A DNA stretch of 64,000 bases, taken from Aureimonas phyllosphaerae (GTDB lineage: Bacteria; Pseudomonadota; Alphaproteobacteria; Rhizobiales; Rhizobiaceae). Positions 1 through 64,000 of this stretch are shown here, in pieces. The position numbers and the translations under genes are program-made. The notes under the pieces are model-generated. The model searched no databases. It was given only the letters and a program-made list of their open reading frames with translations, and was not told the DNA's origin. The DNA lies in NCBI RefSeq assembly GCF_900113065.1, contig NZ_FOOA01000002.1, forward strand, positions 124,001-188,000, in the 5' to 3' direction. Position 1 is the stretch's first letter. Each line of letters starts with the position of its first letter.

Positions 1-198
1 TTCCACACCGGCCAGACCCCGGTGCTGAAGTACAATCGCCAGCTGATGCAAGCGATCCTCCACGATCGCCTGCCGATTGCCGACATCGTCAACGCCAAGA
101 TCATTCCGCTCCACCAAGCCGCTGAAGGCTACGAGACGTTCGATCAGGGCGCGGCCGTGAAATTCGTCCTTGATCCGCACGGTGAACTGGCCGCCTGA
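1..198 (+). CDS. fdhA: Glutathione-independent formaldehyde dehydrogenase, C-terminal end (partial)
   Basis: Only the last 65 codons lie in the window; the gene begins to the left. The visible end (HTGQTPVLKYN near the start, KFVLDPHGEL near the stop) looks like the C-terminus of the zinc-dependent, NAD-linked formaldehyde dehydrogenase FdhA of Pseudomonas. That enzyme oxidises formaldehyde to formate without glutathione. Catalytic zinc ligands are outside the window and cannot be checked. It lies on the same strand as the betaine importer and near gbcAB, whose demethylation pathway releases formaldehyde, so a detoxifying role for the C1 product is likely. Confidence 0.8.
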   Translation, partial: FHTGQTPVLKYNRQLMQAILHDRLPIADIVNAKIIPLHQAAEGYETFDQGAAVKFVLDPHGELAA

Positions 199-657
199 GC
201 GGGTCTCGGCGGGGCGGACGGCTCGACGCCGCTTCGTCTCGCCTTGTTCCTTCGGGCCACTTGCGTCACGCTGCCGCAGACGGAATGATCCGTTCGATCG
301 AAACTGGTCCGGGCCGCCGGGGCCCAACTCCTTCTCCTCCACGGGGATCGAGGAAAGTCGCTTGCCTGATTACAAAATAGCCAGCGTCGATTGATGCGGT
401 GCTGGTGCTCAGTTCGTCGCAATAAATCTATTCAAGCGTCGCAATAGTCCTATTGGTTGCCCCGTGCGCCGATAGTCTCATGGTCGAAGCGGCCGAAGTC
501 GCACCGAGCATCGAGGTGGATTCAGGTCTCCCGCCCTCATCCGTCTCCTTCGTTCGCGGGATCGAGCCCGAGCCGCGATCGGATCAGGACCCCAGCATAT
601 CCCGGCACATGGCGCCGCCGGGTAGGCCCCGTTCTCGCGCCGCAGGAGTATCGACTG
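199..657. other. Non-coding stretch between fdhA and the betaine importer
   Basis: I see no convincing gene in these 459 bases. The region is locally A+T-rich around 368-455 and carries an exact 10-base direct repeat (listed separately), which makes it the probable regulatory region of the importer genes that start at 658. I found no U-tailed terminator hairpin after fdhA. Confidence 0.6.
415..446 (+). promoter_or_regulatory. Candidate AraC-type operator: direct repeat CGTCGCAATA x2
   Basis: CGTCGCAATA occurs at 415-424 and again at 437-446. The copies are exactly 22 bases apart, about two helical turns. AraC-family regulators commonly bind two half-sites spaced this way on one face of the helix. 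A related GTCGCAAAA lies at 5345-5353, between the GbdR-like regulator and gbcA. Assignment to that regulator is inference. Confidence 0.45.
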
Positions 658-1665
658 ATGAAGCATCTCTTGGCATCGACCGTTCTTGCGCTGGCGTTCA
701 GTTCGGTGGGCACCCTCGCCGCTCACGCCGCGGGTGACTGCAGCGAGGTCACCGTGGCTGCGATGAACTGGCAGAGCGCCGAAGTGCTCGCCAGCCTCGA
801 CAAAATCATCCTGGAAAATGGCTACGGCTGCGAAGTCTCGATCATTTCGGGGGATACCGTGCCGACCCTGACGTCGATGGCCGAGCGAGGTCAGCCGGAT
901 ATCGCCCCGGAAGGCTGGGTCGATCTTGTGCCCGAGGTCATCAACCGCGGTCTGGCCGAGAAGAAGCTCGTCGCCACCGGTCACGCCCTGTCCGACGGCG
1001 CGCAGCAAGGGTGGTTCATCCCGAAATACGTCGCGGACGCCCATCCCGACATCAAGACCATCGGCGATGCGCTGAAGCACCCGGAACTCTTCCCGAACCC
1101 GGAGGACTCCAGCAAGGGTGCCGTCTTCAACGGACCGCAGGGATGGGGCGGCACGGTCGTCACCGCGCAGTTCTTCAAGGCTTACGATGCCGCCAACAAG
1201 GGCTTCACGCTGGTCGACACCGGCTCGTCCGCCGGTCTCGACGGATCGATCGCCCGCGCCAACGAGAACAAGCAGGGCTGGCTCGGCTATTACTGGGCCC
1301 CGACTGCGATCCTGGGACGCTATCCGATGGTTCGCCTCGGCTTCGATGCCCCGCACGATGCCGCGGAATGGAAGCGCTGCAACTCCAACGCCGACTGCCC
1401 CGATCCGAAGCTCAATGAATGGGTGGCCGACAACGTCGATACGGTAGTGACCGCCAAGTTTGCCGAGCGCGCGGGCGAGCCGGTGATGACGTATCTCGGC
1501 AAGCGGTCGTGGTCGAACGCGACGGTCAACGAGCTGCTGGCATGGATGACGGACAACCAGGCCAACGGCGACGATGGCGCGAAGCACTTCCTCGAGACCA
1601 AGAAGGACGTCTGGACGAAGTGGGTCACGCCGGAAGCGGCTTCCAAGATCGAGGCGGCTCTCTGA
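658..1665 (+). CDS. Glycine betaine/choline-type ABC transporter, periplasmic substrate-binding protein
   Basis: A 335-residue exported protein of the ProX/OpuAC/ChoX group that binds quaternary amines for an ABC importer. The N-terminus is a signal peptide (MKHLL, hydrophobic core, likely cleaved near AHAAG, residues 22-26). The mature part carries the PDIAPEGWVD and NGPQGWGG stretches seen in this group; the aromatic residues there probably help form the cation-binding site. A cysteine pair (CNSNADC) may form a disulphide. The ATG at 658 is chosen because AGGAG lies 9 bases upstream and a signal peptide follows at once. It heads a three-gene transporter operon. Choline and glycine betaine cannot be told apart by sequence. 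Confidence 0.85.
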   Translation: MKHLLASTVLALAFSSVGTLAAHAAGDCSEVTVAAMNWQSAEVLASLDKIILENGYGCEVSIISGDTVPTLTSMAERGQPDIAPEGWVDLVPEVINRGLAEKKLVATGHALSDGAQQGWFIPKYVADAHPDIKTIGDALKHPELFPNPEDSSKGAVFNGPQGWGGTVVTAQFFKAYDAANKGFTLVDTGSSAGLDGSIARANENKQGWLGYYWAPTAILGRYPMVRLGFDAPHDAAEWKRCNSNADCPDPKLNEWVADNVDTVVTAKFAERAGEPVMTYLGKRSWSNATVNELLAWMTDNQANGDDGAKHFLETKKDVWTKWVTPEAASKIEAAL

Positions 1666-1751
1666 CGCTTGATCCAGACCTCCGGTTGGCACCCGCGCGA
1701 ATGGCGCGGGTGCTCGGCCGATGATGAGACGAACAGACGACGGGGGACGCG

Positions 1752-2639
1752 ATGGACTGGTTGTGGACCTTTCCGCACATGGACGACAACCATCTGCGAA
1801 TGCTTCGCTCGACCATCGACGATAGCTTTCGCACGTTCACCCGGGCCTGGGGCGATCCCATCCAGGCGCTGTTCGAGCCGCTCCGGATCCTCCTGGTCTG
1901 GATGGAATGGATCATGCTGAACACGCCCTGGCCGGTGATCATCCTGGCCGTCGCCGCCCTCGCCTGGGCGGCAAGCCGCCGTTGGCCCATCGTGATCGGC
2001 TCGGTCGTGACGCTGCTGCTGATCGGCTATTTCGACATGTGGGAAGACACGATGCGGACGATCTCGATGATCATCGTCTGCACGCTGATCTCGCTGGTCG
2101 TTGGCATTCCGGTCGGCATCGCCATGGCGCGCTCGCGCCGCGTCCGCAGTGTGATCAGTCCTATCCTCGACGTGATGCAGACCCTGCCGAGCTTCGTCTA
2201 TCTCATCCCGGTGGTGATGCTGATGGGCATTGGACGCGTGCCGGGGCTGATCGCCGTGGTGATCTACGCCATTCCTCCGATCATTCGCCTGACCGATCTC
2301 GGCATCCGGCTGGTCAACAAGGAAGTGCTGGAAGCTTCGGACGCCTTCGGGTCGTCGTCCTGGCAAAAGCTCGTCAACGTCCAGCTGCCGTTGGCGATGC
2401 CAACCATCATGACGGGCATCAACCAAACCATCATGATGGCGCTCGCGATGGTCGTCATCGCTTCGATGATCGGTGTGCAGGGACTCGGACAGCCCGTGCT
2501 GCGCGCCATCAACAACCAGTACTTCACGATGGGCATCTTCAACGGTCTGGCGATCGTCGGCATTGCGATCATCTTCGACCGCATCAGCCAGGCATTCGGC
2601 CAGCGTTTGCAGCGCCACAAGGAGCTCGGGCATGCTTGA
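1752..2639 (+). CDS. Glycine betaine/choline-type ABC transporter permease
   Basis: A 295-residue inner-membrane permease of the ProW/ChoW/OpuAB family. It has a soluble N-terminal segment of about 45 residues, then several hydrophobic helices. The cytoplasmic coupling segment (EASDAFGSSSWQKLVNVQLPLA, about residues 195-216) matches the EAA loop of binding-protein-dependent permeases, which contacts the ATPase. The start is supported by a G-rich Shine-Dalgarno (GGGGGA) upstream. It follows the binding protein by 86 bases and overlaps the ATPase gene by 8 bases, so the two are probably translationally coupled. Confidence 0.87.
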   Translation: MDWLWTFPHMDDNHLRMLRSTIDDSFRTFTRAWGDPIQALFEPLRILLVWMEWIMLNTPWPVIILAVAALAWAASRRWPIVIGSVVTLLLIGYFDMWEDTMRTISMIIVCTLISLVVGIPVGIAMARSRRVRSVISPILDVMQTLPSFVYLIPVVMLMGIGRVPGLIAVVIYAIPPIIRLTDLGIRLVNKEVLEASDAFGSSSWQKLVNVQLPLAMPTIMTGINQTIMMALAMVVIASMIGVQGLGQPVLRAINNQYFTMGIFNGLAIVGIAIIFDRISQAFGQRLQRHKELGHA

Positions 2640-3711
2640 TACCGCGACGCCCCTCCAGCGCGCGGCTCCTGCCCGCCGCGAACAGACGCAGGATCACGCG
2701 ATCGAAATCCGCGGCCTCTCCAAGGTCTTCGGCAAGACGCCTGAGAAGATCGTCCCGCTGTTGAAGCAGGGCGTGACGAAGCAGGAGATCATGGATGTGC
2801 ACAAGCACGTCCTTGGTCTCAACGACATCAACATCTCCATGCCGGCCGGAGCGATCCAGGTGATCATGGGCCTCTCGGGCTCCGGCAAGTCGACCCTGAT
2901 CCGCCACATCAACCGCCTGATCGACCCGAGCGTCGGCGAGGTGCTCGTCGCGGGGGTCGACGTCTGCAAGATGTCGCCGAAGGAGCTGCGCGAGTTCCGG
3001 CGCCATAAGACGGCGATGGTGTTTCAGCAGTTCGGTCTGCTGCCGCACCGGACCGTGCTCGACAACGCCGTCTACGGGCTGCAGCTACAGGGTGTCCCCC
3101 GTGCGCGACAGGTCGACGCGGCGATGCACTGGCTCGGCCGGGTCGGCCTGTCCGGCTTCGAGAACCACTATCCTCACCAGCTGTCCGGCGGCATGCAGCA
3201 GCGCGTGGGCCTTGCTCGCGCCCTCGTCAACGATGCGCCGATCCTGCTGATGGACGAGGCCTTCTCCGCCCTCGATCCGTTGATCCGCGTCGACATGCAG
3301 TCGATCCTGCTCGAGCTCCAGAAGGAGATTCGCAAGACCATCGTCTTCATCACGCATGACCTGGACGAGGCGCTGCGCCTTGGCGACCGGATCGCAATTC
3401 TGCGGGATGGGGAGGTCGTCCAGCAGGGTACGGGCCAGGAAATCGTCCTCTCACCCGCCGACGAATACATCATGGATTTCGTCCGGCATGTGAACCGCGG
3501 CAAGGTCGTGCAGCTGTCCGCCGTCGTGGAACGGCAGGCGATCCCTCCGGACGTCGACGGCATTGAACTGCCGTGCAGCACGCTCTTGGAAACGGCGGTT
3601 TCGAGCCTCCTGGCCTCCGGCAAATCGATGATCGTCGTGCGGGATCCGTGGGGAGAGGCATTGGGCTGCCTGTCGCTTCCAAAAGTCGTCGCTGCGATGG
3701 TCGGTCCCTGA
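2632..3711 (+). CDS. Glycine betaine/choline-type ABC transporter ATP-binding protein
   Basis: A 359-residue ProV/ChoV/OpuAA-type ATPase that powers the importer. Walker A is GLSGSGKST (about residue 82), the Q-loop is FQQFGLLPHRT, the ABC signature is LSGGMQQR and Walker B is ILLMDEAFSALD. The N-terminal FGKTPEKIVPLLKQG stretch is typical of ProV-type ATPases. The roughly 70 residues after the nucleotide-binding domain would be the CBS-like regulatory region of this family, though I see no strong CBS signature. The ATG at 2632 has AAGGAG 8 bases upstream and overlaps the permease stop. Confidence 0.88.
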   Translation: MLDTATPLQRAAPARREQTQDHAIEIRGLSKVFGKTPEKIVPLLKQGVTKQEIMDVHKHVLGLNDINISMPAGAIQVIMGLSGSGKSTLIRHINRLIDPSVGEVLVAGVDVCKMSPKELREFRRHKTAMVFQQFGLLPHRTVLDNAVYGLQLQGVPRARQVDAAMHWLGRVGLSGFENHYPHQLSGGMQQRVGLARALVNDAPILLMDEAFSALDPLIRVDMQSILLELQKEIRKTIVFITHDLDEALRLGDRIAILRDGEVVQQGTGQEIVLSPADEYIMDFVRHVNRGKVVQLSAVVERQAIPPDVDGIELPCSTLLETAVSSLLASGKSMIVVRDPWGEALGCLSLPKVVAAMVGP

Positions 3712-3841
3712 CCCTCCGTGCGGTCGACCGACGTCTTCGCTCGCCGAGGATGTGACCACGCGTGCAGTCGACGGCGCGTGCTGCTAGAGCCGGACGTCGA
3801 ATTCCGATCTCGGCGCGCGGAACGAGCGCCCAGGCAATCGA

Positions 3842-4357
3842 ATGGTGTCCATGTCCGACGCACGTGCAGAACTCGCAGCCATCTTCAATCGCCTTGGCAT
3901 CCAGCCCGTCGAGATCGAGCATCCGCCCGTCCACACGGTGGAAGAGGCCCTGCCCTTCTGGAACTCGCTGGACGGCGTCCACACGAAGAATCTGCTTCTG
4001 AAAGGCGCGAAGGGGGGCCTTTGGCTGGTCTGCGTTCCGACGGATCGTCGGCTTGACCTGAAAGCTCTAGCAGCTCACCTCGGCGCGAAGAAATTCTCCT
4101 TCGCCAGCGCCGACACCTTGATGGAGTCGCTTGGCGTCGTTCAGGGTTCGGTCAGTCCCCTCGCCCTCGTGAACGACAAGTCCGGAGCGGTGCAACTCGT
4201 GCTGGCGAAAGACATGCTGGCGCATCGGCGCATCACCGTCCATCCCCTCGTCAATACGGCCACGATGTCACTCGCCAGTGGTGATCTGCTTCGCGTGGTC
4301 GAGGCGACCGGTCACAAACCCGAGATGATCGATTTCGACGCCCTGGCCAGCGGCTGA
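3842..4357 (+). CDS. YbaK/ProX-type aminoacyl-tRNA deacylase (trans-editing protein)
   Basis: A 171-residue free-standing editing domain of the YbaK/INS/ProXp group, which hydrolyses mischarged aminoacyl-tRNA such as Ala-tRNA-Pro. Family features include the HTVEEA segment, the KNLLLK motif with the conserved lysine (about residue 49), and GSVSPLALVND near residue 100. The length fits a single-domain ProX. An alternative ATG sits three codons downstream at 3851. It lies between the betaine importer and the convergent AraC-type regulator, ending only 3 bases from the regulator's stop. Nothing in the sequence ties it to betaine use. Confidence 0.85.
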   Translation: MVSMSDARAELAAIFNRLGIQPVEIEHPPVHTVEEALPFWNSLDGVHTKNLLLKGAKGGLWLVCVPTDRRLDLKALAAHLGAKKFSFASADTLMESLGVVQGSVSPLALVNDKSGAVQLVLAKDMLAHRRITVHPLVNTATMSLASGDLLRVVEATGHKPEMIDFDALASG

Positions 4358-4360
4358 GCG

Positions 4361-5323
4361 TTACGCCGGCGTGACCTTGCGCTCCGCTCGAGGAGAGTGG
4401 CCGAACCGCTCGAGATAGCTTTGCGAAAAGTACGACGCAGAATTGAAGCCGCTCGCCATCGCCACGTCGAGAATGCTCATCCGCGTTTGCCGCAGAAGTT
4501 TCCGAGCATGCTCGAGCCGAATGTTGACGTAGTGGCGCGTCGGCGACACCGCCACGTGTTCCAGAAACAACCGTTCGAGCTGACGTGACGACAACGCGAC
4601 GCTCCGAGCGAGCTCATCGATGCTCGTCGGACGTTCGATCGATGCCTCCATGAGCGTCAGAACGCGCTGGACCTTCGGATGGGGGTTGAGGGACCGCGTT
4701 CCCAGATCGGGGCGCTGGGGTTCGTCGGCGTCGCGGATGCGCTTGTGGATCATCTGATCGGCGACCGCCCGTGCAAGCGCATCGCCAAAGTCGCGGCGAA
4801 TGAGTGACAGCATCATATCGGCCGCCGCCACGCCCCCGGCGCAGGTGAAGCGATCTCTATCGATCTCGAACAAGTCGTCCCCGACGTCGAGATCAGGAAA
4901 GTCCGCCCGCAAACCCGGGCGGTTCTCCCAGTGGATCGTGCAGCGATAGCCGTCGAGCAGCCGCGCCTTCGCGAGCACGTAGGCACCCGTGCAGACCGCG
5001 CCGGCCTTGACCCCGGATTTCGCGAGCTTGCGCAACGTCGGTATCAGGTCGTGATGGTCGTGAAGGTGAACGTTTACGCCGGCGCAGACGACCACGGCAT
5101 CCAGCCCCAGGGCATCGCGAAAGGATCCGTCGACGGCAACCCGCACGCCGTTCGAAGCTTCGGCCGCAAGGCCGTCAGAAGCAAAGAGCTTCCAATCGTA
5201 GAGACGACGATCGGCAGCCCGGTTGGCGAGTCTGAGCGGCTCGACGGCCGCGGTGAACGCGATCATCGAGAAGCTCTCGGTCAGCATGAAACCGAAGAGT
5301 TGGGAATCCGAACCGACCGTCAC
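4361..5323 (-). CDS. gbdR: GlxA/GbdR-type AraC-family transcriptional regulator
   Basis: A 320-residue regulator with an N-terminal DJ-1/PfpI (class I glutamine amidotransferase-like) domain over about residues 8-180, including GAVCTGAYVLA with the nucleophile-elbow cysteine. A C-terminal AraC helix-turn-helix pair follows (about residues 215-315, with SSRQLERLF and ASGFNSASYFSQSYLERFG). This is the layout of GbdR, the glycine betaine/dimethylglycine-responsive activator of Pseudomonas. It is transcribed divergently from gbcA across 133 bases, the usual place for such a regulator. The start is a GTG with only a weak ribosome site. The name rests on domain layout plus context, so other GlxA-type specificities remain possible. 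Confidence 0.75.
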   Translation of the reverse strand: MTVGSDSQLFGFMLTESFSMIAFTAAVEPLRLANRAADRRLYDWKLFASDGLAAEASNGVRVAVDGSFRDALGLDAVVVCAGVNVHLHDHHDLIPTLRKLAKSGVKAGAVCTGAYVLAKARLLDGYRCTIHWENRPGLRADFPDLDVGDDLFEIDRDRFTCAGGVAAADMMLSLIRRDFGDALARAVADQMIHKRIRDADEPQRPDLGTRSLNPHPKVQRVLTLMEASIERPTSIDELARSVALSSRQLERLFLEHVAVSPTRHYVNIRLEHARKLLRQTRMSILDVAMASGFNSASYFSQSYLERFGHSPRAERKVTPA

Positions 5324-5344
5324 GGTGCACCAAGCGAGCGCGAT

Positions 5345-5365
5345 GTCGCAAAAGCTAAATTAGCT
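5345..5365. promoter_or_regulatory. Candidate operator in the gbdR-gbcA divergent gap
   Basis: The gap holds GTCGCAAAA (5345-5353), resembling the half-site of the direct repeat at 415-446. It is followed immediately by the inverted repeat AGCTAA-A-TTAGCT (5353-5365). It lies just 22 bases from the regulator's start codon, so it could serve autoregulation and gbcA activation. Inferred from position and symmetry only. Confidence 0.4.
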
Positions 5366-5456
5366 GTCGTCGTCGTTCAAGACGGACGATGCGAAAGCGA
5401 GAATTCTTCCAAGCTGAAGAGGCTGCTAGCCTTGCTGCGGGGAGTCGCGGTCGGTC

Positions 5457-6713
5457 ATGCTCAACAAGTTGGATACGCTGGAGTCTTTGGTCCTGGGGCG
5501 CCGCCTCGGACACAGCCTCGACGCGCCCTTCTACACCTCGCCGGAGGTGTTCGCGGCGGATATGGAAGCGATCTTCTACCGCCACTGGATCTATGTCGGC
5601 GTCGAGCCCGACGTGTCCGAGCCCGGCGACGTCGCGACGGTCGAAATCGGCAAGGCGTCGATCCTCATCGTTCGCGACGACGACAATGAGGTTCGCGCCT
5701 TCTTCAATGTTTGCCGGCACCGCGGCGCCCGTCTCGTGGACGAAGAGAAGACGACGGTGGGCAACCTCGTCTGCCGCTATCACTCCTGGACCTACGGTCT
5801 CGACGGTCATCTCGTGCATGCGCCGCACATGGGGTCGGACTTCGATCCATCCTGCAAGGGATTGAAGCCGGTCAATCTCCGCTCGCTGGAGGGGCTGCTC
5901 TTCGTCTGCCTCGCGGACAACCCGCCTGAGGACTTCGACCAGCTCGCCGCCCGCATGGCGCCCTACATCGCACCTCACAACGTGCGCGGCACCAAGATCG
6001 CCTACCAGAGCGATCTGATCGAAATGGGCAACTGGAAGCTGACGCTCGAGAACAATCGCGAGTGCTACCACTGCGAGGCCAATCATCCCGAGTTGACGGT
6101 CCCGCTTTTCGCCTACGGCTTCGGCTTCTCTCCGGAGGAAATGGACCCGATCGATTTGGAGAATGCTCAGCGCTACGACGCGCTGCGGGCGACAAGCCAT
6201 GACGAGTGGGAGAAGATGGGCCTCCCCTCGCGCGAGATCGAGGAACTCGACACCCGCGTCAGCGGCTTCCGCACCGAGCGACTGCCGCTCGACGGCGATG
6301 GCGAGAGCCACACGATGGACACGCGGGCGGCGTGCAGCGTCCCGCTTGGGCGCTTCAGCACCGCCAAACTTGGCGGCCTGTCCTTCTGGACGCAACCGAA
6401 TTCCTGGCATCATTTCCTCGGCGACCACATCGTCACCTTCTCGGTCCTGCCGCTCGATGAAGGACGCACGCTGGTCCGCACGAAATGGCTGGTCAACGAG
6501 GACGCGGTCGAGGGCGTGGACTACGAGATCGATCGGCTGATCGAGGTCTGGACCGCGACCAACGCGCAGGATGCAGCTCTTGTCGAGATGTGCCAGCAGG
6601 GCGCGCTCAGCCCTGCCTACGAGCCCGGCCCCTATTCGCCCAATACCGAAATGCTCGTGGAGAAATTCATCCGTTGGTACGTCGCCCGCATGACGGACTA
6701 CATCACGAAATGA
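5457..6713 (+). CDS. gbcA: Glycine betaine monooxygenase, Rieske oxygenase subunit
   Basis: A 418-residue Rieske-type aromatic-ring-hydroxylase-family protein that would demethylate glycine betaine to dimethylglycine plus formaldehyde. The Rieske [2Fe-2S] ligands are C86/H88 (NVCRHRGARL) and C106/H109 (CRYHSWTY). The mononuclear iron site lies in ENNRECYHCEANHPEL (H205, H210). The C-terminal NQxD/PGPYSPNTE region closely resembles Pseudomonas GbcA as I remember it. It overlaps gbcB by ATGA and diverges from the GbdR-like regulator. Carnitine and proline-betaine demethylases are related, but the neighbouring importer, regulator and formaldehyde dehydrogenase favour glycine betaine. Confidence 0.85.
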   Translation: MLNKLDTLESLVLGRRLGHSLDAPFYTSPEVFAADMEAIFYRHWIYVGVEPDVSEPGDVATVEIGKASILIVRDDDNEVRAFFNVCRHRGARLVDEEKTTVGNLVCRYHSWTYGLDGHLVHAPHMGSDFDPSCKGLKPVNLRSLEGLLFVCLADNPPEDFDQLAARMAPYIAPHNVRGTKIAYQSDLIEMGNWKLTLENNRECYHCEANHPELTVPLFAYGFGFSPEEMDPIDLENAQRYDALRATSHDEWEKMGLPSREIEELDTRVSGFRTERLPLDGDGESHTMDTRAACSVPLGRFSTAKLGGLSFWTQPNSWHHFLGDHIVTFSVLPLDEGRTLVRTKWLVNEDAVEGVDYEIDRLIEVWTATNAQDAALVEMCQQGALSPAYEPGPYSPNTEMLVEKFIRWYVARMTDYITK

Positions 6714-7840
6714 GCGAGGCCGCGGGTGGAGGCAATTCGGGTTCGGCCTCGATCGAGCTCGCCGACGGGCTGTGGGACAGCGAGGCGGACGATACTCTCG
6801 TCTGCCAGGCGGTGCGCGATGAGACCCATGACGTCAAGACGTTCGTCCTGAAGCCGGCGGCGCCAGGCCGCTTCCGTTTCAAGCCGGGTCAGTTCATGAC
6901 CTACGCCTTCGAGATCGATGGCGAAACCATCTATCGCTGCTACACGATCTCTTCGGCTCCGACGCGTCCCGACCGCATCAGCTTCACGGTCAAGCGGGTT
7001 CCGGGCGGGCCGGTCTCGAATTGGCTGCACGACAGCTTCAAGCCCGGTATGCGCATTCGTGCTGTCGGCCCGATGGGTGACTTCACCTGCGCCGATCTGC
7101 CCGCCTCCAAGTACCTTTTCCTCTCCGGCGGCAGCGGCATCACGCCGTTGATGTCGATGGCGCGAACATTCCACGATCTCGGGCAGCGAGAAGACATCGT
7201 CTTCATCCACAACGCGCGATCGCCCGCCGACATCATCTTTCGCGAGGAACTGGAGGGAATGGCGCGCGTCGACGACGCCTTCCGCTTCGTTCCGATCGTC
7301 CAGAACGTGTCCCCGCTCGCTCCGTCGAGCGGGCTGAGAGGCTTCCTCACGCGCGGCATTCTCGATGTCGTCGTGCCTGATTTCCGCGAGCGCGAGGTCT
7401 TTGTCTGCGGTCCGGCCCCGTACCTGGCGGCCGTAAAGGCGATCCTGGCCGAAGCCGGCTACGAGATGGCGCGCTACCACGACGAGAGCTTCAACTTCGA
7501 GACGCTGACGGCGTCGGAGAAGGCAGTCGCGACCGAGGCCGAGCTACAACTGGAAACGGAAGCCGGGCCCACGGTCCGGACCTATACGGTCGAGTTCACG
7601 AAGACGCGGCGCAGCGTCGAGGTCCCGGAGACCATGACCGTGCTCGAGGCGGCCAAGCGAGCGGGCATGCGGCTGCCGTCATCCTGCTCGAAGGGGATGT
7701 GCGGCACGTGCAAATCGAAAAAGGTCTCGGGGACGGTCGCGATGACGCATCAGGGCGGCATCCGACAACGCGAGATCGATGCGGGCATGGTGCTCTTGTG
7801 TTGCTCCAAGCCGAACAGCGATTTGGTGATCGAACGCTGA
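6710..7840 (+). CDS. gbcB: Glycine betaine monooxygenase, ferredoxin-NAD(P)H reductase subunit
   Basis: A 376-residue electron-transfer partner of GbcA. An FAD-binding ferredoxin-reductase domain comes first (RCYTISS near residues 76-82), then an NAD(P)-binding domain (LSGGSGITPLMSM near residues 138-150). A C-terminal plant-type [2Fe-2S] ferredoxin follows, with cysteines at about C326, C331, C334 and C364/365 (CSKGMCGTC). It carries electrons from NADH through FAD and 2Fe-2S to the Rieske centre. The start at 6710 gives a 4-base ATGA overlap with gbcA, implying coupled translation. The gene converges on the ROK-type kinase. Confidence 0.85.
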   Translation: MSEAAGGGNSGSASIELADGLWDSEADDTLVCQAVRDETHDVKTFVLKPAAPGRFRFKPGQFMTYAFEIDGETIYRCYTISSAPTRPDRISFTVKRVPGGPVSNWLHDSFKPGMRIRAVGPMGDFTCADLPASKYLFLSGGSGITPLMSMARTFHDLGQREDIVFIHNARSPADIIFREELEGMARVDDAFRFVPIVQNVSPLAPSSGLRGFLTRGILDVVVPDFREREVFVCGPAPYLAAVKAILAEAGYEMARYHDESFNFETLTASEKAVATEAELQLETEAGPTVRTYTVEFTKTRRSVEVPETMTVLEAAKRAGMRLPSSCSKGMCGTCKSKKVSGTVAMTHQGGIRQREIDAGMVLLCCSKPNSDLVIER

Positions 7841-7849
7841 GGCAGTCGA

Positions 7850-7863
7850 GCCCTTTCGAGGGC
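7850..7863. terminator. Hairpin between convergent gbcB and ROK-type gene
   Basis: GCCCT-TTCG-AGGGC forms a perfect 5-bp stem with a stable UUCG-type loop in the 33-base gap between the two stop codons. No clear U-run follows on either strand, so efficient intrinsic termination is doubtful. Confidence 0.35.
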
Positions 7864-7873
7864 CCGTCTCTCC

Positions 7874-8920
7874 TTACCGATTGACGAAGCTGCAGTTGCC
7901 GAGCCCGGTCCCCATCGTGACGGCAGCCCAGCGCTCGACATCCTTCATCCGGGGCCATTCGCTCAGCGCCTGAATCACCGCGTCGTTGTGAAGCGCCACG
8001 ATTTTTTCGCGTATGTCCTTCTGTTTCAGGCGGTCATCGATTTCCTGCGGTAGCGAGAAGGACGGATCGCACCACGCGCCCGGCAGGTTCTGGCAGCCGT
8101 CCGAGAATTTGCCGTCGGAGCGCATCACGCCTGGGCAAGAGATACCGATGAGCGCTGAAAGATGCAGCCCGTCCTGCTCGGCCCGGCGCGACATCTCGGC
8201 GATGCCGTCGACCAGTCGGTCCAGAAGAGCCTCGCGATCGACACCCTCCTCGGCGTGGCCCCACTTCTGGTGGTGAACGACTTCCGGCTCGGCTGACGAC
8301 GCCGGCGCGCCATTGTGGCGAACGGTGCTCCAGCGGATGTTGGTTCCACCGATGTCGACAGCAACGAAGCCTGGGGCCTCCTGGATGACGGACGAAGGGG
8401 CCGCGTAGGCCCAGCCGATCATTCCGGCCTCGTCGGGGGCATGATGCAGTCGGCTGAGCGGAACGGGCTTTCCGCCTTCTTGCAGAAGCCGTGTCGTCCG
8501 CTCGACGATTTCAGCCCCGACCAAGCCTTCCATCAAACCGCCGCCGCAGGCGATCCGTTGTGTTCCCTCCCAGTCGGCCGTGTCGAGAAACCGGACCAGA
8601 ACATCGGCCAGATGTCGGGAGAAGGTTTGGATCGCCTGATCGATGATTCGCCCCTCGGGCGTTGTCGCCCGCTCCAATAGCGCGGCATCGAGTTCGTCGC
8701 CCCCGATCTCGTGAGTTCGATCGTGCCCGAATGGAGGCGCTCCGCGAACTTCGATCCTGTGCCTTTCTTCCCGCAGAAGCTCACGGAACCGCGAACCGCT
8801 GGCCAAGTCGCCGAGGAAGGCATTGCCGGCTTGCAACGGAAGACTGTGTCCCCTGACCTCGACGAGCGGCAGCGTCTCGCCGCCGTGGCGAATTGCCGGA
8901 CTATCCGGGATCACGTTCAT
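7874..8920 (-). CDS. ROK-family sugar kinase-like protein with circularly permuted motif order
   Basis: A 348-residue protein whose parts match ROK/glucokinase folds but in rearranged order. Residues 75-172 look like the C-terminal half of a ROK kinase: a long helix (DQAIQTFSRHLADVLVRFL), IACGGGLMEG (124-132), then DEAGMIGWAY (163-172). Only afterwards comes the phosphate-binding VAVDIGGTNIRW (187-197), then GISCPG, the catalytic HNDA (311-314) and, as the very last residues, MGTGLGNCSFVNR. In standard ROK proteins DxGGT is N-terminal and GGG is C-terminal. An in-frame stop codon lies directly before the start ATG, so an upstream standard N-terminus is excluded. The substrate is unknown. It abuts the betaine island but shows no clear link to it. 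Confidence 0.7.
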   Translation of the reverse strand: MNVIPDSPAIRHGGETLPLVEVRGHSLPLQAGNAFLGDLASGSRFRELLREERHRIEVRGAPPFGHDRTHEIGGDELDAALLERATTPEGRIIDQAIQTFSRHLADVLVRFLDTADWEGTQRIACGGGLMEGLVGAEIVERTTRLLQEGGKPVPLSRLHHAPDEAGMIGWAYAAPSSVIQEAPGFVAVDIGGTNIRWSTVRHNGAPASSAEPEVVHHQKWGHAEEGVDREALLDRLVDGIAEMSRRAEQDGLHLSALIGISCPGVMRSDGKFSDGCQNLPGAWCDPSFSLPQEIDDRLKQKDIREKIVALHNDAVIQALSEWPRMKDVERWAAVTMGTGLGNCSFVNR

Positions 8921-9267
8921 TCATGGCATTCCGAACTGTTTCGTCCGAAGCCAAAACCGGTCCGAGCCCGACAGTTCCAAAAACTTTCCGCGAGGTGAGC
9001 TGCAGCGGCGCACGCTGGATGATGGAGGGCTTCGGCGACGTGTCCTACCGCGAGCCCGTCAGCTGATCTGCGAACCAGGGGCAGCAGGGAGTCAGACCTC
9101 TCCTGGAGAGCTCACGGCGTTGATCTAAGCAAGGTCGATCGCCAATCTGGTGGGCATCAGAGACTAGTCCGTCGAGAGCACATGATCCCGCGCCCGCAGG
9201 TCACTGCCGGCGACTCCTCGAACTCGGATGGACAGAAGTCTCTAGTGGACTCGGCACCAATGGACGC
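8921..9267. other. Non-coding stretch between ROK-type gene and tRNA-Arg
   Basis: No supported gene in 347 bases. It contains a perfect 13-base inverted repeat CTCTCC-T-GGAGAG at 9098-9110 and should hold the promoter of the minus-strand ROK-type gene. A 24-codon open stretch (8995-9066) has no supporting evidence as a gene. Confidence 0.55.
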
Positions 9268-9343
9268 TGGCGACCCCGGCAGGATTCGAACCTGCGACCA
9301 TCGGCTTAGAAGGCCGGTGCTCTATCCTCTGAGCTACGGGGCC
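9268..9343 (-). tRNA. tRNA-Arg (anticodon TCT)
   Basis: The reverse complement folds into a standard 76-base cloverleaf. The acceptor stem is GGCCCCG/CGGGGTC, the D stem is GCTC/GAGC, the anticodon loop is CTTCTAA and the T arm is GCAGG-TTCGAAT-CCTGC. Discriminator G and an encoded CCA follow. The anticodon TCT reads AGA/AGG arginine codons. The base of the anticodon stem has one C-A mismatch. Confidence 0.95.
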
Positions 9344-9359
9344 GAACGCGCCGGACCGG

Positions 9360-9665
9360 TCAATGCGTCCAGGGCTGTGCGCGATCGTATCGGAAGTTGT
9401 CGGAATAGGAGACCTTCGGGCGTCCGGCGATATGCTGTTCCTCGACGCGATACGGGATCCCGTTGCGCTCGGCATACTCGATCGCGAGTTCCTTGGTCTC
9501 GAACGAGAGGCGCACCTGCGAGCGCATGTCGCGCGAGGACGTATAGCCCATCAGCGGCTCGACGGTCTTCGGGTCTTCCGGCTCGTAGAGGAAGAGCCAC
9601 TCGCGGGTTCTTCCCTTGCCCGACTGCATGGCCGTGCGGGCCGGACGATAGATGCGGGCCACCAT
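9360..9665 (-). CDS. NADH dehydrogenase accessory subunit, NDUFS4-like (ETC complex I subunit)
   Basis: A 101-residue soluble protein of the ETC_C1_NDUFS4 family, the bacterial counterpart of the 18-kDa accessory subunit of mitochondrial complex I. It is found in alphaproteobacteria. Family hallmarks are ARIYRPARTAMQSGK at the start, PLMGYTSSRDMRSQVRLSF in the middle, and YAERNGIPYRV followed by SYSDNF and a terminal PWTH. The length is normal. It would sit on the matrix-side (cytoplasmic) arm of NADH:quinone oxidoreductase. It is isolated from any nuo operon and placed between two tRNA genes on the same strand. Confidence 0.93.
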   Translation of the reverse strand: MVARIYRPARTAMQSGKGRTREWLFLYEPEDPKTVEPLMGYTSSRDMRSQVRLSFETKELAIEYAERNGIPYRVEEQHIAGRPKVSYSDNFRYDRAQPWTH

Positions 9666-9709
9666 GTTCTCGCCGTCTCCGAATACGTTGTCCTGCGGTG
9701 TTCCAGATA

Positions 9710-9786
<77 letters not shown>

Positions 9787-9871
9787 ACGATCCGGAACAA
9801 TCCGAAACACAGGGCTTCTAGACGAACCGCTCCGGGCACGCAATGCGGCGTTCGCGGCCCGAACCGCCAAT

Positions 9872-10330
9872 TTAGCGTCCCTTGATCAAGGAATGCTCGA
9901 GTTTATCGCCCGCCTTCGCGCCATACGTCGCTGCTGCGCCGCCGTTGATTTCGACAACGAAGCGTACGGTCTTCCCAGACGGGATCGTTTCCAGCGAATG
10001 CGGCTTCGCGTTGCGCGCGATTCGCACGATCGTCCCGTCCTTGTCGACGAACAGCATGTCGAGCGGGATGAGCGTGTTCTTCATCCACATGCTGACGGGA
10101 CGGCTTTCGCGAAAATCGAACAGCATGCCGGTGCCCTCCGCAAGGGACTCGCGATTCATCAGGCCGATCTCGCGCTCCGATGGCGTGTCGGCGACCTCGA
10201 CCTCGATCGCGTGTGCTCCCGTTTCGGTTATCAAGGTTGCCGTATCGGCAAACGCGGCGGATGCGAGCATCAGGACCATCGCAGCGGCCGCTCCGCCAAC
10301 CTGTGCTGCCCTTGCGAAGAACGTCGACAT
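9872..10330 (-). CDS. DUF192 family exported protein
   Basis: A 152-residue protein of the DUF192 (COG1430) family, whose biochemical role is not established. It has an N-terminal signal peptide or membrane anchor (about residues 1-29, ending near ASAAFAD). Family motifs follow: SEREIGLMNRESLAEGTGMLFDF, VSMWMKNTLIPLDMLFVD and an IVEING-like VVEINGG. Its ATG shares one base with the stop codon of the upstream twin cold-shock gene (TGATG), so the two are almost certainly co-translated. Confidence 0.85.
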   Translation of the reverse strand: MSTFFARAAQVGGAAAAMVLMLASAAFADTATLITETGAHAIEVEVADTPSEREIGLMNRESLAEGTGMLFDFRESRPVSMWMKNTLIPLDMLFVDKDGTIVRIARNAKPHSLETIPSGKTVRFVVEINGGAAATYGAKAGDKLEHSLIKGR

Positions 10331-10905
10331 CAGTGGGCTCCCGGCCGGACGGGCCCGGTCAAGGGGTGGATTTCCGCCGCCATGAGACCCTTGTCGCCGT
10401 TGCCGTATCGCACGAGCACCTCCTGCCCCGGCCGGAGTTCCGCCATGCCGTAGCGACGCAGCGTCTCCATATGGACAAAAATATCTTCGGTGTCCTCCCC
10501 GCGCGAAATGAAGCCGTAGCCCTTGCTGCGGTTGAACCACTTGACAGAGGCCCGTTCCAGATCGCTCGTGGGTACCACCTGCACATGGGTACGGGCTGCC
10601 GCCGTCTGGGCCGGTGCGACGGCAGTGGAGGTATCCATGCTGAGCACACGGAAAGCCTGAAGGCCGCGCTCGCCACGCTGGATCTCGCACACGACCGTCG
10701 CGCCCTCGAGGGCGGTGGAGAAGCCGTCGCGGCGCAGACAGGTGACATGCAGAAGCACATCGTCGCCGCCTCCGTCCGGAACCACGAAGCCGAACCCTTT
10801 GGCGACATCGAACCACTTGATCCTGCCGGTGACGGTTTCGAGATCGAGCGGCCGCGTCGAACCGTCAGCTTCATGATCCATCGCGCTGGGTGCACGCACT
10901 GTCAT
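10330..10905 (-). CDS. Twin cold-shock-domain nucleic-acid-binding protein
   Basis: A 191-residue protein with two cold-shock (CSD, OB-fold) domains. The first has [14 protein letters not shown] and VLLHV as RNP motifs; the second has [14 protein letters not shown] and DIFVHM. A linker of about 30 alanine/threonine-rich residues joins them. Single-domain CspA proteins are about 70 residues, so this is a duplicated form. It should bind single-stranded RNA or DNA in the cytoplasm. I chose the ATG at 10905, with GAGGCGGA upstream. A GTG at 10929 and an ATG at 10881 are alternatives. Confidence 0.85.
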
Positions 10906-11232
10906 CGAACGTTCCGCCTCGTTCGTCACTTACGCCCGCCGCGAAGACGGCCTGACGCCGACCGTTCCAACATTCGTGCAGGACGCGTCAGCATTCGCGA
11001 TCCGTCACCATTCGTCAAACGATCACCTGAGTTTTCAGAATAGTTTGAATAGTGAGTTTGGGAATCCTCAAGCGCCCCGTTTTTCCCGTTCCGCGCAAAA
11101 AACATCGCCCGGACCCCGTGCCGCAAGCTTCGCAAAAAGTCGCAGACGTAGTGGCTGTTCCAATGGGTCGCACATTGGCGGATCGCTTCGTGCCCCTAAG
11201 TCGCAACGGAACGACGTTCTGAGCAGGATCCC
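10906..11232. other. Non-coding stretch between twin cold-shock gene and gloA
   Basis: No gene is supported. The region holds a 17-base-period imperfect tandem repeat (listed separately) close to the cold-shock gene start and an A+T-rich part around 11028-11065. It must contain the divergent promoters of both genes. Confidence 0.55.
10986..11014. repeat. Two near-identical 12-mers at 17-base period
   Basis: CGTCAGCATTCG (10986-10997) and CGTCACCATTCG (11003-11014) differ at one base. A further CATTCG lies at 10971-10976. All are upstream of the minus-strand twin cold-shock gene, so they could be regulator half-sites. Confidence 0.5.
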
Positions 11233-11673
11233 ATGCGATATCTCCATACGATGGTCCGCATCGCCGACCTCGACAAATCCCTGGATTTCTACTGCAACAA
11301 GATGGGGATGGTCGAAGTTCGCCGGACCGAAAGCCAGGCCGGACGCTTCACGCTCATCTTCCTCGCTGCGCGCGACGACGAGAGCGCGGGTCGCTCGAAC
11401 GCTGCTCCCCTTCTCGAGTTGACCCACAACTGGGATCCTGAGGACTACACCGGCGGCCGCAATTTCGGGCATCTGGCCTACGAAGTCGACGACATCTACG
11501 AGACCTGTCAGCGGCTGATGGACCAGGGCGTGACCATCAATCGCCCGCCGCGGGACGGTCGCATGGCCTTCGTAAAGTCCCCCGACAACATCTCCTTCGA
11601 ACTGCTGCAGCGTGGCGAAGCGAAACCTGCGGCGGAGCCCTGGTCCAGCATGCCGAACACCGGAACCTGGTAG
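11233..11673 (+). CDS. gloA: Lactoylglutathione lyase (glyoxalase I)
   Basis: A 146-residue glyoxalase I, which converts the methylglyoxal-glutathione hemithioacetal into S-lactoylglutathione. Likely metal ligands are visible: H5 (YLHTMVRI), the glutamate of LLELTHNWD, the histidine of [11 protein letters not shown] and the glutamate of ISFELLQ. The [13 protein letters not shown] and FLAA stretches are family-typical. Length fits the short, bacterial (Ni-type) enzyme, with a C-terminal tail of about 15 residues. An AGGA ribosome site precedes the ATG. It stands alone between non-coding stretches. Confidence 0.95.
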
Positions 11674-11871
11674 CATTCACTGTGAACTGAGGCCGGGCTA
11701 GCCTCGGAAACGACACAGTGCTAACGAAATAGTCATACTTCGCGGTGGGCCCCGGTATCGGGCCCGCGCTTTGGGGAAGCGAACGCGATCGAGGCGGCAG
11801 TCTTCCGAAGACCCGATCCCGGGCTTCGGTCATGGCTTGGGTGAACGGCCCTACGAGCTGACACCGAGAGG

Positions 11872-12954
11872 GTGGACGACCGGTTGACCGAACGATTTTT
11901 CTCCGCACGCGGCCTGCTGCCGCGCAAGGCACTCCTTGCAGCAACCATCTTGTCGCTGTCGCCTCTCTTGGGCGGATGCGTGTCGGCGGTGGACGAAAGC
12001 AGCGCCTTCGGCTTCTCTCAAGCGCCCGAGCCGAAGTCGGTCGAGGATGCCATCGCCCAAGCGGCAAAGGAGGGAGAGCCCGGAGGGAAGGGCAAGGAGC
12101 CCGCCAAGGTCGCCGAGGCGAATGACAGCACGCCGGCGGCATCGCCGGCCCCCCTCGATCCGACTCTGACGGCGCGCGTCGCCGAGGCGGGCGCGTCCGA
12201 AAAGACCGAAGCCGTCGTCGCTGCGGTTGCGGGAAACAGTGATACAGCCGGAGGCATCCAGCCTGGGCGCCTTCTGACTCGAACGACAGGCCCTGCCATC
12301 GCGGCCTTTGCCGCGCCGAAGAAATCGGCCGAGGCCGACCGGTCCCTCTACGCTTCGCTCTACAACCAGTCGCAGGCGAAGACACCGTTGCGAAACGCCG
12401 AGGCTGGCAAACCCGGCCGTGTGATCGTCCATCAGCGCAACGACGCCGAAACCGATATCGGCGCCAACTCGCTGCCGGGTGTCGATCCGAAGTCTCTGTT
12501 CGAGATCGGACAGCGCGCATCGGTCGATTCGGAACTGATGGACGACATCGGCAGCAGCTATCAGCTGGCCTCGCTCTCCGGCATCGCGCGACTCGCACCC
12601 AGCGGCCTCCTCATCCAGCGCGAGGATGTGGTCACCAACTGCTTTGATTCGAACCTGATGTCGCTGATCAGCCAGATCGAGCGCCGGTTCAAGCAGAAGG
12701 TCGTGATCACCTCCGGCTTCCGTTCGCCGCAGCACAATCGCCGCGTCAATGGCGCGAAGGCTTCGATGCACATGGCGTGCAAGGCGGCGGATCTGCATGT
12801 GCCGGGCGTCAACGGACAGGACGTCGCCCAGTTCGTCCGCGCCCTTCCGGGTCGAGGCGGTGTCGGAACCTACTGCCACACGGCGGCTATCCACATCGAT
12901 GTCGGCAAGATGCGCGACTGGAACTGGCCCTGCCGCCGTCGTCAATCGACCTGA
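11872..12954 (+). CDS. Lipoprotein with M15-like (YcbK/DUF882) peptidase domain
   Basis: A 360-residue predicted outer-envelope lipoprotein. An N-terminal signal ends in the lipobox LLGGC (cysteine about residue 36 from the GTG start), followed by a low-complexity Ala/Glu/Pro-rich linker. The C-terminal 110 residues form an M15-type domain: VVITSGFRSPQHN, then SMHMACKAAD (the SxHxxGxAxD zinc motif with Gly replaced by Cys), then IHIDVGKMRDW. Such proteins act on cell-wall peptides. The GTG at 11872 sits very close to GAGAGG; a TTG at 11884 is a better-spaced alternative. Confidence 0.8.
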   Translation: MDDRLTERFFSARGLLPRKALLAATILSLSPLLGGCVSAVDESSAFGFSQAPEPKSVEDAIAQAAKEGEPGGKGKEPAKVAEANDSTPAASPAPLDPTLTARVAEAGASEKTEAVVAAVAGNSDTAGGIQPGRLLTRTTGPAIAAFAAPKKSAEADRSLYASLYNQSQAKTPLRNAEAGKPGRVIVHQRNDAETDIGANSLPGVDPKSLFEIGQRASVDSELMDDIGSSYQLASLSGIARLAPSGLLIQREDVVTNCFDSNLMSLISQIERRFKQKVVITSGFRSPQHNRRVNGAKASMHMACKAADLHVPGVNGQDVAQFVRALPGRGGVGTYCHTAAIHIDVGKMRDWNWPCRRRQST

Positions 12955-13071
12955 ACCCGGCGCGCGTAGCGCACCCTCTGGCGGCGCAGCGTGCGCCGCG
13001 GCGAAAGCGTCGCCAAGGGTCACATTTCGGGTTGCACCACCAAGCGACTCGCCGTATAGACCCACTCGTCC

Positions 13072-13146
13072 GCGCCCGTCGTCTATCGGTTAGGACGCCA
13101 CCCTTTCACGGTGGAGAGAGGGGTTCGATTCCCCTCGGGCGTACCA
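13072..13146 (+). tRNA. tRNA-Glu (anticodon TTC)
   Basis: A 75-base cloverleaf with acceptor GCGCCCG/CGGGCGT (one G-U pair), D stem GTCT/GGAC, anticodon stem CCACC/GGTGG with loop CTTTCAC (anticodon TTC), T arm AGGGG-TTCGATT-CCCCT and encoded CCA. Confidence 0.96.
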
Positions 13147-13218
13147 CTCCCTTCCGTACTCGCTATGCAGTCGTAACGGCGGTCATTCGCTGCCCACGGG
13201 TCGTTGCTGCGGGCATCA

Positions 13219-15015
13219 TCAGATCGCGGGAAGCGCCAGATCGATGATGCGGAAGGTGACCTTCTCGCTGCCCTGGTAGCGGTCGATGGAGACATTCCCG
13301 GCGACGTGGACATCCTCGCCTCGACGACCCATCAGCGCGTCGCCGAGCGGCGTTCCTGCCGCGCGAAATGCGATAGCCGACGTCGTCGCGCCGTCCGCAC
13401 CCCGGAGCGTGGCGCGGATGTGGCCCCCGGAGCCGACGGCAGCGGACGACACCAGTCGATGACGTGGCATCGCAAGGATCGGCGCCGCGTGACCCGAGCC
13501 GAAGGGCCCTGCCCGCTCGATCGTGCGGACCATGTCCAGCGTCAAGCCGCGAGCGGCCAAGGCGCCGTCGACAGCCAGCGTATCCTCGGCGCGCAAGGCG
13601 TCGACGGTCGTGCGGGCGTAGGTTTCCGCGCGCAGGCGAAAGTCCGCGAGCCTCGACCGCTCGATGGTCAACCCGGCGGCCATCGCGTGTCCGCCGCCGC
13701 GGACCAACGTGCCGTCTTCGACCGCATCGCGCACGAAGCGTCCGATATCGAACCCTGCGATGGAGCGTCCCGAGCCGGTTCCGCGACCGTTGGCGTCGAA
13801 GGAGATGGCAAAGGCCGGGCGTCCGAACCTTTCCTTGAGGCGCGCGGCGATCAGTCCGACGATGCCGGGGTGCCATGTCGGTCGACCAACGACGAGGATC
13901 GGAGGTCCATCTCCTGTCCCGATCTCGGCATGGATTTCCTGTTCGGCCTCGGCGAGCATCTCACGCTCCATCGCCTGCCGTTCGGCATTCAGGAGTTCGA
14001 GTTCCGCCGCGATGTCTCGCGCTTCGACCTCGTCGCGCAAGGTCAGCAAGCGGCTTCCCAACGCGGCGTCGCCGATCCGGCCGCCGGCGTTGATGCGGGG
14101 CCCGAGCAGGAACCCGAGATGAAATGCCTCGACCGGCCCCTGTAGGCGGGCAACCTCGGCGAGAGCGCGAAGACCCGGGTTGCGCCGAGCACGCAGAACT
14201 TCCAGACCGCGAACGACCAGAGCCCGATTGAAGCCGATAAGCGGCACCACATCGCAGACGGTCGCGAGGGCTACGAGGTCGAGATCACCGAGAAGGTCAG
14301 GTAACTGCGTGGTCGATTTGCCGCGTCGACGGAGTTCGCGTGACACTGCCACAAGCGTGAGGAAGACCACGCCGGCGGCGCAAAGATGCCCCTGTCCCGA
14401 CAAGTCGTCCTGACGGTTCGGATTGACGATAGCCACCGCCGGCGGAAGATCCACACCAACCTGATGGTGGTCGAGCACTACGACGTCGGTCCCGTCGCCG
14501 GCGGCGGCCGACAGGGCGTCGAGGTTCGTCGATCCGCAGTCGACGGTAATGATCAAGGTCGCGCCCGCATCGGCCAGATCCCGCAGGGCCTTGGCGTTCG
14601 GGCCGTAGCCTTCCGTGATGCGGTCGGGAATGCGGATGTCGCAGCGCAGGCCGAAATGCGCGAAGTAGCGCTGCACCAGCGCGGCGGACGCGGCGCCGTC
14701 CACATCGTAGTCTCCGAAAACCGCAACGTTCTCCCTCCGCTCGACCGCATCGGCAATGCGTGCGGCCGCCGTATCCATCGCGGTGACTGTCGAGGGATCG
14801 GGCATCAGGTCGCGGATCGTGGGCGTTAGGAATTCCGCAGCCGCTTCGGGTGCGACGCCTCGCGCTGCCAGGATACGAGCCACGAGATCCGGCATTCCCG
14901 AGAGCTGTGCCATGCGTGCGGACGCCGCTTCCGCGCGGGGATCGAGTGCGTGGATCCAGCGGCGAGCGCCGACGGAACGTTCGACGCCGAGGAAGGTCCG
15001 TTTCAAGTCAGGCAT
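13219..15015 (-). CDS. recJ: Single-stranded-DNA-specific exonuclease RecJ
   Basis: A 598-residue 5'-3' single-strand exonuclease of the DHH phosphoesterase superfamily, acting in recombinational, base-excision and mismatch repair. The manganese-binding motifs are visible: VAVFGDYDVDGAASAAL (about residue 100), TVDCGS, VVVLDHHQVG, then the DHHA1 part with RGGGHAMAAG (about residue 445) and a C-terminal OB-like region. Length is usual. It is the promoter-distal gene of a minus-strand block with glpX 17 bases upstream. Confidence 0.96.
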   Translation of the reverse strand: MPDLKRTFLGVERSVGARRWIHALDPRAEAASARMAQLSGMPDLVARILAARGVAPEAAAEFLTPTIRDLMPDPSTVTAMDTAAARIADAVERRENVAVFGDYDVDGAASAALVQRYFAHFGLRCDIRIPDRITEGYGPNAKALRDLADAGATLIITVDCGSTNLDALSAAAGDGTDVVVLDHHQVGVDLPPAVAIVNPNRQDDLSGQGHLCAAGVVFLTLVAVSRELRRRGKSTTQLPDLLGDLDLVALATVCDVVPLIGFNRALVVRGLEVLRARRNPGLRALAEVARLQGPVEAFHLGFLLGPRINAGGRIGDAALGSRLLTLRDEVEARDIAAELELLNAERQAMEREMLAEAEQEIHAEIGTGDGPPILVVGRPTWHPGIVGLIAARLKERFGRPAFAISFDANGRGTGSGRSIAGFDIGRFVRDAVEDGTLVRGGGHAMAAGLTIERSRLADFRLRAETYARTTVDALRAEDTLAVDGALAARGLTLDMVRTIERAGPFGSGHAAPILAMPRHRLVSSAAVGSGGHIRATLRGADGATTSAIAFRAAGTPLGDALMGRRGEDVHVAGNVSIDRYQGSEKVTFRIIDLALPAI

Positions 15016-15032
15016 TCAGGGTCGACGATGCG

Positions 15033-16022
15033 TCAGCTATCGGAAGCGGTCGACGTGAGATGGCGGGTACGCATGTCACGCAACGTGCCGTTGCGCGAAT
15101 CCATGACGAGCGAATGCGTCACCGTCCGACTAGCGTAGAATCGCACACCATCGAGAAGGTTACCGTCGGTGACACCCGAGGCCGCGAAGATCACCTCGCC
15201 GCGCACCATGTCCGACAGCTTGTAGATGCGCTCGGGGTCGGTCAGGCCGAGCTTGTCCGCACGATTGCGTTTCTCGCCCGTGTTCAGTTGCAAGCGGCCC
15301 TGGATCTGGCCTCCCGTACACCGGATCGCCGCCGCCGCCAGGACGCCCTCCGGCGCGCCGCCGATGCCCATGTAGATGTCGATGCCGGTGCTCTCCGGGT
15401 CCGTCGTGTGGATCACTCCTGCCACGTCGCCGTCGCCGATCAGACGGATCGCGGCGCCGGTGGCGCGGATATCCTCGATCAGTTTGGCATGGCGCGGACG
15501 ATCGAGGATGCAGGCGGTGATGCGATCCACGGGAACGCCCTTTGCGCGGGCAAGCGCCTCGATATTCTGGCGCGGGGTCCGGTCGAGACCAACGATCCCT
15601 TCGGCGTAACCCGGTCCGATCGCGATCTTTTCCATGTAGACGTCCGGCACCACCAGCAGCGAGCCGCGCGCCGCGACCGCGATCACCGTCAGCGCGTTCG
15701 GCAGGCTCTTGGCGCAGATCGTCGTACCCTCCAGCGGATCGAGCGCGAGATCCACTTCCGGTCCTCCCAGCCCGAGGCGTTCGCCCACGTAGAGCATGGG
15801 CGCGTCGTCGCGCTCGCCCTCGCCGACCACCACCGTACCATCGATGGCCATCGCCTGCAGTTCGCGGCGCATCGCATCCACGGCCGCCTGGTCCGCCGCT
15901 CGCTCGTCACCTCGACCGCGAAGCATCGCTGCCGCGACGGCCGCCCGCTCGGTGACGCGGGCGATCTCGACCGACAGGACCCGGTCTAGCGGATCGGAGA
16001 GCTTCGAAACGTCGCTGGCCAT
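15033..16022 (-). CDS. glpX: Class II fructose-1,6-bisphosphatase
   Basis: A 329-residue GlpX-type phosphatase, which hydrolyses fructose 1,6-bisphosphate in gluconeogenesis (and sometimes sedoheptulose 1,7-bisphosphate). Signature segments are VVVGEGERDDAPMLYVGE (metal-binding glutamates), DPLEGTTICAKS (about residue 97) and IYMGIGGAPEGVLAAAAI. Length is normal for the family. It lies between hom and recJ on the minus strand with short gaps, an order I associate with Hyphomicrobiales genomes. Confidence 0.95.
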   Translation of the reverse strand: MASDVSKLSDPLDRVLSVEIARVTERAAVAAAMLRGRGDERAADQAAVDAMRRELQAMAIDGTVVVGEGERDDAPMLYVGERLGLGGPEVDLALDPLEGTTICAKSLPNALTVIAVAARGSLLVVPDVYMEKIAIGPGYAEGIVGLDRTPRQNIEALARAKGVPVDRITACILDRPRHAKLIEDIRATGAAIRLIGDGDVAGVIHTTDPESTGIDIYMGIGGAPEGVLAAAAIRCTGGQIQGRLQLNTGEKRNRADKLGLTDPERIYKLSDMVRGEVIFAASGVTDGNLLDGVRFYASRTVTHSLVMDSRNGTLRDMRTRHLTSTASDS

Positions 16023-16092
16023 CGTGCTCTGTCGCCATCCTCTACCGACGGTCGCCGCGCATACGCAGCACCGAAGGCCATCCTTGCTCGGG

Positions 16093-17397
16093 TTAGTCGA
16101 GCGCCTCGATCCGGATCATCCGAGGCGCTTCCTTGAGGTGCCCGTCCTTTGACACCGCGTCCAGCGCCTTCTTCACAGCCGCCTCGGTGGTCTCGTGGGT
16201 GATGAGGATCACCGGCGCCGTATCGATCGCGTCCTGGCCGTCCCGTTTGCGCTGGACGATCGACTCCAGCGAGATGTCGTTCTCGGCCATCCGCCGCGCG
16301 ATCGAAGCGAAGGCTCCGACGCGATCGAGCACGCTGAGACGGATGTAATAGCCGCCCTCGTGGGCGCGCATGCGGGCGCGCTTGTAGGGCGCGAGTTGTT
16401 TGGCATCGACCGCGAAGGTCGGCAAGCGAACGCCCTTCGCCATATCGAGGACGTCGGACAGGACAGCAGACGCCGTCGCGTTGCCGCCGGCGCCCGGGCC
16501 GACGAGCAGGATCGAACCGAGAAGGTCGGTATCAACGGCAACCGCGTTGGTCACGCCGTCGACCTGCGCCAGCGCCGAATGCGCCGGGATCATCGTCGGA
16601 TGGACGCGCTGCTCGATCCCGCTGTCGGTGCGCTGCGCGACCGCCAGGAGCTTGATGCGATAGCCGAGCTCCGCCGCGGCCTCGATATCGGCATTCGTCA
16701 CCGACGAGATGCCCTCGATGAAGATCGAGTCGAGGTCGATCTCGCAGCCGAAGGCCAGCGAGGTCAGAAGCGCGAGCTTGTGCGCGGCATCGAAGCCGCC
16801 GATGTCGAAGGTGGGATCGGCTTCCGCATAGCCGAGCCGCTGCGCGTCGGCGAGGCAGTCGTCGAAGGCGATGCCCTCCTTCTCCATGCGAGTCAGCATG
16901 TAGTTGCAGGTGCCGTTGAGGATGCCGTAGACGCGGTGAACGGCGTTGCCGCGCAGCGCCTCGCGCATCGTCTTGATGATCGGGATGCCCCCCGCCGCCG
17001 CCGCCTCGAAGAAGATCGTCGCGTTCTTCTTCTGGCCGAGCTTGGCGAGTTCGACACCGTGGTGCGCAAGCAGCGCCTTGTTGGCCGTGACGACCGGGAT
17101 ACCCCGGTTCAGCGCCGCCTTGACGCTGGCGAGCGCCGCCCCTTCCGATCCGCCGACCAGTTCGACGAAGAGATCGATCTCGGCCTTCGAAGCCAGCTCT
17201 ACCGGATCGTCGAACCAGGCCATCGCGGACAAGTCGACCCCGCGGTCGCGCGAGCGATCGCGGGCCGACACGGCGACAATCTTGATCGGCCGCCCCGCCC
17301 GCAGCGCATAGGTCTGCGCCCGGGTCGACAGAAGGCGAGCGAGCGAAGCGCCCACCGTTCCCAATCCGGCCAAGCCGATCCGCAGCGGGCTATCCAT
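16093..17397 (-). CDS. hom: Homoserine dehydrogenase
   Basis: A 434-residue enzyme reducing aspartate semialdehyde to homoserine, the branch point to threonine and methionine. The N-terminal Rossmann motif is GLAGLGTVGASLARLL. The catalytic domain has NGTCNYMLTRME and AEADPTFDIGGFDAAHK. A C-terminal ACT domain (RLSVLDRVGAFASIARRMAENDISLES) gives likely threonine feedback control. Start 17397 is chosen because AAGGA lies just upstream and the Rossmann strand follows directly. It is 50 bases downstream of the aminotransferase gene, probably one operon. Confidence 0.96.
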   Translation of the reverse strand: MDSPLRIGLAGLGTVGASLARLLSTRAQTYALRAGRPIKIVAVSARDRSRDRGVDLSAMAWFDDPVELASKAEIDLFVELVGGSEGAALASVKAALNRGIPVVTANKALLAHHGVELAKLGQKKNATIFFEAAAAGGIPIIKTMREALRGNAVHRVYGILNGTCNYMLTRMEKEGIAFDDCLADAQRLGYAEADPTFDIGGFDAAHKLALLTSLAFGCEIDLDSIFIEGISSVTNADIEAAAELGYRIKLLAVAQRTDSGIEQRVHPTMIPAHSALAQVDGVTNAVAVDTDLLGSILLVGPGAGGNATASAVLSDVLDMAKGVRLPTFAVDAKQLAPYKRARMRAHEGGYYIRLSVLDRVGAFASIARRMAENDISLESIVQRKRDGQDAIDTAPVILITHETTEAAVKKALDAVSKDGHLKEAPRMIRIEALD

Positions 17398-17447
17398 GGC
17401 TATCCTTGAACCTTGATCGTCGGAGTGTGACGCTGGGCCGATCGACC

Positions 17448-18662
17448 TCAAGCGTCCGCAGATGCCGCCTTTTGAACGGGATCGTTGCCCGACGCAAGGA
17501 AGCGGCGAATGTTGCGCGCCGCCTGACGGATGCGATGCTCGTTCTCAACGAGAGCGATGCGCACGTAGTCGTCGCCGTATTCGCCGAAGCCGATACCCGG
17601 CGCGACCGCGACATCGGCCTTCTCGATCAGGAGCTTCGAGAACTCCAGCGAGCCCATGTAGCGGAAGCGCTCCGGTATCGGCGCCCAGGCGAACATGGTC
17701 GAGGACGGAGGTGGCACCTCGAAATGCGCGCGCCCGAACGATTCGACGAGCACGTCGCGGCGATGGCGATAGACGGAACGCACCTCTTCGATCGCGGCGT
17801 CGCCCGCGTTGAGTGCCGCGGTCGCCGCCACCTGAATCGGCGTGAAGGCGCCGTAGTCGAGATAAGACTTTACGCGCGCCAAAGCCGAGATCAGCCGCTC
17901 GTTGCCGACCGCGAAGCCGACACGCCATCCCGGCATGGAGAACGTCTTCGACATCGAGGTGAACTCGACCGTCACGTCCATCGCGCCCGGAACCTGCAGC
18001 ACGGAGGGCGGTGGCGCACCGTCGAAGAAGATTTCGGAATAGGCGAGATCCGACAGGATGACGATCTCGTTTTCCTTCGCGAACTTCACGACCTCGGCGT
18101 AGAAGTCGAGGTCCGCCTCGTAGGCCGTCGGGTTCGACGGGTAGTTGAGGATGATCGCGATCGGCTTGGGGATCGAGTGCCGCACGGCGCGATCGATCGC
18201 CCGCAGAAAGTCCTCGTCGGGCTTGGCTGGGATCGAGCGGATCGCGCCGCCCGTCATCAGGAAGCCGAAGGCGTGGATCGGATAGGTCGGGTTCGGGCAG
18301 AGAACGACGTCGCCCGGCGCCGTGATCGCCTGCGCCATGTTGGCGAAGCCTTCCTTCGAGCCCAGCGTCGCGACGACCTGAGTGTCCGGGTTCAGCTTCA
18401 CCCCGAAACGCCGCTCGTAATAGGCGGCCTGCGCGCGGCGAAGGCCCGCGATGCCCTTCGAGGCGGAATAGCGGTGCGTGCGCGGGTCGCGGATCGCCTC
18501 GCACAGCTTGTCGACGACGAACTTCGGCGTCGGCAGGTCGGGATTGCCCATGCCGAGGTCGATGATGTCGACGCCTCGGGCGCGCGCGGCCGCCTTCTTC
18601 TTGTTGACCTCCTCGAAGACGTAGGGCGGGAGGCGGCGGATCTTGTGGTATTCTTCGCTCAT
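17448..18662 (-). CDS. alaC: Class I/II PLP aminotransferase, AlaC-like
   Basis: A 404-residue fold-type I aminotransferase close to AlaC (glutamate-pyruvate aminotransferase) and LL-diaminopimelate aminotransferase-like proteins. Family segments are IDLGMGNPDLPTP, HRYSASKGIAGLRRA, LNYPSNPT, DLAYSEI and the PLP-lysine motif SMSKTFSMPGWRVGF. Length is normal. It heads the alaC-hom-glpX-recJ block on the minus strand, which suggests an amino-acid role (alanine or aspartate-family metabolism). Exact substrates cannot be set from sequence. Confidence 0.88.
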   Translation of the reverse strand: MSEEYHKIRRLPPYVFEEVNKKKAAARARGVDIIDLGMGNPDLPTPKFVVDKLCEAIRDPRTHRYSASKGIAGLRRAQAAYYERRFGVKLNPDTQVVATLGSKEGFANMAQAITAPGDVVLCPNPTYPIHAFGFLMTGGAIRSIPAKPDEDFLRAIDRAVRHSIPKPIAIILNYPSNPTAYEADLDFYAEVVKFAKENEIVILSDLAYSEIFFDGAPPPSVLQVPGAMDVTVEFTSMSKTFSMPGWRVGFAVGNERLISALARVKSYLDYGAFTPIQVAATAALNAGDAAIEEVRSVYRHRRDVLVESFGRAHFEVPPPSSTMFAWAPIPERFRYMGSLEFSKLLIEKADVAVAPGIGFGEYGDDYVRIALVENEHRIRQAARNIRRFLASGNDPVQKAASADA

Positions 18663-18787
18663 GGATGCGGGCCTTCGGCTGGACGCATGAAATGGGCTGG
18701 CGGCATGAACCGGCAGCCGAACGGGCTCATTCGCTGAGCGTCCGCTGGTGCCGGGCGCATCGACCGCGTCTGGCGGTCGGCGGCGCT

Positions 18788-19201
18788 CTACTGCGCCCGG
18801 CTGCTGGCTGCCGCGTCCGCCGGCGCCGCGCTCGTCGCCAGCACCCTGTCCGCTTCCGCCCGTTGACTGGCAGCGATCGCTTCGAGTTCCGACACGTCGC
18901 GACGGTAGGAGGCCTCGGAATTGCCCGGCGCTCGCGCGCCCGCGTTGGCGTAGCGCTGCTCGGTCCGCTGCACCGCTTCGTCCGTCGCCTGCGGCTTTGC
19001 CGCGCGCGGCATGCGGCCGATGATCGGATAGCCGTTCTCGTCGAGCTTCTGGCCGGACGATGACACGCCGGGCGCCGCCGCGAGCGGCGGAAGGGTCACC
19101 GGGGCCTCATCGCGCGGTAGGAACGACTGGCAGGCGGACAGGCTCAGCACGAGCAGGAGGCTCGTCACCGTCGATCGCACCGCTCGCACACCCAAGATCA
19201 T
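18788..19201 (-). CDS. Small hypothetical lipoprotein
   Basis: A 137-residue protein with a lipoprotein signal: hydrophobic stretch TSLLLVLSLSAC, predicted lipidated cysteine C24. The mature part is Ala/Glu-rich and polar and includes LDENGYPIIGRMPRAA and a helical RRDVSELEAIAASQRAEADRVLA segment. I do not recognise a family with assigned function. It sits 125 bases upstream of alaC and divergent from phaC. Confidence 0.7.
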   Translation of the reverse strand: MILGVRAVRSTVTSLLLVLSLSACQSFLPRDEAPVTLPPLAAAPGVSSSGQKLDENGYPIIGRMPRAAKPQATDEAVQRTEQRYANAGARAPGNSEASYRRDVSELEAIAASQRAEADRVLATSAAPADAAASSRAQ

Positions 19202-19360
19202 GAAGGCCTTCCCCCGAACGCGACCTTCTTAACCGAAGGATTCCGGCTTGGGAATGGCGCGTTGCCGCGCATCCCGATGTTGCGGCGCGGCGACGAAAGT
19301 CCGGCGCAAGACGCTTCACGCCGCTGTCGTGGCGGCGACATAATGCTTTAAGGGAGGATC

Positions 19361-19367
19361 AAGGAGG
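19361..19367 (+). promoter_or_regulatory. Strong Shine-Dalgarno of phaC
   Basis: AAGGAGG, a full complement to the 16S rRNA tail, lies 7 bases before the phaC ATG and fixes the start at 19375. Confidence 0.7.
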
Positions 19368-19374
19368 ACCGGCC

Positions 19375-21198
19375 ATGGCGGAATCGACATCCACGAGCGG
19401 CGGCCCCGCCGGGGAGATGCCCTCCTTCTCGGATTACGCGGTGCGGGATCCCGAAGCGTTCGCGCGCAACATGGCAAGAATGCTGGAGCAGGTCGGCAAG
19501 GCCGCGTCGGCTTGGGTCGAGCCGCGCGAGCGCGGCGAGATCAAGGATGGACCGCTCAGCTACTCCGACATGGTCGCGACGCTGTCGCGCGTCGGCGAGT
19601 ATTGGCTGACCGACCCTGCGCGCTCGCTGGAGGCGCAGAGCGCACTGATGATGCGTTTCATGGTGCTGTGGGCGGATTCGATCCGCAAGGCTTCCGGCGC
19701 ACCGCCGGCTGAAGCGCTGGCGGGTCGGCCGGACAAGCGATTCACCCACGAGGACTGGAGCCGAAACCTCTTCTTCGGCTTCCTTAAGGAAGCCTATGTC
19801 ATCACGTCGGACTGGGCGAACATGCTGGTCGAACGGTCCGATGGGCTTGACCCGCACACGCGCCAGAAGGCTGCATTCTATGTGAGGCAGATCGCCAACG
19901 CGATTTCGCCCTCCAATTTCGTTCTCACCAACCCCGAGCTCTACCGCGAGACGGTCGAGCAGAACGGCGAGAATCTCGTGCGCGGCATGCGCATGTTCGC
20001 CGAGGACATGATGACGGGGAAAGGCCAGCTCAAGCTACGCCAGTCCGATCCGACGAAATTCGCGGTCGGCGAGAACCTCGCGATGACGCCCGGCAAGGTC
20101 GTTGCCGAGAATGAGGTCTGCCAGATCCTTCAGTACGCGCCGCAGACGGAAGCCGTTTTCCGGCGACCGATTCTGATCTCGCCGCCCTGGATCAACCGGT
20201 TCTACATCCTCGATCTCAACCCGGAGAAATCGTTCATCCGCTGGATGGTCGAGCAGGGGCACACGGTCTTCGTCATCTCCTGGGTTAACCCGACCGAAGC
20301 GCACGCCGACCGGAGCTGGAAGGACTACATCGACGAAGGCATCGCCTTCGGGCTCGACACGGTCGAGCAGGCGACCGGCGAGCGCGAGGTCAACATGGTC
20401 GGCTACTGCGTCGGCGGGACGCTGCTGGCCGCCTCGCTTCCCTACTTGAAGGCCCGCGGAGACGACCGGATCGCCTCGGTCACGTTCCTGACGACCCAGA
20501 TCGACTTCAAGCACTCGGGCGATCTGAAAGTCTTCGTCGACGAAGGCCAGCTCGCCGAGATCGAGCGCACGATGGAGAAGGGCTATCTCGACGGCTCCCA
20601 GATGGCGACGGCCTTCAACCTTCTCCGATCCGGCGACCTGATCTGGCCGTACTTCGTCAACAACTACCTGAAGGGCAAGGAACCCCTGCCCTTCGATCTC
20701 CTGTTCTGGAACGCCGACGCCACACGCATGGCGAAGGCCAACCACCTCTTTTACCTGCGCAACTGCTATCTGGAGAATCGGCTGTCGCGCGGCATGATGG
20801 AGATCGGCGGGGTCAGGCTCGACCTGTCGTCGATCACCCTGCCCGTTTACAACCTCGCCACCAAAGAAGACCACATCGCGCCGGCGCTCAGCGTCTACGA
20901 GGGCAGCCAGGCTCTCGGTGCACCGGTCACCTATGTCGTGTCCGGCTCGGGCCATATCGCGGGCGTCGTCAATCCGCCTGCCAAGAACAAATATCAGTTC
21001 TGGGTCGGACCCTCGCCGTCGCGCGACCTGTCCTTCGACGACTGGTGGCGTCAGGCCCGAGAGACGAAGGGGTCGTGGTGGCCGCATTGGCAGGCGTGGC
21101 TTGAGGCGCAATCGAACGAACGGGTGCCGGCCCGCGAACCCGGCGCCAACGGCTTGCCGGTGATCGAGGACGCGCCGGGGCGATACGTCCGCCAGTGA
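19375..21198 (+). CDS. phaC: Class I poly(3-hydroxyalkanoate) synthase
   Basis: A 607-residue PHA polymerase that joins (R)-3-hydroxyacyl-CoA into storage granules. The alpha/beta-hydrolase core has the lipase-like box GYCVGGT with the catalytic cysteine (about residue 345), ATKEDHIAP with the aspartate, and SGSGHIAGVVNPP with the histidine. The N-terminal region (residues 20-130) is typical of class I enzymes, and WWPHWQAWL near the C-terminus fits. The substrate is probably short-chain monomers. No phaA, phaB, phaR or phasin gene is nearby; map and radC follow on the same strand. Confidence 0.96.
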   Translation: MAESTSTSGGPAGEMPSFSDYAVRDPEAFARNMARMLEQVGKAASAWVEPRERGEIKDGPLSYSDMVATLSRVGEYWLTDPARSLEAQSALMMRFMVLWADSIRKASGAPPAEALAGRPDKRFTHEDWSRNLFFGFLKEAYVITSDWANMLVERSDGLDPHTRQKAAFYVRQIANAISPSNFVLTNPELYRETVEQNGENLVRGMRMFAEDMMTGKGQLKLRQSDPTKFAVGENLAMTPGKVVAENEVCQILQYAPQTEAVFRRPILISPPWINRFYILDLNPEKSFIRWMVEQGHTVFVISWVNPTEAHADRSWKDYIDEGIAFGLDTVEQATGEREVNMVGYCVGGTLLAASLPYLKARGDDRIASVTFLTTQIDFKHSGDLKVFVDEGQLAEIERTMEKGYLDGSQMATAFNLLRSGDLIWPYFVNNYLKGKEPLPFDLLFWNADATRMAKANHLFYLRNCYLENRLSRGMMEIGGVRLDLSSITLPVYNLATKEDHIAPALSVYEGSQALGAPVTYVVSGSGHIAGVVNPPAKNKYQFWVGPSPSRDLSFDDWWRQARETKGSWWPHWQAWLEAQSNERVPAREPGANGLPVIEDAPGRYVRQ

Positions 21199-21284
21199 CC
21201 CGCCGGACTTGAAGCGATGCGCCATCGGTGCGACATCACGCACAAGCTCTTTCTCTCCCGTCGCGGGCACGCATCGCTGCAATC

Positions 21285-22136
21285 ATGACAGTCTACCTCG
21301 AAGCCGAAGCCAATCCTCTCCGCAACACCGGCTCCATCCGGCTCTACGACGCGGAGGCCTTCGAGGGGATGCGCCGCGTCAGCCGGCTCTCGTCAGAGGT
21401 GCTGGATCAGCTGGCCGAGATCGTGAAGCCGGGGATCACGACCAACGAGATCGACCGGTTCGTCTTCGAGTTCACTCGCGATCACGGTGCGCTGCCGGCG
21501 CAGCTCAATTATCGCGGCTACACCAAGAACGTCTGCACCTCGATAAACCACGTCGTCTGCCACGGCATTCCCAACGACAAGCCGCTGCGCGAAGGTGACA
21601 TCGTCAACATCGACGTGACGCTGATTCTCGACGGCTACTACGGCGACACGTCGCGCATGTATCCCGTCGGTCAGATCAAGCGCGCCGCCGAGCGGCTGTG
21701 CGAAATCACCTATCGCTCGCTCCTGATCGGGATCGAGGCGGTGAAGCCCGGCAACCACGTCGGCGACATCGGCGCCGCGATCCAGGCCTACGCCGAGGGC
21801 GAGCGCTGCTCGGTTGTGAGGGATTTCTGCGGTCACGGGATCGGCCGCCTCTTCCACGACGCGCCGAATATCCTGCACTACGGGCGTCGCGGCGAAGGCG
21901 TCGAGATGCGACCCGGCATGATCTTCACCATCGAGCCGATGATCAATCTCGGACGCCCGCATGTGAAGGTACTTGCCGACGGCTGGACTGCGGTCACGCG
22001 CGACCGCTCGCTCTCGGCGCAATACGAGCATACCGTGGGGGTGACCGAGACCGGATGCGAAGTCTTCACGAGGTCTCTCAACGGGCACGACATGCCGGGC
22101 TCTCCCGCTTCGGCTTGGGCCGAAGCCGAGGCCTGA
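21285..22136 (+). CDS. map: Methionine aminopeptidase, type I
   Basis: A 283-residue cobalt/iron/manganese metallopeptidase removing N-terminal methionine from nascent proteins. Metal ligands are visible: the two aspartates of [19 protein letters not shown], the histidine of [14 protein letters not shown], the glutamate of FTIEPMIN and the last glutamate of YEHTVGV. It has an N-terminal extension of about 25 residues and a C-terminal tail of about 25 beyond the usual core. The ATG at 21285 is the first in frame near the homologous region, but no clear ribosome site precedes it. Confidence 0.95.
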
Positions 22137-22143
22137 ACGGATC

Positions 22144-22905
22144 ATGGCGCAGGGGGACGACGGCCTGAAGGAAGCGCCGCAGCCCGACTGGACCGCTGCT
22201 GTCGAAGTGCCCCTCCCGAAGCCGCGCGCGGCTGCGAAGGATCACGACGGGCATCGCGACCGGTTGCGCGAGCGCTTTACGTCGGCCGGGCCCGACGCGC
22301 TGGCCGACTACGAACTTCTCGAACTCCTGCTGTTCCGCTTCATCCCCCGCCGCGACACCAAGCCGATCGCGAAGGCTCTTCTGAAGCGCTTCGGGACGCT
22401 CTCCGACGTATTGAACGCGCCCGCAGATCTGCTCACGGAGATCGACGGGATCGGCGCTGCCACGGCACTCGATCTCCGGATCGTGACCGCGGTCAATCAA
22501 AGGGCATTTCGCGCTTCGATCCGTGGGCGCGAGATGCTGTCGTCTTGGTCGGCGGTCTTGGACTACTGCCACGCCGTGATGGCGCACGAGACCCGCGAGC
22601 AGTTCCGCATCCTGTTCCTCGATCGGAAGAACGCTCTCATCGCCGACGAGGTGCAGCAGGTCGGCACGGTGAACCACACGCCGGTCTACCCGCGCGAAGT
22701 GATGGGACGAGCCCTCGCCCTGTCGGCGAGCGCGCTGGTGCTCGTTCACAACCACCCGTCCGGCGATCCCAGTCCGTCGCGCGCCGATATCGACATGACG
22801 AAGACGCTGGTCGACGTCGCCGAAGCACTCGGCATCAAGATACACGATCACGTCATCATCGGCCGAAACGGCCATTTCAGCTTCCGCGCCGAAAGTCTCA
22901 TCTGA
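22144..22905 (+). CDS. radC: RadC family JAB-domain protein
   Basis: A 253-residue protein of the RadC/UPF0758 family. A helix-hairpin-helix-like N-terminal part (residues 35-110, with [11 protein letters not shown]) precedes a JAB/MPN metalloprotease-like domain carrying [19 protein letters not shown], the HxHxxGxxxPSxxD zinc motif. The family's role in repair is disputed. It starts 7 bases after map and converges on usg with a gap of only 4 bases. Confidence 0.93.
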
Positions 22906-22909
22906 CGCG

Positions 22910-23194
22910 TCAGTTGAGGTAGCCGACCTCGCACACGAGCTTGATTTCGAGCGGCTGGATCAGGCCCTGGTGCATCACGCGGACAGAGTGGATCTTCGCC
23001 TCCACGTCGCGCTCCCAATGGTCGAGGAAGCGTCGGAGGCGCGGATAGTCCGGCGCGATGTCGTCGAACTGCCAGGAGAAGGTCTGGAGGAAGGCCGGGT
23101 GATCCGGCATGCGGTAGAGGATTTCCGCGAACGTCAGGCCGTAGCCGGACAGCATCTTCAGGAACTGCGGATCGGGCGTACGTGCGGCAGGCAT
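22910..23194 (-). CDS. usg: Usg family protein
   Basis: A 94-residue small cytoplasmic protein of the Usg family, found in alphaproteobacteria and without a known activity. Recognised by LSGYGLTFAEILYRMPDHP, LQTFSWQ and DHWERDVEAKIHSVRV, which match the family pattern and length. AAGGAG lies just upstream of the ATG. It stands alone, converging on radC. A CtrA-like sequence lies about 60 bases upstream. Confidence 0.85.
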   Translation of the reverse strand: MPAARTPDPQFLKMLSGYGLTFAEILYRMPDHPAFLQTFSWQFDDIAPDYPRLRRFLDHWERDVEAKIHSVRVMHQGLIQPLEIKLVCEVGYLN

Positions 23195-23256
23195 GTCGGC
23201 TCCTTCTGCATCGGGCCGAGGAAGCGGCCCTCGGTCTCAAGGCTGCGCCCGCATGT

Positions 23257-23272
23257 TTAACGAAGTCCTAAC
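23257..23272. promoter_or_regulatory. CtrA-like motif upstream of usg
   Basis: TTAA-N7-CTAAC differs by one base from the alphaproteobacterial CtrA box TTAA-N7-TTAAC. It is within the 145-base intergenic gap. A single imperfect match is weak evidence. Confidence 0.25.
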
Positions 23273-23339
23273 CGGGTCAGCTCTTCTGCCGCAAAAGCCA
23301 TCGTGTTCCGGTGGTGCAACGAATCCGTGCAGCCTTCCG

Positions 23340-24953
23340 CTAATCCCAGACCCCGCCCGCCTCTCGCATCACATCCGGCGTATCGACGTCCAGCGACGCC
23401 GCTCGTCCGAGTTCGACCTCGCGAACGAGCTCGCCGCTCGACTGAACTATGGCGCGTGCGCCGACATCGCCTTCGATGGTCGAGATGGCATTCGCGAAGA
23501 TCGATGAAAGGATCACGGGATTGGCCCTGCGGCCGTCGTCGGTCGCGAGAACGATGGAGCCGATCCCCGCGGGGCGAAACGCCTCGATCATCCGATCGAG
23601 ATCGGCGCTCGTCAGCAGCGGCTGATCAGCCAGGAGCACCAGGACACCGTCTGAGTCCTGGCTCGCTACCGCGAAACCACGCCGCAATGACGTGGACAGT
23701 CCGGCGGCAAAGTCCTCGTTGTGCACTATTCTGGCGCTCGTACCTTCGAGGGCCGCGCCGATCTCGTCGGCCATGTGGCCCGTCACCACCGTGACAGCGC
23801 ATGCACGGCTGGCGAGCGCGGTCTCGACAGTCCGCCGGACCAGCGGCTCGCCTCCGAACCGCGCCAGGAGCTTGTTGGGCCCGCCCATTCGGCTGGAGCG
23901 CCCGGCGGCCAGCACGAGCGCATGGACTCGCGGCGTCGACGCTCGGACCGAGACGACGTCTTCACGGGCTTGCGGTCTCGTCGCGATTTCCATCAGTAGC
24001 CCCCCGACGCCAAGGCCGACGATCTCCTCGCGCCCCACCTGAAGATCCGCCATGAGACGAGTGAGAACCCAATCGAAACCGTTCTCGATGGGGCTTCGTG
24101 CGCAGCCGGGTGCACCCAACACGATACGCGGTCCGATCTGGCCGAGAAGCAGAAGGTTGCCGGGGTCTACCGGCATACCGAGATGTCGGACCTCACCCCC
24201 GGCCCGCCGGATCGCGTCCGGCACCACATCGGCCTCGTCGATCACGGCGGATGCGCCGAAGACGATCGTCAGTTCCTCGTCTGCCGTCGCGTCGCTCAAT
24301 CGGCGCGCGAGTTCGCCGGCGTCATGCGGGCATCGGACTTCGCGAAGCAATATCGAACCCGACGGAGAGAGCCGTCCCTCTAGGATACGCCGGGTCTTGT
24401 CGAGCGTGGTGGCCTTGATCGTCGGCAGTTCGGTCTGGACGAGCCCGACGCCGCGAGCTCTGTACCGCTTCAATCGAAGCGCCGTCCCGCCGGACAGAAC
24501 CCGTTCCGCCTCCGCGACGGCGGCTCCCGGTACCGCGAGCGGTATGATCTTGACCGTCGCGAGCATGCGATGAGCTTCGACCGATGTATACTCCGCAAGG
24601 GTCGCCACGGTGATGCCTGGATGGATGCGGTTGACGGCATCGATCAGCGATCGGTCCGGCAGGAAGACTCCCGATGCCTCCGCGTGAAGATTGGCTCGAC
24701 CGGTCCCAGGCGGCGCGACGGATATGCCGTCGGCAGCCAGCGCGAGGGCGATCCTGGCAGCGGCATCGTCTTCCGTCACATCGTCCGGGTCCAGCCGGGC
24801 GACGACGACCTCGCTGACGCCTTGGTCCTGAAGTTGCCGCAGGTCGTCGCCGGAAAGCGCGTGACCCTTTGCGAGCCGGCGTCCGTCGACGGTCAGGGCG
24901 TGCGCCAAGAGGCCACCTCGAGCCTCGGCCGTCGGCACAGGGCCGAACTTCAT
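23340..24953 (-). CDS. Molybdopterin-binding domain / MobA-like nucleotidyltransferase fusion
   Basis: A 537-residue two-domain protein. The N-terminal roughly 330 residues resemble a MoeA/MogA-type molybdopterin-binding region (VGLVQTELPTIKATT, FGASAVIDEADVVP, MPVDPGNLLLLG). The C-terminal 200 are a MobA/MocA-like NTP-transferase (LVLAAGRSSRMGGPNKLLARFGG at about residue 345, LADQPLLTS). MocA-type enzymes attach CMP to molybdopterin to make the cytosine-dinucleotide cofactor of xanthine-oxidase-family enzymes. It overlaps the XdhC C-terminal-domain gene by 4 bases and is last in the Cox-like operon. Confidence 0.82.
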   Translation of the reverse strand: MKFGPVPTAEARGGLLAHALTVDGRRLAKGHALSGDDLRQLQDQGVSEVVVARLDPDDVTEDDAAARIALALAADGISVAPPGTGRANLHAEASGVFLPDRSLIDAVNRIHPGITVATLAEYTSVEAHRMLATVKIIPLAVPGAAVAEAERVLSGGTALRLKRYRARGVGLVQTELPTIKATTLDKTRRILEGRLSPSGSILLREVRCPHDAGELARRLSDATADEELTIVFGASAVIDEADVVPDAIRRAGGEVRHLGMPVDPGNLLLLGQIGPRIVLGAPGCARSPIENGFDWVLTRLMADLQVGREEIVGLGVGGLLMEIATRPQAREDVVSVRASTPRVHALVLAAGRSSRMGGPNKLLARFGGEPLVRRTVETALASRACAVTVVTGHMADEIGAALEGTSARIVHNEDFAAGLSTSLRRGFAVASQDSDGVLVLLADQPLLTSADLDRMIEAFRPAGIGSIVLATDDGRRANPVILSSIFANAISTIEGDVGARAIVQSSGELVREVELGRAASLDVDTPDVMREAGGVWD

Positions 24954-25654
24954 GCGCCTCCCGCCTCGCCCCAACGTTCCGCGTGCATCTTACGACCGCG
25001 GAAAGCCGCAATCACCGATGCCAGAACCGCGACAGCAATTTCTGCTGGCGTCGATGCGCCGATATCGACGCCGACCGGCGCCTCGATCCGGCCGATCCGA
25101 TGCTGCGGCACGCCGGCCGACAAAAGTCGCTCGATCCGACGCACATGGGTCTTTCGACTGCCCAATGCCCCGACATAGAAGCAGCCGACTTCAAGAGCCT
25201 CGATCAGCGGATGGTCATCGATCTTCGGATCGTGCGTGACCGCGACAAGCGCTGTATAGGCATCGAGTGGCCGTTCCTTCAGCGCATCTTCCGGCCATTT
25301 CGCATGCAACGGGACGCCGGGAAACCGCTCCGGTGTCGCAAAGGCCGTGCGCGGGTCTATGATCGAAATGTCGAAACCGGCGATCGACGCCATCGGAGCC
25401 AGCGCCTGGCTGATGTGGACCGCGCCGACAACCACGATCCGTGGCGGCGGCAGATAGACATTCAGAAACGTCTTCGTTCCCTCGAGAATGCCTGAGCGTC
25501 CAGCGCGGAGCGCTCGCTGCACAGCCTCGCCTTGCGTCTCTGCATCACCCTCACGCACCAGTCGCTGGGAACCGGTGGCCAGATCGGTCAGGACGAGACA
25601 TCCGCGGCGTGCCCGTCGCTCGGCGTTCAACGCCCGGAGAAGATCCGCTCGCAT
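24950..25654 (-). CDS. XdhC family protein, C-terminal Rossmann domain
   Basis: A 234-residue protein of the XdhC/CoxF group, which protects and inserts the molybdenum cofactor into xanthine dehydrogenase or CO dehydrogenase-type enzymes. A Rossmann-like motif (PRIVVVGAVHISQALAPMA, about residue 100) is followed by VAVTHDPKIDDHPL and VGALGSRKTHVRR, typical of the XdhC C-terminal domain. The start ATG shares one base with the stop of the N-terminal-domain gene (TAATG), so the two halves are made together. Confidence 0.85.
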   Translation of the reverse strand: MRADLLRALNAERRARRGCLVLTDLATGSQRLVREGDAETQGEAVQRALRAGRSGILEGTKTFLNVYLPPPRIVVVGAVHISQALAPMASIAGFDISIIDPRTAFATPERFPGVPLHAKWPEDALKERPLDAYTALVAVTHDPKIDDHPLIEALEVGCFYVGALGSRKTHVRRIERLLSAGVPQHRIGRIEAPVGVDIGASTPAEIAVAVLASVIAAFRGRKMHAERWGEAGGA

Positions 25655-25974
25655 TAGCCCACGCGCTCGACATAGACACGAATACGGCCGCCGCAGGACA
25701 GGCCGACGCGCCAGGCGGTCTCGTCGGCGACACCAAACTCGAGCATCTTCGGCTCTCCGCTGGCGATCACGTCCAGAGCCTCGGAGATCACCGCACCTTC
25801 GACGCAACCGCCCGACACGGAGCCCTCGAACCCGCCGTCCTCGTCGATGACGAGGTGGCTGCCGACCGGTCGCGGCGCCGAGCCCCACGTCTCGACCACG
25901 GTCGCCAAAGCCGCACGTCTCCCCTCGGAGGCCCAGCGTTCGGCGGTAGCCAGGATATCCGTTGCGTCGCTCAT
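25654..25974 (-). CDS. XdhC family protein, N-terminal (XdhC/CoxI) domain
   Basis: A 106-residue protein equal to the N-terminal XdhC_CoxI domain alone. It carries LATVVETWGSAPRPVGSHLVID and GSVSGGCVEGAV with the conserved cysteine, and LSCGGRIRVYVE with a second one. GAGGA precedes the ATG. In many bacteria both XdhC domains form one protein; here they are adjacent genes overlapping by one base. The join looks like a designed stop-start rather than a frameshift, because each half has intact ends. It follows the VWA gene by 10 bases. Confidence 0.85.
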   Translation of the reverse strand: MSDATDILATAERWASEGRRAALATVVETWGSAPRPVGSHLVIDEDGGFEGSVSGGCVEGAVISEALDVIASGEPKMLEFGVADETAWRVGLSCGGRIRVYVERVG

Positions 25975-25984
25975 TTCGCGTTCC

Positions 25985-27196
25985 TCAAGCGGCCTCGCCG
26001 GCTTTCAGCCAGGTGCGCGGCTCCATATCGCGACCCGCCCGCGTGCGAGAGAGCGCAACGCAAAGATCGGCGAGGGAATCCAGCGAATGGGCGGACCGGA
26101 ACTCGTCGACATGCGGCAGCAAGGCACGAACGCCGCGAGCGCGGGCCGAGAATCCATCGAACCGCAGCAAGGGATTGAGCCAGATCAACCGCCTGCACGA
26201 GCGATGAAGGCGATCCACCTCACGGGCAAGCCGCTGCATGTCGTCCCGCTCGAGACCGTCCGTCACCAACAGAACGATCGCGCCACCGGACAGGACGCGG
26301 CGCGACCAGCGTCGATTGAACTCTTCGAGCGCCGCGCCGATGCGCGTCCCTCCCGACCAGTCCCGCACCAGATTGCTGCACGCGGCAACGGCCTCATCGG
26401 GATCCTTGCGGGCGAGTTGTCGCGTGATGGGGGTCAGCCGCGTGCCGAACAGAAAGGCTCGAACCCGACGCTCCGCCGACATCGCATGCATGAAATGCAG
26501 CATCACGCGGCTGTACTGGCTCATGGAACCCGAAATGTCGGCGATCACCACCAGCGGGGGCAGCACGGTACGCGGGCGATCGAACCGCGGCAGAATGAGA
26601 TCGCCACCGGAGCGGATCGAGGCCCGCAGCGTGCGCCGTGCATCGAAACGTCGCCCGTGGCCGTCCGAGCGAAAGAGGCGCGAGACGACTCGGTCGTCGG
26701 GCGAGACTAGGCGGCGGATCGCCGCCTTCGCCTCCGCGAGCTCCGCCGCACTCATCTGAGCGAAGTCCTTGGCCCGAAAAACCTCATCCGCCGAGACCGT
26801 GAGCCGCGCATCGACATCGAGCGTCGGACGTTCCTCAACGCGGCGGGCATCGGCGCGGCCTTCCAGCGCGTCGGATACCCGCCGGGCACCGGCCTTCGCC
26901 GGGGGCGGCTCCGCCTTCGCAGGTGTCTTTGCCGAGAACATCGCCAGCATGCGCTCGACCAGTTGTCGTGAACGCCAGAACAGTCGGAACGCCTCGTCGA
27001 AGACCGGCGTGTCTTCGCGGCGAGCTACGAGGACGGCGTGCAGCGTCCAGTAGAAATCGTCGCGCGATCCGATACCCCCGGCGCGGATGGCCTCGATCGC
27101 GGCAAGCGTATCGGCCGGACCGACACGCAGTCCCGCCCGTCGCAGCGCGCGTGAAAAGTGCGTGACGTTTTCGGCGAGGTGCCCTCCCGCGATCAT
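25985..27196 (-). CDS. CoxE-like VWA-domain protein
   Basis: A 403-residue protein of the CoxE type: an N-terminal helical region, a charged Ala/Pro-rich linker (about residues 105-150), and a C-terminal von Willebrand A domain with the MIDAS motif DISGSMSQYSR (about residue 240) and a conserved threonine in SGGTRIGAAL. CoxE works with the CoxD ATPase in building the [CuSMoO2] site of CO dehydrogenase in Oligotropha. Start 27196 gives an ATGA overlap with the ATPase gene, a tight functional pairing. Confidence 0.85.
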   Translation of the reverse strand: MIAGGHLAENVTHFSRALRRAGLRVGPADTLAAIEAIRAGGIGSRDDFYWTLHAVLVARREDTPVFDEAFRLFWRSRQLVERMLAMFSAKTPAKAEPPPAKAGARRVSDALEGRADARRVEERPTLDVDARLTVSADEVFRAKDFAQMSAAELAEAKAAIRRLVSPDDRVVSRLFRSDGHGRRFDARRTLRASIRSGGDLILPRFDRPRTVLPPLVVIADISGSMSQYSRVMLHFMHAMSAERRVRAFLFGTRLTPITRQLARKDPDEAVAACSNLVRDWSGGTRIGAALEEFNRRWSRRVLSGGAIVLLVTDGLERDDMQRLAREVDRLHRSCRRLIWLNPLLRFDGFSARARGVRALLPHVDEFRSAHSLDSLADLCVALSRTRAGRDMEPRTWLKAGEAA

Positions 27197-28104
27197 GCGG
27201 AAGCGTGCTCCCTGCGAATGGCCCTCAGCATCTCGTCCGCCTCGCTTTGGCCGATCCGCGCGATGTCGTCCTGGTACTTCAGCAGGACGCCCAACGTATC
27301 GGTGATCAGTTCGGGGTCGAGCGCGACGGCATCGAGTTCGGTCAGGGCCGTCGCCCAATCGAGCGTTTCGGCAACGCCGGGCGCCTTGAACAGGTCCTCA
27401 CCCCTCAGGCGCTGAACGAAGGCGACGAGTTCGGCGCTCAAGTCGGCGCGCGCCGTCGGCACCTTGCGGCGCACGATCTCGAGCTCGCGCGCGGCGTCGG
27501 GGTAGTCGAGCCAGTGATAGAGGCAGCGGCGCTTGAGGGCGTCGTGGATCTCGCGGGTACGATTGGTCGTCACGATGACGATCGGAATCTGTGTGGCGCG
27601 GATCGTGCCGAGTTCCGGGATCGTCACCTGAAAGTCCGACAGGACTTCCAGGAGGAACGCCTCGAACGCCTCGTCGGCCCGGTCGAGTTCGTCGATGAGG
27701 AGAACCGGCGCGCGTCCGGGGTCGCCTTCCAAAGCCTGCAGCACCGGGCGACGGATCAGGAACCGTTCGGAGAAGATGTCGGAGCGCATCGCATCGCGCG
27801 CCGTGTCGCCACTTGCCTCGCGCAGGCGGATCTCGATCATCTGCGCGGCATGATTCCACTCGTAGAGCGCGGTGGAGACGTCGAGACCTTCGTAACACTG
27901 GAGCCGGATCAGGGGACGTCCCAGCCGATCCGCCAGGACCTTGGCGATCTCCGTCTTGCCGACCCCGGCTTCCCCTTCGAGAAAGAGCGGACGCCGCATG
28001 CGCAGTGCCAGGAACAGGACGGTGGCGAGCGAGCGGTCGGCGACGTAGCCCCCTTCGGAAAGGAGGGTCTCCGTCTCGTCGATGCTGCGGGGGACTTGGG
28101 TCAA
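27193..28104 (-). CDS. CoxD-like MoxR-family AAA+ ATPase
   Basis: A 303-residue MoxR-type AAA+ ATPase. Walker A is FLEGEAGVGKTEIAKVL (about residue 43), Walker B is VLLIDELDRADEAFEAFLLEVL and sensor 1 lies near IVIVTTNRTREIHDALKRRC. CoxD of Oligotropha CO dehydrogenase is such a chaperone-like ATPase, and its gene precedes coxE as here. The start appears to be TTG (no in-frame ATG nearby). It is followed with a 4-base overlap by the VWA gene. Confidence 0.87.
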   Translation of the reverse strand: MTQVPRSIDETETLLSEGGYVADRSLATVLFLALRMRRPLFLEGEAGVGKTEIAKVLADRLGRPLIRLQCYEGLDVSTALYEWNHAAQMIEIRLREASGDTARDAMRSDIFSERFLIRRPVLQALEGDPGRAPVLLIDELDRADEAFEAFLLEVLSDFQVTIPELGTIRATQIPIVIVTTNRTREIHDALKRRCLYHWLDYPDAARELEIVRRKVPTARADLSAELVAFVQRLRGEDLFKAPGVAETLDWATALTELDAVALDPELITDTLGVLLKYQDDIARIGQSEADEMLRAIRREHASA

Positions 28105-28167
28105 CGCATGATGTCCGCTGGCGTGGGTCTCAACAAGATAGGCCGAACGCCCCGCGTCACAACCATG

Positions 28168-28683
28168 TCATTCCGGGTCGAGGTGCTGCAGCGCATGATA
28201 TCGCCGCGCACGGTACAGCAAGCTGTGCCCCGCTCTCGGGACCGACAGCCCGACGACCTGACCGATCGTCACCTGATGGGTCGCGACCGTCCGGCTTTCG
28301 AGGATGCGGCAGTCGAAGGATACGATCGAATCCTCGAGAATCGGCGCACCGGTCTCGATGGTCGTCCAGCGCCCCGACGCGAACCGCTTATCGAGGTCGA
28401 GCTTGCCCTCGCCTGCAAAGGCGCGCGCCACCGTCTCGCTGCGATCGGCAAGGACATTGACCGCGAAGACACCGTTCTCGGCGAACCGGGCGTTGGCCGC
28501 GCTGGATCGGTTGAGGCAGACAAGAAGCGTTGCGGGATCGTCGGAAACCGAGCAGACCGAGGTGACCGTCACGCCGCGCCGTCCGGCCGGACCGTCCGTC
28601 GTCACGAGGCTTACCGCGGCGGCGAAATGGCTCATCGCCTCGCGGAAAGCCGTCCGGTCGATTTCGGCGTTGGTCAGAAGCAA
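28168..28683 (-). CDS. Flavin reductase family protein
   Basis: A 171-residue protein of the flavin-reductase-like (HpaC/RutF-type, FMN-binding split barrel) family. Recognised by AFREAMSHFAAAVSLVTTDG, RRGVTVTSVCSVSDDPATLLVCLN, GVFAVNVLA and FDCRILESRTVATHQVTIGQV. Such proteins supply reduced flavin to a monooxygenase partner, but none lies nearby. The start is TTG at 28683; the ATG at 28635 would cut off conserved helix residues. It is the first gene of the minus-strand run, 63 bases before the CoxD-like gene. Confidence 0.87.
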   Translation of the reverse strand: MLLTNAEIDRTAFREAMSHFAAAVSLVTTDGPAGRRGVTVTSVCSVSDDPATLLVCLNRSSAANARFAENGVFAVNVLADRSETVARAFAGEGKLDLDKRFASGRWTTIETGAPILEDSIVSFDCRILESRTVATHQVTIGQVVGLSVPRAGHSLLYRARRYHALQHLDPE

Positions 28684-28905
28684 GATTCGTCCTTCGGGCT
28701 GTCACGTCGTTTGCGAGACGCCCTCTCAACATGGGGCGCAGGCCGACGGTGCGCACCATAGGCCCTGAAAGTTTTCGAGTTCGTGAGCGACGCGAACGTC
28801 AACGCGTTTGACATCGCAGCTGCAAGCCTTCAGGACGTGCCCGCTCCCGCGGCGCCGCGTTCGTGCGCCGCTTCGGGAAATGTTTCAATGCGATAGGAAG
28901 CCGAC

Positions 28906-29709
28906 ATGGCGCCGATCCTCGAGGTCAGGGACGTAACGCGCCGGTTCGGCGGCTTCACCGCAGTGAACCGCTGTTCGCTGACGGTGGAACAGGGCGGCAT
29001 CACCGGACTGATCGGGCCGAACGGCGCGGGAAAGTCGACGCTGTTCAACATGGTCGCCGGCAATCTGGCGCCCTCGTCCGGACAGATCCTGTTCGAAGGG
29101 CGCGAGATCCAGGGCCTGAAACCGCATCAGCTCTTCGACCGCGGGCTCCTGCGCACGTTCCAGATCGCCCACGAGTTCTCGCATCTGAGCGTCATCGAGA
29201 ACCTGATGATGGTGCCCGGCGGCCAGCCCGGCGAGAACCTTCTGGAAGCCTGGTTCCGAGGCCGGACGGTCCGCGAGTTCGAGGTGCAGGTGCGCGAACG
29301 GGCGCAAGACGTGATCGACTTCCTCAAGATCGGCCATGTCGCGCACGAGCTTGCAGGCAACCTTTCCGGCGGCCAGAAGAAGCTCGTCGAGCTTGCCCGC
29401 ACGATGATGGTGGATGCCAAGATCGTACTTCTCGACGAGATCGCGGCGGGGGTAAACCGCACGCTTCTCAATGACATCGCGGCCAACATCGAGCGCCTCA
29501 ACCGCGAACGCGGCTACACCTTCTTCGTGATCGAGCACGATATGGACCTGATCGGCCGTCTTTGCGACCCGGTGATCGTCATGGCCGCGGGCGAAGTCAT
29601 GCGGACCGGAACGTTGGCCGAGATCCAGGCGGACGAAGCCGTGGTCGAGGCCTATTTCGGAGGCTCCCCCACCGGCCATGCGACCACGGGCGTGGGAGCG
29701 AGCGCATGA
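28906..29709 (+). CDS. livG: Branched-chain amino acid-type ABC transporter ATPase LivG
   Basis: A 267-residue ABC ATPase of the LivG class. Walker A is GPNGAGKSTLFN (about residue 38), the signature is LSGGQKKLVELAR and Walker B is IVLLDEIAAGVN (DEI where LivG proteins usually have DEP). The switch histidine is in VIEHDMDLI. The ATG has AGGAAG upstream. It begins a four-gene ATPase-first operon livG-livF-livH-livM, overlapping livF by ATGA, and is divergent from the flavin reductase gene. Confidence 0.92.
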   Translation: MAPILEVRDVTRRFGGFTAVNRCSLTVEQGGITGLIGPNGAGKSTLFNMVAGNLAPSSGQILFEGREIQGLKPHQLFDRGLLRTFQIAHEFSHLSVIENLMMVPGGQPGENLLEAWFRGRTVREFEVQVRERAQDVIDFLKIGHVAHELAGNLSGGQKKLVELARTMMVDAKIVLLDEIAAGVNRTLLNDIAANIERLNRERGYTFFVIEHDMDLIGRLCDPVIVMAAGEVMRTGTLAEIQADEAVVEAYFGGSPTGHATTGVGASA

Positions 29710-30410
29710 GCCTCCTGAAGGTCGAGAACGTCGTCGCCGGCTACGGCGAGGCGATGATCCTGAACGGGGTGAACCTCGAGCTCGAAGCCGGCGAGATCGG
29801 CGTCATCGTCGGACCGAACGGGGCCGGCAAGTCGACGACGCTGAAGGCGATCTTTGGACTGCTGCGCGTCTCGTCAGGCCGGGTCATGTTCGATGGGCAG
29901 GAGATCACCAATCGCCCGACCGACAGCCTCAGCGCCCTGCGCATGGCGTTCGTGCCGCAGGAGCACAACGTCTTCAAGACGCTGAGCGTCCACGAGAACC
30001 TCGAAATGGGGGCCTATGTCCGGCGCGACGACGTGTCGGGGTTGCTCGATCGCGTCTACGACATTTTTCCACCGCTCAAGGACAAACGCCGGCAGCCGGC
30101 GGGCGAACTCTCGGGCGGCCAGCGCCAGATGGTGGCGGTGGGACGCGCTCTGATGATCGACCCGAAGCTGATCCTTCTGGACGAGCCGACGGCTGGCCTC
30201 TCGCCCCGCTACATGAGCGAAATCTTCGACCGCATCCTCGTGGTCAATGCCTCAGGCGTCACCGTCGCGATGGTCGAGCAGAACGCCAAGCAGGCACTCG
30301 GGATCGCCCACAAGGGGTTCGTGCTGGCTGGCGGGCGCAACCGCTTCACCGACACCGGCGCGGCTCTTCTGGCCGATCCGGATGTCGCAAAATCCTTCCT
30401 GGGCGGCTGA
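29706..30410 (+). CDS. livF: Branched-chain amino acid-type ABC transporter ATPase LivF
   Basis: A 234-residue ABC ATPase of the LivF class. Walker A is GPNGAGKSTTLK, the Q-loop region is FVPQEHNVFKTLSVHENL (LivF-typical), the signature is LSGGQRQMVAVGRAL, Walker B is ILLDEPTAGLSP and the switch segment is MVEQNAKQAL. It forms a heterodimer with LivG. The ATGA overlap with livG implies coupled translation. Confidence 0.93.
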   Translation: MSLLKVENVVAGYGEAMILNGVNLELEAGEIGVIVGPNGAGKSTTLKAIFGLLRVSSGRVMFDGQEITNRPTDSLSALRMAFVPQEHNVFKTLSVHENLEMGAYVRRDDVSGLLDRVYDIFPPLKDKRRQPAGELSGGQRQMVAVGRALMIDPKLILLDEPTAGLSPRYMSEIFDRILVVNASGVTVAMVEQNAKQALGIAHKGFVLAGGRNRFTDTGAALLADPDVAKSFLGG

Positions 30411-30452
30411 GCCGACGCCTCGCCCCTTGATCGAACTCTTCGAGACAATCCG

Positions 30453-31445
30453 TTGGACGAGCTAGTTTTCTTCATCAACCGTGGCCTGATGGGCGGGCTG
30501 ATCATCGGCTCCATCTACGCCCTCGGCGCCGTCGGCGTGACGCTGATCTTCGGCATCCTGCGCTTCGCCCATTTCGCCCACGGCGACATGATGACGGCGG
30601 CTGCCTTTTTCGCCTTTATGCTGGCCAGCCTGTGTGCCGCCTTCGGCATATCGTTGCCCGTCCCGTTGGTACTTTTACTCCTGCCGGTCGTGATGCTGCT
30701 GACGTCGGTCTTTGCGATCGGGCTCGACAAGGCGTTCTACAAGCCGTTGCGCGAGCGCGGCGCACGGCCCGTCGTGATGGTGATGGCGTCGATCGGCGTG
30801 ACGCTGATGCTGCAAGGGTTGATCCGCCTCTTCGCCGGCACGGGCTCGCGCGATATGTATCTGGATGCACCCAAGCAGATTTTCCGCATTCCGACGGGTG
30901 GTCGACCGATCGTCATCACCGAGCCGCAGCTGGCGCTGATCGTCCTGACCGTCGTGTCCGTCGTGGCTCTGCACGTCTTCCTCACGCGTTCGCGGTTGGG
31001 CAAGGCGATGCGCGCCGTATCTGACAATCCGGACCTCGCCCGCGTGACCGGCATTCCGCTGGATACAGTGGTCAAGGCGACGTGGGTCATCGGCGGTTCC
31101 CTGGCCGCCATCGCCGGTACGATGCTCGCGATGGACGTGCAGCTGAAGCCGGACCTCGCCTACAACATCCTGCTGCCGATTTTCGCCGCGACGATCGTCG
31201 GCGGCATCGGCCAACCCTACGGTGCCATCGCCGGAGGCTATCTCATCGGCTTCGCTGAGACGCTGTCCGTGTTCAATCTGTCGGTGCTGCTACGCCCCTT
31301 CCAGGGACTGCTGCCCGCAGGGCTCGAAATTCCCGCAAACCTCGCCTTCGTGCCGACCGAATATCGTCTCGTGGTGCCGTTCTTCATCCTGATCGTTGTG
31401 TTGATCTACCGGCCGACTGGTATCTTCAAGGGGCGGGTGTTCTGA
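30453..31445 (+). CDS. livH: Branched-chain amino acid-type ABC transporter permease LivH
   Basis: A 330-residue membrane permease. The N-terminal GLIIGSIYALGAVGVTLIFGILRFAHFAHGD region is typical of LivH, as is the cytoplasmic ARVTGIPLDTVVKATWVIGG loop. About eight hydrophobic segments can be traced. The start is taken as TTG at 30453 because the first helix begins within ten residues; the next in-frame ATG (30489) would clip it. Its stop overlaps the livM start by one base. Confidence 0.9.
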   Translation: MDELVFFINRGLMGGLIIGSIYALGAVGVTLIFGILRFAHFAHGDMMTAAAFFAFMLASLCAAFGISLPVPLVLLLLPVVMLLTSVFAIGLDKAFYKPLRERGARPVVMVMASIGVTLMLQGLIRLFAGTGSRDMYLDAPKQIFRIPTGGRPIVITEPQLALIVLTVVSVVALHVFLTRSRLGKAMRAVSDNPDLARVTGIPLDTVVKATWVIGGSLAAIAGTMLAMDVQLKPDLAYNILLPIFAATIVGGIGQPYGAIAGGYLIGFAETLSVFNLSVLLRPFQGLLPAGLEIPANLAFVPTEYRLVVPFFILIVVLIYRPTGIFKGRVF

Positions 31446-32725
31446 TGCGCGGCGGATCCGTCTCCTCGAACCGCAACCGCGAACTCGTCCTGATCCTGGC
31501 GCTCTGTGCGCTGGTCGCGCTCGTCTTCTGGCTTCAGGGTTCGGCCTATGCGACCCGCATGCTTGTCGAAGCCGCGGCCTATGCGATCATCGCGATTGGG
31601 CTGAACATTCAATGGGGTTACGCCGGCCTCTTCAACGTCGGCATCATGGGCTTCATCGTGGCTGGTGCTTTCGCCTCCGTGCTGATGACCTTCCCGGTCA
31701 ACGAAGCGTTCTGGGCGTCGCGCGGAGCGCCGATGCTGGGTGAAGCTCTCGTGTGGCTGGTCGGCGCAGTTGTCGTCGTGGGGCTCATATCGCAGACACG
31801 CCGGCTAGGTCTGCCGCAGGGACTCGTCACCGCCCTCACCGTGATCTCCAGTGCGATCGCCTTCATGCTGGTCACCGCGAAGTTCGATCCGGCGACCACC
31901 GCTATCGAGGCCGAGGCAGGCTTCATCGGCGGCTTCGGTCTGCCGGTCGGCGTCGGTTGGGTCGCGGCTGGCGTCGTGGCAGGCGCGATCGCCTATGTCA
32001 TCGGCAAGATCTGCCTCGGACTGCGAGCCGACTATCTCGCCATCGCCACGCTCGGAATCGCGCAGATCATCAAGACCTTCCTGCGGAACGCCGATTGGCT
32101 GACGCGCGGCACCCTCACCGTCTCGCCGCTGCCGTGGCCGGTATCCACGCCGGCGGAGGTCGGCTTCCTCTGGGGCCGGAGCCTGTATCTCGCCGTCACC
32201 GCCGTGATCCTCCTCGTTGTCTACCTCCTGATGGAGCGCGCTTACCGAGCGCCGTGGGGCCGCATGATGCGTGCCATCCGCGACAACGAGGCGGCCGCGG
32301 CCTCGATGGGCAAGAACGTGGACGGGCGCCGGCTCGAGATCTTCGTCCTCGGCGCCATGCTGATGGGCCTTGGTGGAGCGATCCTCGTCCATTTCACCTC
32401 GATCTTCGATCCTTCGGGCTTCGTCGACCTGAACCACACGTTCCTGATCTGGGTGATGGTGATCCTGGGAGGCGCCGGAAACAATCGCGGTGCGATCTTC
32501 GGTGCAGTTTTTGTCTACATCGTGTGGACGATGTCAGAACCGGCTGCGCTGACGCTCTTCTCGCTGGCGCGCGACTGGGGCCAAAGCCTCTTCGGATGGG
32601 TCGCCCCCGCAGACCTCGATTCGCGTGCGTTGCAGATGCGCGTGTTCGTGATCGGCCTTACGATCACGCTGGTCCTGCGCTTCGCGCCCCGCGGCGTGCT
32701 GCCGGAACGGCGTCTGACCGACTGA
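31445..32725 (+). CDS. livM: Branched-chain amino acid-type ABC transporter permease LivM
   Basis: A 426-residue permease of the LivM class, recognised by YAIIAIGLNIQWGYAGLFNVG, LGLRADYLAIATLGIAQI and MRAIRDNEAAAASMGKNV (cytoplasmic coupling loop). It is somewhat longer than common LivM proteins because of extra hydrophobic sequence between residues 75 and 165. The ATG follows directly on the livH stop (TGATG). Confidence 0.9.
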   Translation: MRGGSVSSNRNRELVLILALCALVALVFWLQGSAYATRMLVEAAAYAIIAIGLNIQWGYAGLFNVGIMGFIVAGAFASVLMTFPVNEAFWASRGAPMLGEALVWLVGAVVVVGLISQTRRLGLPQGLVTALTVISSAIAFMLVTAKFDPATTAIEAEAGFIGGFGLPVGVGWVAAGVVAGAIAYVIGKICLGLRADYLAIATLGIAQIIKTFLRNADWLTRGTLTVSPLPWPVSTPAEVGFLWGRSLYLAVTAVILLVVYLLMERAYRAPWGRMMRAIRDNEAAAASMGKNVDGRRLEIFVLGAMLMGLGGAILVHFTSIFDPSGFVDLNHTFLIWVMVILGGAGNNRGAIFGAVFVYIVWTMSEPAALTLFSLARDWGQSLFGWVAPADLDSRALQMRVFVIGLTITLVLRFAPRGVLPERRLTD

Positions 32726-32792
32726 ACGGTTTTCGCAGGAACCGTCCACAGGAAGGAGTCGTTGGGCGCGCAACCACAGCGGGAGCGCACCA

Positions 32793-33134
32793 ATGGACGA
32801 CGACAAGCGAGCCGAGGTCTATGCAGAGTTCAAGGACCTCGTGAACATGACGCCGAAGCAGCTCGAAACGTGGCTGGAGACGGACGAGTCCAAGGACGTC
32901 GGAGCCAAATCCGGCGGCAAGGGGGAGTCCGTTGGACACAAGTCCGGCCGCGAGATCATCGAGATCAAGGGCATGAAGAAGTCAGATCTCACCGACGCCG
33001 AGTACGAGCACATGCAGAAGGTCGTCGGCTACATCAAGCGGCACATGAAGCAGAAGCCGAAGGGCGAGATCGAGGACACCCCCTGGCGGTACTCGCTGAT
33101 GAATTGGGGACACGACCCCATGAAGAAGCACTGA
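32793..33134 (+). CDS. DUF3140 family protein
   Basis: A 113-residue, highly charged cytoplasmic protein with no signal or membrane segment. The MTPKQLETWLETDESKDVG and SGREIIEIKGMKKSDLTDAEYEHMQKVVGYIKRH stretches and the WRYSLMNWGHDP end match the DUF3140 family as I know it, with no established function. GGGAG sits 7 bases before the ATG. It lies 67 bases after livM and is followed by a terminator, so it may be read through from the liv operon. Confidence 0.8.
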   Translation: MDDDKRAEVYAEFKDLVNMTPKQLETWLETDESKDVGAKSGGKGESVGHKSGREIIEIKGMKKSDLTDAEYEHMQKVVGYIKRHMKQKPKGEIEDTPWRYSLMNWGHDPMKKH

Positions 33135-33138
33135 CACG

Positions 33139-33168
33139 AAAAAAGCCCCGGAGCGCGAACTCTGGGGC
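33139..33168 (-). terminator. Intrinsic terminator between DUF3140 and livJ-type gene
   Basis: GCCCCGGAG-cgcgaa-CTCTGGGGC forms a 9-bp stem with one G-U pair. Read on the minus strand it is followed by six U, ideal for ending the binding-protein gene. The plus side has the weaker TTCGTCGTTT, so it may act in both directions. Confidence 0.85.
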
Positions 33169-33196
33169 TTCGTCGTTTCGAGTGCGCTCGCTCGGC

Positions 33197-34408
33197 TTAC
33201 ATCGCGGGCCCGACGACCACGATCTTGCCGTCCTTGACGGTGACCTCGTCGTATGAGCCGGGAACGTCGCCCTTGGCGTCGAACTCGAGTGCGCCTGACG
33301 CACCCTCGTAGTTGATGTCGGTGCCGGCCTCGATCAACTGCTTCGCCTTCGTCCACTCGCCCGGCAGGATCACCTCGCCAGGCGCCGAAGCCACGTCGCG
33401 CAGCGCTTGGCTCAGGCCCTCGCGCGAGCCGCCCGTCTTTTCCAGCGCCAAGAGCAGCGCGAAGGCAGCGTCGTAGGACGTCGAAGTGTAGGTCGCGGCG
33501 GGATCAATGTTTGCAGCCTTGGCCGCGGTCGCGAACTGCTCGGCGCCCAGCGCCGCCGTGCCGCCCGGACGCGTCAGGATCAGCTTCTCGTCACCTCCGG
33601 TGACGTTGGTCAGGTTGCCGCCGACCATGCCGTCGCCGCCGACGAAGGTCGAGAAGTCGCCCGTTTCGCGCGCCTGCGCCACGATGCGCCCGCCCGAGCC
33701 GTCGACATAGGCGAGCACCACCAGCGCATCGGCGCCCGACGACGCGAGCGAGCCGATCTCGGCACGGTAGTCGGCCTTGCCGTCCTCGTGTGCCTGCGAG
33801 ACCGTCACCGTGCCGCCGTCCGCCTCGAAGGCCTTCTGGAAGGCCTGCGCGAAACCGGTTCCGTAGTCGTTGTTGACGTAGGTGATCGCGACGTTGTCGA
33901 TGCCGTTCTTCTTGACGACGCGCGCCAGCACTTCGCCCTGGTAAGCGTCGGACGGCGCGGTGCGGAACACGAGGTCGTTGTCGTTGAGATCGGTCACCGC
34001 CGGCGAGGTCGAGGCGGGAGACACCATCACGACGCCGCCTGGGATCGCCGCGGCGTTGGCGGCGGCGATCGTCGCGCCGGAGCACATGGCGCCGACGATG
34101 CCCGCCACCTTCTCGGAATTTACCTGACGGTCGGCGGCGTCCGACGCGCGCGCGGCATCGACGCAGCCGTCGTCGCCGATCACCATTTCGACCTTCGCGC
34201 CGCTCTTGCCGATGCCGCTGGCTTCGTTGACCTGCGCGACCGCGAGCTTCGCTGCATTGGCGATCGGCGGCATGAGGCTCTCGATCGGGCCGGTGATGCC
34301 GCCGATTAGGCCGACCTTGATCCCGGCATCCTGCGCCCACGCGGCGGAAACGCCGAGCGCGAGAAGAGAAGCCGTCAGGCCCAGAATGGCTTTGCGTCCG
34401 CCGATCAT
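33197..34408 (-). CDS. livJ: Branched-chain amino acid-type ABC transporter substrate-binding protein
   Basis: A 403-residue periplasmic binding protein of the type I (LivJ/LivK, Peripla_BP_6) class. A signal peptide (residues 1-26, cleaved near SAAWAQ) is followed by IKVGLIGGITGPIESLMPP. Family segments are VNEASGIGKSGAKVEMVIGDDGC, VMVSPASTSPAVTDLNDNDLVFRTAPSD and NVAITYVNNDYGTGFAQAF. GGGAG precedes the ATG at 34408. Although it presumably serves the livGFHM transporter, it is on the opposite strand and converges on it. The ligand is unknown. Confidence 0.88.
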   Translation of the reverse strand: MIGGRKAILGLTASLLALGVSAAWAQDAGIKVGLIGGITGPIESLMPPIANAAKLAVAQVNEASGIGKSGAKVEMVIGDDGCVDAARASDAADRQVNSEKVAGIVGAMCSGATIAAANAAAIPGGVVMVSPASTSPAVTDLNDNDLVFRTAPSDAYQGEVLARVVKKNGIDNVAITYVNNDYGTGFAQAFQKAFEADGGTVTVSQAHEDGKADYRAEIGSLASSGADALVVLAYVDGSGGRIVAQARETGDFSTFVGGDGMVGGNLTNVTGGDEKLILTRPGGTAALGAEQFATAAKAANIDPAATYTSTSYDAAFALLLALEKTGGSREGLSQALRDVASAPGEVILPGEWTKAKQLIEAGTDINYEGASGALEFDAKGDVPGSYDEVTVKDGKIVVVGPAM

Positions 34409-34569
34409 GCTTGAACTCCCGAAACAGTTTGGGACCATCGGCCTCGATGCCGGGTCCGATCTCCCGTTGCGCGCCGGTTTCGGCGGCCCGCGGCGACTTA
34501 AGCGGCGCGTGCGCGAAGGGTCAAGCGAAGCCACCTCGCTCCCGGTCCCGGAAGGCGCTAGAAGAAGGC

Positions 34570-35637
34570 ATGCCACATGCCGTCCGCGCCCTTACCCTTG
34601 CCGCTCTCCTCGCAACCGTGCCGATAGCGTCGGTTCGGGCGCAATCCGGTGACACGCTCGTGATCGGCATCGCGGCCCCCCTCAGCGGCCCGAGCGAGAT
34701 TCTGGGCCGCCAGATCGAAGCGGGTGCCAAGCGCGCCGCGGAGGAAAACGGAGCAACGACCGTATCGGTCGACACGTTCTGCTCGGCAGATGGCGGCCGC
34801 GAAGCGGCGGATGCGTTGATCGCTGCACGGGCCGCGGCAGCGGTCGGCTTCCTCTGCACCGTCGCACTCGAGGCGGCCCTGCCGAAACTGACCGCGGCGG
34901 CGATCCCGGCTCTCGACGTCGGTGTGCGGGCGGCGCGCATCCAGCGACAACGGCAGCAGGACGGTGCCCTCGTCTGGCGACTTGCGCCGGCAGCAGGTGC
35001 GGAGGCGCGGGCGCTCGCCGGGTTCGTGCGCGAAAGATGGTCCGACACGGCGTTCGGAATCGTCGAAGACGGTTCACCGCAATCGCGCGATCTCGCCGAC
35101 AAGGTGCGTCAGGCGCTGGAGGCCGATGGCCTGCGTGCAGCCGTAACGGAAAGCTACCGACCAGCGGAGGAAAAACAGTTCCCCGTCGCCCGTCGTCTTC
35201 AGCAAAGCGGGGTGACCCGTGTCCTGTTTCTCGGGGCACGCAGCGATACGGCAGTGATCTTGCGTGACTCGGCGGAGATCGGGTCGACGCTCGAGGCGGC
35301 AGGGGGCGAATCCCTGATCGATGCCGAAGGCGCCGTGGCGCTACCCGCCGGTGTCGTGGCGCTCGCCAGCGGCTTCGATGTCGACTGGGTGCCGTCCGAA
35401 ACGCCCCCGGAAGACGAGGGCTATGCGCGGATCGCGCGAATCGGCGCCGAGATCGCCATCCAGGCTGCGACGCGGGCTCGAGCCGAAAGTCGCAGCGTGG
35501 TCGACCTCCTGAGCTACGAGACGTTCATCACCACCGCCGGTCTCGTGCGCTTCGATGGCGAAGGCGCAGCCGATGTGGCGCCCTTCCGCGCCTATCGCTG
35601 GGACGGGCAACGCTTCGTGCCGGAAGCTGAGGGTTGA
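34570..35637 (+). CDS. Second type I periplasmic binding protein (Peripla_BP_6)
   Basis: A 355-residue exported protein: a signal peptide (MPHAVRALTLAALLATVPIAS, cleaved near VRAQS) and then TLVIGIAAPLSGPSEILGRQIEAGAKRAAEENG, the start of a LivJ-like or amide-binding fold. It is clearly diverged from the 33197-34408 protein and shorter. AGAAGG precedes the ATG. It is divergent from that gene and 5 bases upstream of a P1-peptidase gene, with which it is probably co-transcribed. Loss of several usual ligand-loop residues is possible but not provable here. It could be a receptor or an alternative ligand subunit for LivGFHM. Confidence 0.82.
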   Translation: MPHAVRALTLAALLATVPIASVRAQSGDTLVIGIAAPLSGPSEILGRQIEAGAKRAAEENGATTVSVDTFCSADGGREAADALIAARAAAAVGFLCTVALEAALPKLTAAAIPALDVGVRAARIQRQRQQDGALVWRLAPAAGAEARALAGFVRERWSDTAFGIVEDGSPQSRDLADKVRQALEADGLRAAVTESYRPAEEKQFPVARRLQQSGVTRVLFLGARSDTAVILRDSAEIGSTLEAAGGESLIDAEGAVALPAGVVALASGFDVDWVPSETPPEDEGYARIARIGAEIAIQAATRARAESRSVVDLLSYETFITTAGLVRFDGEGAADVAPFRAYRWDGQRFVPEAEG

Positions 35638-35642
35638 GCTGA

Positions 35643-36656
35643 ATGGCCGCCATCTGGCAGACGGGTCCGCGCAACCTCCTGACCGATATCGCAGGGGTGC
35701 GCGTCGGAAACGCACAGGATGAAAAGCTGAAGAGCGGCTCGACGGCGATCCTTTTCGATGCGCCGTGCGTCGCGGCCGTGGAGATTCTCGGCGGGGCGCC
35801 CGGCACACGCGAGACAGATCTGCTCGCGCCCGACAAGCTCGTTCCCGGTATCGACGCTCTCGTCCTGTCCGGCGGCTCCGCCTTCGGTCTCGATGCCGCG
35901 TCCGGCGTACAGGCCTACCTGCGCTCCGTCGGTCGAGGTTTCCTGGCCGCCGGCCACCGCGTCCCCATCGTCCCGGCGGCGATCCTGTTCGATCTCGCCA
36001 ATGGTGGTGCAAAAGACTGGGGCCTTCACTCGCCGTACCGCGAACTGGGCTTCGAGGCGGCGTCTGCTGCGAGCGAACGGTTCGAACTGGGAAGCGTCGG
36101 CGCGGGAACCGGCGCAACGACGGCGGTGGTCAAGGGGGGCCTCGGATCGGCCTCCGTCAGGCTTCGGTCGGGCGCGACGGTCGCGGCACTCGTGGCGGTG
36201 AACGCGCTCGGCTCGCCGCTGGTCGGCTCCGGCCGGCACTTCCATGCCGCGCCGTTCGAGATCGATGGCGAGTTCGGCGGCATCGGGCTGCCCGTCCCTC
36301 TTCCAGTCCTCTTGGGGGCGCCGGTCACGAAGCTCGACCCTCGACCGGGTGGCGCCACCACGATCGCGGTGGTGGCCACCGACGCGGTTCTCGACAAGGG
36401 GGCGGCTCGCCGCCTCGCGGTCGCCGCGCATGATGGCTTCGCGCGCTCGCTCTGGCCGGCCCACACCGACTTCGATGGCGACCTGGTGTTCGCTGCTGCG
36501 ACGGGCGGCAGCGGCTGGCGGCCGGAAGGCGCCGAACGCGTGGAACTCGCGGCCGCCGCAACCAGCGCGATCGCGCGCGCGGTCGCCCGCGGGGTCCATG
36601 CCGCCCGTTCCGCACCCGGCGACCTCAAGCGCTGCTGGTACGACTTGCCGGCCTGA
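35643..36656 (+). CDS. P1 family (S58, DmpA-like) peptidase
   Basis: A 337-residue P1 peptidase, an N-terminal-nucleophile-fold family that includes L-aminopeptidase D-Ala-esterase/amidase DmpA and beta-aminopeptidases. Family motifs are NLLTDIAGVRVGNA, LSGGSAFGLDAASGVQAYL, GSVGAGTGAT and HTDFDGDLVFAAATG. VAALVAVNALGSP fits the region containing the self-cleavage/nucleophile residue, but which residue serves cannot be fixed by eye. It lies directly after a binding-protein gene, suggesting the pair deals with one imported amide or peptide. Confidence 0.85.
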   Translation: MAAIWQTGPRNLLTDIAGVRVGNAQDEKLKSGSTAILFDAPCVAAVEILGGAPGTRETDLLAPDKLVPGIDALVLSGGSAFGLDAASGVQAYLRSVGRGFLAAGHRVPIVPAAILFDLANGGAKDWGLHSPYRELGFEAASAASERFELGSVGAGTGATTAVVKGGLGSASVRLRSGATVAALVAVNALGSPLVGSGRHFHAAPFEIDGEFGGIGLPVPLPVLLGAPVTKLDPRPGGATTIAVVATDAVLDKGAARRLAVAAHDGFARSLWPAHTDFDGDLVFAAATGGSGWRPEGAERVELAAAATSAIARAVARGVHAARSAPGDLKRCWYDLPA

Positions 36657-36741
36657 GACGCGGGGTTCGATTGAGGCGCGGCGGCGCGTCTGTTACAGCG
36701 CGGCCGAGCCCCCGTTTGCCGTCCGCCAGAAAGGCCCGCCG

Positions 36742-38049
36742 ATGATCCCCCGCTATTCCCGCCCCGAGATGGTCTCCGTCTGGTCGCAGGAGACCAAGTT
36801 CCGGATCTGGTTCGAGATCGAGGCCCATGCCTGCGATGCGCTGGCCGAGATCGGCGTGATCCCGAAGGAGGCGGCGAAGACGATCTGGGAGAAGGGCGGC
36901 GCGGCGCAGTTCGACGTCGACAAGATCGACGAGATCGAGCGCGTCACCAAGCACGACGTCATCGCCTTCCTGACGCATCTTGCCGAGTTCGTCGGCCCCG
37001 ATTCCCGCTTCATCCATCAGGGCATGACCTCGTCGGACGTGCTGGACACGTGCTTCAACGTTCAGCTCGTGCGGGCGACGGACATTCTCCTCGCGGACAT
37101 GGACGCGCTGCTTGAAGCTCTGAAGCGTCGCGCCTTCGAGCACAAGGACACGGTCACCATTGGCCGCAGCCACGGCATCCATGCCGAACCGACGACGTTC
37201 GGTGTCAAGCTCGCCCTCGCCTATGCCGAGTTCGACCGCTGCCGTGACCGCCTCCGCGCGGCGCGCGAAGAGGTGGCGACCTGTGCGATCTCAGGTGCGG
37301 TCGGCACCTTCGCCAACATCGATCCGCGCGTCGAGGAGCATGTGGCGAAGGCGCTTGGGCTGAAGCCGGAGCCGGTGTCGACGCAGGTCATTCCGCGCGA
37401 TCGCCACGCCATGTACTTCGCGACGCTCGGCGTCATCGCCTCCTCCATCGAGAGGCTCGCCACGGAAATCCGCCACCTTCAGCGGACCGAGGTGCTGGAA
37501 GCCGAAGAATATTTCTCGCCGGGGCAGAAGGGCTCGTCGGCGATGCCGCACAAGCGCAACCCGGTCCTCACCGAGAACCTGACGGGCCTCGCCCGGATGG
37601 TCCGCTCCTTTGCCATGCCGGCGATGGAGAACGTCGCTCTCTGGCACGAGCGCGACATCTCGCATTCCTCCGTCGAGCGCTACATCGGCCCGGACGCCAC
37701 GGTGACGCTCGACTTCGCGTTGGCACGCCTCACCGGCGTGATCGACAAGCTGCTGGTTTATCCCGAGCGGATGGACCGCAACCTCAACCAGTTCAAGGGT
37801 CTCGTCCATTCGCAGCGCGTGCTGCTCGCTCTCACGCAGGCCGGCGTCAGCCGCGAGGACGCCTATCGTCTCGTCCAGCGCAACGCGATGAAGGTGTGGG
37901 AGCACGGCGCCGACTTCCTGACCGAGCTCCTCGGCGACGCCGAGGTCACGGCCGCTTTGTCGGAAGCAGAGATCCGCGAGAAGTTCGACATCGGCTACCA
38001 CACCAAGCACGTCGACACGATCTTCCGCCGCGTGTTCGGCAAGGCCTGA
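36742..38049 (+). CDS. purB: Adenylosuccinate lyase
   Basis: A 435-residue fumarase-superfamily lyase catalysing two steps of purine synthesis (SAICAR to AICAR, adenylosuccinate to AMP). Motifs are MTSSDVLDT (about residue 95), [16 protein letters not shown] and the superfamily signature [11 protein letters not shown] (about residue 265). The ATG at 36742 begins the homologous [10 protein letters not shown]. It is separate from the purine operon at 42392. Its stop lies 6 bases from that of the convergent EEP gene. Confidence 0.97.
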
Positions 38050-38055
38050 TCGCGC

Positions 38056-38871
38056 TCAGGCGGCTTCGGCGTCGGCGGCGACGAGGACGGGTGTGTTCAG
38101 CGGTCCTGTGCCCTCCTCGTCTGCGCCTTCGATATCCAGCTGGATCATCTGGTGGTCCGAATATGGCTGGTCGAGGATCGCGATCTTGCAGCGGTCCTCG
38201 AGATCCTTCGTCAGGAGGCAGATGTCGAGCGCAGCGCGATAGGGCCCGAGCCGAAAGGTTGGGCCCGAATGTGCGTTGGCGTGCACCAGCCGTCCATCGG
38301 CGAGGAGCGGTCGCAACTCGTCCACGCCGCGAAAGAGGTTGAAGTCGCCGATCACCACGGTTGGGACCTCGCGCTCCTTTACCCAGCGCGAGAGTTCGGC
38401 CATCTGCAGACATCGGACATGATAGCGCAGCGAAAGATGCGCCATCAGGATCCGAATGCCCGAAATCTCGATGTCGTAGACCAGCCGCTTCTTGCCTGAC
38501 GACAGATAGCGCGCCGTGTAGGTCAGCGGTCGCGACGCGAGGAACGCGTTCGACTTGCCGCGCGAGACCGACAGGCGTCGGAAGTGCCGCCCGGCGCCAT
38601 ACTTGTTGTCGATCCGCACGGTCGTGTGATGCGCCTCGGCCAAGGCGCCGACCTGGTCGAAAAAGCCGTTGTTGAGCGAGCCCTTGTCGACCTCGGCGAA
38701 GCAGGAAAGGTCCGGCTTCAGTTCTCGAAGCCGCTCGCGAACGAGCCCGAGGCTTCGCAGTTGCACGCTTCGGGTCGTGAAGACGTGGTGATGCGCCCGG
38801 CGGACATGGTGCTTCAGGGAGCCGTCGATGTCGCGGCTGTAACCGAGGTTGGCGTAGACGATCCGCAACAT
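38056..38871 (-). CDS. Endonuclease/exonuclease/phosphatase family protein
   Basis: A 271-residue EEP-fold hydrolase. Catalytic-site pieces are visible: LRIVYANLGYS (Asn), CFAEVDKG (metal-binding Glu), LMAHLSLRYH (His), VIGDFNLF (GDFN) and PYSDHQMI (SDH). The start at 38871 is chosen because GTGAGGG precedes it and the EEP fold begins at once. The substrate (nucleic acid, sugar phosphate or lipid phosphate) cannot be set. It is divergent from the cardiolipin synthase gene across 187 bases, which makes a link to phospholipids possible but unproven. Confidence 0.85.
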   Translation of the reverse strand: MLRIVYANLGYSRDIDGSLKHHVRRAHHHVFTTRSVQLRSLGLVRERLRELKPDLSCFAEVDKGSLNNGFFDQVGALAEAHHTTVRIDNKYGAGRHFRRLSVSRGKSNAFLASRPLTYTARYLSSGKKRLVYDIEISGIRILMAHLSLRYHVRCLQMAELSRWVKEREVPTVVIGDFNLFRGVDELRPLLADGRLVHANAHSGPTFRLGPYRAALDICLLTKDLEDRCKIAILDQPYSDHQMIQLDIEGADEEGTGPLNTPVLVAADAEAA

Positions 38872-39058
38872 GCCCTCACCGTTCCGTACGGAACACCCCT
38901 CGCCAGCGGCCTCGCCTTCCAACGTCGGAGGGATCGAGGCGTTCCGGCAAACGAATGTTTCCCGGGCGTCTCGCCCGGTGCCCGGCTTCGCCCATATCGC
39001 CGGGTAGGAACCCGCGCAAGGCGCAGCCGACGGCACGACGATCGAGGTCGAGACACGT

Positions 39059-40504
39059 ATGATCGAATTCGTCGACGGCACAGTCTTGCCGATGGCCCTC
39101 ACCTTCATGAGTTGGGCCATCCTGATCGGTGCCGTGATCTACATCCCGTTCCGCCGCAGCCCGGTGGCGGCGCAGGCTTGGCTTCTCCTTTTCTTCTTCC
39201 TGCCGTGGGCGGCGCTGGTTGTGTATCTTGCGGTCGGCAATGCCCGCCATCCGAAGTGGCGTCAGGACCGTCTGAAGAACGTGCCCGACATCATCCGCCG
39301 CGCGATCGCCCACATGACGCTGGAGGGCACGGGCGGAATGCGCACGCTGCGACCGCAGCACCGGATGACGGCGCACCTTGTTCACCGGATCGGTCGCTTC
39401 CCTTGTCTTGCCGACAACCGGATCGTGCTGGATGCAGACTACAATCGCGTGGTCGACCGCATCGCCGCCGATATCGATGCCGCGCGGCACCATGCGCATG
39501 TGATGGTCTACATCCTGCAGAACGATCAGGCCGGCAACAAGGTGCTGAGCGCGCTGCAGCGGGCCGCCAAGCGTGGCGTGAAATGTCGCCTCCTGATCGA
39601 CGCGGTCGGTTCGTCGCGCGATCGCAAGGCGATCGCAAAACGGCTGAAGAACACCGGCGTCGAGCTACGTTTGATCCTGCCGCTTCGGTTCTGGAATCAG
39701 GCGACGCGCATGGACCTGCGCAACCATCGCAAGATCGTCGTGGTGGACGGCAAGGTGGGGTGGGTCGGCTCGCAGAACATGCACCGCATCGAGTACGAGC
39801 CGAAGACCTTCTACCGCGAACTGATGGCACGCGTGGAAGGCCCGGTCGTCTTGGAATTGCAGGCGATCTTCATCGGTGACTGGTACCTCGAAACGGCCGA
39901 GGACATCGGCTCGCCCGAGCTGATGCCAGCGCTCCAGCCGCCTTCGGCGGAGCGGACGGCGACCGCGCAGGTTCTTCCGTCGGGGCCGGACTACCCGGAA
40001 GCCGGCGTCGACATCCTCTTCACAGATCTGATCTACAGCGCACACCAGCGCGTGGTCCTGGCGACACCGTACTTCATTCCCAACGAGCCGTTGTTGCTGG
40101 CGATGCGCACGGCGGTCGCCAAGGGCGTGCGGGTTACGCTCTTCGTGACGTCGACGACCAACAGCTTCCTGATCGATCACGCCCAGCAGTCCTACTACGA
40201 CGAGTTGCTGGAAGCCGGCGTCGAGGTGATGCTCTACCGCGAGCGTTTCCTGCACGCCAAGCATCTGTCGATCGACGACGACATCGCGATCATCGGCTCG
40301 GCCAACATGGACCGCCGATCCTTCGAGCTGAATTCGGAGGTGACGCTGATCACCTACAGCGAGGATACGGTACGCGATCTGCGCGCGATCGAGGACGACT
40401 ACCGAACGAAGAGCCGCAAGCTTCATCTGGAGGAATGGAACAAGCGAGGGTTCTTCGTCCAGCTCGGCGAGAACGTCACCCGCCTGATCAGTCCGCTGCT
40501 CTAG
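39059..40504 (+). CDS. cls: Cardiolipin synthase (phospholipase D family)
   Basis: A 481-residue membrane enzyme that condenses two phosphatidylglycerols to cardiolipin and glycerol. Two N-terminal transmembrane helices (about residues 8-30 and 40-60) precede two PLD domains with HKD motifs NHRKIVVVDGKVGWVGS (about residue 222) and HAKHLSIDDDIAIIGSANMD (about residue 400). The length and layout match ClsA-type enzymes. The next gene, a hydrolase, starts 45 bases downstream. Confidence 0.94.
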   Translation: MIEFVDGTVLPMALTFMSWAILIGAVIYIPFRRSPVAAQAWLLLFFFLPWAALVVYLAVGNARHPKWRQDRLKNVPDIIRRAIAHMTLEGTGGMRTLRPQHRMTAHLVHRIGRFPCLADNRIVLDADYNRVVDRIAADIDAARHHAHVMVYILQNDQAGNKVLSALQRAAKRGVKCRLLIDAVGSSRDRKAIAKRLKNTGVELRLILPLRFWNQATRMDLRNHRKIVVVDGKVGWVGSQNMHRIEYEPKTFYRELMARVEGPVVLELQAIFIGDWYLETAEDIGSPELMPALQPPSAERTATAQVLPSGPDYPEAGVDILFTDLIYSAHQRVVLATPYFIPNEPLLLAMRTAVAKGVRVTLFVTSTTNSFLIDHAQQSYYDELLEAGVEVMLYRERFLHAKHLSIDDDIAIIGSANMDRRSFELNSEVTLITYSEDTVRDLRAIEDDYRTKSRKLHLEEWNKRGFFVQLGENVTRLISPLL

Positions 40505-40548
40505 TTGCGCTGCTTGACAAGCCGGCGCCCCCTTCGCATCTGCGGGCG

Positions 40549-41097
40549 ATGCGAGTTTCCGACGTCGATATCCTGATCATCCCCGGTCTCAACGGTGCCA
40601 CAGAGCAGCACTGGCAGTCCCGCTGGGAATCGAAGCTTTCCACGGCGCGCCGTGTTGCTCCGCCCGCCGCCGAACAGGCTGACGCCGTGCGATGGACCGC
40701 CGATGTCATGAAGGCCGTGGATGAGGCTACACGCCCCTTGATCCTTGTGGCTCACGGTCTGGGGGTCGCCGCGGCCGTCGAAGCGGTGCCGCACCTGTCG
40801 AAGCCGGTTGCCGGCGCATTCTTCGTGGCGCCGCTCGACCTCGGCGACGGCGCGCACGGCTTCTCCGCCTATTCGCGCGATCCGCTGCCGTTCCCTTCCG
40901 TTGTCGTCGCAAGCCGGGGCGAACCCGATCATAGCTTTGACGCGGTCGAGGATGTGGCAGCGGCTTGGGGTTCCCTCTTCGTGGATGCGGGCGAGTCGGG
41001 GCGGCTGGACGAGGCCAGCGGGCACGGTCCCTGGCCGGAAGGTCTTCTGACCTTCGGCAAGTTCCTCGCCCGCCTGCCGGCGCCCCAGCCGAGGTGA
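40549..41097 (+). CDS. RBBP9/YdeN-type alpha/beta hydrolase, nucleophile serine missing
   Basis: A 182-residue protein of the RBBP9/YdeN serine-hydrolase family: ILIIPGLNGATEQHWQSRWE at the start, LILVAHGLGVAAAVEA in the centre and ASGHGPWPEG with the catalytic histidine near the C-terminus. Relatives carry G/AHSLG, whereas here codon 70 is GGT (Gly), one transition away from AGT (Ser). The normal nucleophile is thus absent while the rest of the fold looks intact. It may be an inactive binding protein or use another residue, or this could be a sequencing error. It follows cls closely on the same strand. Confidence 0.8.
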   Translation: MRVSDVDILIIPGLNGATEQHWQSRWESKLSTARRVAPPAAEQADAVRWTADVMKAVDEATRPLILVAHGLGVAAAVEAVPHLSKPVAGAFFVAPLDLGDGAHGFSAYSRDPLPFPSVVVASRGEPDHSFDAVEDVAAAWGSLFVDAGESGRLDEASGHGPWPEGLLTFGKFLARLPAPQPR

Positions 41098-41101
41098 AGC
41101 A

Positions 41102-41863
41102 TCAGCGACGGAACTCCGTGTTCAGCCGCTCGCATCCTGCCTTGAGGATGGCAACATCGGAGGAAATGCCGATGAGCTGGCATCCCATCCCGGCGTAGCG
41201 CCGGGCGTCGTCGGCATCCAGCGCATAGATCGCCACTGCCTTGCCGGCGGCGCGTGCCCGCCGGGTCACGTCGGCCACCGCTGCATCGGTCGCCGTACCC
41301 TTCGGATCGAGCGCGCCGTTGCCGATCGCGATCGAGAGATCCGAAGGTCCAAGGAAGACGCCTCCGAGTTCCGGAACGGCGAGGATCGCATCGAGGTCGG
41401 CTATCGCCCCGGCCGTCTCGATCATCGCAAACGACAGGACCGCCTCGTCGGCTGCAGCGAAGTAGTCGCGCGGCGTCAGTCCGAAGAGGTCCGCCGCTCG
41501 CGTCGGCCCGAATGATCGCGTGCCGCCGGGCATGTAGCGGAGGGCCTTCGCGAAGGCTTCGGCTTCCGAAGCGCTATCGACCATCGGCAGGATGACGGCC
41601 GATGCGCCGAGATCGGCCATTCGCCCGGCAAGCGCGAGGTCGCCGGGCGCGACGCGCACGATCGAGGGCTTCCCGAGAAGGGCGGCACGTGTGCATCCCT
41701 CGCGCAAATCCGCCATATCCTGAAGCCCGTGCTGGCCGTCGAGGATCAGGGCATCGAAACTGCGCAGAAGGATTTCGTGAACGACCGGATTGGCAAGGCT
41801 GGACCAGCCGCACAAAGCGGGCTCCGGCCTGTCGAGGAGCGTCTTCAGGCTTCCGATCGGCAT
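41102..41863 (-). CDS. HpcH/HpaI family aldolase
   Basis: A 253-residue class II (metal-dependent) pyruvate-type aldolase of the HpcH/HpaI/2-keto-3-deoxy-sugar acid group. Expected site residues are present: His in ILDGQHG, Arg in IVRVAPGD, Glu in MIETAGAI and Asp in FLGPSDLSIAIG. The product is a 2-keto acid plus an aldehyde; the true substrate is unknown. The ATG shares a base with the upstream stop (TGATG), so it is co-translated with the ATPase-inhibitor gene. That is a curious pair. Confidence 0.85.
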   Translation of the reverse strand: MPIGSLKTLLDRPEPALCGWSSLANPVVHEILLRSFDALILDGQHGLQDMADLREGCTRAALLGKPSIVRVAPGDLALAGRMADLGASAVILPMVDSASEAEAFAKALRYMPGGTRSFGPTRAADLFGLTPRDYFAAADEAVLSFAMIETAGAIADLDAILAVPELGGVFLGPSDLSIAIGNGALDPKGTATDAAVADVTRRARAAGKAVAIYALDADDARRYAGMGCQLIGISSDVAILKAGCERLNTEFRR

Positions 41864-42180
41864 CAGGATGCCGCGACCTGCTTTTCGGCCTCTTCCAGGC
41901 ATTCGGTGCGATGGCGCTCGATCTGGTGGTCGGACTGCTGGACCCCGGCGGCGTCGAAGTCGGCCCGGATCCTGGCGAACACGTCCTGCGGTCCCGCGGC
42001 GCCGAGGTCGAGATTGACGAGTTGCGCCGCGTAGGCTTCACCGTCAGTGCCGGTCTTTCCGAGCTTGCCGGCGGCCCAGAGACCCAAAAGCTTCGTGGCG
42101 CGCGCTTCGATCCGGAACTTGCGCTCCTCGTCGTGCGCGTAGCGGCCCTCGTGATCGTGACCCCGGTCGTTCAGCGACAT
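41863..42180 (-). CDS. DUF1476 protein, zeta-type F1-ATPase inhibitor subunit
   Basis: A 105-residue helical protein of the DUF1476 family, whose Paracoccus denitrificans member is the zeta inhibitor of the F1FO-ATPase. It inserts an N-terminal helix into F1 to block hydrolysis. Family features are the Asp/His/Arg-rich N-terminus ([16 protein letters not shown]), [14 protein letters not shown] and DFDAAGV near the end. It is divergent from purC and overlaps the aldolase gene by one base. Confidence 0.88.
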
Positions 42181-42261
42181 TCCCGTATCCTTTCGCTGGC
42201 TGCGTAGCGTGTCTGCGGGAATGCTAGCGGCCTGCTCGGGCTTGTCCAGCGAAGCTCCGGC

Positions 42262-42352
42262 GCGTCCCGCAAGGGACGCATGTCTGGTTTGCGATTGTTT
42301 AGGCGGGGCGTTTGGTCTATTCACCCGCGGGAGACATATGGTTTTCGCGGGT
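42262..42352 (+). promoter_or_regulatory. Two hairpins in the purC upstream region
   Basis: GCGTCCC-GCAA-GGGACGC (42262-42279) is a perfect 7-bp stem with a GNRA-type loop. ACCCGCG (42323-42329) pairs with CGCGGGT (42346-42352) across 16 bases. Both lie in the gap before purC. Neither has a U-run, so they are more likely leader structures than terminators. Confidence 0.4.
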
Positions 42353-42391
42353 CGCCGTTCGACTCGCCCCTTACGCGATCAGGCATCATCC

Positions 42392-43156
42392 ATGACACGT
42401 CGCCGCCGTATCTACGAAGGCAAGGGCAAGATTCTCTATGAAGGCCCGGAACCTGGCACGCTGGTTCAGTTCTTCAAGGACGATGCGACCGCCTTCAACA
42501 AGAAGAAGCACGAGGTCGTCGACGGCAAGGGCGTCCTCAACAATCGCATTTCCGAATACATTTTTAGCCATCTGAACCGGATCGGCATCCCGACGCACTT
42601 CATCCGCCGGCTTAACATGCGTGAGCAGCTGATCAAGGAAGTCGAGATCATTCCGCTCGAGGTCGTGGTGCGCAACGTGGCGGCGGGTTCGCTCGCCAAG
42701 CGCCTCGGCATCGAGGAGGGCACCGTGCTGCCCCGTTCGATCATCGAGTTCTACTACAAGGCGGACCAGCTCGACGACCCGATGGTGTCGGAAGAGCATA
42801 TCACGGCCTTCGGCTGGGCGACGCCGCAGGAAATCGATGACATCATGGCGCTCGCCATCCGCGTCAACGACTTCCTGTCCGGCCTCTTCCTCGGCGTCGG
42901 CATCCAGCTTGTGGATTTCAAGATCGAGACCGGCCGCCTGTTCGAGGGCGACATGATGCGCATTATCGTGGCCGACGAGATTTCGCCCGACTCGTGCCGC
43001 CTCTGGGACGTCCAGACCCAGGACAAGCTCGACAAGGACCGCTTCCGCCGCGACATGGGCGGCCTCGTCGAGGCCTACCAGGAAGTTGCGCGCCGTCTCG
43101 GCATCATGAACGAGAACGAGCCGCCCCGCCCTTCCGGGCCGGTGTTGGTCAAGTAG
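42392..43156 (+). CDS. purC: Phosphoribosylaminoimidazole-succinocarboxamide synthase
   Basis: A 254-residue SAICAR synthetase, which ligates aspartate to CAIR with ATP in purine synthesis. Family motifs are [41 protein letters not shown], and [10 protein letters not shown] with [12 protein letters not shown]. Length is typical of the bacterial single-domain enzyme. It leads the purine operon purC-purS-purQ on the plus strand. Confidence 0.97.
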
Positions 43157-43223
43157 CACGGCGTCCCGTGTCGCAGCCGGCTCCGGCTCTCCGATTGGTT
43201 CATTCGCAAGGCAGGCAGACAAC

Positions 43224-43466
43224 GTGATCAAGGCGCGCATCGTCGTCACCCTCAAGAACGGCGTCCTGGATCCCCAGGGCAAGGCGATCGAGGGGGCTCT
43301 CGGCACGCTCGGCTTCGACGGCGTGTCCGGCGTCCGCCAGGGCAAGGTCTTCGACGTCCAGGTCGACAGCGCGGACCGCACGAAGGCGGAGGCGGATCTC
43401 AAGGCCATGTGCGAGAAGCTCCTCGCCAACACGGTGATCGAGAACTACGCGATCGAGCTCGCCTGA
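43224..43466 (+). CDS. purS: Phosphoribosylformylglycinamidine synthase subunit PurS
   Basis: An 80-residue small subunit of the three-part FGAM synthase (PurS-PurQ-PurL). It bridges the glutaminase and synthetase parts. Recognised by [30 protein letters not shown] and the terminal [16 protein letters not shown]. The start is GTG. It lies 67 bases after purC and 11 bases before purQ. Confidence 0.96.
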
Positions 43467-43477
43467 GGGATCAGTCC

Positions 43478-44161
43478 ATGAAGTCCGCTGTCGTCCTCCT
43501 GCCGGGTCTTAACCGCGATCGCGACATGATCGCGGCGCTGACGAAGATCTCCGGTCAGGCGCCCGTCACCGTCTGGCAGACCGAGACCGTCATTCCCGAC
43601 GTCGATCTGATCGTCGTTCCCGGCGGGTTCTCGTATGGCGATTATCTGCGCTGCGGCGCCATCGCCGCGCGCTCGCCGGTGATGAGGGCGGTGGCCGAGA
43701 AGGCGTCGGCGGGCGTGCCCGTACTCGGCGTTTGCAACGGGTTTCAGATCCTCTGCGAGGCAGGGCTGCTTCCGGGCGCGCTGATGCGCAACACGACCTT
43801 GAAGTTCGTGTGCCGCGAGGTGAAGCTCAAGGTAACGAACGCTGGCACGCGCTTCACCGCTGGCTATGCACAAGATCAGGTCATCCGCTGCCCGGTCGCC
43901 CATCACGACGGCAACTACTTCGCCGATGCTTCGACGCTCGATCGCGTCGAGGGCGAAGGTCAGGTCGTGTTCCGCTATGCGGAAGGCACCAACCCGAACG
44001 GCGCCATCAACGACATCGCCGGTATCGTCAACGATCGTGGCAACGTCCTCGGCATGATGCCCCACCCGGAAAACCTGATCGAGCCCGAGCACGGGGGCAG
44101 CGATGGGCGACCGTTGTTCGAAGGGGCGCTTGGGCTTCTCGGACGGGGCCTCGCGGCTTGA
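43478..44161 (+). CDS. purQ: Phosphoribosylformylglycinamidine synthase subunit PurQ (glutaminase)
   Basis: A 227-residue class I glutamine amidotransferase that releases ammonia for PurL. The nucleophile cysteine is in [11 protein letters not shown] (about residue 88), and the His/Glu pair is in [16 protein letters not shown] near the C-terminus. [19 protein letters not shown] is typical of PurQ. The start at 43478 begins [10 protein letters not shown]. The next gene, a lipoprotein, overlaps its stop by 4 bases. Confidence 0.97.
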
Positions 44162-44571
44162 ACGTCGCGCGCGTCTCGACTCTGAGCCTCGCTCTAACTG
44201 CGCTTTTGATCGCGGCGGGGTGTGCGTCCCGCGCTCCGGCGCCCGAGAAGCCGGCGCCGCGACGTGCGGATACCGGCCTCGATCGGATGGAGCGGCTGAC
44301 GCTGACCGCCAACCGCTGCTGGTTCAAGTCGAAAGACCCGGCCTTCGCGAGCTACAGCATCGCCCCGGAGCTCTCGTCCTTCTCCGGACGTCCGCGCTTC
44401 CTTCTCGTGCCGCGCGGCCGTCTCGAGGCCCGTCCGCTGCTTGTGGTCGAAGGCGCGGCGGGATCGACCGAGGTCGAGACCTACGGGCCGCTTCTCGATA
44501 CTTCGCTGCGCACACGACTGGAAGGCGACCTCGCCCGCTGGCGTGCAGGCTCGACCGCCTGCAATGCCTGA
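44158..44571 (+). CDS. Small hypothetical lipoprotein inside the purine operon
   Basis: About 137 residues from a TTG start that overlaps the purQ stop. A hydrophobic signal ends in the lipobox IAAGC (cysteine about residue 22). A Pro-rich linker follows, then a compact domain with [17 protein letters not shown] and [24 protein letters not shown] do not recognise a family. The TTG start is inferred from the signal peptide and overlap, since no ATG or GTG fits. Its reading frame continues 8 bases into the next lipoprotein gene. Confidence 0.65.
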
Positions 44572-44968
44572 ACCGCTGGCCGCCTTCCGGACCGTGGGCT
44601 TCGGCCTGCTCGTCCTGGCGTCGACCGTTCTCGGCGGTTGTCGCACCGATGCAGCGCCCTTCGCCGAGACTTCAGGTCCCGCCCCGAACGCTGCGGAAAT
44701 TCGCTACATCCGCGAAACAGGGTCGGCCATCTACCGCCGCCAGCCGTTCGAGCGGACACGCGGCTTCGTGACAGGCGTTGCGGCGTCCGGCTACGCCATC
44801 TGCCTGCGCGCGCCGATGCGGGACGGTCGCCTCGACCACACGCTGCTGATCCTGCAGCGCCGGATCGAAGGCGCGGTCAGCCAGGTCGAGGACGACGCGA
44901 CGATCCTGCGCGCCAGTGCCGATGTCGGCCCTTGCCGCAACCGGTCGGATTGGGTACCGGCCAGATGA
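44564..44968 (+). CDS. Second small hypothetical lipoprotein inside the purine operon
   Basis: A 134-residue protein with a lipoprotein signal: FGLLVLASTVLGGC, predicted lipidated cysteine C26. The mature part includes AEIRYIRETGSAIYRRQPFERTR and VTGVAASGYAICLRAP, with a final CRNRSDW. No family is recognised. It overlaps the preceding lipoprotein gene by 8 bases and lies 69 bases upstream of purL, so it is probably transcribed with the purine genes. Confidence 0.68.
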   Translation: MPEPLAAFRTVGFGLLVLASTVLGGCRTDAAPFAETSGPAPNAAEIRYIRETGSAIYRRQPFERTRGFVTGVAASGYAICLRAPMRDGRLDHTLLILQRRIEGAVSQVEDDATILRASADVGPCRNRSDWVPAR

Positions 44969-45037
44969 CACGCAGCTTTCCCGCCCGATAGGCGGCGAAG
45001 GCTATTCGCCATTCCTGAAGACGGTTTCGGAGTCTCC

Positions 45038-47254
<2,217 letters not shown>

Positions 47255-47261
47255 CACGAGC

Positions 47262-47293
47262 GGCCGGGTTCGATTGATCAGACCCGGCCTTCG
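47262..47293 (+). terminator. Possible terminator after purL
   Basis: GGCCGGGT pairs with ACCCGGCC over 8 bp across a 12-base loop, followed by TTCGCCCT rather than a clean U-run. Termination strength is uncertain. Confidence 0.4.
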
Positions 47294-47353
47294 CCCTATC
47301 CTCGGCGTTGCGACAACGCCTTCCGATCGTCGTCGCCGGCAGGAGATTACCGC

Positions 47354-47587
47354 ATGCCCATGAACGCGCACGACATCGAGGCGATGATCAAGGACGCCAT
47401 TCCGGACGCGACGGTCACGATCCGCGACCTTGCGGGCGACGGTGACCATTACGCTGCCGAGGTCGTGGCGGAATCGTTTCGCGGCAAGTCGCGCGTCCAG
47501 CAGCACCAGATGGTCTACAGGGCGCTGCAGGGAAACATGGGCGGCGTCCTCCATGCTCTTGCGCTGCAGACGAGCCCTCCGAAGTAG
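47354..47587 (+). CDS. BolA family protein
   Basis: A 77-residue BolA/IbaG-like protein with a class II KH-like fold: HDIEAMIKDAIPDATVTIRDLAGDGDHYAAEVV and FRGKSRVQQHQMVYRALQG. The conserved histidine (H in RVQQHQMVY) helps bind a [2Fe-2S] cluster shared with a monothiol glutaredoxin, whose gene follows 103 bases downstream. AGGAG sits 8 bases before the ATG. The pair probably acts in iron-sulfur trafficking or iron sensing. Confidence 0.93.
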   Translation: MPMNAHDIEAMIKDAIPDATVTIRDLAGDGDHYAAEVVAESFRGKSRVQQHQMVYRALQGNMGGVLHALALQTSPPK

Positions 47588-47690
47588 CGACCGTCGCAGG
47601 TGACCTTTAAAGCGCGACCTGGACATCGTATGTGATCGGGAACGCACCATTGCCCGTCCATCGGCGGGCTCGACATCACGGGATTTGGCC

Positions 47691-48035
47691 ATGGCCGGCA
47701 TCATCGACTGGATCGACAACGAGGTGAAGACGAACGACGTGATCGTCTTCATGAAGGGCACGCCGGACTTCCCGCAGTGCGGCTTTTCCGGTCAGGTCGT
47801 CCAGATCCTCAACTACCTCGGCGTGCCCTACAAGGGCGTCAATGTCCTGAGCTCCGACGAGCTTCGCAACGGTATCAAGGAATACGGCGGCTGGCCGACC
47901 ATTCCGCAGGTCTACGTAAAGGGCGAGTTCGTCGGCGGCTGCGACATTCTCCGCGAGATGTTCCAGGCGGGCGAATTGCAGGATTTCATGGGCGACAAAG
48001 GCATTGCCCTGAACGCCCCGGCAACGGCGTCGTGA
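47691..48035 (+). CDS. grxD: Monothiol glutaredoxin, Grx4 type
   Basis: A 114-residue monothiol glutaredoxin with the CGFS active site (FPQCGFSGQVVQIL, about residue 31), FMKGTPDFP before it, and WPTIPQVYVKGEFVGGCDI with the cis-proline and GG loop for glutathione. It binds a [2Fe-2S] cluster as a homodimer or with BolA, matching the upstream bolA-like gene. The ATG at 47691 is preferred over a TTG two codons earlier. A strong terminator follows. Confidence 0.95.
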   Translation: MAGIIDWIDNEVKTNDVIVFMKGTPDFPQCGFSGQVVQILNYLGVPYKGVNVLSSDELRNGIKEYGGWPTIPQVYVKGEFVGGCDILREMFQAGELQDFMGDKGIALNAPATAS

Positions 48036-48058
48036 CCGCCAACTTCTGACTGTGACAG

Positions 48059-48085
48059 GGCCCGCTCACCCGAGCGGGCCTTTTT
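48059..48085 (+). terminator. Intrinsic terminator after grxD
   Basis: GGCCCGCTC-accc-GAGCGGGCC is a perfect 9-bp stem with a 4-base loop, followed by TTTTT. It is a clear end for the bolA-grxD transcript. Confidence 0.93.
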
Positions 48086-48177
48086 CGTTTGCGGACCTGC
48101 CGCAGCGTTCGTCAGTCGACCTTGCTTTTTGTACCGGTCGGCTTAGAACGAACGCGACCAACGAAAGACCGGACCTC

Positions 48178-49452
48178 ATGTCGAGCGCGCCTAAGACCGT
48201 GCGCGGGATCCCCTATTGGGAACTCGTGACCCTGATCGCCTGCATCATGGCGCTGAACGCGGCGGCCATCGACATCTTCATTCCGGCGCTCACCAACATC
48301 ACGCAGACGCTGGAACTCGCGAACCCGAACCACGCGCAGTTCGTCATCACATCCTATGTGATGGGCTTCGGCATCTCGCAGATCTTCTACGGCACGCTGT
48401 CGGATCGCTTCGGGCGACGGCCGGTCCTGCTCTTCGGGCTGTGCGTCTACGTCCTCGCGTCGGTCACCGCGATCTTCTCGACGAGTTTCGCGATGCTGCT
48501 GGCGCTGCGTGCGATCCAGGGCATCGGCGCGGCCGCAACGCGCGTCATCGCGGTGTCGGTGGTGCGCGACTGCTTCGGCGGCGCGCGCATGGCAAGCGTC
48601 ATGTCTCTCGTGATGATGATTTTCATGGCGATCCCGGTGATCGCGCCGAACCTCGGCCAGCTCGTCCTCTTTGTGGGGGACTGGCATGAGATCTTCATCG
48701 CGGTCGCGGCGTTCGGCGCGTTCGTGACGCTCTGGACCTACTTCCGCCTGCCCGAGACGCAGCATCCCGAGGACCGCTTGCCGTTGACAATCGCGCGCGT
48801 CGGGCAGGCGTTCCGGGTCGTCGTAACCAACCGCACGGCCTTCGCCTACACGCTCTCCACCGCGCTGACCTTCGGCGTCCTCTTCGCCTTCATCAACCAG
48901 GCGGAACAGATCTACGTCTCGATCTACGGCATGGGTCCCGAGTTCACGCTCTACTTCTCGGCCGGCGCAATCTTCATGGCCTTCGCGTCGTTCTGGAACT
49001 CGCGCCTCGTCGAGCGGTTCGGCATGCGGCATCTGTCACACGGCGCGATGTGCGTGTTCCTGGCGCTGAACGTCCTGCACCTCGTGATCGCGCTTCTGAA
49101 CGGCGGCGTGCCGCCCTTCTCCGTCTATCTGCCGATGACGATCCTCTCGCTCTGCATGTTCGGCTTCATCGGCACGAACTTCAACGCGCTGGCGATGGAT
49201 CCTCTCGGCCACGTGGCCGGCACGGCCTCGTCCGTACTCGGTTTCATGCAGACCTTCGGCGGCGGCGTGCTCGGCGGGATCGTCGGCTATATGTACGACG
49301 GAACGCTGATCCCGCTTTTGATCGGCTACGTCGTCCTGTCGCTCGGAGCCTTCGGCTGCGCGCTGATCGCGGAGAACGGAAAGCTCTTCAACGAGCGGCC
49401 GAGCCCGCGTGATGGCGGCCCGCGGGTCGTGGAGCCGGCGGCGGCCGAGTAG
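48178..49452 (+). CDS. Bcr/CflA-type MFS multidrug efflux transporter
   Basis: A 424-residue major facilitator with about 12 hydrophobic segments. The Bcr/CflA pattern is clear: NAAAIDIFIPALTNIT in helix 1, VMGFGISQIFYGTLSDRFGRRPVLLFG (motif A), and [23 protein letters not shown] (motif B with the conserved Arg). It probably exports drugs or metabolites by proton antiport; the substrate is unknown. It lies between the grxD terminator and the convergent phosphatase gene. Confidence 0.9.
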   Translation: MSSAPKTVRGIPYWELVTLIACIMALNAAAIDIFIPALTNITQTLELANPNHAQFVITSYVMGFGISQIFYGTLSDRFGRRPVLLFGLCVYVLASVTAIFSTSFAMLLALRAIQGIGAAATRVIAVSVVRDCFGGARMASVMSLVMMIFMAIPVIAPNLGQLVLFVGDWHEIFIAVAAFGAFVTLWTYFRLPETQHPEDRLPLTIARVGQAFRVVVTNRTAFAYTLSTALTFGVLFAFINQAEQIYVSIYGMGPEFTLYFSAGAIFMAFASFWNSRLVERFGMRHLSHGAMCVFLALNVLHLVIALLNGGVPPFSVYLPMTILSLCMFGFIGTNFNALAMDPLGHVAGTASSVLGFMQTFGGGVLGGIVGYMYDGTLIPLLIGYVVLSLGAFGCALIAENGKLFNERPSPRDGGPRVVEPAAAE

Positions 49453-49468
49453 GCCGCCGCCAAACGGT

Positions 49469-50296
49469 TCAGGCGGTGATCTCGGGGCCGACGAGCTCGC
49501 GCACCGCCTTCCAGGTCGCCGCGTCCGGGGCGGTCAGAAGGCCACCGTCGACGTCGGTCGGCAGGTAGGGCGAGCCGTCGAGTTTGCGCACGTAGCCGCC
49601 GGCTTCCTCGATCAGCAGCGACCCGGCGAGGTGATCCCACGGCATGAGCTTCAGATAGAACTGGAAGTGGACGTGGCCGGACGCCGCGAGGCGGTACTCG
49701 TGGGCGGCCGTGCGGTAGTTCGCGAAGACCCGGATCTCGGCCATGCGCTGCAGGAGCTGGCGGCGCTCTTCTCGCGGCAGGAAGCTCGATGAGGCCACGC
49801 CGAACAGTTCCTCGACCGGAGCGGGTGCTGCGACCTGCAGGCGCTGGCGCTCACCGTTCGGGCGAACGAGGAACGATCCGGCACCGCGCTCGGCGATCAT
49901 GAAGTCGTCGCCGAGCGGATCGTAGATGATACCGCCGATCGTCTGGCCCTTCGAGACGACCGCAGCCATGACGCCGAACAGCGGCACGCCCATCGCGAAA
50001 TTGGCCGTGCCGTCGATCGGGTCGACGATGATGGACAAGTCCGCGTCGCCGATCTTCCGCAGGAGCGCCGGATCGGCCGCGACGCTCTCCTCCCCCACGA
50101 ACAGCGCGTCGGGAAAGGCGCCGCTACAGGCCGCCTTGATGAAGCGCTCGGCGCTCTCGTCGGCTTCTGTCACGAGGTCGATCGCGGACGTCTTCTCGCG
50201 GATGTCCCCCTCGTCCAGGCGCCGGAAGCGCGGCATGACTTCCGCCTTGGCGGCGTCGCGCAGGATGGTGGCGAGCGTGTCGATGTCGAAGGTCAC
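49469..50296 (-). CDS. Inositol monophosphatase family protein
   Basis: A 275-residue metal-dependent phosphatase (IMPase superfamily). Metal-binding motifs are VGEES (about residue 68), DPIDGTANF (about residue 92) and [15 protein letters not shown] (about residue 222). Related proteins hydrolyse myo-inositol phosphate, histidinol phosphate or PAP, and the sequence alone does not decide. The start is GTG, overlapping the ttcA stop by 4 bases (GTGA), so it is co-translated with ttcA. Confidence 0.9.
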
Positions 50297-51174
50297 GGTG
50301 TCTCGTCCGTTCGGGGCTGGAGGTTGGCGAAGTCGAAGAGCGTGGAGTCGAGGAGATGGCTCGGACGCACGTTGGCGAGCGCCCGGCCGATCGTCTCGCG
50401 GCGGCCGGGAAAGCGCGCTTCCATGTCCGACAGGAACGCCTTCATAGCGTTGCGCTGCAGCCCGTCCTGGCTGCCGCAGAGGTCGCAGGGAATGATGGGA
50501 AAGCGCATGGCGCTCGCGAAGCGGGCGAGGTCGTCTTCGGCCGAGCGGATCAGGGGGCGCAGGACGAGGAGGTCTCCCTCGTCGTTCAGAAGTTTGGCCG
50601 GCATGGCGGAGAGCTTGCCGCCATGGAACATGTTGAGGAAGAAGGTCTCGAGACTATCGTCGCGATGATGCCCGAGCACCAGCGCCTCGCAGCCTTCCTC
50701 CCGCGCGATGCGATATAGGTTGCCCCTGCGCAGGCGCGAGCAGAGCGAACAGTAGGTCCCGCCCGTCGGCACCTTTTCCTTCACGATCGAGTAGGTGTCG
50801 CGATACTCGATGCGATGAGCGATGCCGTTTGCGGTGAGCCAGTCCGGCAGGACGTGCTTCGGAAAATTCGGCTGGCCCTGGTCGAGGTTGCAGGCGAGAA
50901 GCTCGACCGGCAGGAGGCCCCGCCATTTCAGGTCGAGCAGCAGGGCGAGGAGCGAATAGGAGTCCTTGCCGCCAGAGATCGCGACCAGCCAGCGTGCGCC
51001 GGGCCGCGCCATGGCATGGGCCTCGATCGTCTCGCGCATGTCGCGCAGCAGGCGCTTGCGCAGCTTCTTGAAGGAGACCGCGTCGGGCGTATTCCGAAAC
51101 AGCGGATGCGCACCACCGGTGTCGGCTTCGTCAGCCGTCTCGTTGTTGGGCTGGTTCGGAACGTCGTCCAGCAT
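50293..51174 (-). CDS. ttcA: tRNA 2-thiocytidine(32) synthetase
   Basis: A 293-residue PP-loop ATPase that thiolates C32 of certain tRNAs with an Fe-S cluster. The PP-loop is [15 protein letters not shown] (about residue 65), and the cysteine pair CSLC (about residue 147) and C-terminal CDLCGSQ belong to the cluster site. The start at 51174 is supported by GAGG upstream and by length. It follows the rpsD terminator and overlaps the phosphatase gene. Confidence 0.93.
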
Positions 51175-51218
51175 CGGGCCATGTCCTCGCTTCGAGCCTC
51201 GATTAACAAGGGCGGCCC

Positions 51219-51247
51219 CAAAACAAAAGGCCGCCCGGAGGCGGCCT
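51219..51247 (-). terminator. Intrinsic terminator after rpsD
   Basis: On the minus strand GGCCGCC-tccg-GGCGGCC is followed by TTTTGTTTT. The 7-bp perfect G+C stem plus U-run makes a clear terminator in the 101-base gap between rpsD and ttcA. Confidence 0.88.
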
Positions 51248-51275
51248 TCGCATTCGATAGCTTTCGACGAACCGA

Positions 51276-51893
51276 TCAGCGCGAGTAGAACTCGACGACC
51301 AGGTTCGGCTCCATCACGACCGGGTACGGCACATCGCCGAGGCCCGGAACGCGCTGGAAGGTCGCGACCATCTTGGAGTGATCCGCCTCGATGTAGTCCG
51401 GCACGTCGCGCTCGGCGAGCTGGGTCGCCTCGATAAGGACGGTCAGCTGCTTCGACTTCTGGCGAACCTCGATCACGTCGCCGGCCTTGCAGCGGTACGA
51501 ACCGATGTTGGTGCGCACGCCGTTGACGTTGACGTGGCCGTGGTTGACGAACTGGCGGGCGGCCCAGATCGTCGGCACGAACTTCGCGCGGTAGACGATC
51601 GCGTCGAGGCGCGACTCGAGCAGGCCGACCAGATTCTCCGAGGTGTCGCCACGACGACGGGCGGCTTCCTCGTAGGTCTTGCGGAACTGCTTCTCGGAGA
51701 TGTCGCCGTAGTAGCCCTTGAGCTTCTGCTTCGCACGGAGCTGCGTGCCGAAGTCGGACATCTTGCCCTTGCGGCGCTGGCCGTGCTGGCCCGGGCCGTA
51801 CTGGCGGCGGTTCACCGGGGACTTCGGACGTCCCCAGATGTTCTCGCCCATGCGGCGATCGATTTTGTACTTGGAAGACTCGCGCTTTGACAT
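51276..51893 (-). CDS. rpsD: 30S ribosomal protein S4
   Basis: A 205-residue ribosomal protein S4, the primary 16S rRNA binder that also autoregulates in many bacteria. Recognised by [30 protein letters not shown] at the start and the S4 domain [31 protein letters not shown]. The ATG at 51893 begins MSKRESSKY. Length equals that of other alphaproteobacterial S4 proteins. It is monocistronic, with a terminator downstream. Confidence 0.98.
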
Positions 51894-52021
51894 CGCATTT
51901 CCCAAAGGATGAGGCGCACGGACCATCCGCAACGCCAGGAAACGCGCCCTCCTTTGTCCTGCCTTTTAGGGCGGGACCGACAGGACTACCGAACGAAGCG
52001 CACGGTGAGTCCACGGGACAC

Positions 52022-52056
52022 GTAAAAATGAAACCGGCGGACCTTTCGATCCGCCG
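52022..52056 (-). terminator. Intrinsic terminator downstream of the Pmp3-like gene
   Basis: On the minus strand CGGCGGA-tcgaaagg-TCCGCCG is followed by GTTTCATTTTTACG. It is a 7-bp perfect stem with a U-rich tail about 48 bases after the small gene's stop. Confidence 0.75.
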
Positions 52057-52103
52057 ATGCGCAGTCCCTATTGGCCGGGCGAAGATAAGTCAAGCCGTGA
52101 CGG

Positions 52104-52262
52104 TCACCTGCGGGCGATCACCCAGATCGCGTGCACGATACCCGGAATGTAGCCGAGAAGGGTCAGGATGATGTTGATCCAGAAGTGCTTGCCGAGGCCG
52201 ACCTCCATGAAGACGCCGAGCGGCGGTAGCAGGATGGCGAAGATGATCTTGATGAGGTCCAT
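52104..52262 (-). CDS. Pmp3/YqaE-type small membrane protein
   Basis: A 52-residue proteolipid of the Pmp3 (UPF0057, YqaE) family. The protein begins MDLIKIIFAILLPPLGVFM and continues with LGKHFWINIILTLLGYIPGIVHAIWVI. These give two transmembrane helices with the conserved LPP and LGYIPG motifs. Homologues in plants and yeast affect membrane potential under salt or cold stress, and the bacterial role is unclear. It is short enough to be missed by size cut-offs. It lies upstream of its own terminator, between rpsD and a divergent secreted-protein gene. Confidence 0.92.
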   Translation of the reverse strand: MDLIKIIFAILLPPLGVFMEVGLGKHFWINIILTLLGYIPGIVHAIWVIARR

Positions 52263-52383
52263 GGATCGGTCCGTTGGTTTCGCGTCCGCCTAACGAACGA
52301 TGATGCGCTGCAACCGTTCCGTTCGCGAGCCTCCCGCGTTCGATACGAAGATCACATTCACGCGCGCTAGACGGAGATACTCG

Positions 52384-52887
52384 ATGCGGATCGCTCACCT
52401 CCTCGCCATCGCTACGTTGGCCTTTCCGACCGCTGCTGCCGCCGATCCGGGTTTTCTCGAACGGTTCGACGGATCGTTCCGAGGAACCGGAAGCGTCCAG
52501 CGGGAGCAAGATACCTCGCCGCGTCGCGTCACCTGCCGGGTGGAGGGATCACAGGTCTCGGAAAACCGGCTGCGGATCGCTGGGACCTGCCGGGCCGCCG
52601 TTATCGTGCGTCGCGAGATCGGCGCCGACATCCGCTTCGATCCGGCCAGCGGACGCTTCGCCGGATCCTACACGGGATCGACGAAGGGCATCTCCCGCCT
52701 GACCAACGGTCGCCTGCAAGGCGACACGCTAACGTTCACCCTGACCTATCCGGTGACCGTTCACGGCGACCGGACCGCGACGATGACCATCCGAAACACC
52801 GGCGGCGGCACGTTCTCGCTGGTGGTCACCGACGATGTCGACGGGACACCCCGCCGGACCTCCGACATCACGCTTCGCCGCGGCTGA
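52384..52887 (+). CDS. Hypothetical secreted protein
   Basis: A 167-residue protein with a signal peptide (MRIAHLLAIATLAFPTAAAAD, cleavage near residue 20). The mature part is rich in Thr, Gly and Arg with alternating hydrophobic pattern (FDGSFRGTGSV, LTFTLTYPVTVHGDRTATMTI), suggesting a small beta-barrel or sandwich. Two cysteines (C in VTCRVEG and AGTCRAA) may pair. GGAG precedes the ATG. No family function is recognised. It converges on murI with a 5-base gap. Confidence 0.78.
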   Translation: MRIAHLLAIATLAFPTAAAADPGFLERFDGSFRGTGSVQREQDTSPRRVTCRVEGSQVSENRLRIAGTCRAAVIVRREIGADIRFDPASGRFAGSYTGSTKGISRLTNGRLQGDTLTFTLTYPVTVHGDRTATMTIRNTGGGTFSLVVTDDVDGTPRRTSDITLRRG

Positions 52888-52892
52888 TACGC

Positions 52893-53675
52893 TCAGGCCG
52901 CGAGCCCGAAGCCCCGGATCAGCGAGCGCGTCGCCGCGTCCGGCAGGCCTTGGGTAAAGAAGGCCCGGTCGGGACCGGTCGGAACGTTGCCCGACGGTGC
53001 GGGAAGAAGCGACAGGGCACGACGTGCGATCGCCTCGGCCGGATCGAGCCAGTCCACCGGCCATGGCGCCGTCTTGCGCATGCGGTTGGCGAGGAACGGA
53101 TAATGCGTGCAGGCGAGCACCACGATGTCGGTGCGCCGACCAGCGCGCTCCACGAAGCACGGCGCGATCTCGGCCGCGACAGCCTCCTCCTCGACGAAGC
53201 CGTGCCGCATGTAGGTTTCCGCCAGCGCGGCAAGCCGTACGCTGCCGACGAGATTGACCTCGCACTTCGTGGCCCATTGCGTGATGAGATCGCGCGTGTA
53301 CTGGCGCTCCACGGTACCGGGCGTCGCCAGGACCGAGACGAGCCCGGACTGCGTGCGTTCGGCCGCCGGCTTGATCGCCGGCACGGTGCCGACGAACTGC
53401 ATGTGCGGGAAGGCCGCCCGAAGGTCGCCCAGCACCAGCGTCGAGGCCGTGTTGCAGGGGATCATGCAAAGCGCCGGGTCGTGCTCGGCGAGAAGATCGC
53501 CGAACAGGCCGACGATACGGGACCGCAGGGCCTCCTCTTCCCAGTCGCCGTAGGGAAAGGCCGCGTCGTCGGCGACGTAGATGAAGCGACGCTCGGGCAT
53601 CAGGACGCGCGCCTCGCGCAGCACCGTCAGCCCGCCGATCCCGGAATCGAAGAGAAGGACCGGCTTGTCGTTCAC
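52893..53675 (-). CDS. murI: Glutamate racemase
   Basis: A 260-residue cofactor-independent racemase that makes D-glutamate for peptidoglycan. The two catalytic cysteines lie in [12 protein letters not shown] (about residue 72) and [13 protein letters not shown] (about residue 181). [13 protein letters not shown] begins the N-terminal fold. The start is GTG at 53675, sharing GTGA with the trmJ stop. Length is usual. Confidence 0.95.
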
Positions 53676-54481
53676 GGCTGATCCTTCTCGATTCGGTATT
53701 CGAAAGCGCGCAGCACGCCGCGCAGCATCCGCACCTCGGCATCCGAGAACCCGGCCCGCGTCAGCATGATCCGCAGATTGTGGACCATCGATTCCCGCTT
53801 CTCCGGCGGGAAGAAGAAGTTTGTCGTGTCGAGCGCGCCCTCCAGATGGTCGAAGAGGCGGTAGAGGTCTTCCTTGGCGGCGGGCACGACATTGGGCGCC
53901 TGAAAGCGCGGCGCGGCACCCTCGCCGAGACCGGACTTCATCCACTCGTAGCTCATCAGAAGTACAGCCTGCGCGATGTTCAGCGAGGCGAAGGCCGGGT
54001 TGACCGGGAAGGTCACGATCTCGTCGGCAAGATCGACCTCCTCGTTGGAGAGACCGAAGCGCTCGCGCCCGAAGAGGATACCCGCGCCCTGCCCGGCCGT
54101 GATCCGCGCGCGCAGTTCGCCGCCGGCCTCCTCCGGCCCGCGAACCGGCTTGATCGAGTAGCGCGGACGGGCGGTGGTGGCGAGGAGGTAGGCGAGGTCG
54201 GCCGCGGCGGCCTCGACGGTATCGAACAGCTGCACCGCGTCAATCACGTGGTCGGCGCGCGAGGCGCTCGCCCTCGCTTTCTCGTTCGGCCAACCGTCGC
54301 GCGGGTTGACGAGGCGCAGATCGTCCAGGCCGAAATTGGCCATCGCGCGCGCCACCATGCCGATGTTCTCGCCGAGCTGGGGTTCGACGAGGATGATCGC
54401 CGGTCCGCCGGTCCGGTTCTCGTCGCTTCTGTTGGTGCCGGCCAAGTGCGCCCGTCCTCGCTGATCCGTGTTGGCCGGCAC
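53672..54481 (-). CDS. trmJ: TrmJ-type tRNA/rRNA 2'-O-methyltransferase (SPOUT family)
   Basis: A 269-residue SPOUT methyltransferase. The knotted SAM-binding domain has [54 protein letters not shown] and NIAQAVLL, close to TrmJ, which methylates position 32 of tRNA. A C-terminal helical part of about 90 residues follows. The start appears to be GTG at 54481; the first 25 residues are not conserved-looking, so a later TTG is possible. It overlaps murI by 4 bases. Confidence 0.88.
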
Positions 54482-54640
54482 GATTATCCGAACGAAGCGG
54501 GCGGCGCAAAGGCCGGCGCGGCTTTGCGCGGCAGGGGGGCGATGCTATAGGCCCGAGCACCGTGCCGGGGGCGCACCAGCCCCCATCGTTCGAAAGCGCC
54601 CGTCCCCTCCGGCCGGGCGCGTCGTAAGGGGAAGACAGCG

Positions 54641-55852
54641 ATGGCGAAGATCAAGGTCCAGAATCCGGTCGTGGAGCTCGACGGCGACGAGATGACCCGG
54701 ATCATCTGGCAGTACATCAAGGACAAGCTGATCCACCCCTACCTCGACATCGACCTCGAGTACTACGACCTGTCGGTCGAGAACCGCGATGCGACCGGCG
54801 ACCAGGTGACGATTGACTCCGCCAACGCGATCAAGAAGCACGGCGTCGGCGTGAAGTGCGCCACGATCACCCCCGACGAGCAGCGCGTCGAGGAGTTCAA
54901 GCTGAAGAAGATGTGGAAGTCGCCCAACGGCACGATCCGCAACATCCTTGGCGGCGTGATCTTCCGCGAGCCGATCATCATGAAGAACGTGCCGCGCCTC
55001 GTGCCGGGCTGGACGCAGCCGATCATCGTCGGCCGCCACGCCTTCGGCGACCAGTACCGCGCGACCGACTTCAAGTTCCCCGGCAAGGGCACGCTGTCGA
55101 TCAAGTTCGTCGGCGAGGACGGCCAGACGATCGAGCACGAGGTCTATCAGGCACCCTCTGCCGGCGTCGCGATGGCAATGTACAACCTCGACGATTCCAT
55201 CCGCGAGTTCGCCCGCGCCTCGTTCAACTACGGCCTGCTGCGCGGCTACCCCGTGTACCTTTCGACCAAGAACACGATCCTCAAGGCCTATGACGGCCGC
55301 TTCAAGGACATCTTCCAGGAGGTCTTCGACGCCGAGTTCAAGGCTGAGTTCGAAAGCCGCAAGCTGACCTACGAGCACCGCCTCATCGACGACATGGTCG
55401 CCTCCGCGCTGAAGTGGTCGGGCGGCTACGTCTGGGCGTGCAAGAACTACGACGGAGACGTCCAGTCCGACATCGTGGCGCAGGGCTTCGGCTCGCTCGG
55501 CCTGATGACCTCGGTGCTGATGACGCCGGACGGCAAGACGGTCGAGGCGGAAGCCGCGCACGGCACGGTGACGCGCCACTACCGCCAGCACCAGAAGGGT
55601 CAGGAGACGTCGACCAATTCGATCGCTTCGATCTTCGCCTGGACGCGCGGCCTCGCGCATCGCGCCAAGCTCGACGACAACGCCGAGTTGAAGCGCTTCG
55701 CCGACACGCTGGAGAAGGTCTGCATCGACACGGTCGAGGCCGGCCACATGACCAAGGATCTCGCTCTCCTCATCGGTCCGGATCAGCCTTGGCTCTCGAC
55801 CACCGGCTTTCTCGACAAGATCGACGAGAACCTGCGCAAGGCGATGGCCTGA
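54641..55852 (+). CDS. icd: Isocitrate dehydrogenase, NADP-dependent (type II, eukaryote-like)
   Basis: A 403-residue homodimeric IDH converting isocitrate to 2-oxoglutarate and CO2. It begins [22 protein letters not shown] and carries [12 protein letters not shown] (substrate-binding Ser/Asn/Arg), [20 protein letters not shown] and [31 protein letters not shown] (NADP-binding loop). This is the layout of the class found in alphaproteobacteria and mitochondria rather than E. coli-type Icd. AAGGGGAAG precedes the ATG, and a terminator follows 24 bases after the stop. Confidence 0.96.
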
Positions 55853-56257
55853 GCGGCCGAATGACTTTCTGAATGGAGCCGGCGCGTCTAACGCGCTGGC
55901 TTTTTTCATGCGCCAGCGAGCGGTCTACGGCCTCGCTTAGACGAATCTCTTGAAGATCGGTTTCTGTCGGCAATCCAGAAGACCATCAGACTGCCCCGCT
56001 TAGCGAAAAAATCGACCTTAGAAAACGGGGCGAACCTCCGGCAAAAATCGGGCGGTCTGGCAGATGATTGACGGTGGACCTTCCCAACCTCCCTGAGGAT
56101 GAGGACATCGCTTTCACGCGCCCGCGCCGACGTCGTGACCAAACTGTGACAAAAACTCGAAGAAGCAAACTCCGCTCCCATCGAACGCGATAAAATCGCG
56201 GAACCGCATTCGAAATGCTGTCGTTAGGCGTGCATCCATCATCAAGGAGTGCATCAA
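55853..56257. other. Non-coding stretch between icd and the PRC-barrel-like gene
   Basis: Apart from the icd terminator, 350 bases hold no supported gene. They are more A+T-rich than the surroundings and contain two inverted repeats: GCCCCG (around 55995) against CGGGGC (around 56027), and CGCGAT-AAA-ATCGCG at 56186-56200. They must include the promoter of the 56258 gene, and a small RNA is possible. Confidence 0.5.
55877..55906 (+). terminator. Intrinsic terminator after icd
   Basis: AGCCGGCGCG-tctaa-CGCGCTGGCT forms a 10-bp stem with one G-U pair and runs into TTTTTT. It is a strong terminator. Confidence 0.92.
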
Positions 56258-56623
56258 ATGCATCGCATGATTCTCGCCGCCACCAGCGTTCTCCTTCTCT
56301 CCGGCGCCGCCGTTCAGGCCCAGCAGGCCGCCGTCGAGGTGAACGAGAACGTCATGCTCACGCCTTGGAACAAGTCGGTCGACGCTGTCGAAGGCGCCAA
56401 GGTGCTGAAGAGCGGTGACGGCGTCGAGCTTGGCGAAGTCGAGGCGGTTCTGGGCACGGATGCCAACACCCCTGTTGCCCTTGTGGTCGACTTCAAGGGC
56501 ACGACCACCGGCTTCACCGGCTCCAAGGTAATCCCGATCGACCGCTTCTCACCGGACGGCAACCGTCTGACGCTGACGACCTCGGCCGCCGAGATCGCTT
56601 CGTTCCCGAGCTACAACGGCTGA
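56258..56623 (+). CDS. Secreted PRC-barrel-like protein
   Basis: A 121-residue exported protein with a signal peptide (MHRMILAATSVLLLSGAAVQAQ, cleavage about residues 20-22). The mature part, including VLKSGDGVELGEVEAVLG, VALVVDFKG and VIPIDRFSPDGNRLTLTTSAAEIASFP, has the strand pattern of PRC-barrel domains. These are common in small periplasmic proteins of alphaproteobacteria. AAGGAG sits 8 bases before the ATG at 56258. The function is unknown. It lies behind a long regulatory-looking gap. Confidence 0.78.
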   Translation: MHRMILAATSVLLLSGAAVQAQQAAVEVNENVMLTPWNKSVDAVEGAKVLKSGDGVELGEVEAVLGTDANTPVALVVDFKGTTTGFTGSKVIPIDRFSPDGNRLTLTTSAAEIASFPSYNG

Positions 56624-56631
56624 CGAAAATG

Positions 56632-56657
56632 AAAAGGGCGCCGAGAGGCGCCCTTTT
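56632..56657. terminator. Bidirectional terminator between PRC-like gene and alaS
   Basis: AGGGCGCC-gaga-GGCGCCCT is a perfect 8-bp stem flanked by AAAA on the left and TTTTTG on the right, so it serves both convergent transcripts. Confidence 0.93.
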
Positions 56658-56687
56658 TGTTCGAGATGTTGGCCGGCGGGTCGCCGG

Positions 56688-59342
56688 TCAGGCTGCAAGC
56701 CTGGCTTCAATGGCCGCGATCGCCTCGTCGGCCTTGTCCGCATCCGGACCTCCGGCCTGCGCCATGTCAGGACGGCCGCCGCCGCCCTTGCCTCCCATCG
56801 CCTCCGAAGCGGCACGGACCAGATCGACTGCGCTGACGCGCTCGGTGAGATCGGCCGTGACACCGACGACGACGCTCGCCTTGCCGTCCGTGACGCTCAC
56901 GAAGGCGACGACGCCGGAGCCGAGGGCGGCCTTCGCATCGTCCACCATCCCCTTCAGGTCCTTTGCGGCGATACCGTCCAGCACGCGTCCAATGAACGAG
57001 ATGCCGCCGATGTCCTTCGGGGCGGACGACGACGACGAACCGTCGCCGGCCAGCGCCAGCTTCTTCTTCGCCTCGGTCAGTTCGCGCTCCAGGCGCCGAC
57101 GCTCCTCGACCAGCAAGTCGATGCGATCTGCGATCTCGGCTGGGCCAACCTTCAGCGAGGCGGCGATCCGGCGGACGCGCGCATCCTGCTCCAGGAAGTA
57201 ATCTCGCGCCGCCGCGCCAGTCAGCGCTTCGACGCGGCGCACGCCGGCGCCCACCGCGCTCTCGGAGACGACATGGACGAGGCCGATGTCGCCCGTCGCC
57301 CGTGCATGGGTGCCGCCGCAGAGCTCGATCGAGTAGGCCGCCTTCGTGCTGCCGTCCTTGGCCCCACCCATGGACACGACGCGGACCTCGTCGCCGTACT
57401 TCTCGCCGAACAGCGCCATCGCGCCCAGCGCGATCGCGTCGTCGACCGCCATCAGCCGTGTCTCGACCGGCGTGTTCTCACGGATCACGTCGTTGGCGAG
57501 CGCCTCGATACGAGCGAGTTCGTCCGCTTCGACGGGCTTGGGATGCGAGAAGTCGAATCGAAGGCGGTCGGGCGAGACCATCGAGCCCTTCTGTGCGACG
57601 TGCGTGCCGAGCACTTCGCGCAGGCCTTCGTGCAGCAGATGAGTCGCCGAATGATTGGCGCGGATACGGGTGCGGCGCTCGTGATCGACGACGAGCCCCA
57701 GCGGTGCACCGACCTTCAGCGTGCCCTCGACGACCTTGCCGCGATGGATGAAGAGGCCGTCGGCCACCTTCTGGGTGTCGGTCACCGCGAAGCGAACGCC
57801 CTCGCCCTTCATAAAGCCGGTGTCGCCGACCTGACCGCCGGACTCGGCGTAGAACGGCGTCTGATTGAGGACGACCGCAACCTCCTCGCCTGCCGCAGCG
57901 CTCTCGACTTCCTTGCCGCCTTGCACGATCGCGCGGACCTGGGCTTCGGCGGTCTCGGTGTCGTAGCCAAGGAACTCGGTGGCGCCCTCGCGCTCGCGGA
58001 TCGAGAACCAGATCGTTTCCGCCGCGGCTTCGCCGGAGCCGGCCCAGCTGGCCCGCGCCTCGGCCTTCTGGCGCTGCATGGCGGAGTTGAAGGCGTCGAG
58101 ATCGACGCCGACGCCGCGAGCGCGCAGCGCGTCCTGCGTCAGGTCGAGCGGGAAGCCATAGGTGTCGTAGAGCTTGAAGGCCGTCTCGCCGTCGAGCATG
58201 TCGCCCTGGCCCAGCGAGCCCGACGCGTCGTTCAGCAGCGACAGGCCGCGGTCGAGGGTGACGAGGAAACGCTTCTCCTCGAGCTTCAGCGTCTCGGAGA
58301 TGAGGGCCTCGGCGCGGGTGAGTTCCGGATAGGCGCGGCCCATCTCGGCCACCAATGTCGGCAGGACCTTGTAGATCACCGGCTCGCGCGCGCCGAGCAG
58401 CTTCGCGTGGCGCATGGCGCGGCGCATGATGCGACGCAGGACATAGCCGCGACCCTCGTTCGACGGCAACACGCCGTCGGCGATCAGGAAGGCCGTGGCG
58501 CGCAGATGGTCGGCAATGACGCGATGCGAGGCGAGCGCATCGCCTTCGGCGCGCGACCCGATGGCTTCCTCGACCGCTGCGATCAGTCGACGGAAGAGGT
58601 CGGTCTCGTAGTTCGAGGTGACGCCCTGGAGGATCGCGGCCATGCGCTCGAGGCCCATGCCGGTGTCGATCGACGGCCTCGGCAGGTTCAGGCGCTCGCC
58701 CGGCGAGACCTGCTCGAACTGCATGAAGACGAGGTTCCAGAACTCGAGGAAGCGGTCGCCGTCCTCCTCCGCCGAGCCCGGCGGTCCGCCCCAGACGCTC
58801 TCGCCCTGGTCGTAGAAGATTTCCGAGCAGGGGCCGCAGGGCCCGGTCTCGCCCATGGTCCAGAAGTTGTCGGAGGTCGGAATGCGGATGATGCGATCAT
58901 CGGAGAAGCCGGCGATCGACTTCCACAGCTTCGCCGCCTCGTCGTCCTCGGAATAGACGGTGACGAGGAGGCGCGACTTGTCGAGCGCGAACTCCTTGGT
59001 GACGAGATTCCAGGCGAGGCTGATCGCCTCCTCCTTGAAATAGTCGCCGAAGGAGAAGTTGCCGAGCATCTCGAAGAAGGTGTGGTGCCGGGCGGTGTAG
59101 CCGACATTGTCGAGATCGTTGTGCTTGCCGCCAGCCCGCACGACCTTCTGGGCGGTCGTGGCGCGCGTGTACGGGCGCTTCTCGAGACCCGTGAAGACGT
59201 TCTTGAACTGCACCATGCCGGCGTTCGTGAACATCAGGGTCGGATCGTTGCGAGGGACCAGCGGCGAGGACGCGACCGGTTCGTGCCCGTTCTTCGCGAA
59301 GTACTGGAGGAACGTCGACCGGATCTCGTTCACGCCGCTCAT
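56688..59342 (-). CDS. alaS: Alanyl-tRNA synthetase
   Basis: An 884-residue class II synthetase. The catalytic core begins [29 protein letters not shown] and shows motif 2 and 3 features ([30 protein letters not shown]). The editing domain has [18 protein letters not shown] and the [13 protein letters not shown] zinc-like site. The C-terminal C-Ala domain ends with a Gly-rich [16 protein letters not shown]. Length is standard. It stands alone on the minus strand. Confidence 0.98.
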
Positions 59343-59491
59343 GGAAAACCTTCAAGGCTTGGATAGGATCGCGGCGCAGGAACGCCGCAGCGCCAGCCTT
59401 TTAGCGAGGGGCCGAAACCCTGTCCATGCTCGCGCGCGACGGCCTACGGGCAACGCGCAAGCGACGCCGAGTTCCGGCAATCTGCTGACGA

Positions 59492-60247
59492 TCAGAGACG
59501 GAACACGAGTTCCATCCGGTCGGCAGGAAAGCGCGAGCGCATCGCCTGCACCGGGCGATCCTCGGCATCGACGTCGACGGCGCTGGAGACGAGGACGATG
59601 CTGTCGGGGGGCAGGTCAAGATGCTCGGCATCCACCGGATGCACGCGCTCGGCCGTGATTCGGGTCTCAAGCCGACGGTAGTCCGGCAATCCGTGCCGCC
59701 TGAGAGCCTCGGTGATCGATCCGGTCTCGGCATAGTCGCGCACGATGTTGGGAAAGCGATCCGCCGGGAAATACCCGGTCGAGACCGAGAGCGGCAGGCC
59801 GCTGGCGACGGACAGCGTGTCGAGCCGGGCCAGCGCCGCGCCGAGCGGGCAGTTCAGCAAGGCGGCCAGCGCCTGATCCGCGCGCACCGTTTCGGATCGG
59901 ATCAGACGTCCGGCAGGCCGCTGACCCTGCGCCGTGACGTTCTCGGAGAAGCGCGTTCGCAGGCCGACCGGGTAGGCAAGACGCGGAGCAGATGCGTTGA
60001 CGAAGGTGCCGCGCCCCCGCTCCGACCGAAGAAGCCCTTCGGCCGCCAGCGACTGGATGGCCCGACGAACAGTGTGCCGGTTGACCGCATACCGCTCGGC
60101 AAGTTCCGTTTCGGGTGGAAGTTGATTGGAGACCGAACCGTCGGCGATGCTGGCGCGAATGCGGTCCGCCACGCGTCGCCAGCGCGTCACCCCCTCGTCC
60201 GCATCGTTCATTCCGTCGGGCTCCGTTTGACCGCGCGCCGCCGTCAT
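59492..60247 (-). CDS. phnF: Phosphonate metabolism GntR-family regulator PhnF
   Basis: A 251-residue HutC/FarR-type GntR regulator. The N-terminal winged helix-turn-helix (LAERYAVNRHTVRRAIQSLAAEGLLRSERGRGTFV, about residues 48-82) is followed by a UTRA ligand-binding domain. Its placement divergent from phnG with an 85-base gap is the standard PhnF position. It probably represses the C-P lyase operon when phosphonate or phosphate status does not call for it. Confidence 0.92.
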   Translation of the reverse strand: MTAARGQTEPDGMNDADEGVTRWRRVADRIRASIADGSVSNQLPPETELAERYAVNRHTVRRAIQSLAAEGLLRSERGRGTFVNASAPRLAYPVGLRTRFSENVTAQGQRPAGRLIRSETVRADQALAALLNCPLGAALARLDTLSVASGLPLSVSTGYFPADRFPNIVRDYAETGSITEALRRHGLPDYRRLETRITAERVHPVDAEHLDLPPDSIVLVSSAVDVDAEDRPVQAMRSRFPADRMELVFRL

Positions 60248-60292
60248 AGAGGTGTCACCATCGAGGCGCTATACCTTCCCCGTTCAGATCGG

Positions 60293-60314
60293 TAGTCTAG
60301 ACAAATAGACAACT
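60293..60314. promoter_or_regulatory. Candidate PhnF operator in the phnF-phnG gap
   Basis: The palindrome GTCTAGAC (60295-60302, in the wider TAGTCTAGACAA) resembles the operators of HutC-type GntR regulators, and TAGAC recurs at 60306-60310. It is only about 31 bases before phnG, where bound PhnF could block transcription. The protein-site match is inference. Confidence 0.55.
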
Positions 60315-60332
60315 GGAAGCGGGTCGTACTTG

Positions 60333-60809
60333 ATGCCTCAAACCGCCACCCCCTCGCACATGCGAACTGAGGATGCCCGCAAGCGCGCCATAAACGCGCT
60401 GGCGCTCGCACCGCGAAGCTTCCTGAAGGATCGCTTTGCTGGTTTCGCGAAGGAGGTGCCGCCGGCCCTGCCTGTTCGCGGGCCGGAGGTCGGCCTCGTC
60501 ATGCTGCGCGGACGCGCCGGCGGCGGTGGTGCGGCATTCAATCTCGGAGAGGCCAGCGTCTGCCGCGCCACGGTGCGGCTCGCGACCGGCGAGGTTGGGC
60601 ACGCGATGATCCTCGGGCGTGATACCGAGACTGCCCGCATTGCCGCTCACCTCGACGCCCTCTGGCAGACCGATGCCTGGCGCGACCGGATCGAGACCGA
60701 GATCGTGACACCGGCGCTCGCCGCCGATGCCGAGGCGCTGGAGCGCCGCGCCGAGGAGACGGAAGCCACCCGCGTCGATTTCTTCACCGTCGCCCGAGGC
60801 GAGGATTGA
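60333..60809 (+). CDS. phnG: C-P lyase core subunit PhnG
   Basis: A 158-residue subunit of the PhnG-PhnH-PhnI-PhnJ complex, which makes and cleaves ribose-triphosphate-linked phosphonates. Recognised by GPEVGLVMLRGRAGGGGAAFNLGEASVCRATVRLATGEVGHAMILGRD, a PhnG hallmark. The ATG at 60333 is used; an ATG at 60360 (MRTEDARKRA) is an alternative start. It is the first gene of the operon, 5 bases before phnH. Confidence 0.95.
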   Translation: MPQTATPSHMRTEDARKRAINALALAPRSFLKDRFAGFAKEVPPALPVRGPEVGLVMLRGRAGGGGAAFNLGEASVCRATVRLATGEVGHAMILGRDTETARIAAHLDALWQTDAWRDRIETEIVTPALAADAEALERRAEETEATRVDFFTVARGED

Positions 60810-60814
60810 TCGTC

Positions 60815-61420
60815 ATGTCCGCTGCGCTTTCCACAACCGCCGTCTCCGGCGGCTTCAACGATCCGGTCCTCGGATCGCAGGCTGCGTTCCGACGGATCAT
60901 GGGCGCCTTCGCGGAGCCCGGCACGACGATCGACCTCGGCGGCTTCGTTTCCGCGCCGAGCCCCCTGTCGCCCGCGATCGCGACGCTTCTGGCGACGCTC
61001 GCCGACGCGGACGCGCCCGTCTTCCTCGAAACCGACGACGCTGCCGAAACTTTGGCGTGGATCGCCTTCCAGACCGGCGCGGCCGTGCTGGCCGATCCGG
61101 CCGATGCCGCGTTCGCGGTTCTGTCGCCAATGTCGGATCCCAAGCGGTGGGAGCGCTATCCGCTCGGCACCGACGTCTATCCCGACCGCTCCGCGACCCT
61201 GATCCTGCCGGTCGAGGCGCTAGAAGGCGGAGCGTCACTGACTTTGTCCGGCCCCGGCATCGAGACGACGCGCCGCATCGCCCCACTCGGCCTGCCCGCC
61301 GGCTTTATCGCCGCCCGCGCGGCCAATCGCGCACTGTTCCCCCGGGGGCACGACCTCGTTCTGGCTGCCGGCGCGCACTGCCTCGTGCTCCCGCGCACGA
61401 CCTGCGTCGAGGAGGCTTGA
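60815..61420 (+). CDS. phnH: C-P lyase core subunit PhnH
   Basis: A 201-residue subunit of the C-P lyase core complex. It begins with GGFNDPVLGSQAAFRRIMGAFAEPG, the typical PhnH opening, and has a GWERYPLGTDVYPDRSATLI-like segment (KRWERYPLGTDVYPDRSATL) and SGPGIETTRRI. Purely structural within the complex as far as known. One base separates its stop from phnI. Confidence 0.95.
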   Translation: MSAALSTTAVSGGFNDPVLGSQAAFRRIMGAFAEPGTTIDLGGFVSAPSPLSPAIATLLATLADADAPVFLETDDAAETLAWIAFQTGAAVLADPADAAFAVLSPMSDPKRWERYPLGTDVYPDRSATLILPVEALEGGASLTLSGPGIETTRRIAPLGLPAGFIAARAANRALFPRGHDLVLAAGAHCLVLPRTTCVEEA

Positions 61421-61421
61421 G

Positions 61422-62501
61422 ATGTACGTAGCCGTCAAAGGCGGTGAAGCCGCCATCCAGAAGGCGCACCGGCTGCTCGCCGACCGTCGCCGCGGAGACC
61501 GGAGCGTGCCGGCCCTGACGATCGAGCAGATCGCGTCGCAGCTTGCGCTCGGTGTCGACCGCGTAATGGCGGAAGGCTCGCTCTACGATCCCGACCTCGC
61601 GGCGCTAGCCATCCGCCAATCCCGGGGCGACCTCATCGAGGCGATCTTCCTCCTGCGGGCGTTCCGGACAACTCTTTCCCGCTTCCGCGCCGCCGAGCCG
61701 CTCGACACCGGCGCGATGCGGCTGGAGCGACGCATTTCGGCGACCTACAAGGACCTTCCCGGCGGCCAGCTTCTCGGTCCGACCTTCGACTACACCCACC
61801 GTCTGCTCGACCCGGCGATGGCGCGCGACGAAGACGTCGCGGAGCCGGAGCGCCGCGCCGCACCGACCGCCGTCGCGCCCCGCGTGACCGATCTCCTCGG
61901 CGCGGAAGGCCTGATGGAGGACGATGGCGAACCCGGCGGCGAGCCCGGCGACATCACGCGCGATCCGCTCGATTTTCCGGCCGGACGCGACCTGCGGCTG
62001 CAGGCGCTGGCGCGCGGCGACGAGGGTTTCCTCCTGGCGCTCGGGTATTCGACGCAGCGCGGCTACGGGCGCACCCATCCCTTCGTCGGCGAAATCCGAA
62101 TCGGGCTGGTGGAAGTCGAGGTCGAGCTCCCCGAACTCGGCTTCGCCATCACCATCGGGCGCGTTCGCGTCACGGAATGTCAGATGGTGGCACAGTTCAC
62201 CGGTGGTCCCGACGAGCCTGCCCGCTTCTCGCGCGGCTACGGCCTCGTGTTCGGGCAGTCGGAGCGAAAGGCGATGGCGATGAGCCTCGTCGACCGCGCG
62301 CTGCGCGCGGACGAGTACGGCGAGGAGCGGCGCAGCCCGGCGCAGGACGAGGAGTTCGTGCTCGAGCACTGCGACAACGTCGCCGCGACCGGCTTCGTCG
62401 AGCACCTCAAGCTGCCCCACTACGTCGATTTCCAGGCCGAACTCGACCTCGTGCGTCAGCTCAACGCCGAGCGCGACGCCCGTCAGGAGGCAGCCGAATG
62501 A
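61422..62501 (+). CDS. phnI: C-P lyase core subunit PhnI
   Basis: A 359-residue subunit that, in the complex, is the nucleosidase/transferase step: it displaces adenine from ATP to attach the phosphonate to ribose 5-triphosphate. It begins YVAVKGGEAAIQKAHRLLADRRRGDRSVPALTIEQI and contains LALGYSTQRGYGRTHPFVGEIR and FVEHLKLPHYVDFQAELDLVRQL, all typical. GAGGAGG precedes the ATG, and the stop overlaps phnJ (ATGA). Confidence 0.97.
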   Translation: MYVAVKGGEAAIQKAHRLLADRRRGDRSVPALTIEQIASQLALGVDRVMAEGSLYDPDLAALAIRQSRGDLIEAIFLLRAFRTTLSRFRAAEPLDTGAMRLERRISATYKDLPGGQLLGPTFDYTHRLLDPAMARDEDVAEPERRAAPTAVAPRVTDLLGAEGLMEDDGEPGGEPGDITRDPLDFPAGRDLRLQALARGDEGFLLALGYSTQRGYGRTHPFVGEIRIGLVEVEVELPELGFAITIGRVRVTECQMVAQFTGGPDEPARFSRGYGLVFGQSERKAMAMSLVDRALRADEYGEERRSPAQDEEFVLEHCDNVAATGFVEHLKLPHYVDFQAELDLVRQLNAERDARQEAAE

Positions 62502-63373
62502 GCACCGAGCTTCCCGAAATCAACTTCGCCTATCTCGACGAGGCGACCAAGCGCATGATCCGGCGCGCGCTCCTCAAGGGGATCGCGATCCCCGGCTATC
62601 AGGTTCCTTTCGCCAGTCGCGAGATGCCGATGCCCTACGGCTGGGGGACGGGCGGCGTGCAGGTCACCGCAGCGGTGATCGGTCCGGACGACGTTCTGAA
62701 GGTCATCGACCAGGGCGCCGACGATACGACCAACGCGGTGTCGATCCGGGCATTCTTCCAGTCCGTCGCGCGCGTCGCCACGACGACGAAGACGGCGCAA
62801 GCCACGATCATCCAGACCCGCCACCGCATCCCCGAGGTGCCGCTCCGGGCCGGACAGATCCTCGTCTATCAGGTGCCGATCCCCGAGCCCCTGCGCTTCC
62901 TCGAACCGCGCGAGACCGAAACACGGACGATGCACGCGCTCGAGGAATACGGGCTGATGCACGTCAAGCTCTACGAGGACATCGCGCGGCACGGCCATAT
63001 TGCGACCACCTACGCCTATCCGGTGAAGATCGAGGGTCGCTACGTCATGGACCCCTCGCCGATCCCGAAGTTCGACAATCCGAAGATGAACCGCTCGCCG
63101 GCACTCCAGCTCTTCGGGGCGGGCCGCGAGAAGCGCATCTACGCGCTGCCTCCCTACACCGAGGTCGTCAGCCTCGACTTCGAGGACCATCCGTTCCGCG
63201 TCCAGAGTTTCCGCACGCCGTGCGCCCTGTGCGGCTCGACCGGCGTCTATCTCGATGAGGTCCTCACCGACGACCGGGGCGGACGCATGTTCGTCTGCTC
63301 TGACACCGATCACTGCGAGACGCAGCGCGAAGCCGGCGAAACCGGTCTCGCGCTCGGGGAGGCCGCGGAATGA
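62498..63373 (+). CDS. phnJ: Alpha-D-ribose 1-methylphosphonate 5-phosphate C-P-lyase PhnJ
   Basis: A 291-residue radical-SAM-dependent enzyme that breaks the carbon-phosphorus bond. The [4Fe-4S] cysteines sit in the C-terminal CALCGSTGV and FVCSDTDHC segments (Cx2C, then about 21 residues, then Cx5C), the unusual PhnJ arrangement. GGVQVTAAVIGPDDVLKVIDQGADDTTNAVSIR is a strong family marker. It overlaps phnI and phnK by 4 bases each. Confidence 0.97.
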   Translation: MSTELPEINFAYLDEATKRMIRRALLKGIAIPGYQVPFASREMPMPYGWGTGGVQVTAAVIGPDDVLKVIDQGADDTTNAVSIRAFFQSVARVATTTKTAQATIIQTRHRIPEVPLRAGQILVYQVPIPEPLRFLEPRETETRTMHALEEYGLMHVKLYEDIARHGHIATTYAYPVKIEGRYVMDPSPIPKFDNPKMNRSPALQLFGAGREKRIYALPPYTEVVSLDFEDHPFRVQSFRTPCALCGSTGVYLDEVLTDDRGGRMFVCSDTDHCETQREAGETGLALGEAAE

Positions 63374-64000
63374 CCATGGAAACACCTCTCCTCCAGGTCC
63401 GCGACCTTGAAAAGCGCTACGGATCGCGCGTCGGCTGCATCGGCGTCTCGTTCGATCTCTGGCCCGGCGAAGTGCTCGCCATCGTCGGCGAGTCCGGCTC
63501 CGGCAAGACCACTCTCCTGTCGTGCATCTCCGCGCGCCTCGAGCCGACCGCCGGCAGCGTCTCCTATGCCATGCGGGACGGTGTGACCCGCAACCTCGCG
63601 ACCCTCACCGAAGCCGAACGGCGGCTCCTGATGCGGACCGACTGGGGCTTCGTACACCAGAACCCCGCTGACGGGCTGCGCATGCGTGTCTCCGCCGGGG
63701 CGAATGTCGGCGAGCGATTGATGGCGGTCGGCCAGCGTCACTATGGGACGTTGCGCGAGACGGCGCAGGATTGGCTCGGACGCGTCGAGATCGCCGGAAG
63801 CCGCATCGACGATCGGCCGACCGAGTTTTCCGGGGGCATGCGCCAGCGTCTTCAGATCGCCCGCAACCTCGTCACGCACCCGCGCCTAGTCTTCATGGAC
63901 GAGCCGACTGGCGGGCTGGACGTGTCGGTTCAGGCGCGCGTGCTCGATCTCTTGCGCGGCCTCGTCGCCGACCTTGGCCTGTCCGTCATCATCGTGACTC
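63370..64000 (+). CDS. phnK: Phosphonate C-P lyase system ATP-binding protein PhnK (partial)
   Basis: The first 210 codons of an ABC-type ATPase, running off the right edge. Walker A is VGESGSGKTTLLS, the Q-loop is GFVHQNPADGLRM, the signature is FSGGMRQRLQIARN, and Walker B is RLVFMDEPTGGLDVSVQA. PhnK docks on the PhnJ side of the core complex rather than serving a permease. The ATG at 63370 overlaps the phnJ stop (ATGA). Further phn genes are expected beyond the window. Confidence 0.94.
   Translation, partial: MTMETPLLQVRDLEKRYGSRVGCIGVSFDLWPGEVLAIVGESGSGKTTLLSCISARLEPTAGSVSYAMRDGVTRNLATLTEAERRLLMRTDWGFVHQNPADGLRMRVSAGANVGERLMAVGQRHYGTLRETAQDWLGRVEIAGSRIDDRPTEFSGGMRQRLQIARNLVTHPRLVFMDEPTGGLDVSVQARVLDLLRGLVADLGLSVIIVT

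Follow-up and report, generated by a model that had tools for sequence, protein, structure and literature searches.

In ordinary members of the ROK family (PF00480), which includes glucokinase, NagK, NanK and fructokinase, the motifs follow one another in the order DxGGT, ND, GTGxG and GGG. In NagK (PMC10031466), S78, N104, D105, E154, H157 and D187 hold the sugar, H157 is in addition a ligand of the structural zinc, and the N terminus together with the C-terminal helix makes up the small domain. The tandem hexokinases I and II of vertebrates possess two complete kinase units, and their repeat offers a C-terminal half followed by an N-terminal half. No description of a permuted ROK kinase, or of any permuted sugar kinase of the hexokinase fold, was found in the open-access literature; a prior description elsewhere is possible. 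The main text of a 2025 superfamily review (PMC12696579) does not contain the string 'permut'. On the basis of this literature, the protein reported here is an apparently undescribed variant of an already known kinase family.

The window analyzed is a 64,000-nucleotide stretch of the Aureimonas phyllosphaerae genome (contig NZ_FOOA01000002.1, positions 124,001 to 188,000). A preliminary description made from its sequence had reported a 348-codon frame encoding a ROK-type kinase with circularly permuted motifs. The frame is real and every motif position given for it was exact in the translation; the in-frame stop said to directly precede the ATG is a TGA codon, and the strand, which had been left unstated, was found to be minus. 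We regard the product as very probably a natural circular permutant, fixed long ago, of a sugar kinase of the ROK family with the hexokinase fold. Its features are listed below, with conservation counted in the 47-row alignment of permuted proteins that also served as the family profile.

7874..8920, minus strand: circularly permuted ROK-kinase gene, ATG start at 8920, 348 codons plus stop
8378..8920, minus strand: residues 1-181, corresponding to the C-terminal half of an ordinary ROK protein (remainder of the large domain, GGG motif, DEAGMIG)
7877..8377, minus strand: residues 182-348, corresponding to the N-terminal half of an ordinary ROK protein (DIGGTN, QNLPGxW, HND, GTGLG)
8525..8545, minus strand: GGGLMEG, residues 126-132, with G126-G128 in 47/47 rows
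8339..8356, minus strand: DIGGTN, residues 189-194, phosphate-binding motif, from the translation
7982..7990, minus strand: HND, residues 311-313, in 47/47 rows
7898..7912, minus strand: GTGLG, residues 337-341, ending seven residues from the C terminus, in 47/47 rows

The DEAGMIG motif occupies residues 163-169, and GTGLG is directly followed by NCSFVNR and the stop codon. As computed, the chain starts just after the position of the ordinary ROK GTGxG, traverses the remainder of the large domain (GGG, D-x-A-G-x-I-G), leads straight into the DxGGT small domain and finishes with ND and GTGxG. The protein has the DxGGT, NLPGxW, ND, GTGxG, GGG and DxAGxIG motifs in common with the ROK family and is likewise predicted to adopt the hexokinase fold. 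It differs from that family in its swapped halves, in its lack of the zinc signature, in that no conserved E-x-G-H was found and in its termini, which would lie in the large domain.

Distribution of the swapped order

A search of 41 related genomes gave matches in ten (E <= 0.001), nine of them in the same genus, including the genome of the window itself. The swapped order was present in relatives of 36-73% identity from separate assemblies. An eleventh candidate (L011), a 178-aa frame with 31% identity over residues 56-202, lacks the ROK motifs and was dropped. A contig pattern scan with a ten-member alignment returned at least 542 coding stretches among at least 595 matches, some of which may be ordinary ROK genes. 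The swapped order was found in all 80 relatives kept from these, with the match extending from residue 12 or earlier to residue 347 or later, in a set that is biased to full length because the best-scoring 80 of the at least 542 were taken. These relatives come from records named Aureimonas, Variovorax and its relatives, Hyphomicrobium, Shinella and others, with one record named Achromobacter and one named Peristeroidobacter, which we take to be a gammaproteobacterium.

Within the class, 16 of 385 sampled genomes matched at E <= 1e-10, and an in-frame stop occurs in two of the 17 match rows. When 398 genomes of the phylum were searched with the rotated profile, scoring up to five candidates per genome, 27 genomes matched. 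Both halves were detected in 22 of these, and the ROK C-terminal half lay upstream of the N-terminal half at all of their 24 loci. The remaining five gave a weak match to the N-terminal half only (E 1.1e-11 to 7.1e-8), and two of these matches (G065 and G080) lie on full-length ordinary ROK genes. No unpermuted sister was identified among these 398 genomes of one phylum with at most five candidates per genome, and given that scope a rare one is not excluded. Across 126 loci, not all of them independent, there was invariably a single first half ahead of a single second half, and half profiles (E <= 1e-3) detected no tandem copies or remnants in the flanks of any of them, often 1.5 to 6 kb. The homologue survey suggested in the preliminary description thus showed the permuted order at every locus where both halves were detected.

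The preliminary description also expected similar proteins in rhizobial genomes, and these were found, plasmid records included. Out of 72,556 plasmid records, 205 matched the permuted protein, in 197 of them at a single site that spans at least 80% of it; among 40 of the 205 matches that were listed, 38 are one unbroken piece, 14 are annotated 'ROK family protein', one is annotated 'glucokinase' and the rest show no annotation. That an assembly error or a recent local rearrangement swapped the halves of an ordinary ROK gene, a refutation anticipated from the start and on one window alone indistinguishable from a true swap, is extremely improbable, since homologues from separate assemblies have the same order, as do the 24 loci of the phylum sample, and the listed plasmid matches are nearly all unbroken. 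Because the same swap is present in the close relatives examined, which come from other soil bacteria, we consider it a real natural rearrangement.

The dN/dS ratio (Nei-Gojobori) was about 0.12-0.28 in five of six pairs (dN/dS values of 0.20/1.29, 0.31/1.10, 0.09/0.35, 0.10/0.85 and 0.16/0.77), with the sixth (0.39/1.54) near saturation, and these five ratios indicate purifying selection on the permuted gene. The swap would likely have arisen from a tandem duplication whose outer halves were later lost; no intermediate was encountered.

Profile and structural comparison of the two halves

The comparison initially proposed, in which native and rotated sequences are scored against the Pfam ROK model, was hardly discriminating. 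The native protein scored 31.7 bits (cut-off 22.9) in two stretches and the rotated single sequence scored 32.2 bits; the plain Pfam score barely separates the two orders because HMMER sums separate stretches. An identical scan of four relatives placed three (L002, L008 and L010) above the cut-off and one (L006, 16.7 bits) below it. A PF00480 search of the window's own genome gave seven rows, all ordinary ROK, and the window gene was absent among them.

Rotation at the profile-profile level did support the permutation. An ordinary-ROK profile was prepared from 35 loci, of which 30 gave usable frames; the other five were left out for want of a frame with a DxGGT-type motif spanning the match. 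In hhalign comparisons of the 47-row family profile with these 30 sequences, the native order splits, residues 181-342 matching ROK columns 1-140 (score 78.7) and residues 70-175 matching columns 205-302 (score 49.8). Rotation at residue 182 merged these into one collinear alignment that spans 284 columns and scores 109.0 (E 8.8e-15), and with decoy cuts at residues 90 and 270 the match remained split. A scan of cut points reached its maximum (109.0-109.8) at residues 176-185, with scores of 58.7-104.4 elsewhere (104.4 at 173, 98.8 at 169-170 and 83.1 at 193). The equivalent of the ROK C-terminal half covers roughly residues 15-175, and that of the N-terminal half covers residues 183-348.

An AlphaFold (AF2) model of the protein was obtained with a pLDDT of 91.3 and a pTM of 0.90, with a mean pLDDT of 42 over residues 1-10. 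Such a prediction had been suggested earlier, and in VIA-align comparisons the model's two halves land on opposite halves of ROK structures. The polyphosphate/ATP glucomannokinase 1woq, to whose chain 11..161 model residues 182..348 align, has the ordinary order. The top nine Foldseek rows for the whole model are tandem hexokinases (for example, 2nzt_A 291..668 on model 37..324), whose repeat resembles the permuted order. These rows were rejected as proof of permutation, the rmsd of 28-37 Å indicating that they are not one rigid superposition. The group A glucokinases (PF02685) have weak N-lobe similarity, with an E of 0.057 for the half and 0.17 for the rotated protein, and the organism's own genome contains a separate full-length PF02685 gene.

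It is very unlikely that the protein is instead a ROK N-terminal lobe fused behind an unrelated N-terminal domain, with the C-terminal lobe truly lost. Such a fusion would agree with searches of residues 1-181 alone, which found no Pfam family, no significant match among PDB sequences (a t-SNARE row returned by hmmsearch is spurious) and, for the model of this segment, no significant Foldseek row (best E 0.028). For this reason the assignment of the first half rests on the profile-profile and VIA-align comparisons. Both contradict the fusion: the first half scored 49.6 against the ROK columns, a value that none of 100 column shuffles reached (maximum 31.3), and the best VIA-align rows for the folded first half are ROK proteins. 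The GGG and D-x-A-G-x-I-G motifs are retained as well. An unrelated domain in residues 1-180 had been named in advance as grounds for abandoning the permutation, and what was found there is a match to the ROK C-terminal half. With both halves matching ROK at the profile level and no shuffle equalling the real score, the motif match exceeds chance. A rotated six-row profile matched 5nck weakly, in three stretches that follow the ordinary order, with a whole-chain E of 0.00021. The circularly permuted ROK protein first proposed is upheld by the rotation tests, the half-by-half structure comparison and the swapped order of all relatives examined.

Active site, gene neighbourhood and function

Analysis of the 47 rows demonstrated that D189, G191 and N194 are present in all of them, G192 in 46 and T193 in 45. 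Residues H311, N312, D313 and G337-N342, residues G126-G128, D163 and G169, and residues Q277, N278, P280, G281 and W283 of the QNLPGxW motif are identical throughout. By analogy with N104 and D105 of NagK (PMC10031466), N312 and D313 would be the ND pair and D313 the catalytic aspartate. The ROK zinc signature C-x-C-G-x2-G-C occurs in none of the 47 permuted rows; it was found in 28 of the 30 ordinary ROK frames and is not universal there either. The glucomannokinase 1woq presumably also lacks it. The proposal that an ordinary ROK protein was cut after GTGLG and rejoined therefore holds for the swapped order but not as a simple rejoining.

Ordinary ROK proteins have the sugar/zinc motif E-x-G-H after GTGxG. 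From the hhalign alignment and secondary structure, no conserved E-x-G-H, and no counterpart of E154 or H157 of NagK, could be placed in the 47 rows; residues 13-60 contain no conserved histidine column and no glutamate column above 31 of 47. H12 is present in all 47 rows and D38 is an aspartate in 46 and a glutamate in one, and these residues near the new N terminus are candidates to replace the E-x-G-H role. The catalytic core seems to be kept, and the sugar pocket appears altered close to the cut. Since the zinc signature and a recognisable E-x-G-H are missing beside the new termini, a rebuilt sugar pocket is suggested, and the substrate may therefore differ from those of known ROK kinases. 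For the same reasons sugar-kinase activity is not assured. The protein is most likely an ATP-dependent hexose kinase. Judged by the published NagK layout, both termini would have been relocated to the large domain from the small, mobile one, which would now form a single uninterrupted segment. The protein would still close over the sugar and transfer the gamma-phosphate of ATP, with D313 as the base and D189 at the metal/phosphate site.

In the window, a gbcA/gbcB-like pair of glycine betaine monooxygenase genes (5457-6713 and 6707-7840, plus strand) lies convergent with the permuted ROK gene, and an operon of these genes with the kinase was rejected on account of this orientation. The pair's best NCBIfam matches are NF058607 at 419 bits against a cut-off of 670 and NF058606 at 385 bits against one of 500; because both scores are under the curated cut-offs, the pair perhaps acts on another substrate. 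A frame of the same ORF cluster adjoins the permuted gene in four of seven other Aureimonas loci (L019-L024 and L097). Upstream of the kinase gene are tRNA-Arg (tct, 9268-9343) and tRNA-Pro (tgg, 9710-9786), both on the minus strand, and the mechanical ORFs across them are unlikely genes. A 199-aa protein (10330-10929, minus strand) contains two cold-shock domains, CspE-like at 32-96 and CspD-like at 126-190.

Neighbourhoods elsewhere are varied. In one Hyphomicrobium MAG (L093) a GH15 trehalase gene, otsA, pfkB, otsB and the permuted ROK gene follow one another on one strand, with about 600 bases from the otsB frame to the conserved kinase start. At three more Hyphomicrobium loci, otsB and pfkB lie on the kinase strand, about 4-5 kb upstream. 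Plasmid loci of Rhizobium, Shinella and a record bearing the name Roseateles (L187, L188, L102 and L104) have otsB head-to-head with the permuted gene at a distance of 108-143 bp; one such otsB carries the annotation haloacid dehalogenase and shares 54% identity with its counterpart at another such locus. The other neighbours of this pair differ between Rhizobium and Shinella and are partly common within each group. At least 80% of the pair is covered in 112 of 221 matching plasmid records. The organism name of the Roseateles record (Betaproteobacteria; NZ_CP084753.1, L104), which is flagged UNVERIFIED_ORG, may be wrong; like the Shinella locus L083, this record has the kinase gene together with otsB and a PPC-domain gene, the latter two with 80% and 84% identity, respectively.

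At 50 of 106 loci, mostly in records named Variovorax and relatives, a glycine-betaine-type ABC transporter gene (OpuAC domain) is opposite the kinase, at 157-4333 bases from its matched start; this link is mainly that of one clade. Within the examined flanks otsB was present in only eight of the 106 loci, and some loci have neither gene beside the kinase. No trehalose gene lies beside the window's own kinase gene, and otsA and otsB are on another contig. Nothing linking trehalose or otsB to the ROK family was found in the open-access literature. The gene neighbours point to a hexose or compatible-solute (trehalose or betaine) role, most simply glucose phosphorylation, and this is a lead, not a result, because few loci have otsB, some have neither gene, the organism's own otsA and otsB are elsewhere and it has a separate glucokinase.

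A protein that retains the permuted ROK fold and now functions as a sugar sensor or regulator, or phosphorylates a non-hexose, is unlikely, although the zinc signature and E-x-G-H not found in the 47 rows, the varied neighbourhoods and the separate glucokinase would all suit it. The identity of N312-D313, D189, Q277-N278, P280-G281, W283 and G337-N342 in every row fits retained catalysis, as far as sequence can indicate. In addition, only about 12 residues precede the ROK-like part, too few for the N-terminal DNA-binding domain of the ROK repressors (NagC/Mlc type); unlike those repressors, the protein has no Pfam HTH match, and an in-frame stop stands before its ATG. Returning to the permuted kinase, we tentatively raise the possibility that it represents a distinct subfamily, in which permutation at the sugar/zinc loop rebuilt the pocket, so that the kinase serves osmolyte metabolism with a new substrate, such as a disaccharide or one derived from trehalose, or under new regulation, with trehalose-phosphate phosphatase or a betaine transporter as the partner, depending on lineage.

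Some of the genes labelled 'ROK family protein' or 'glucokinase' belong to a separate family, whose substrate should not be assumed from those names. The permutation favoured here would mean that a hinge-bending sugar kinase had both of its termini relocated in nature and kept its catalytic motifs, and that the swap became fixed in many Alpha- and Betaproteobacteria and in at least one record named Peristeroidobacter. With such a protein, the part that chain connectivity plays in domain closure of the hexokinase type becomes directly testable.
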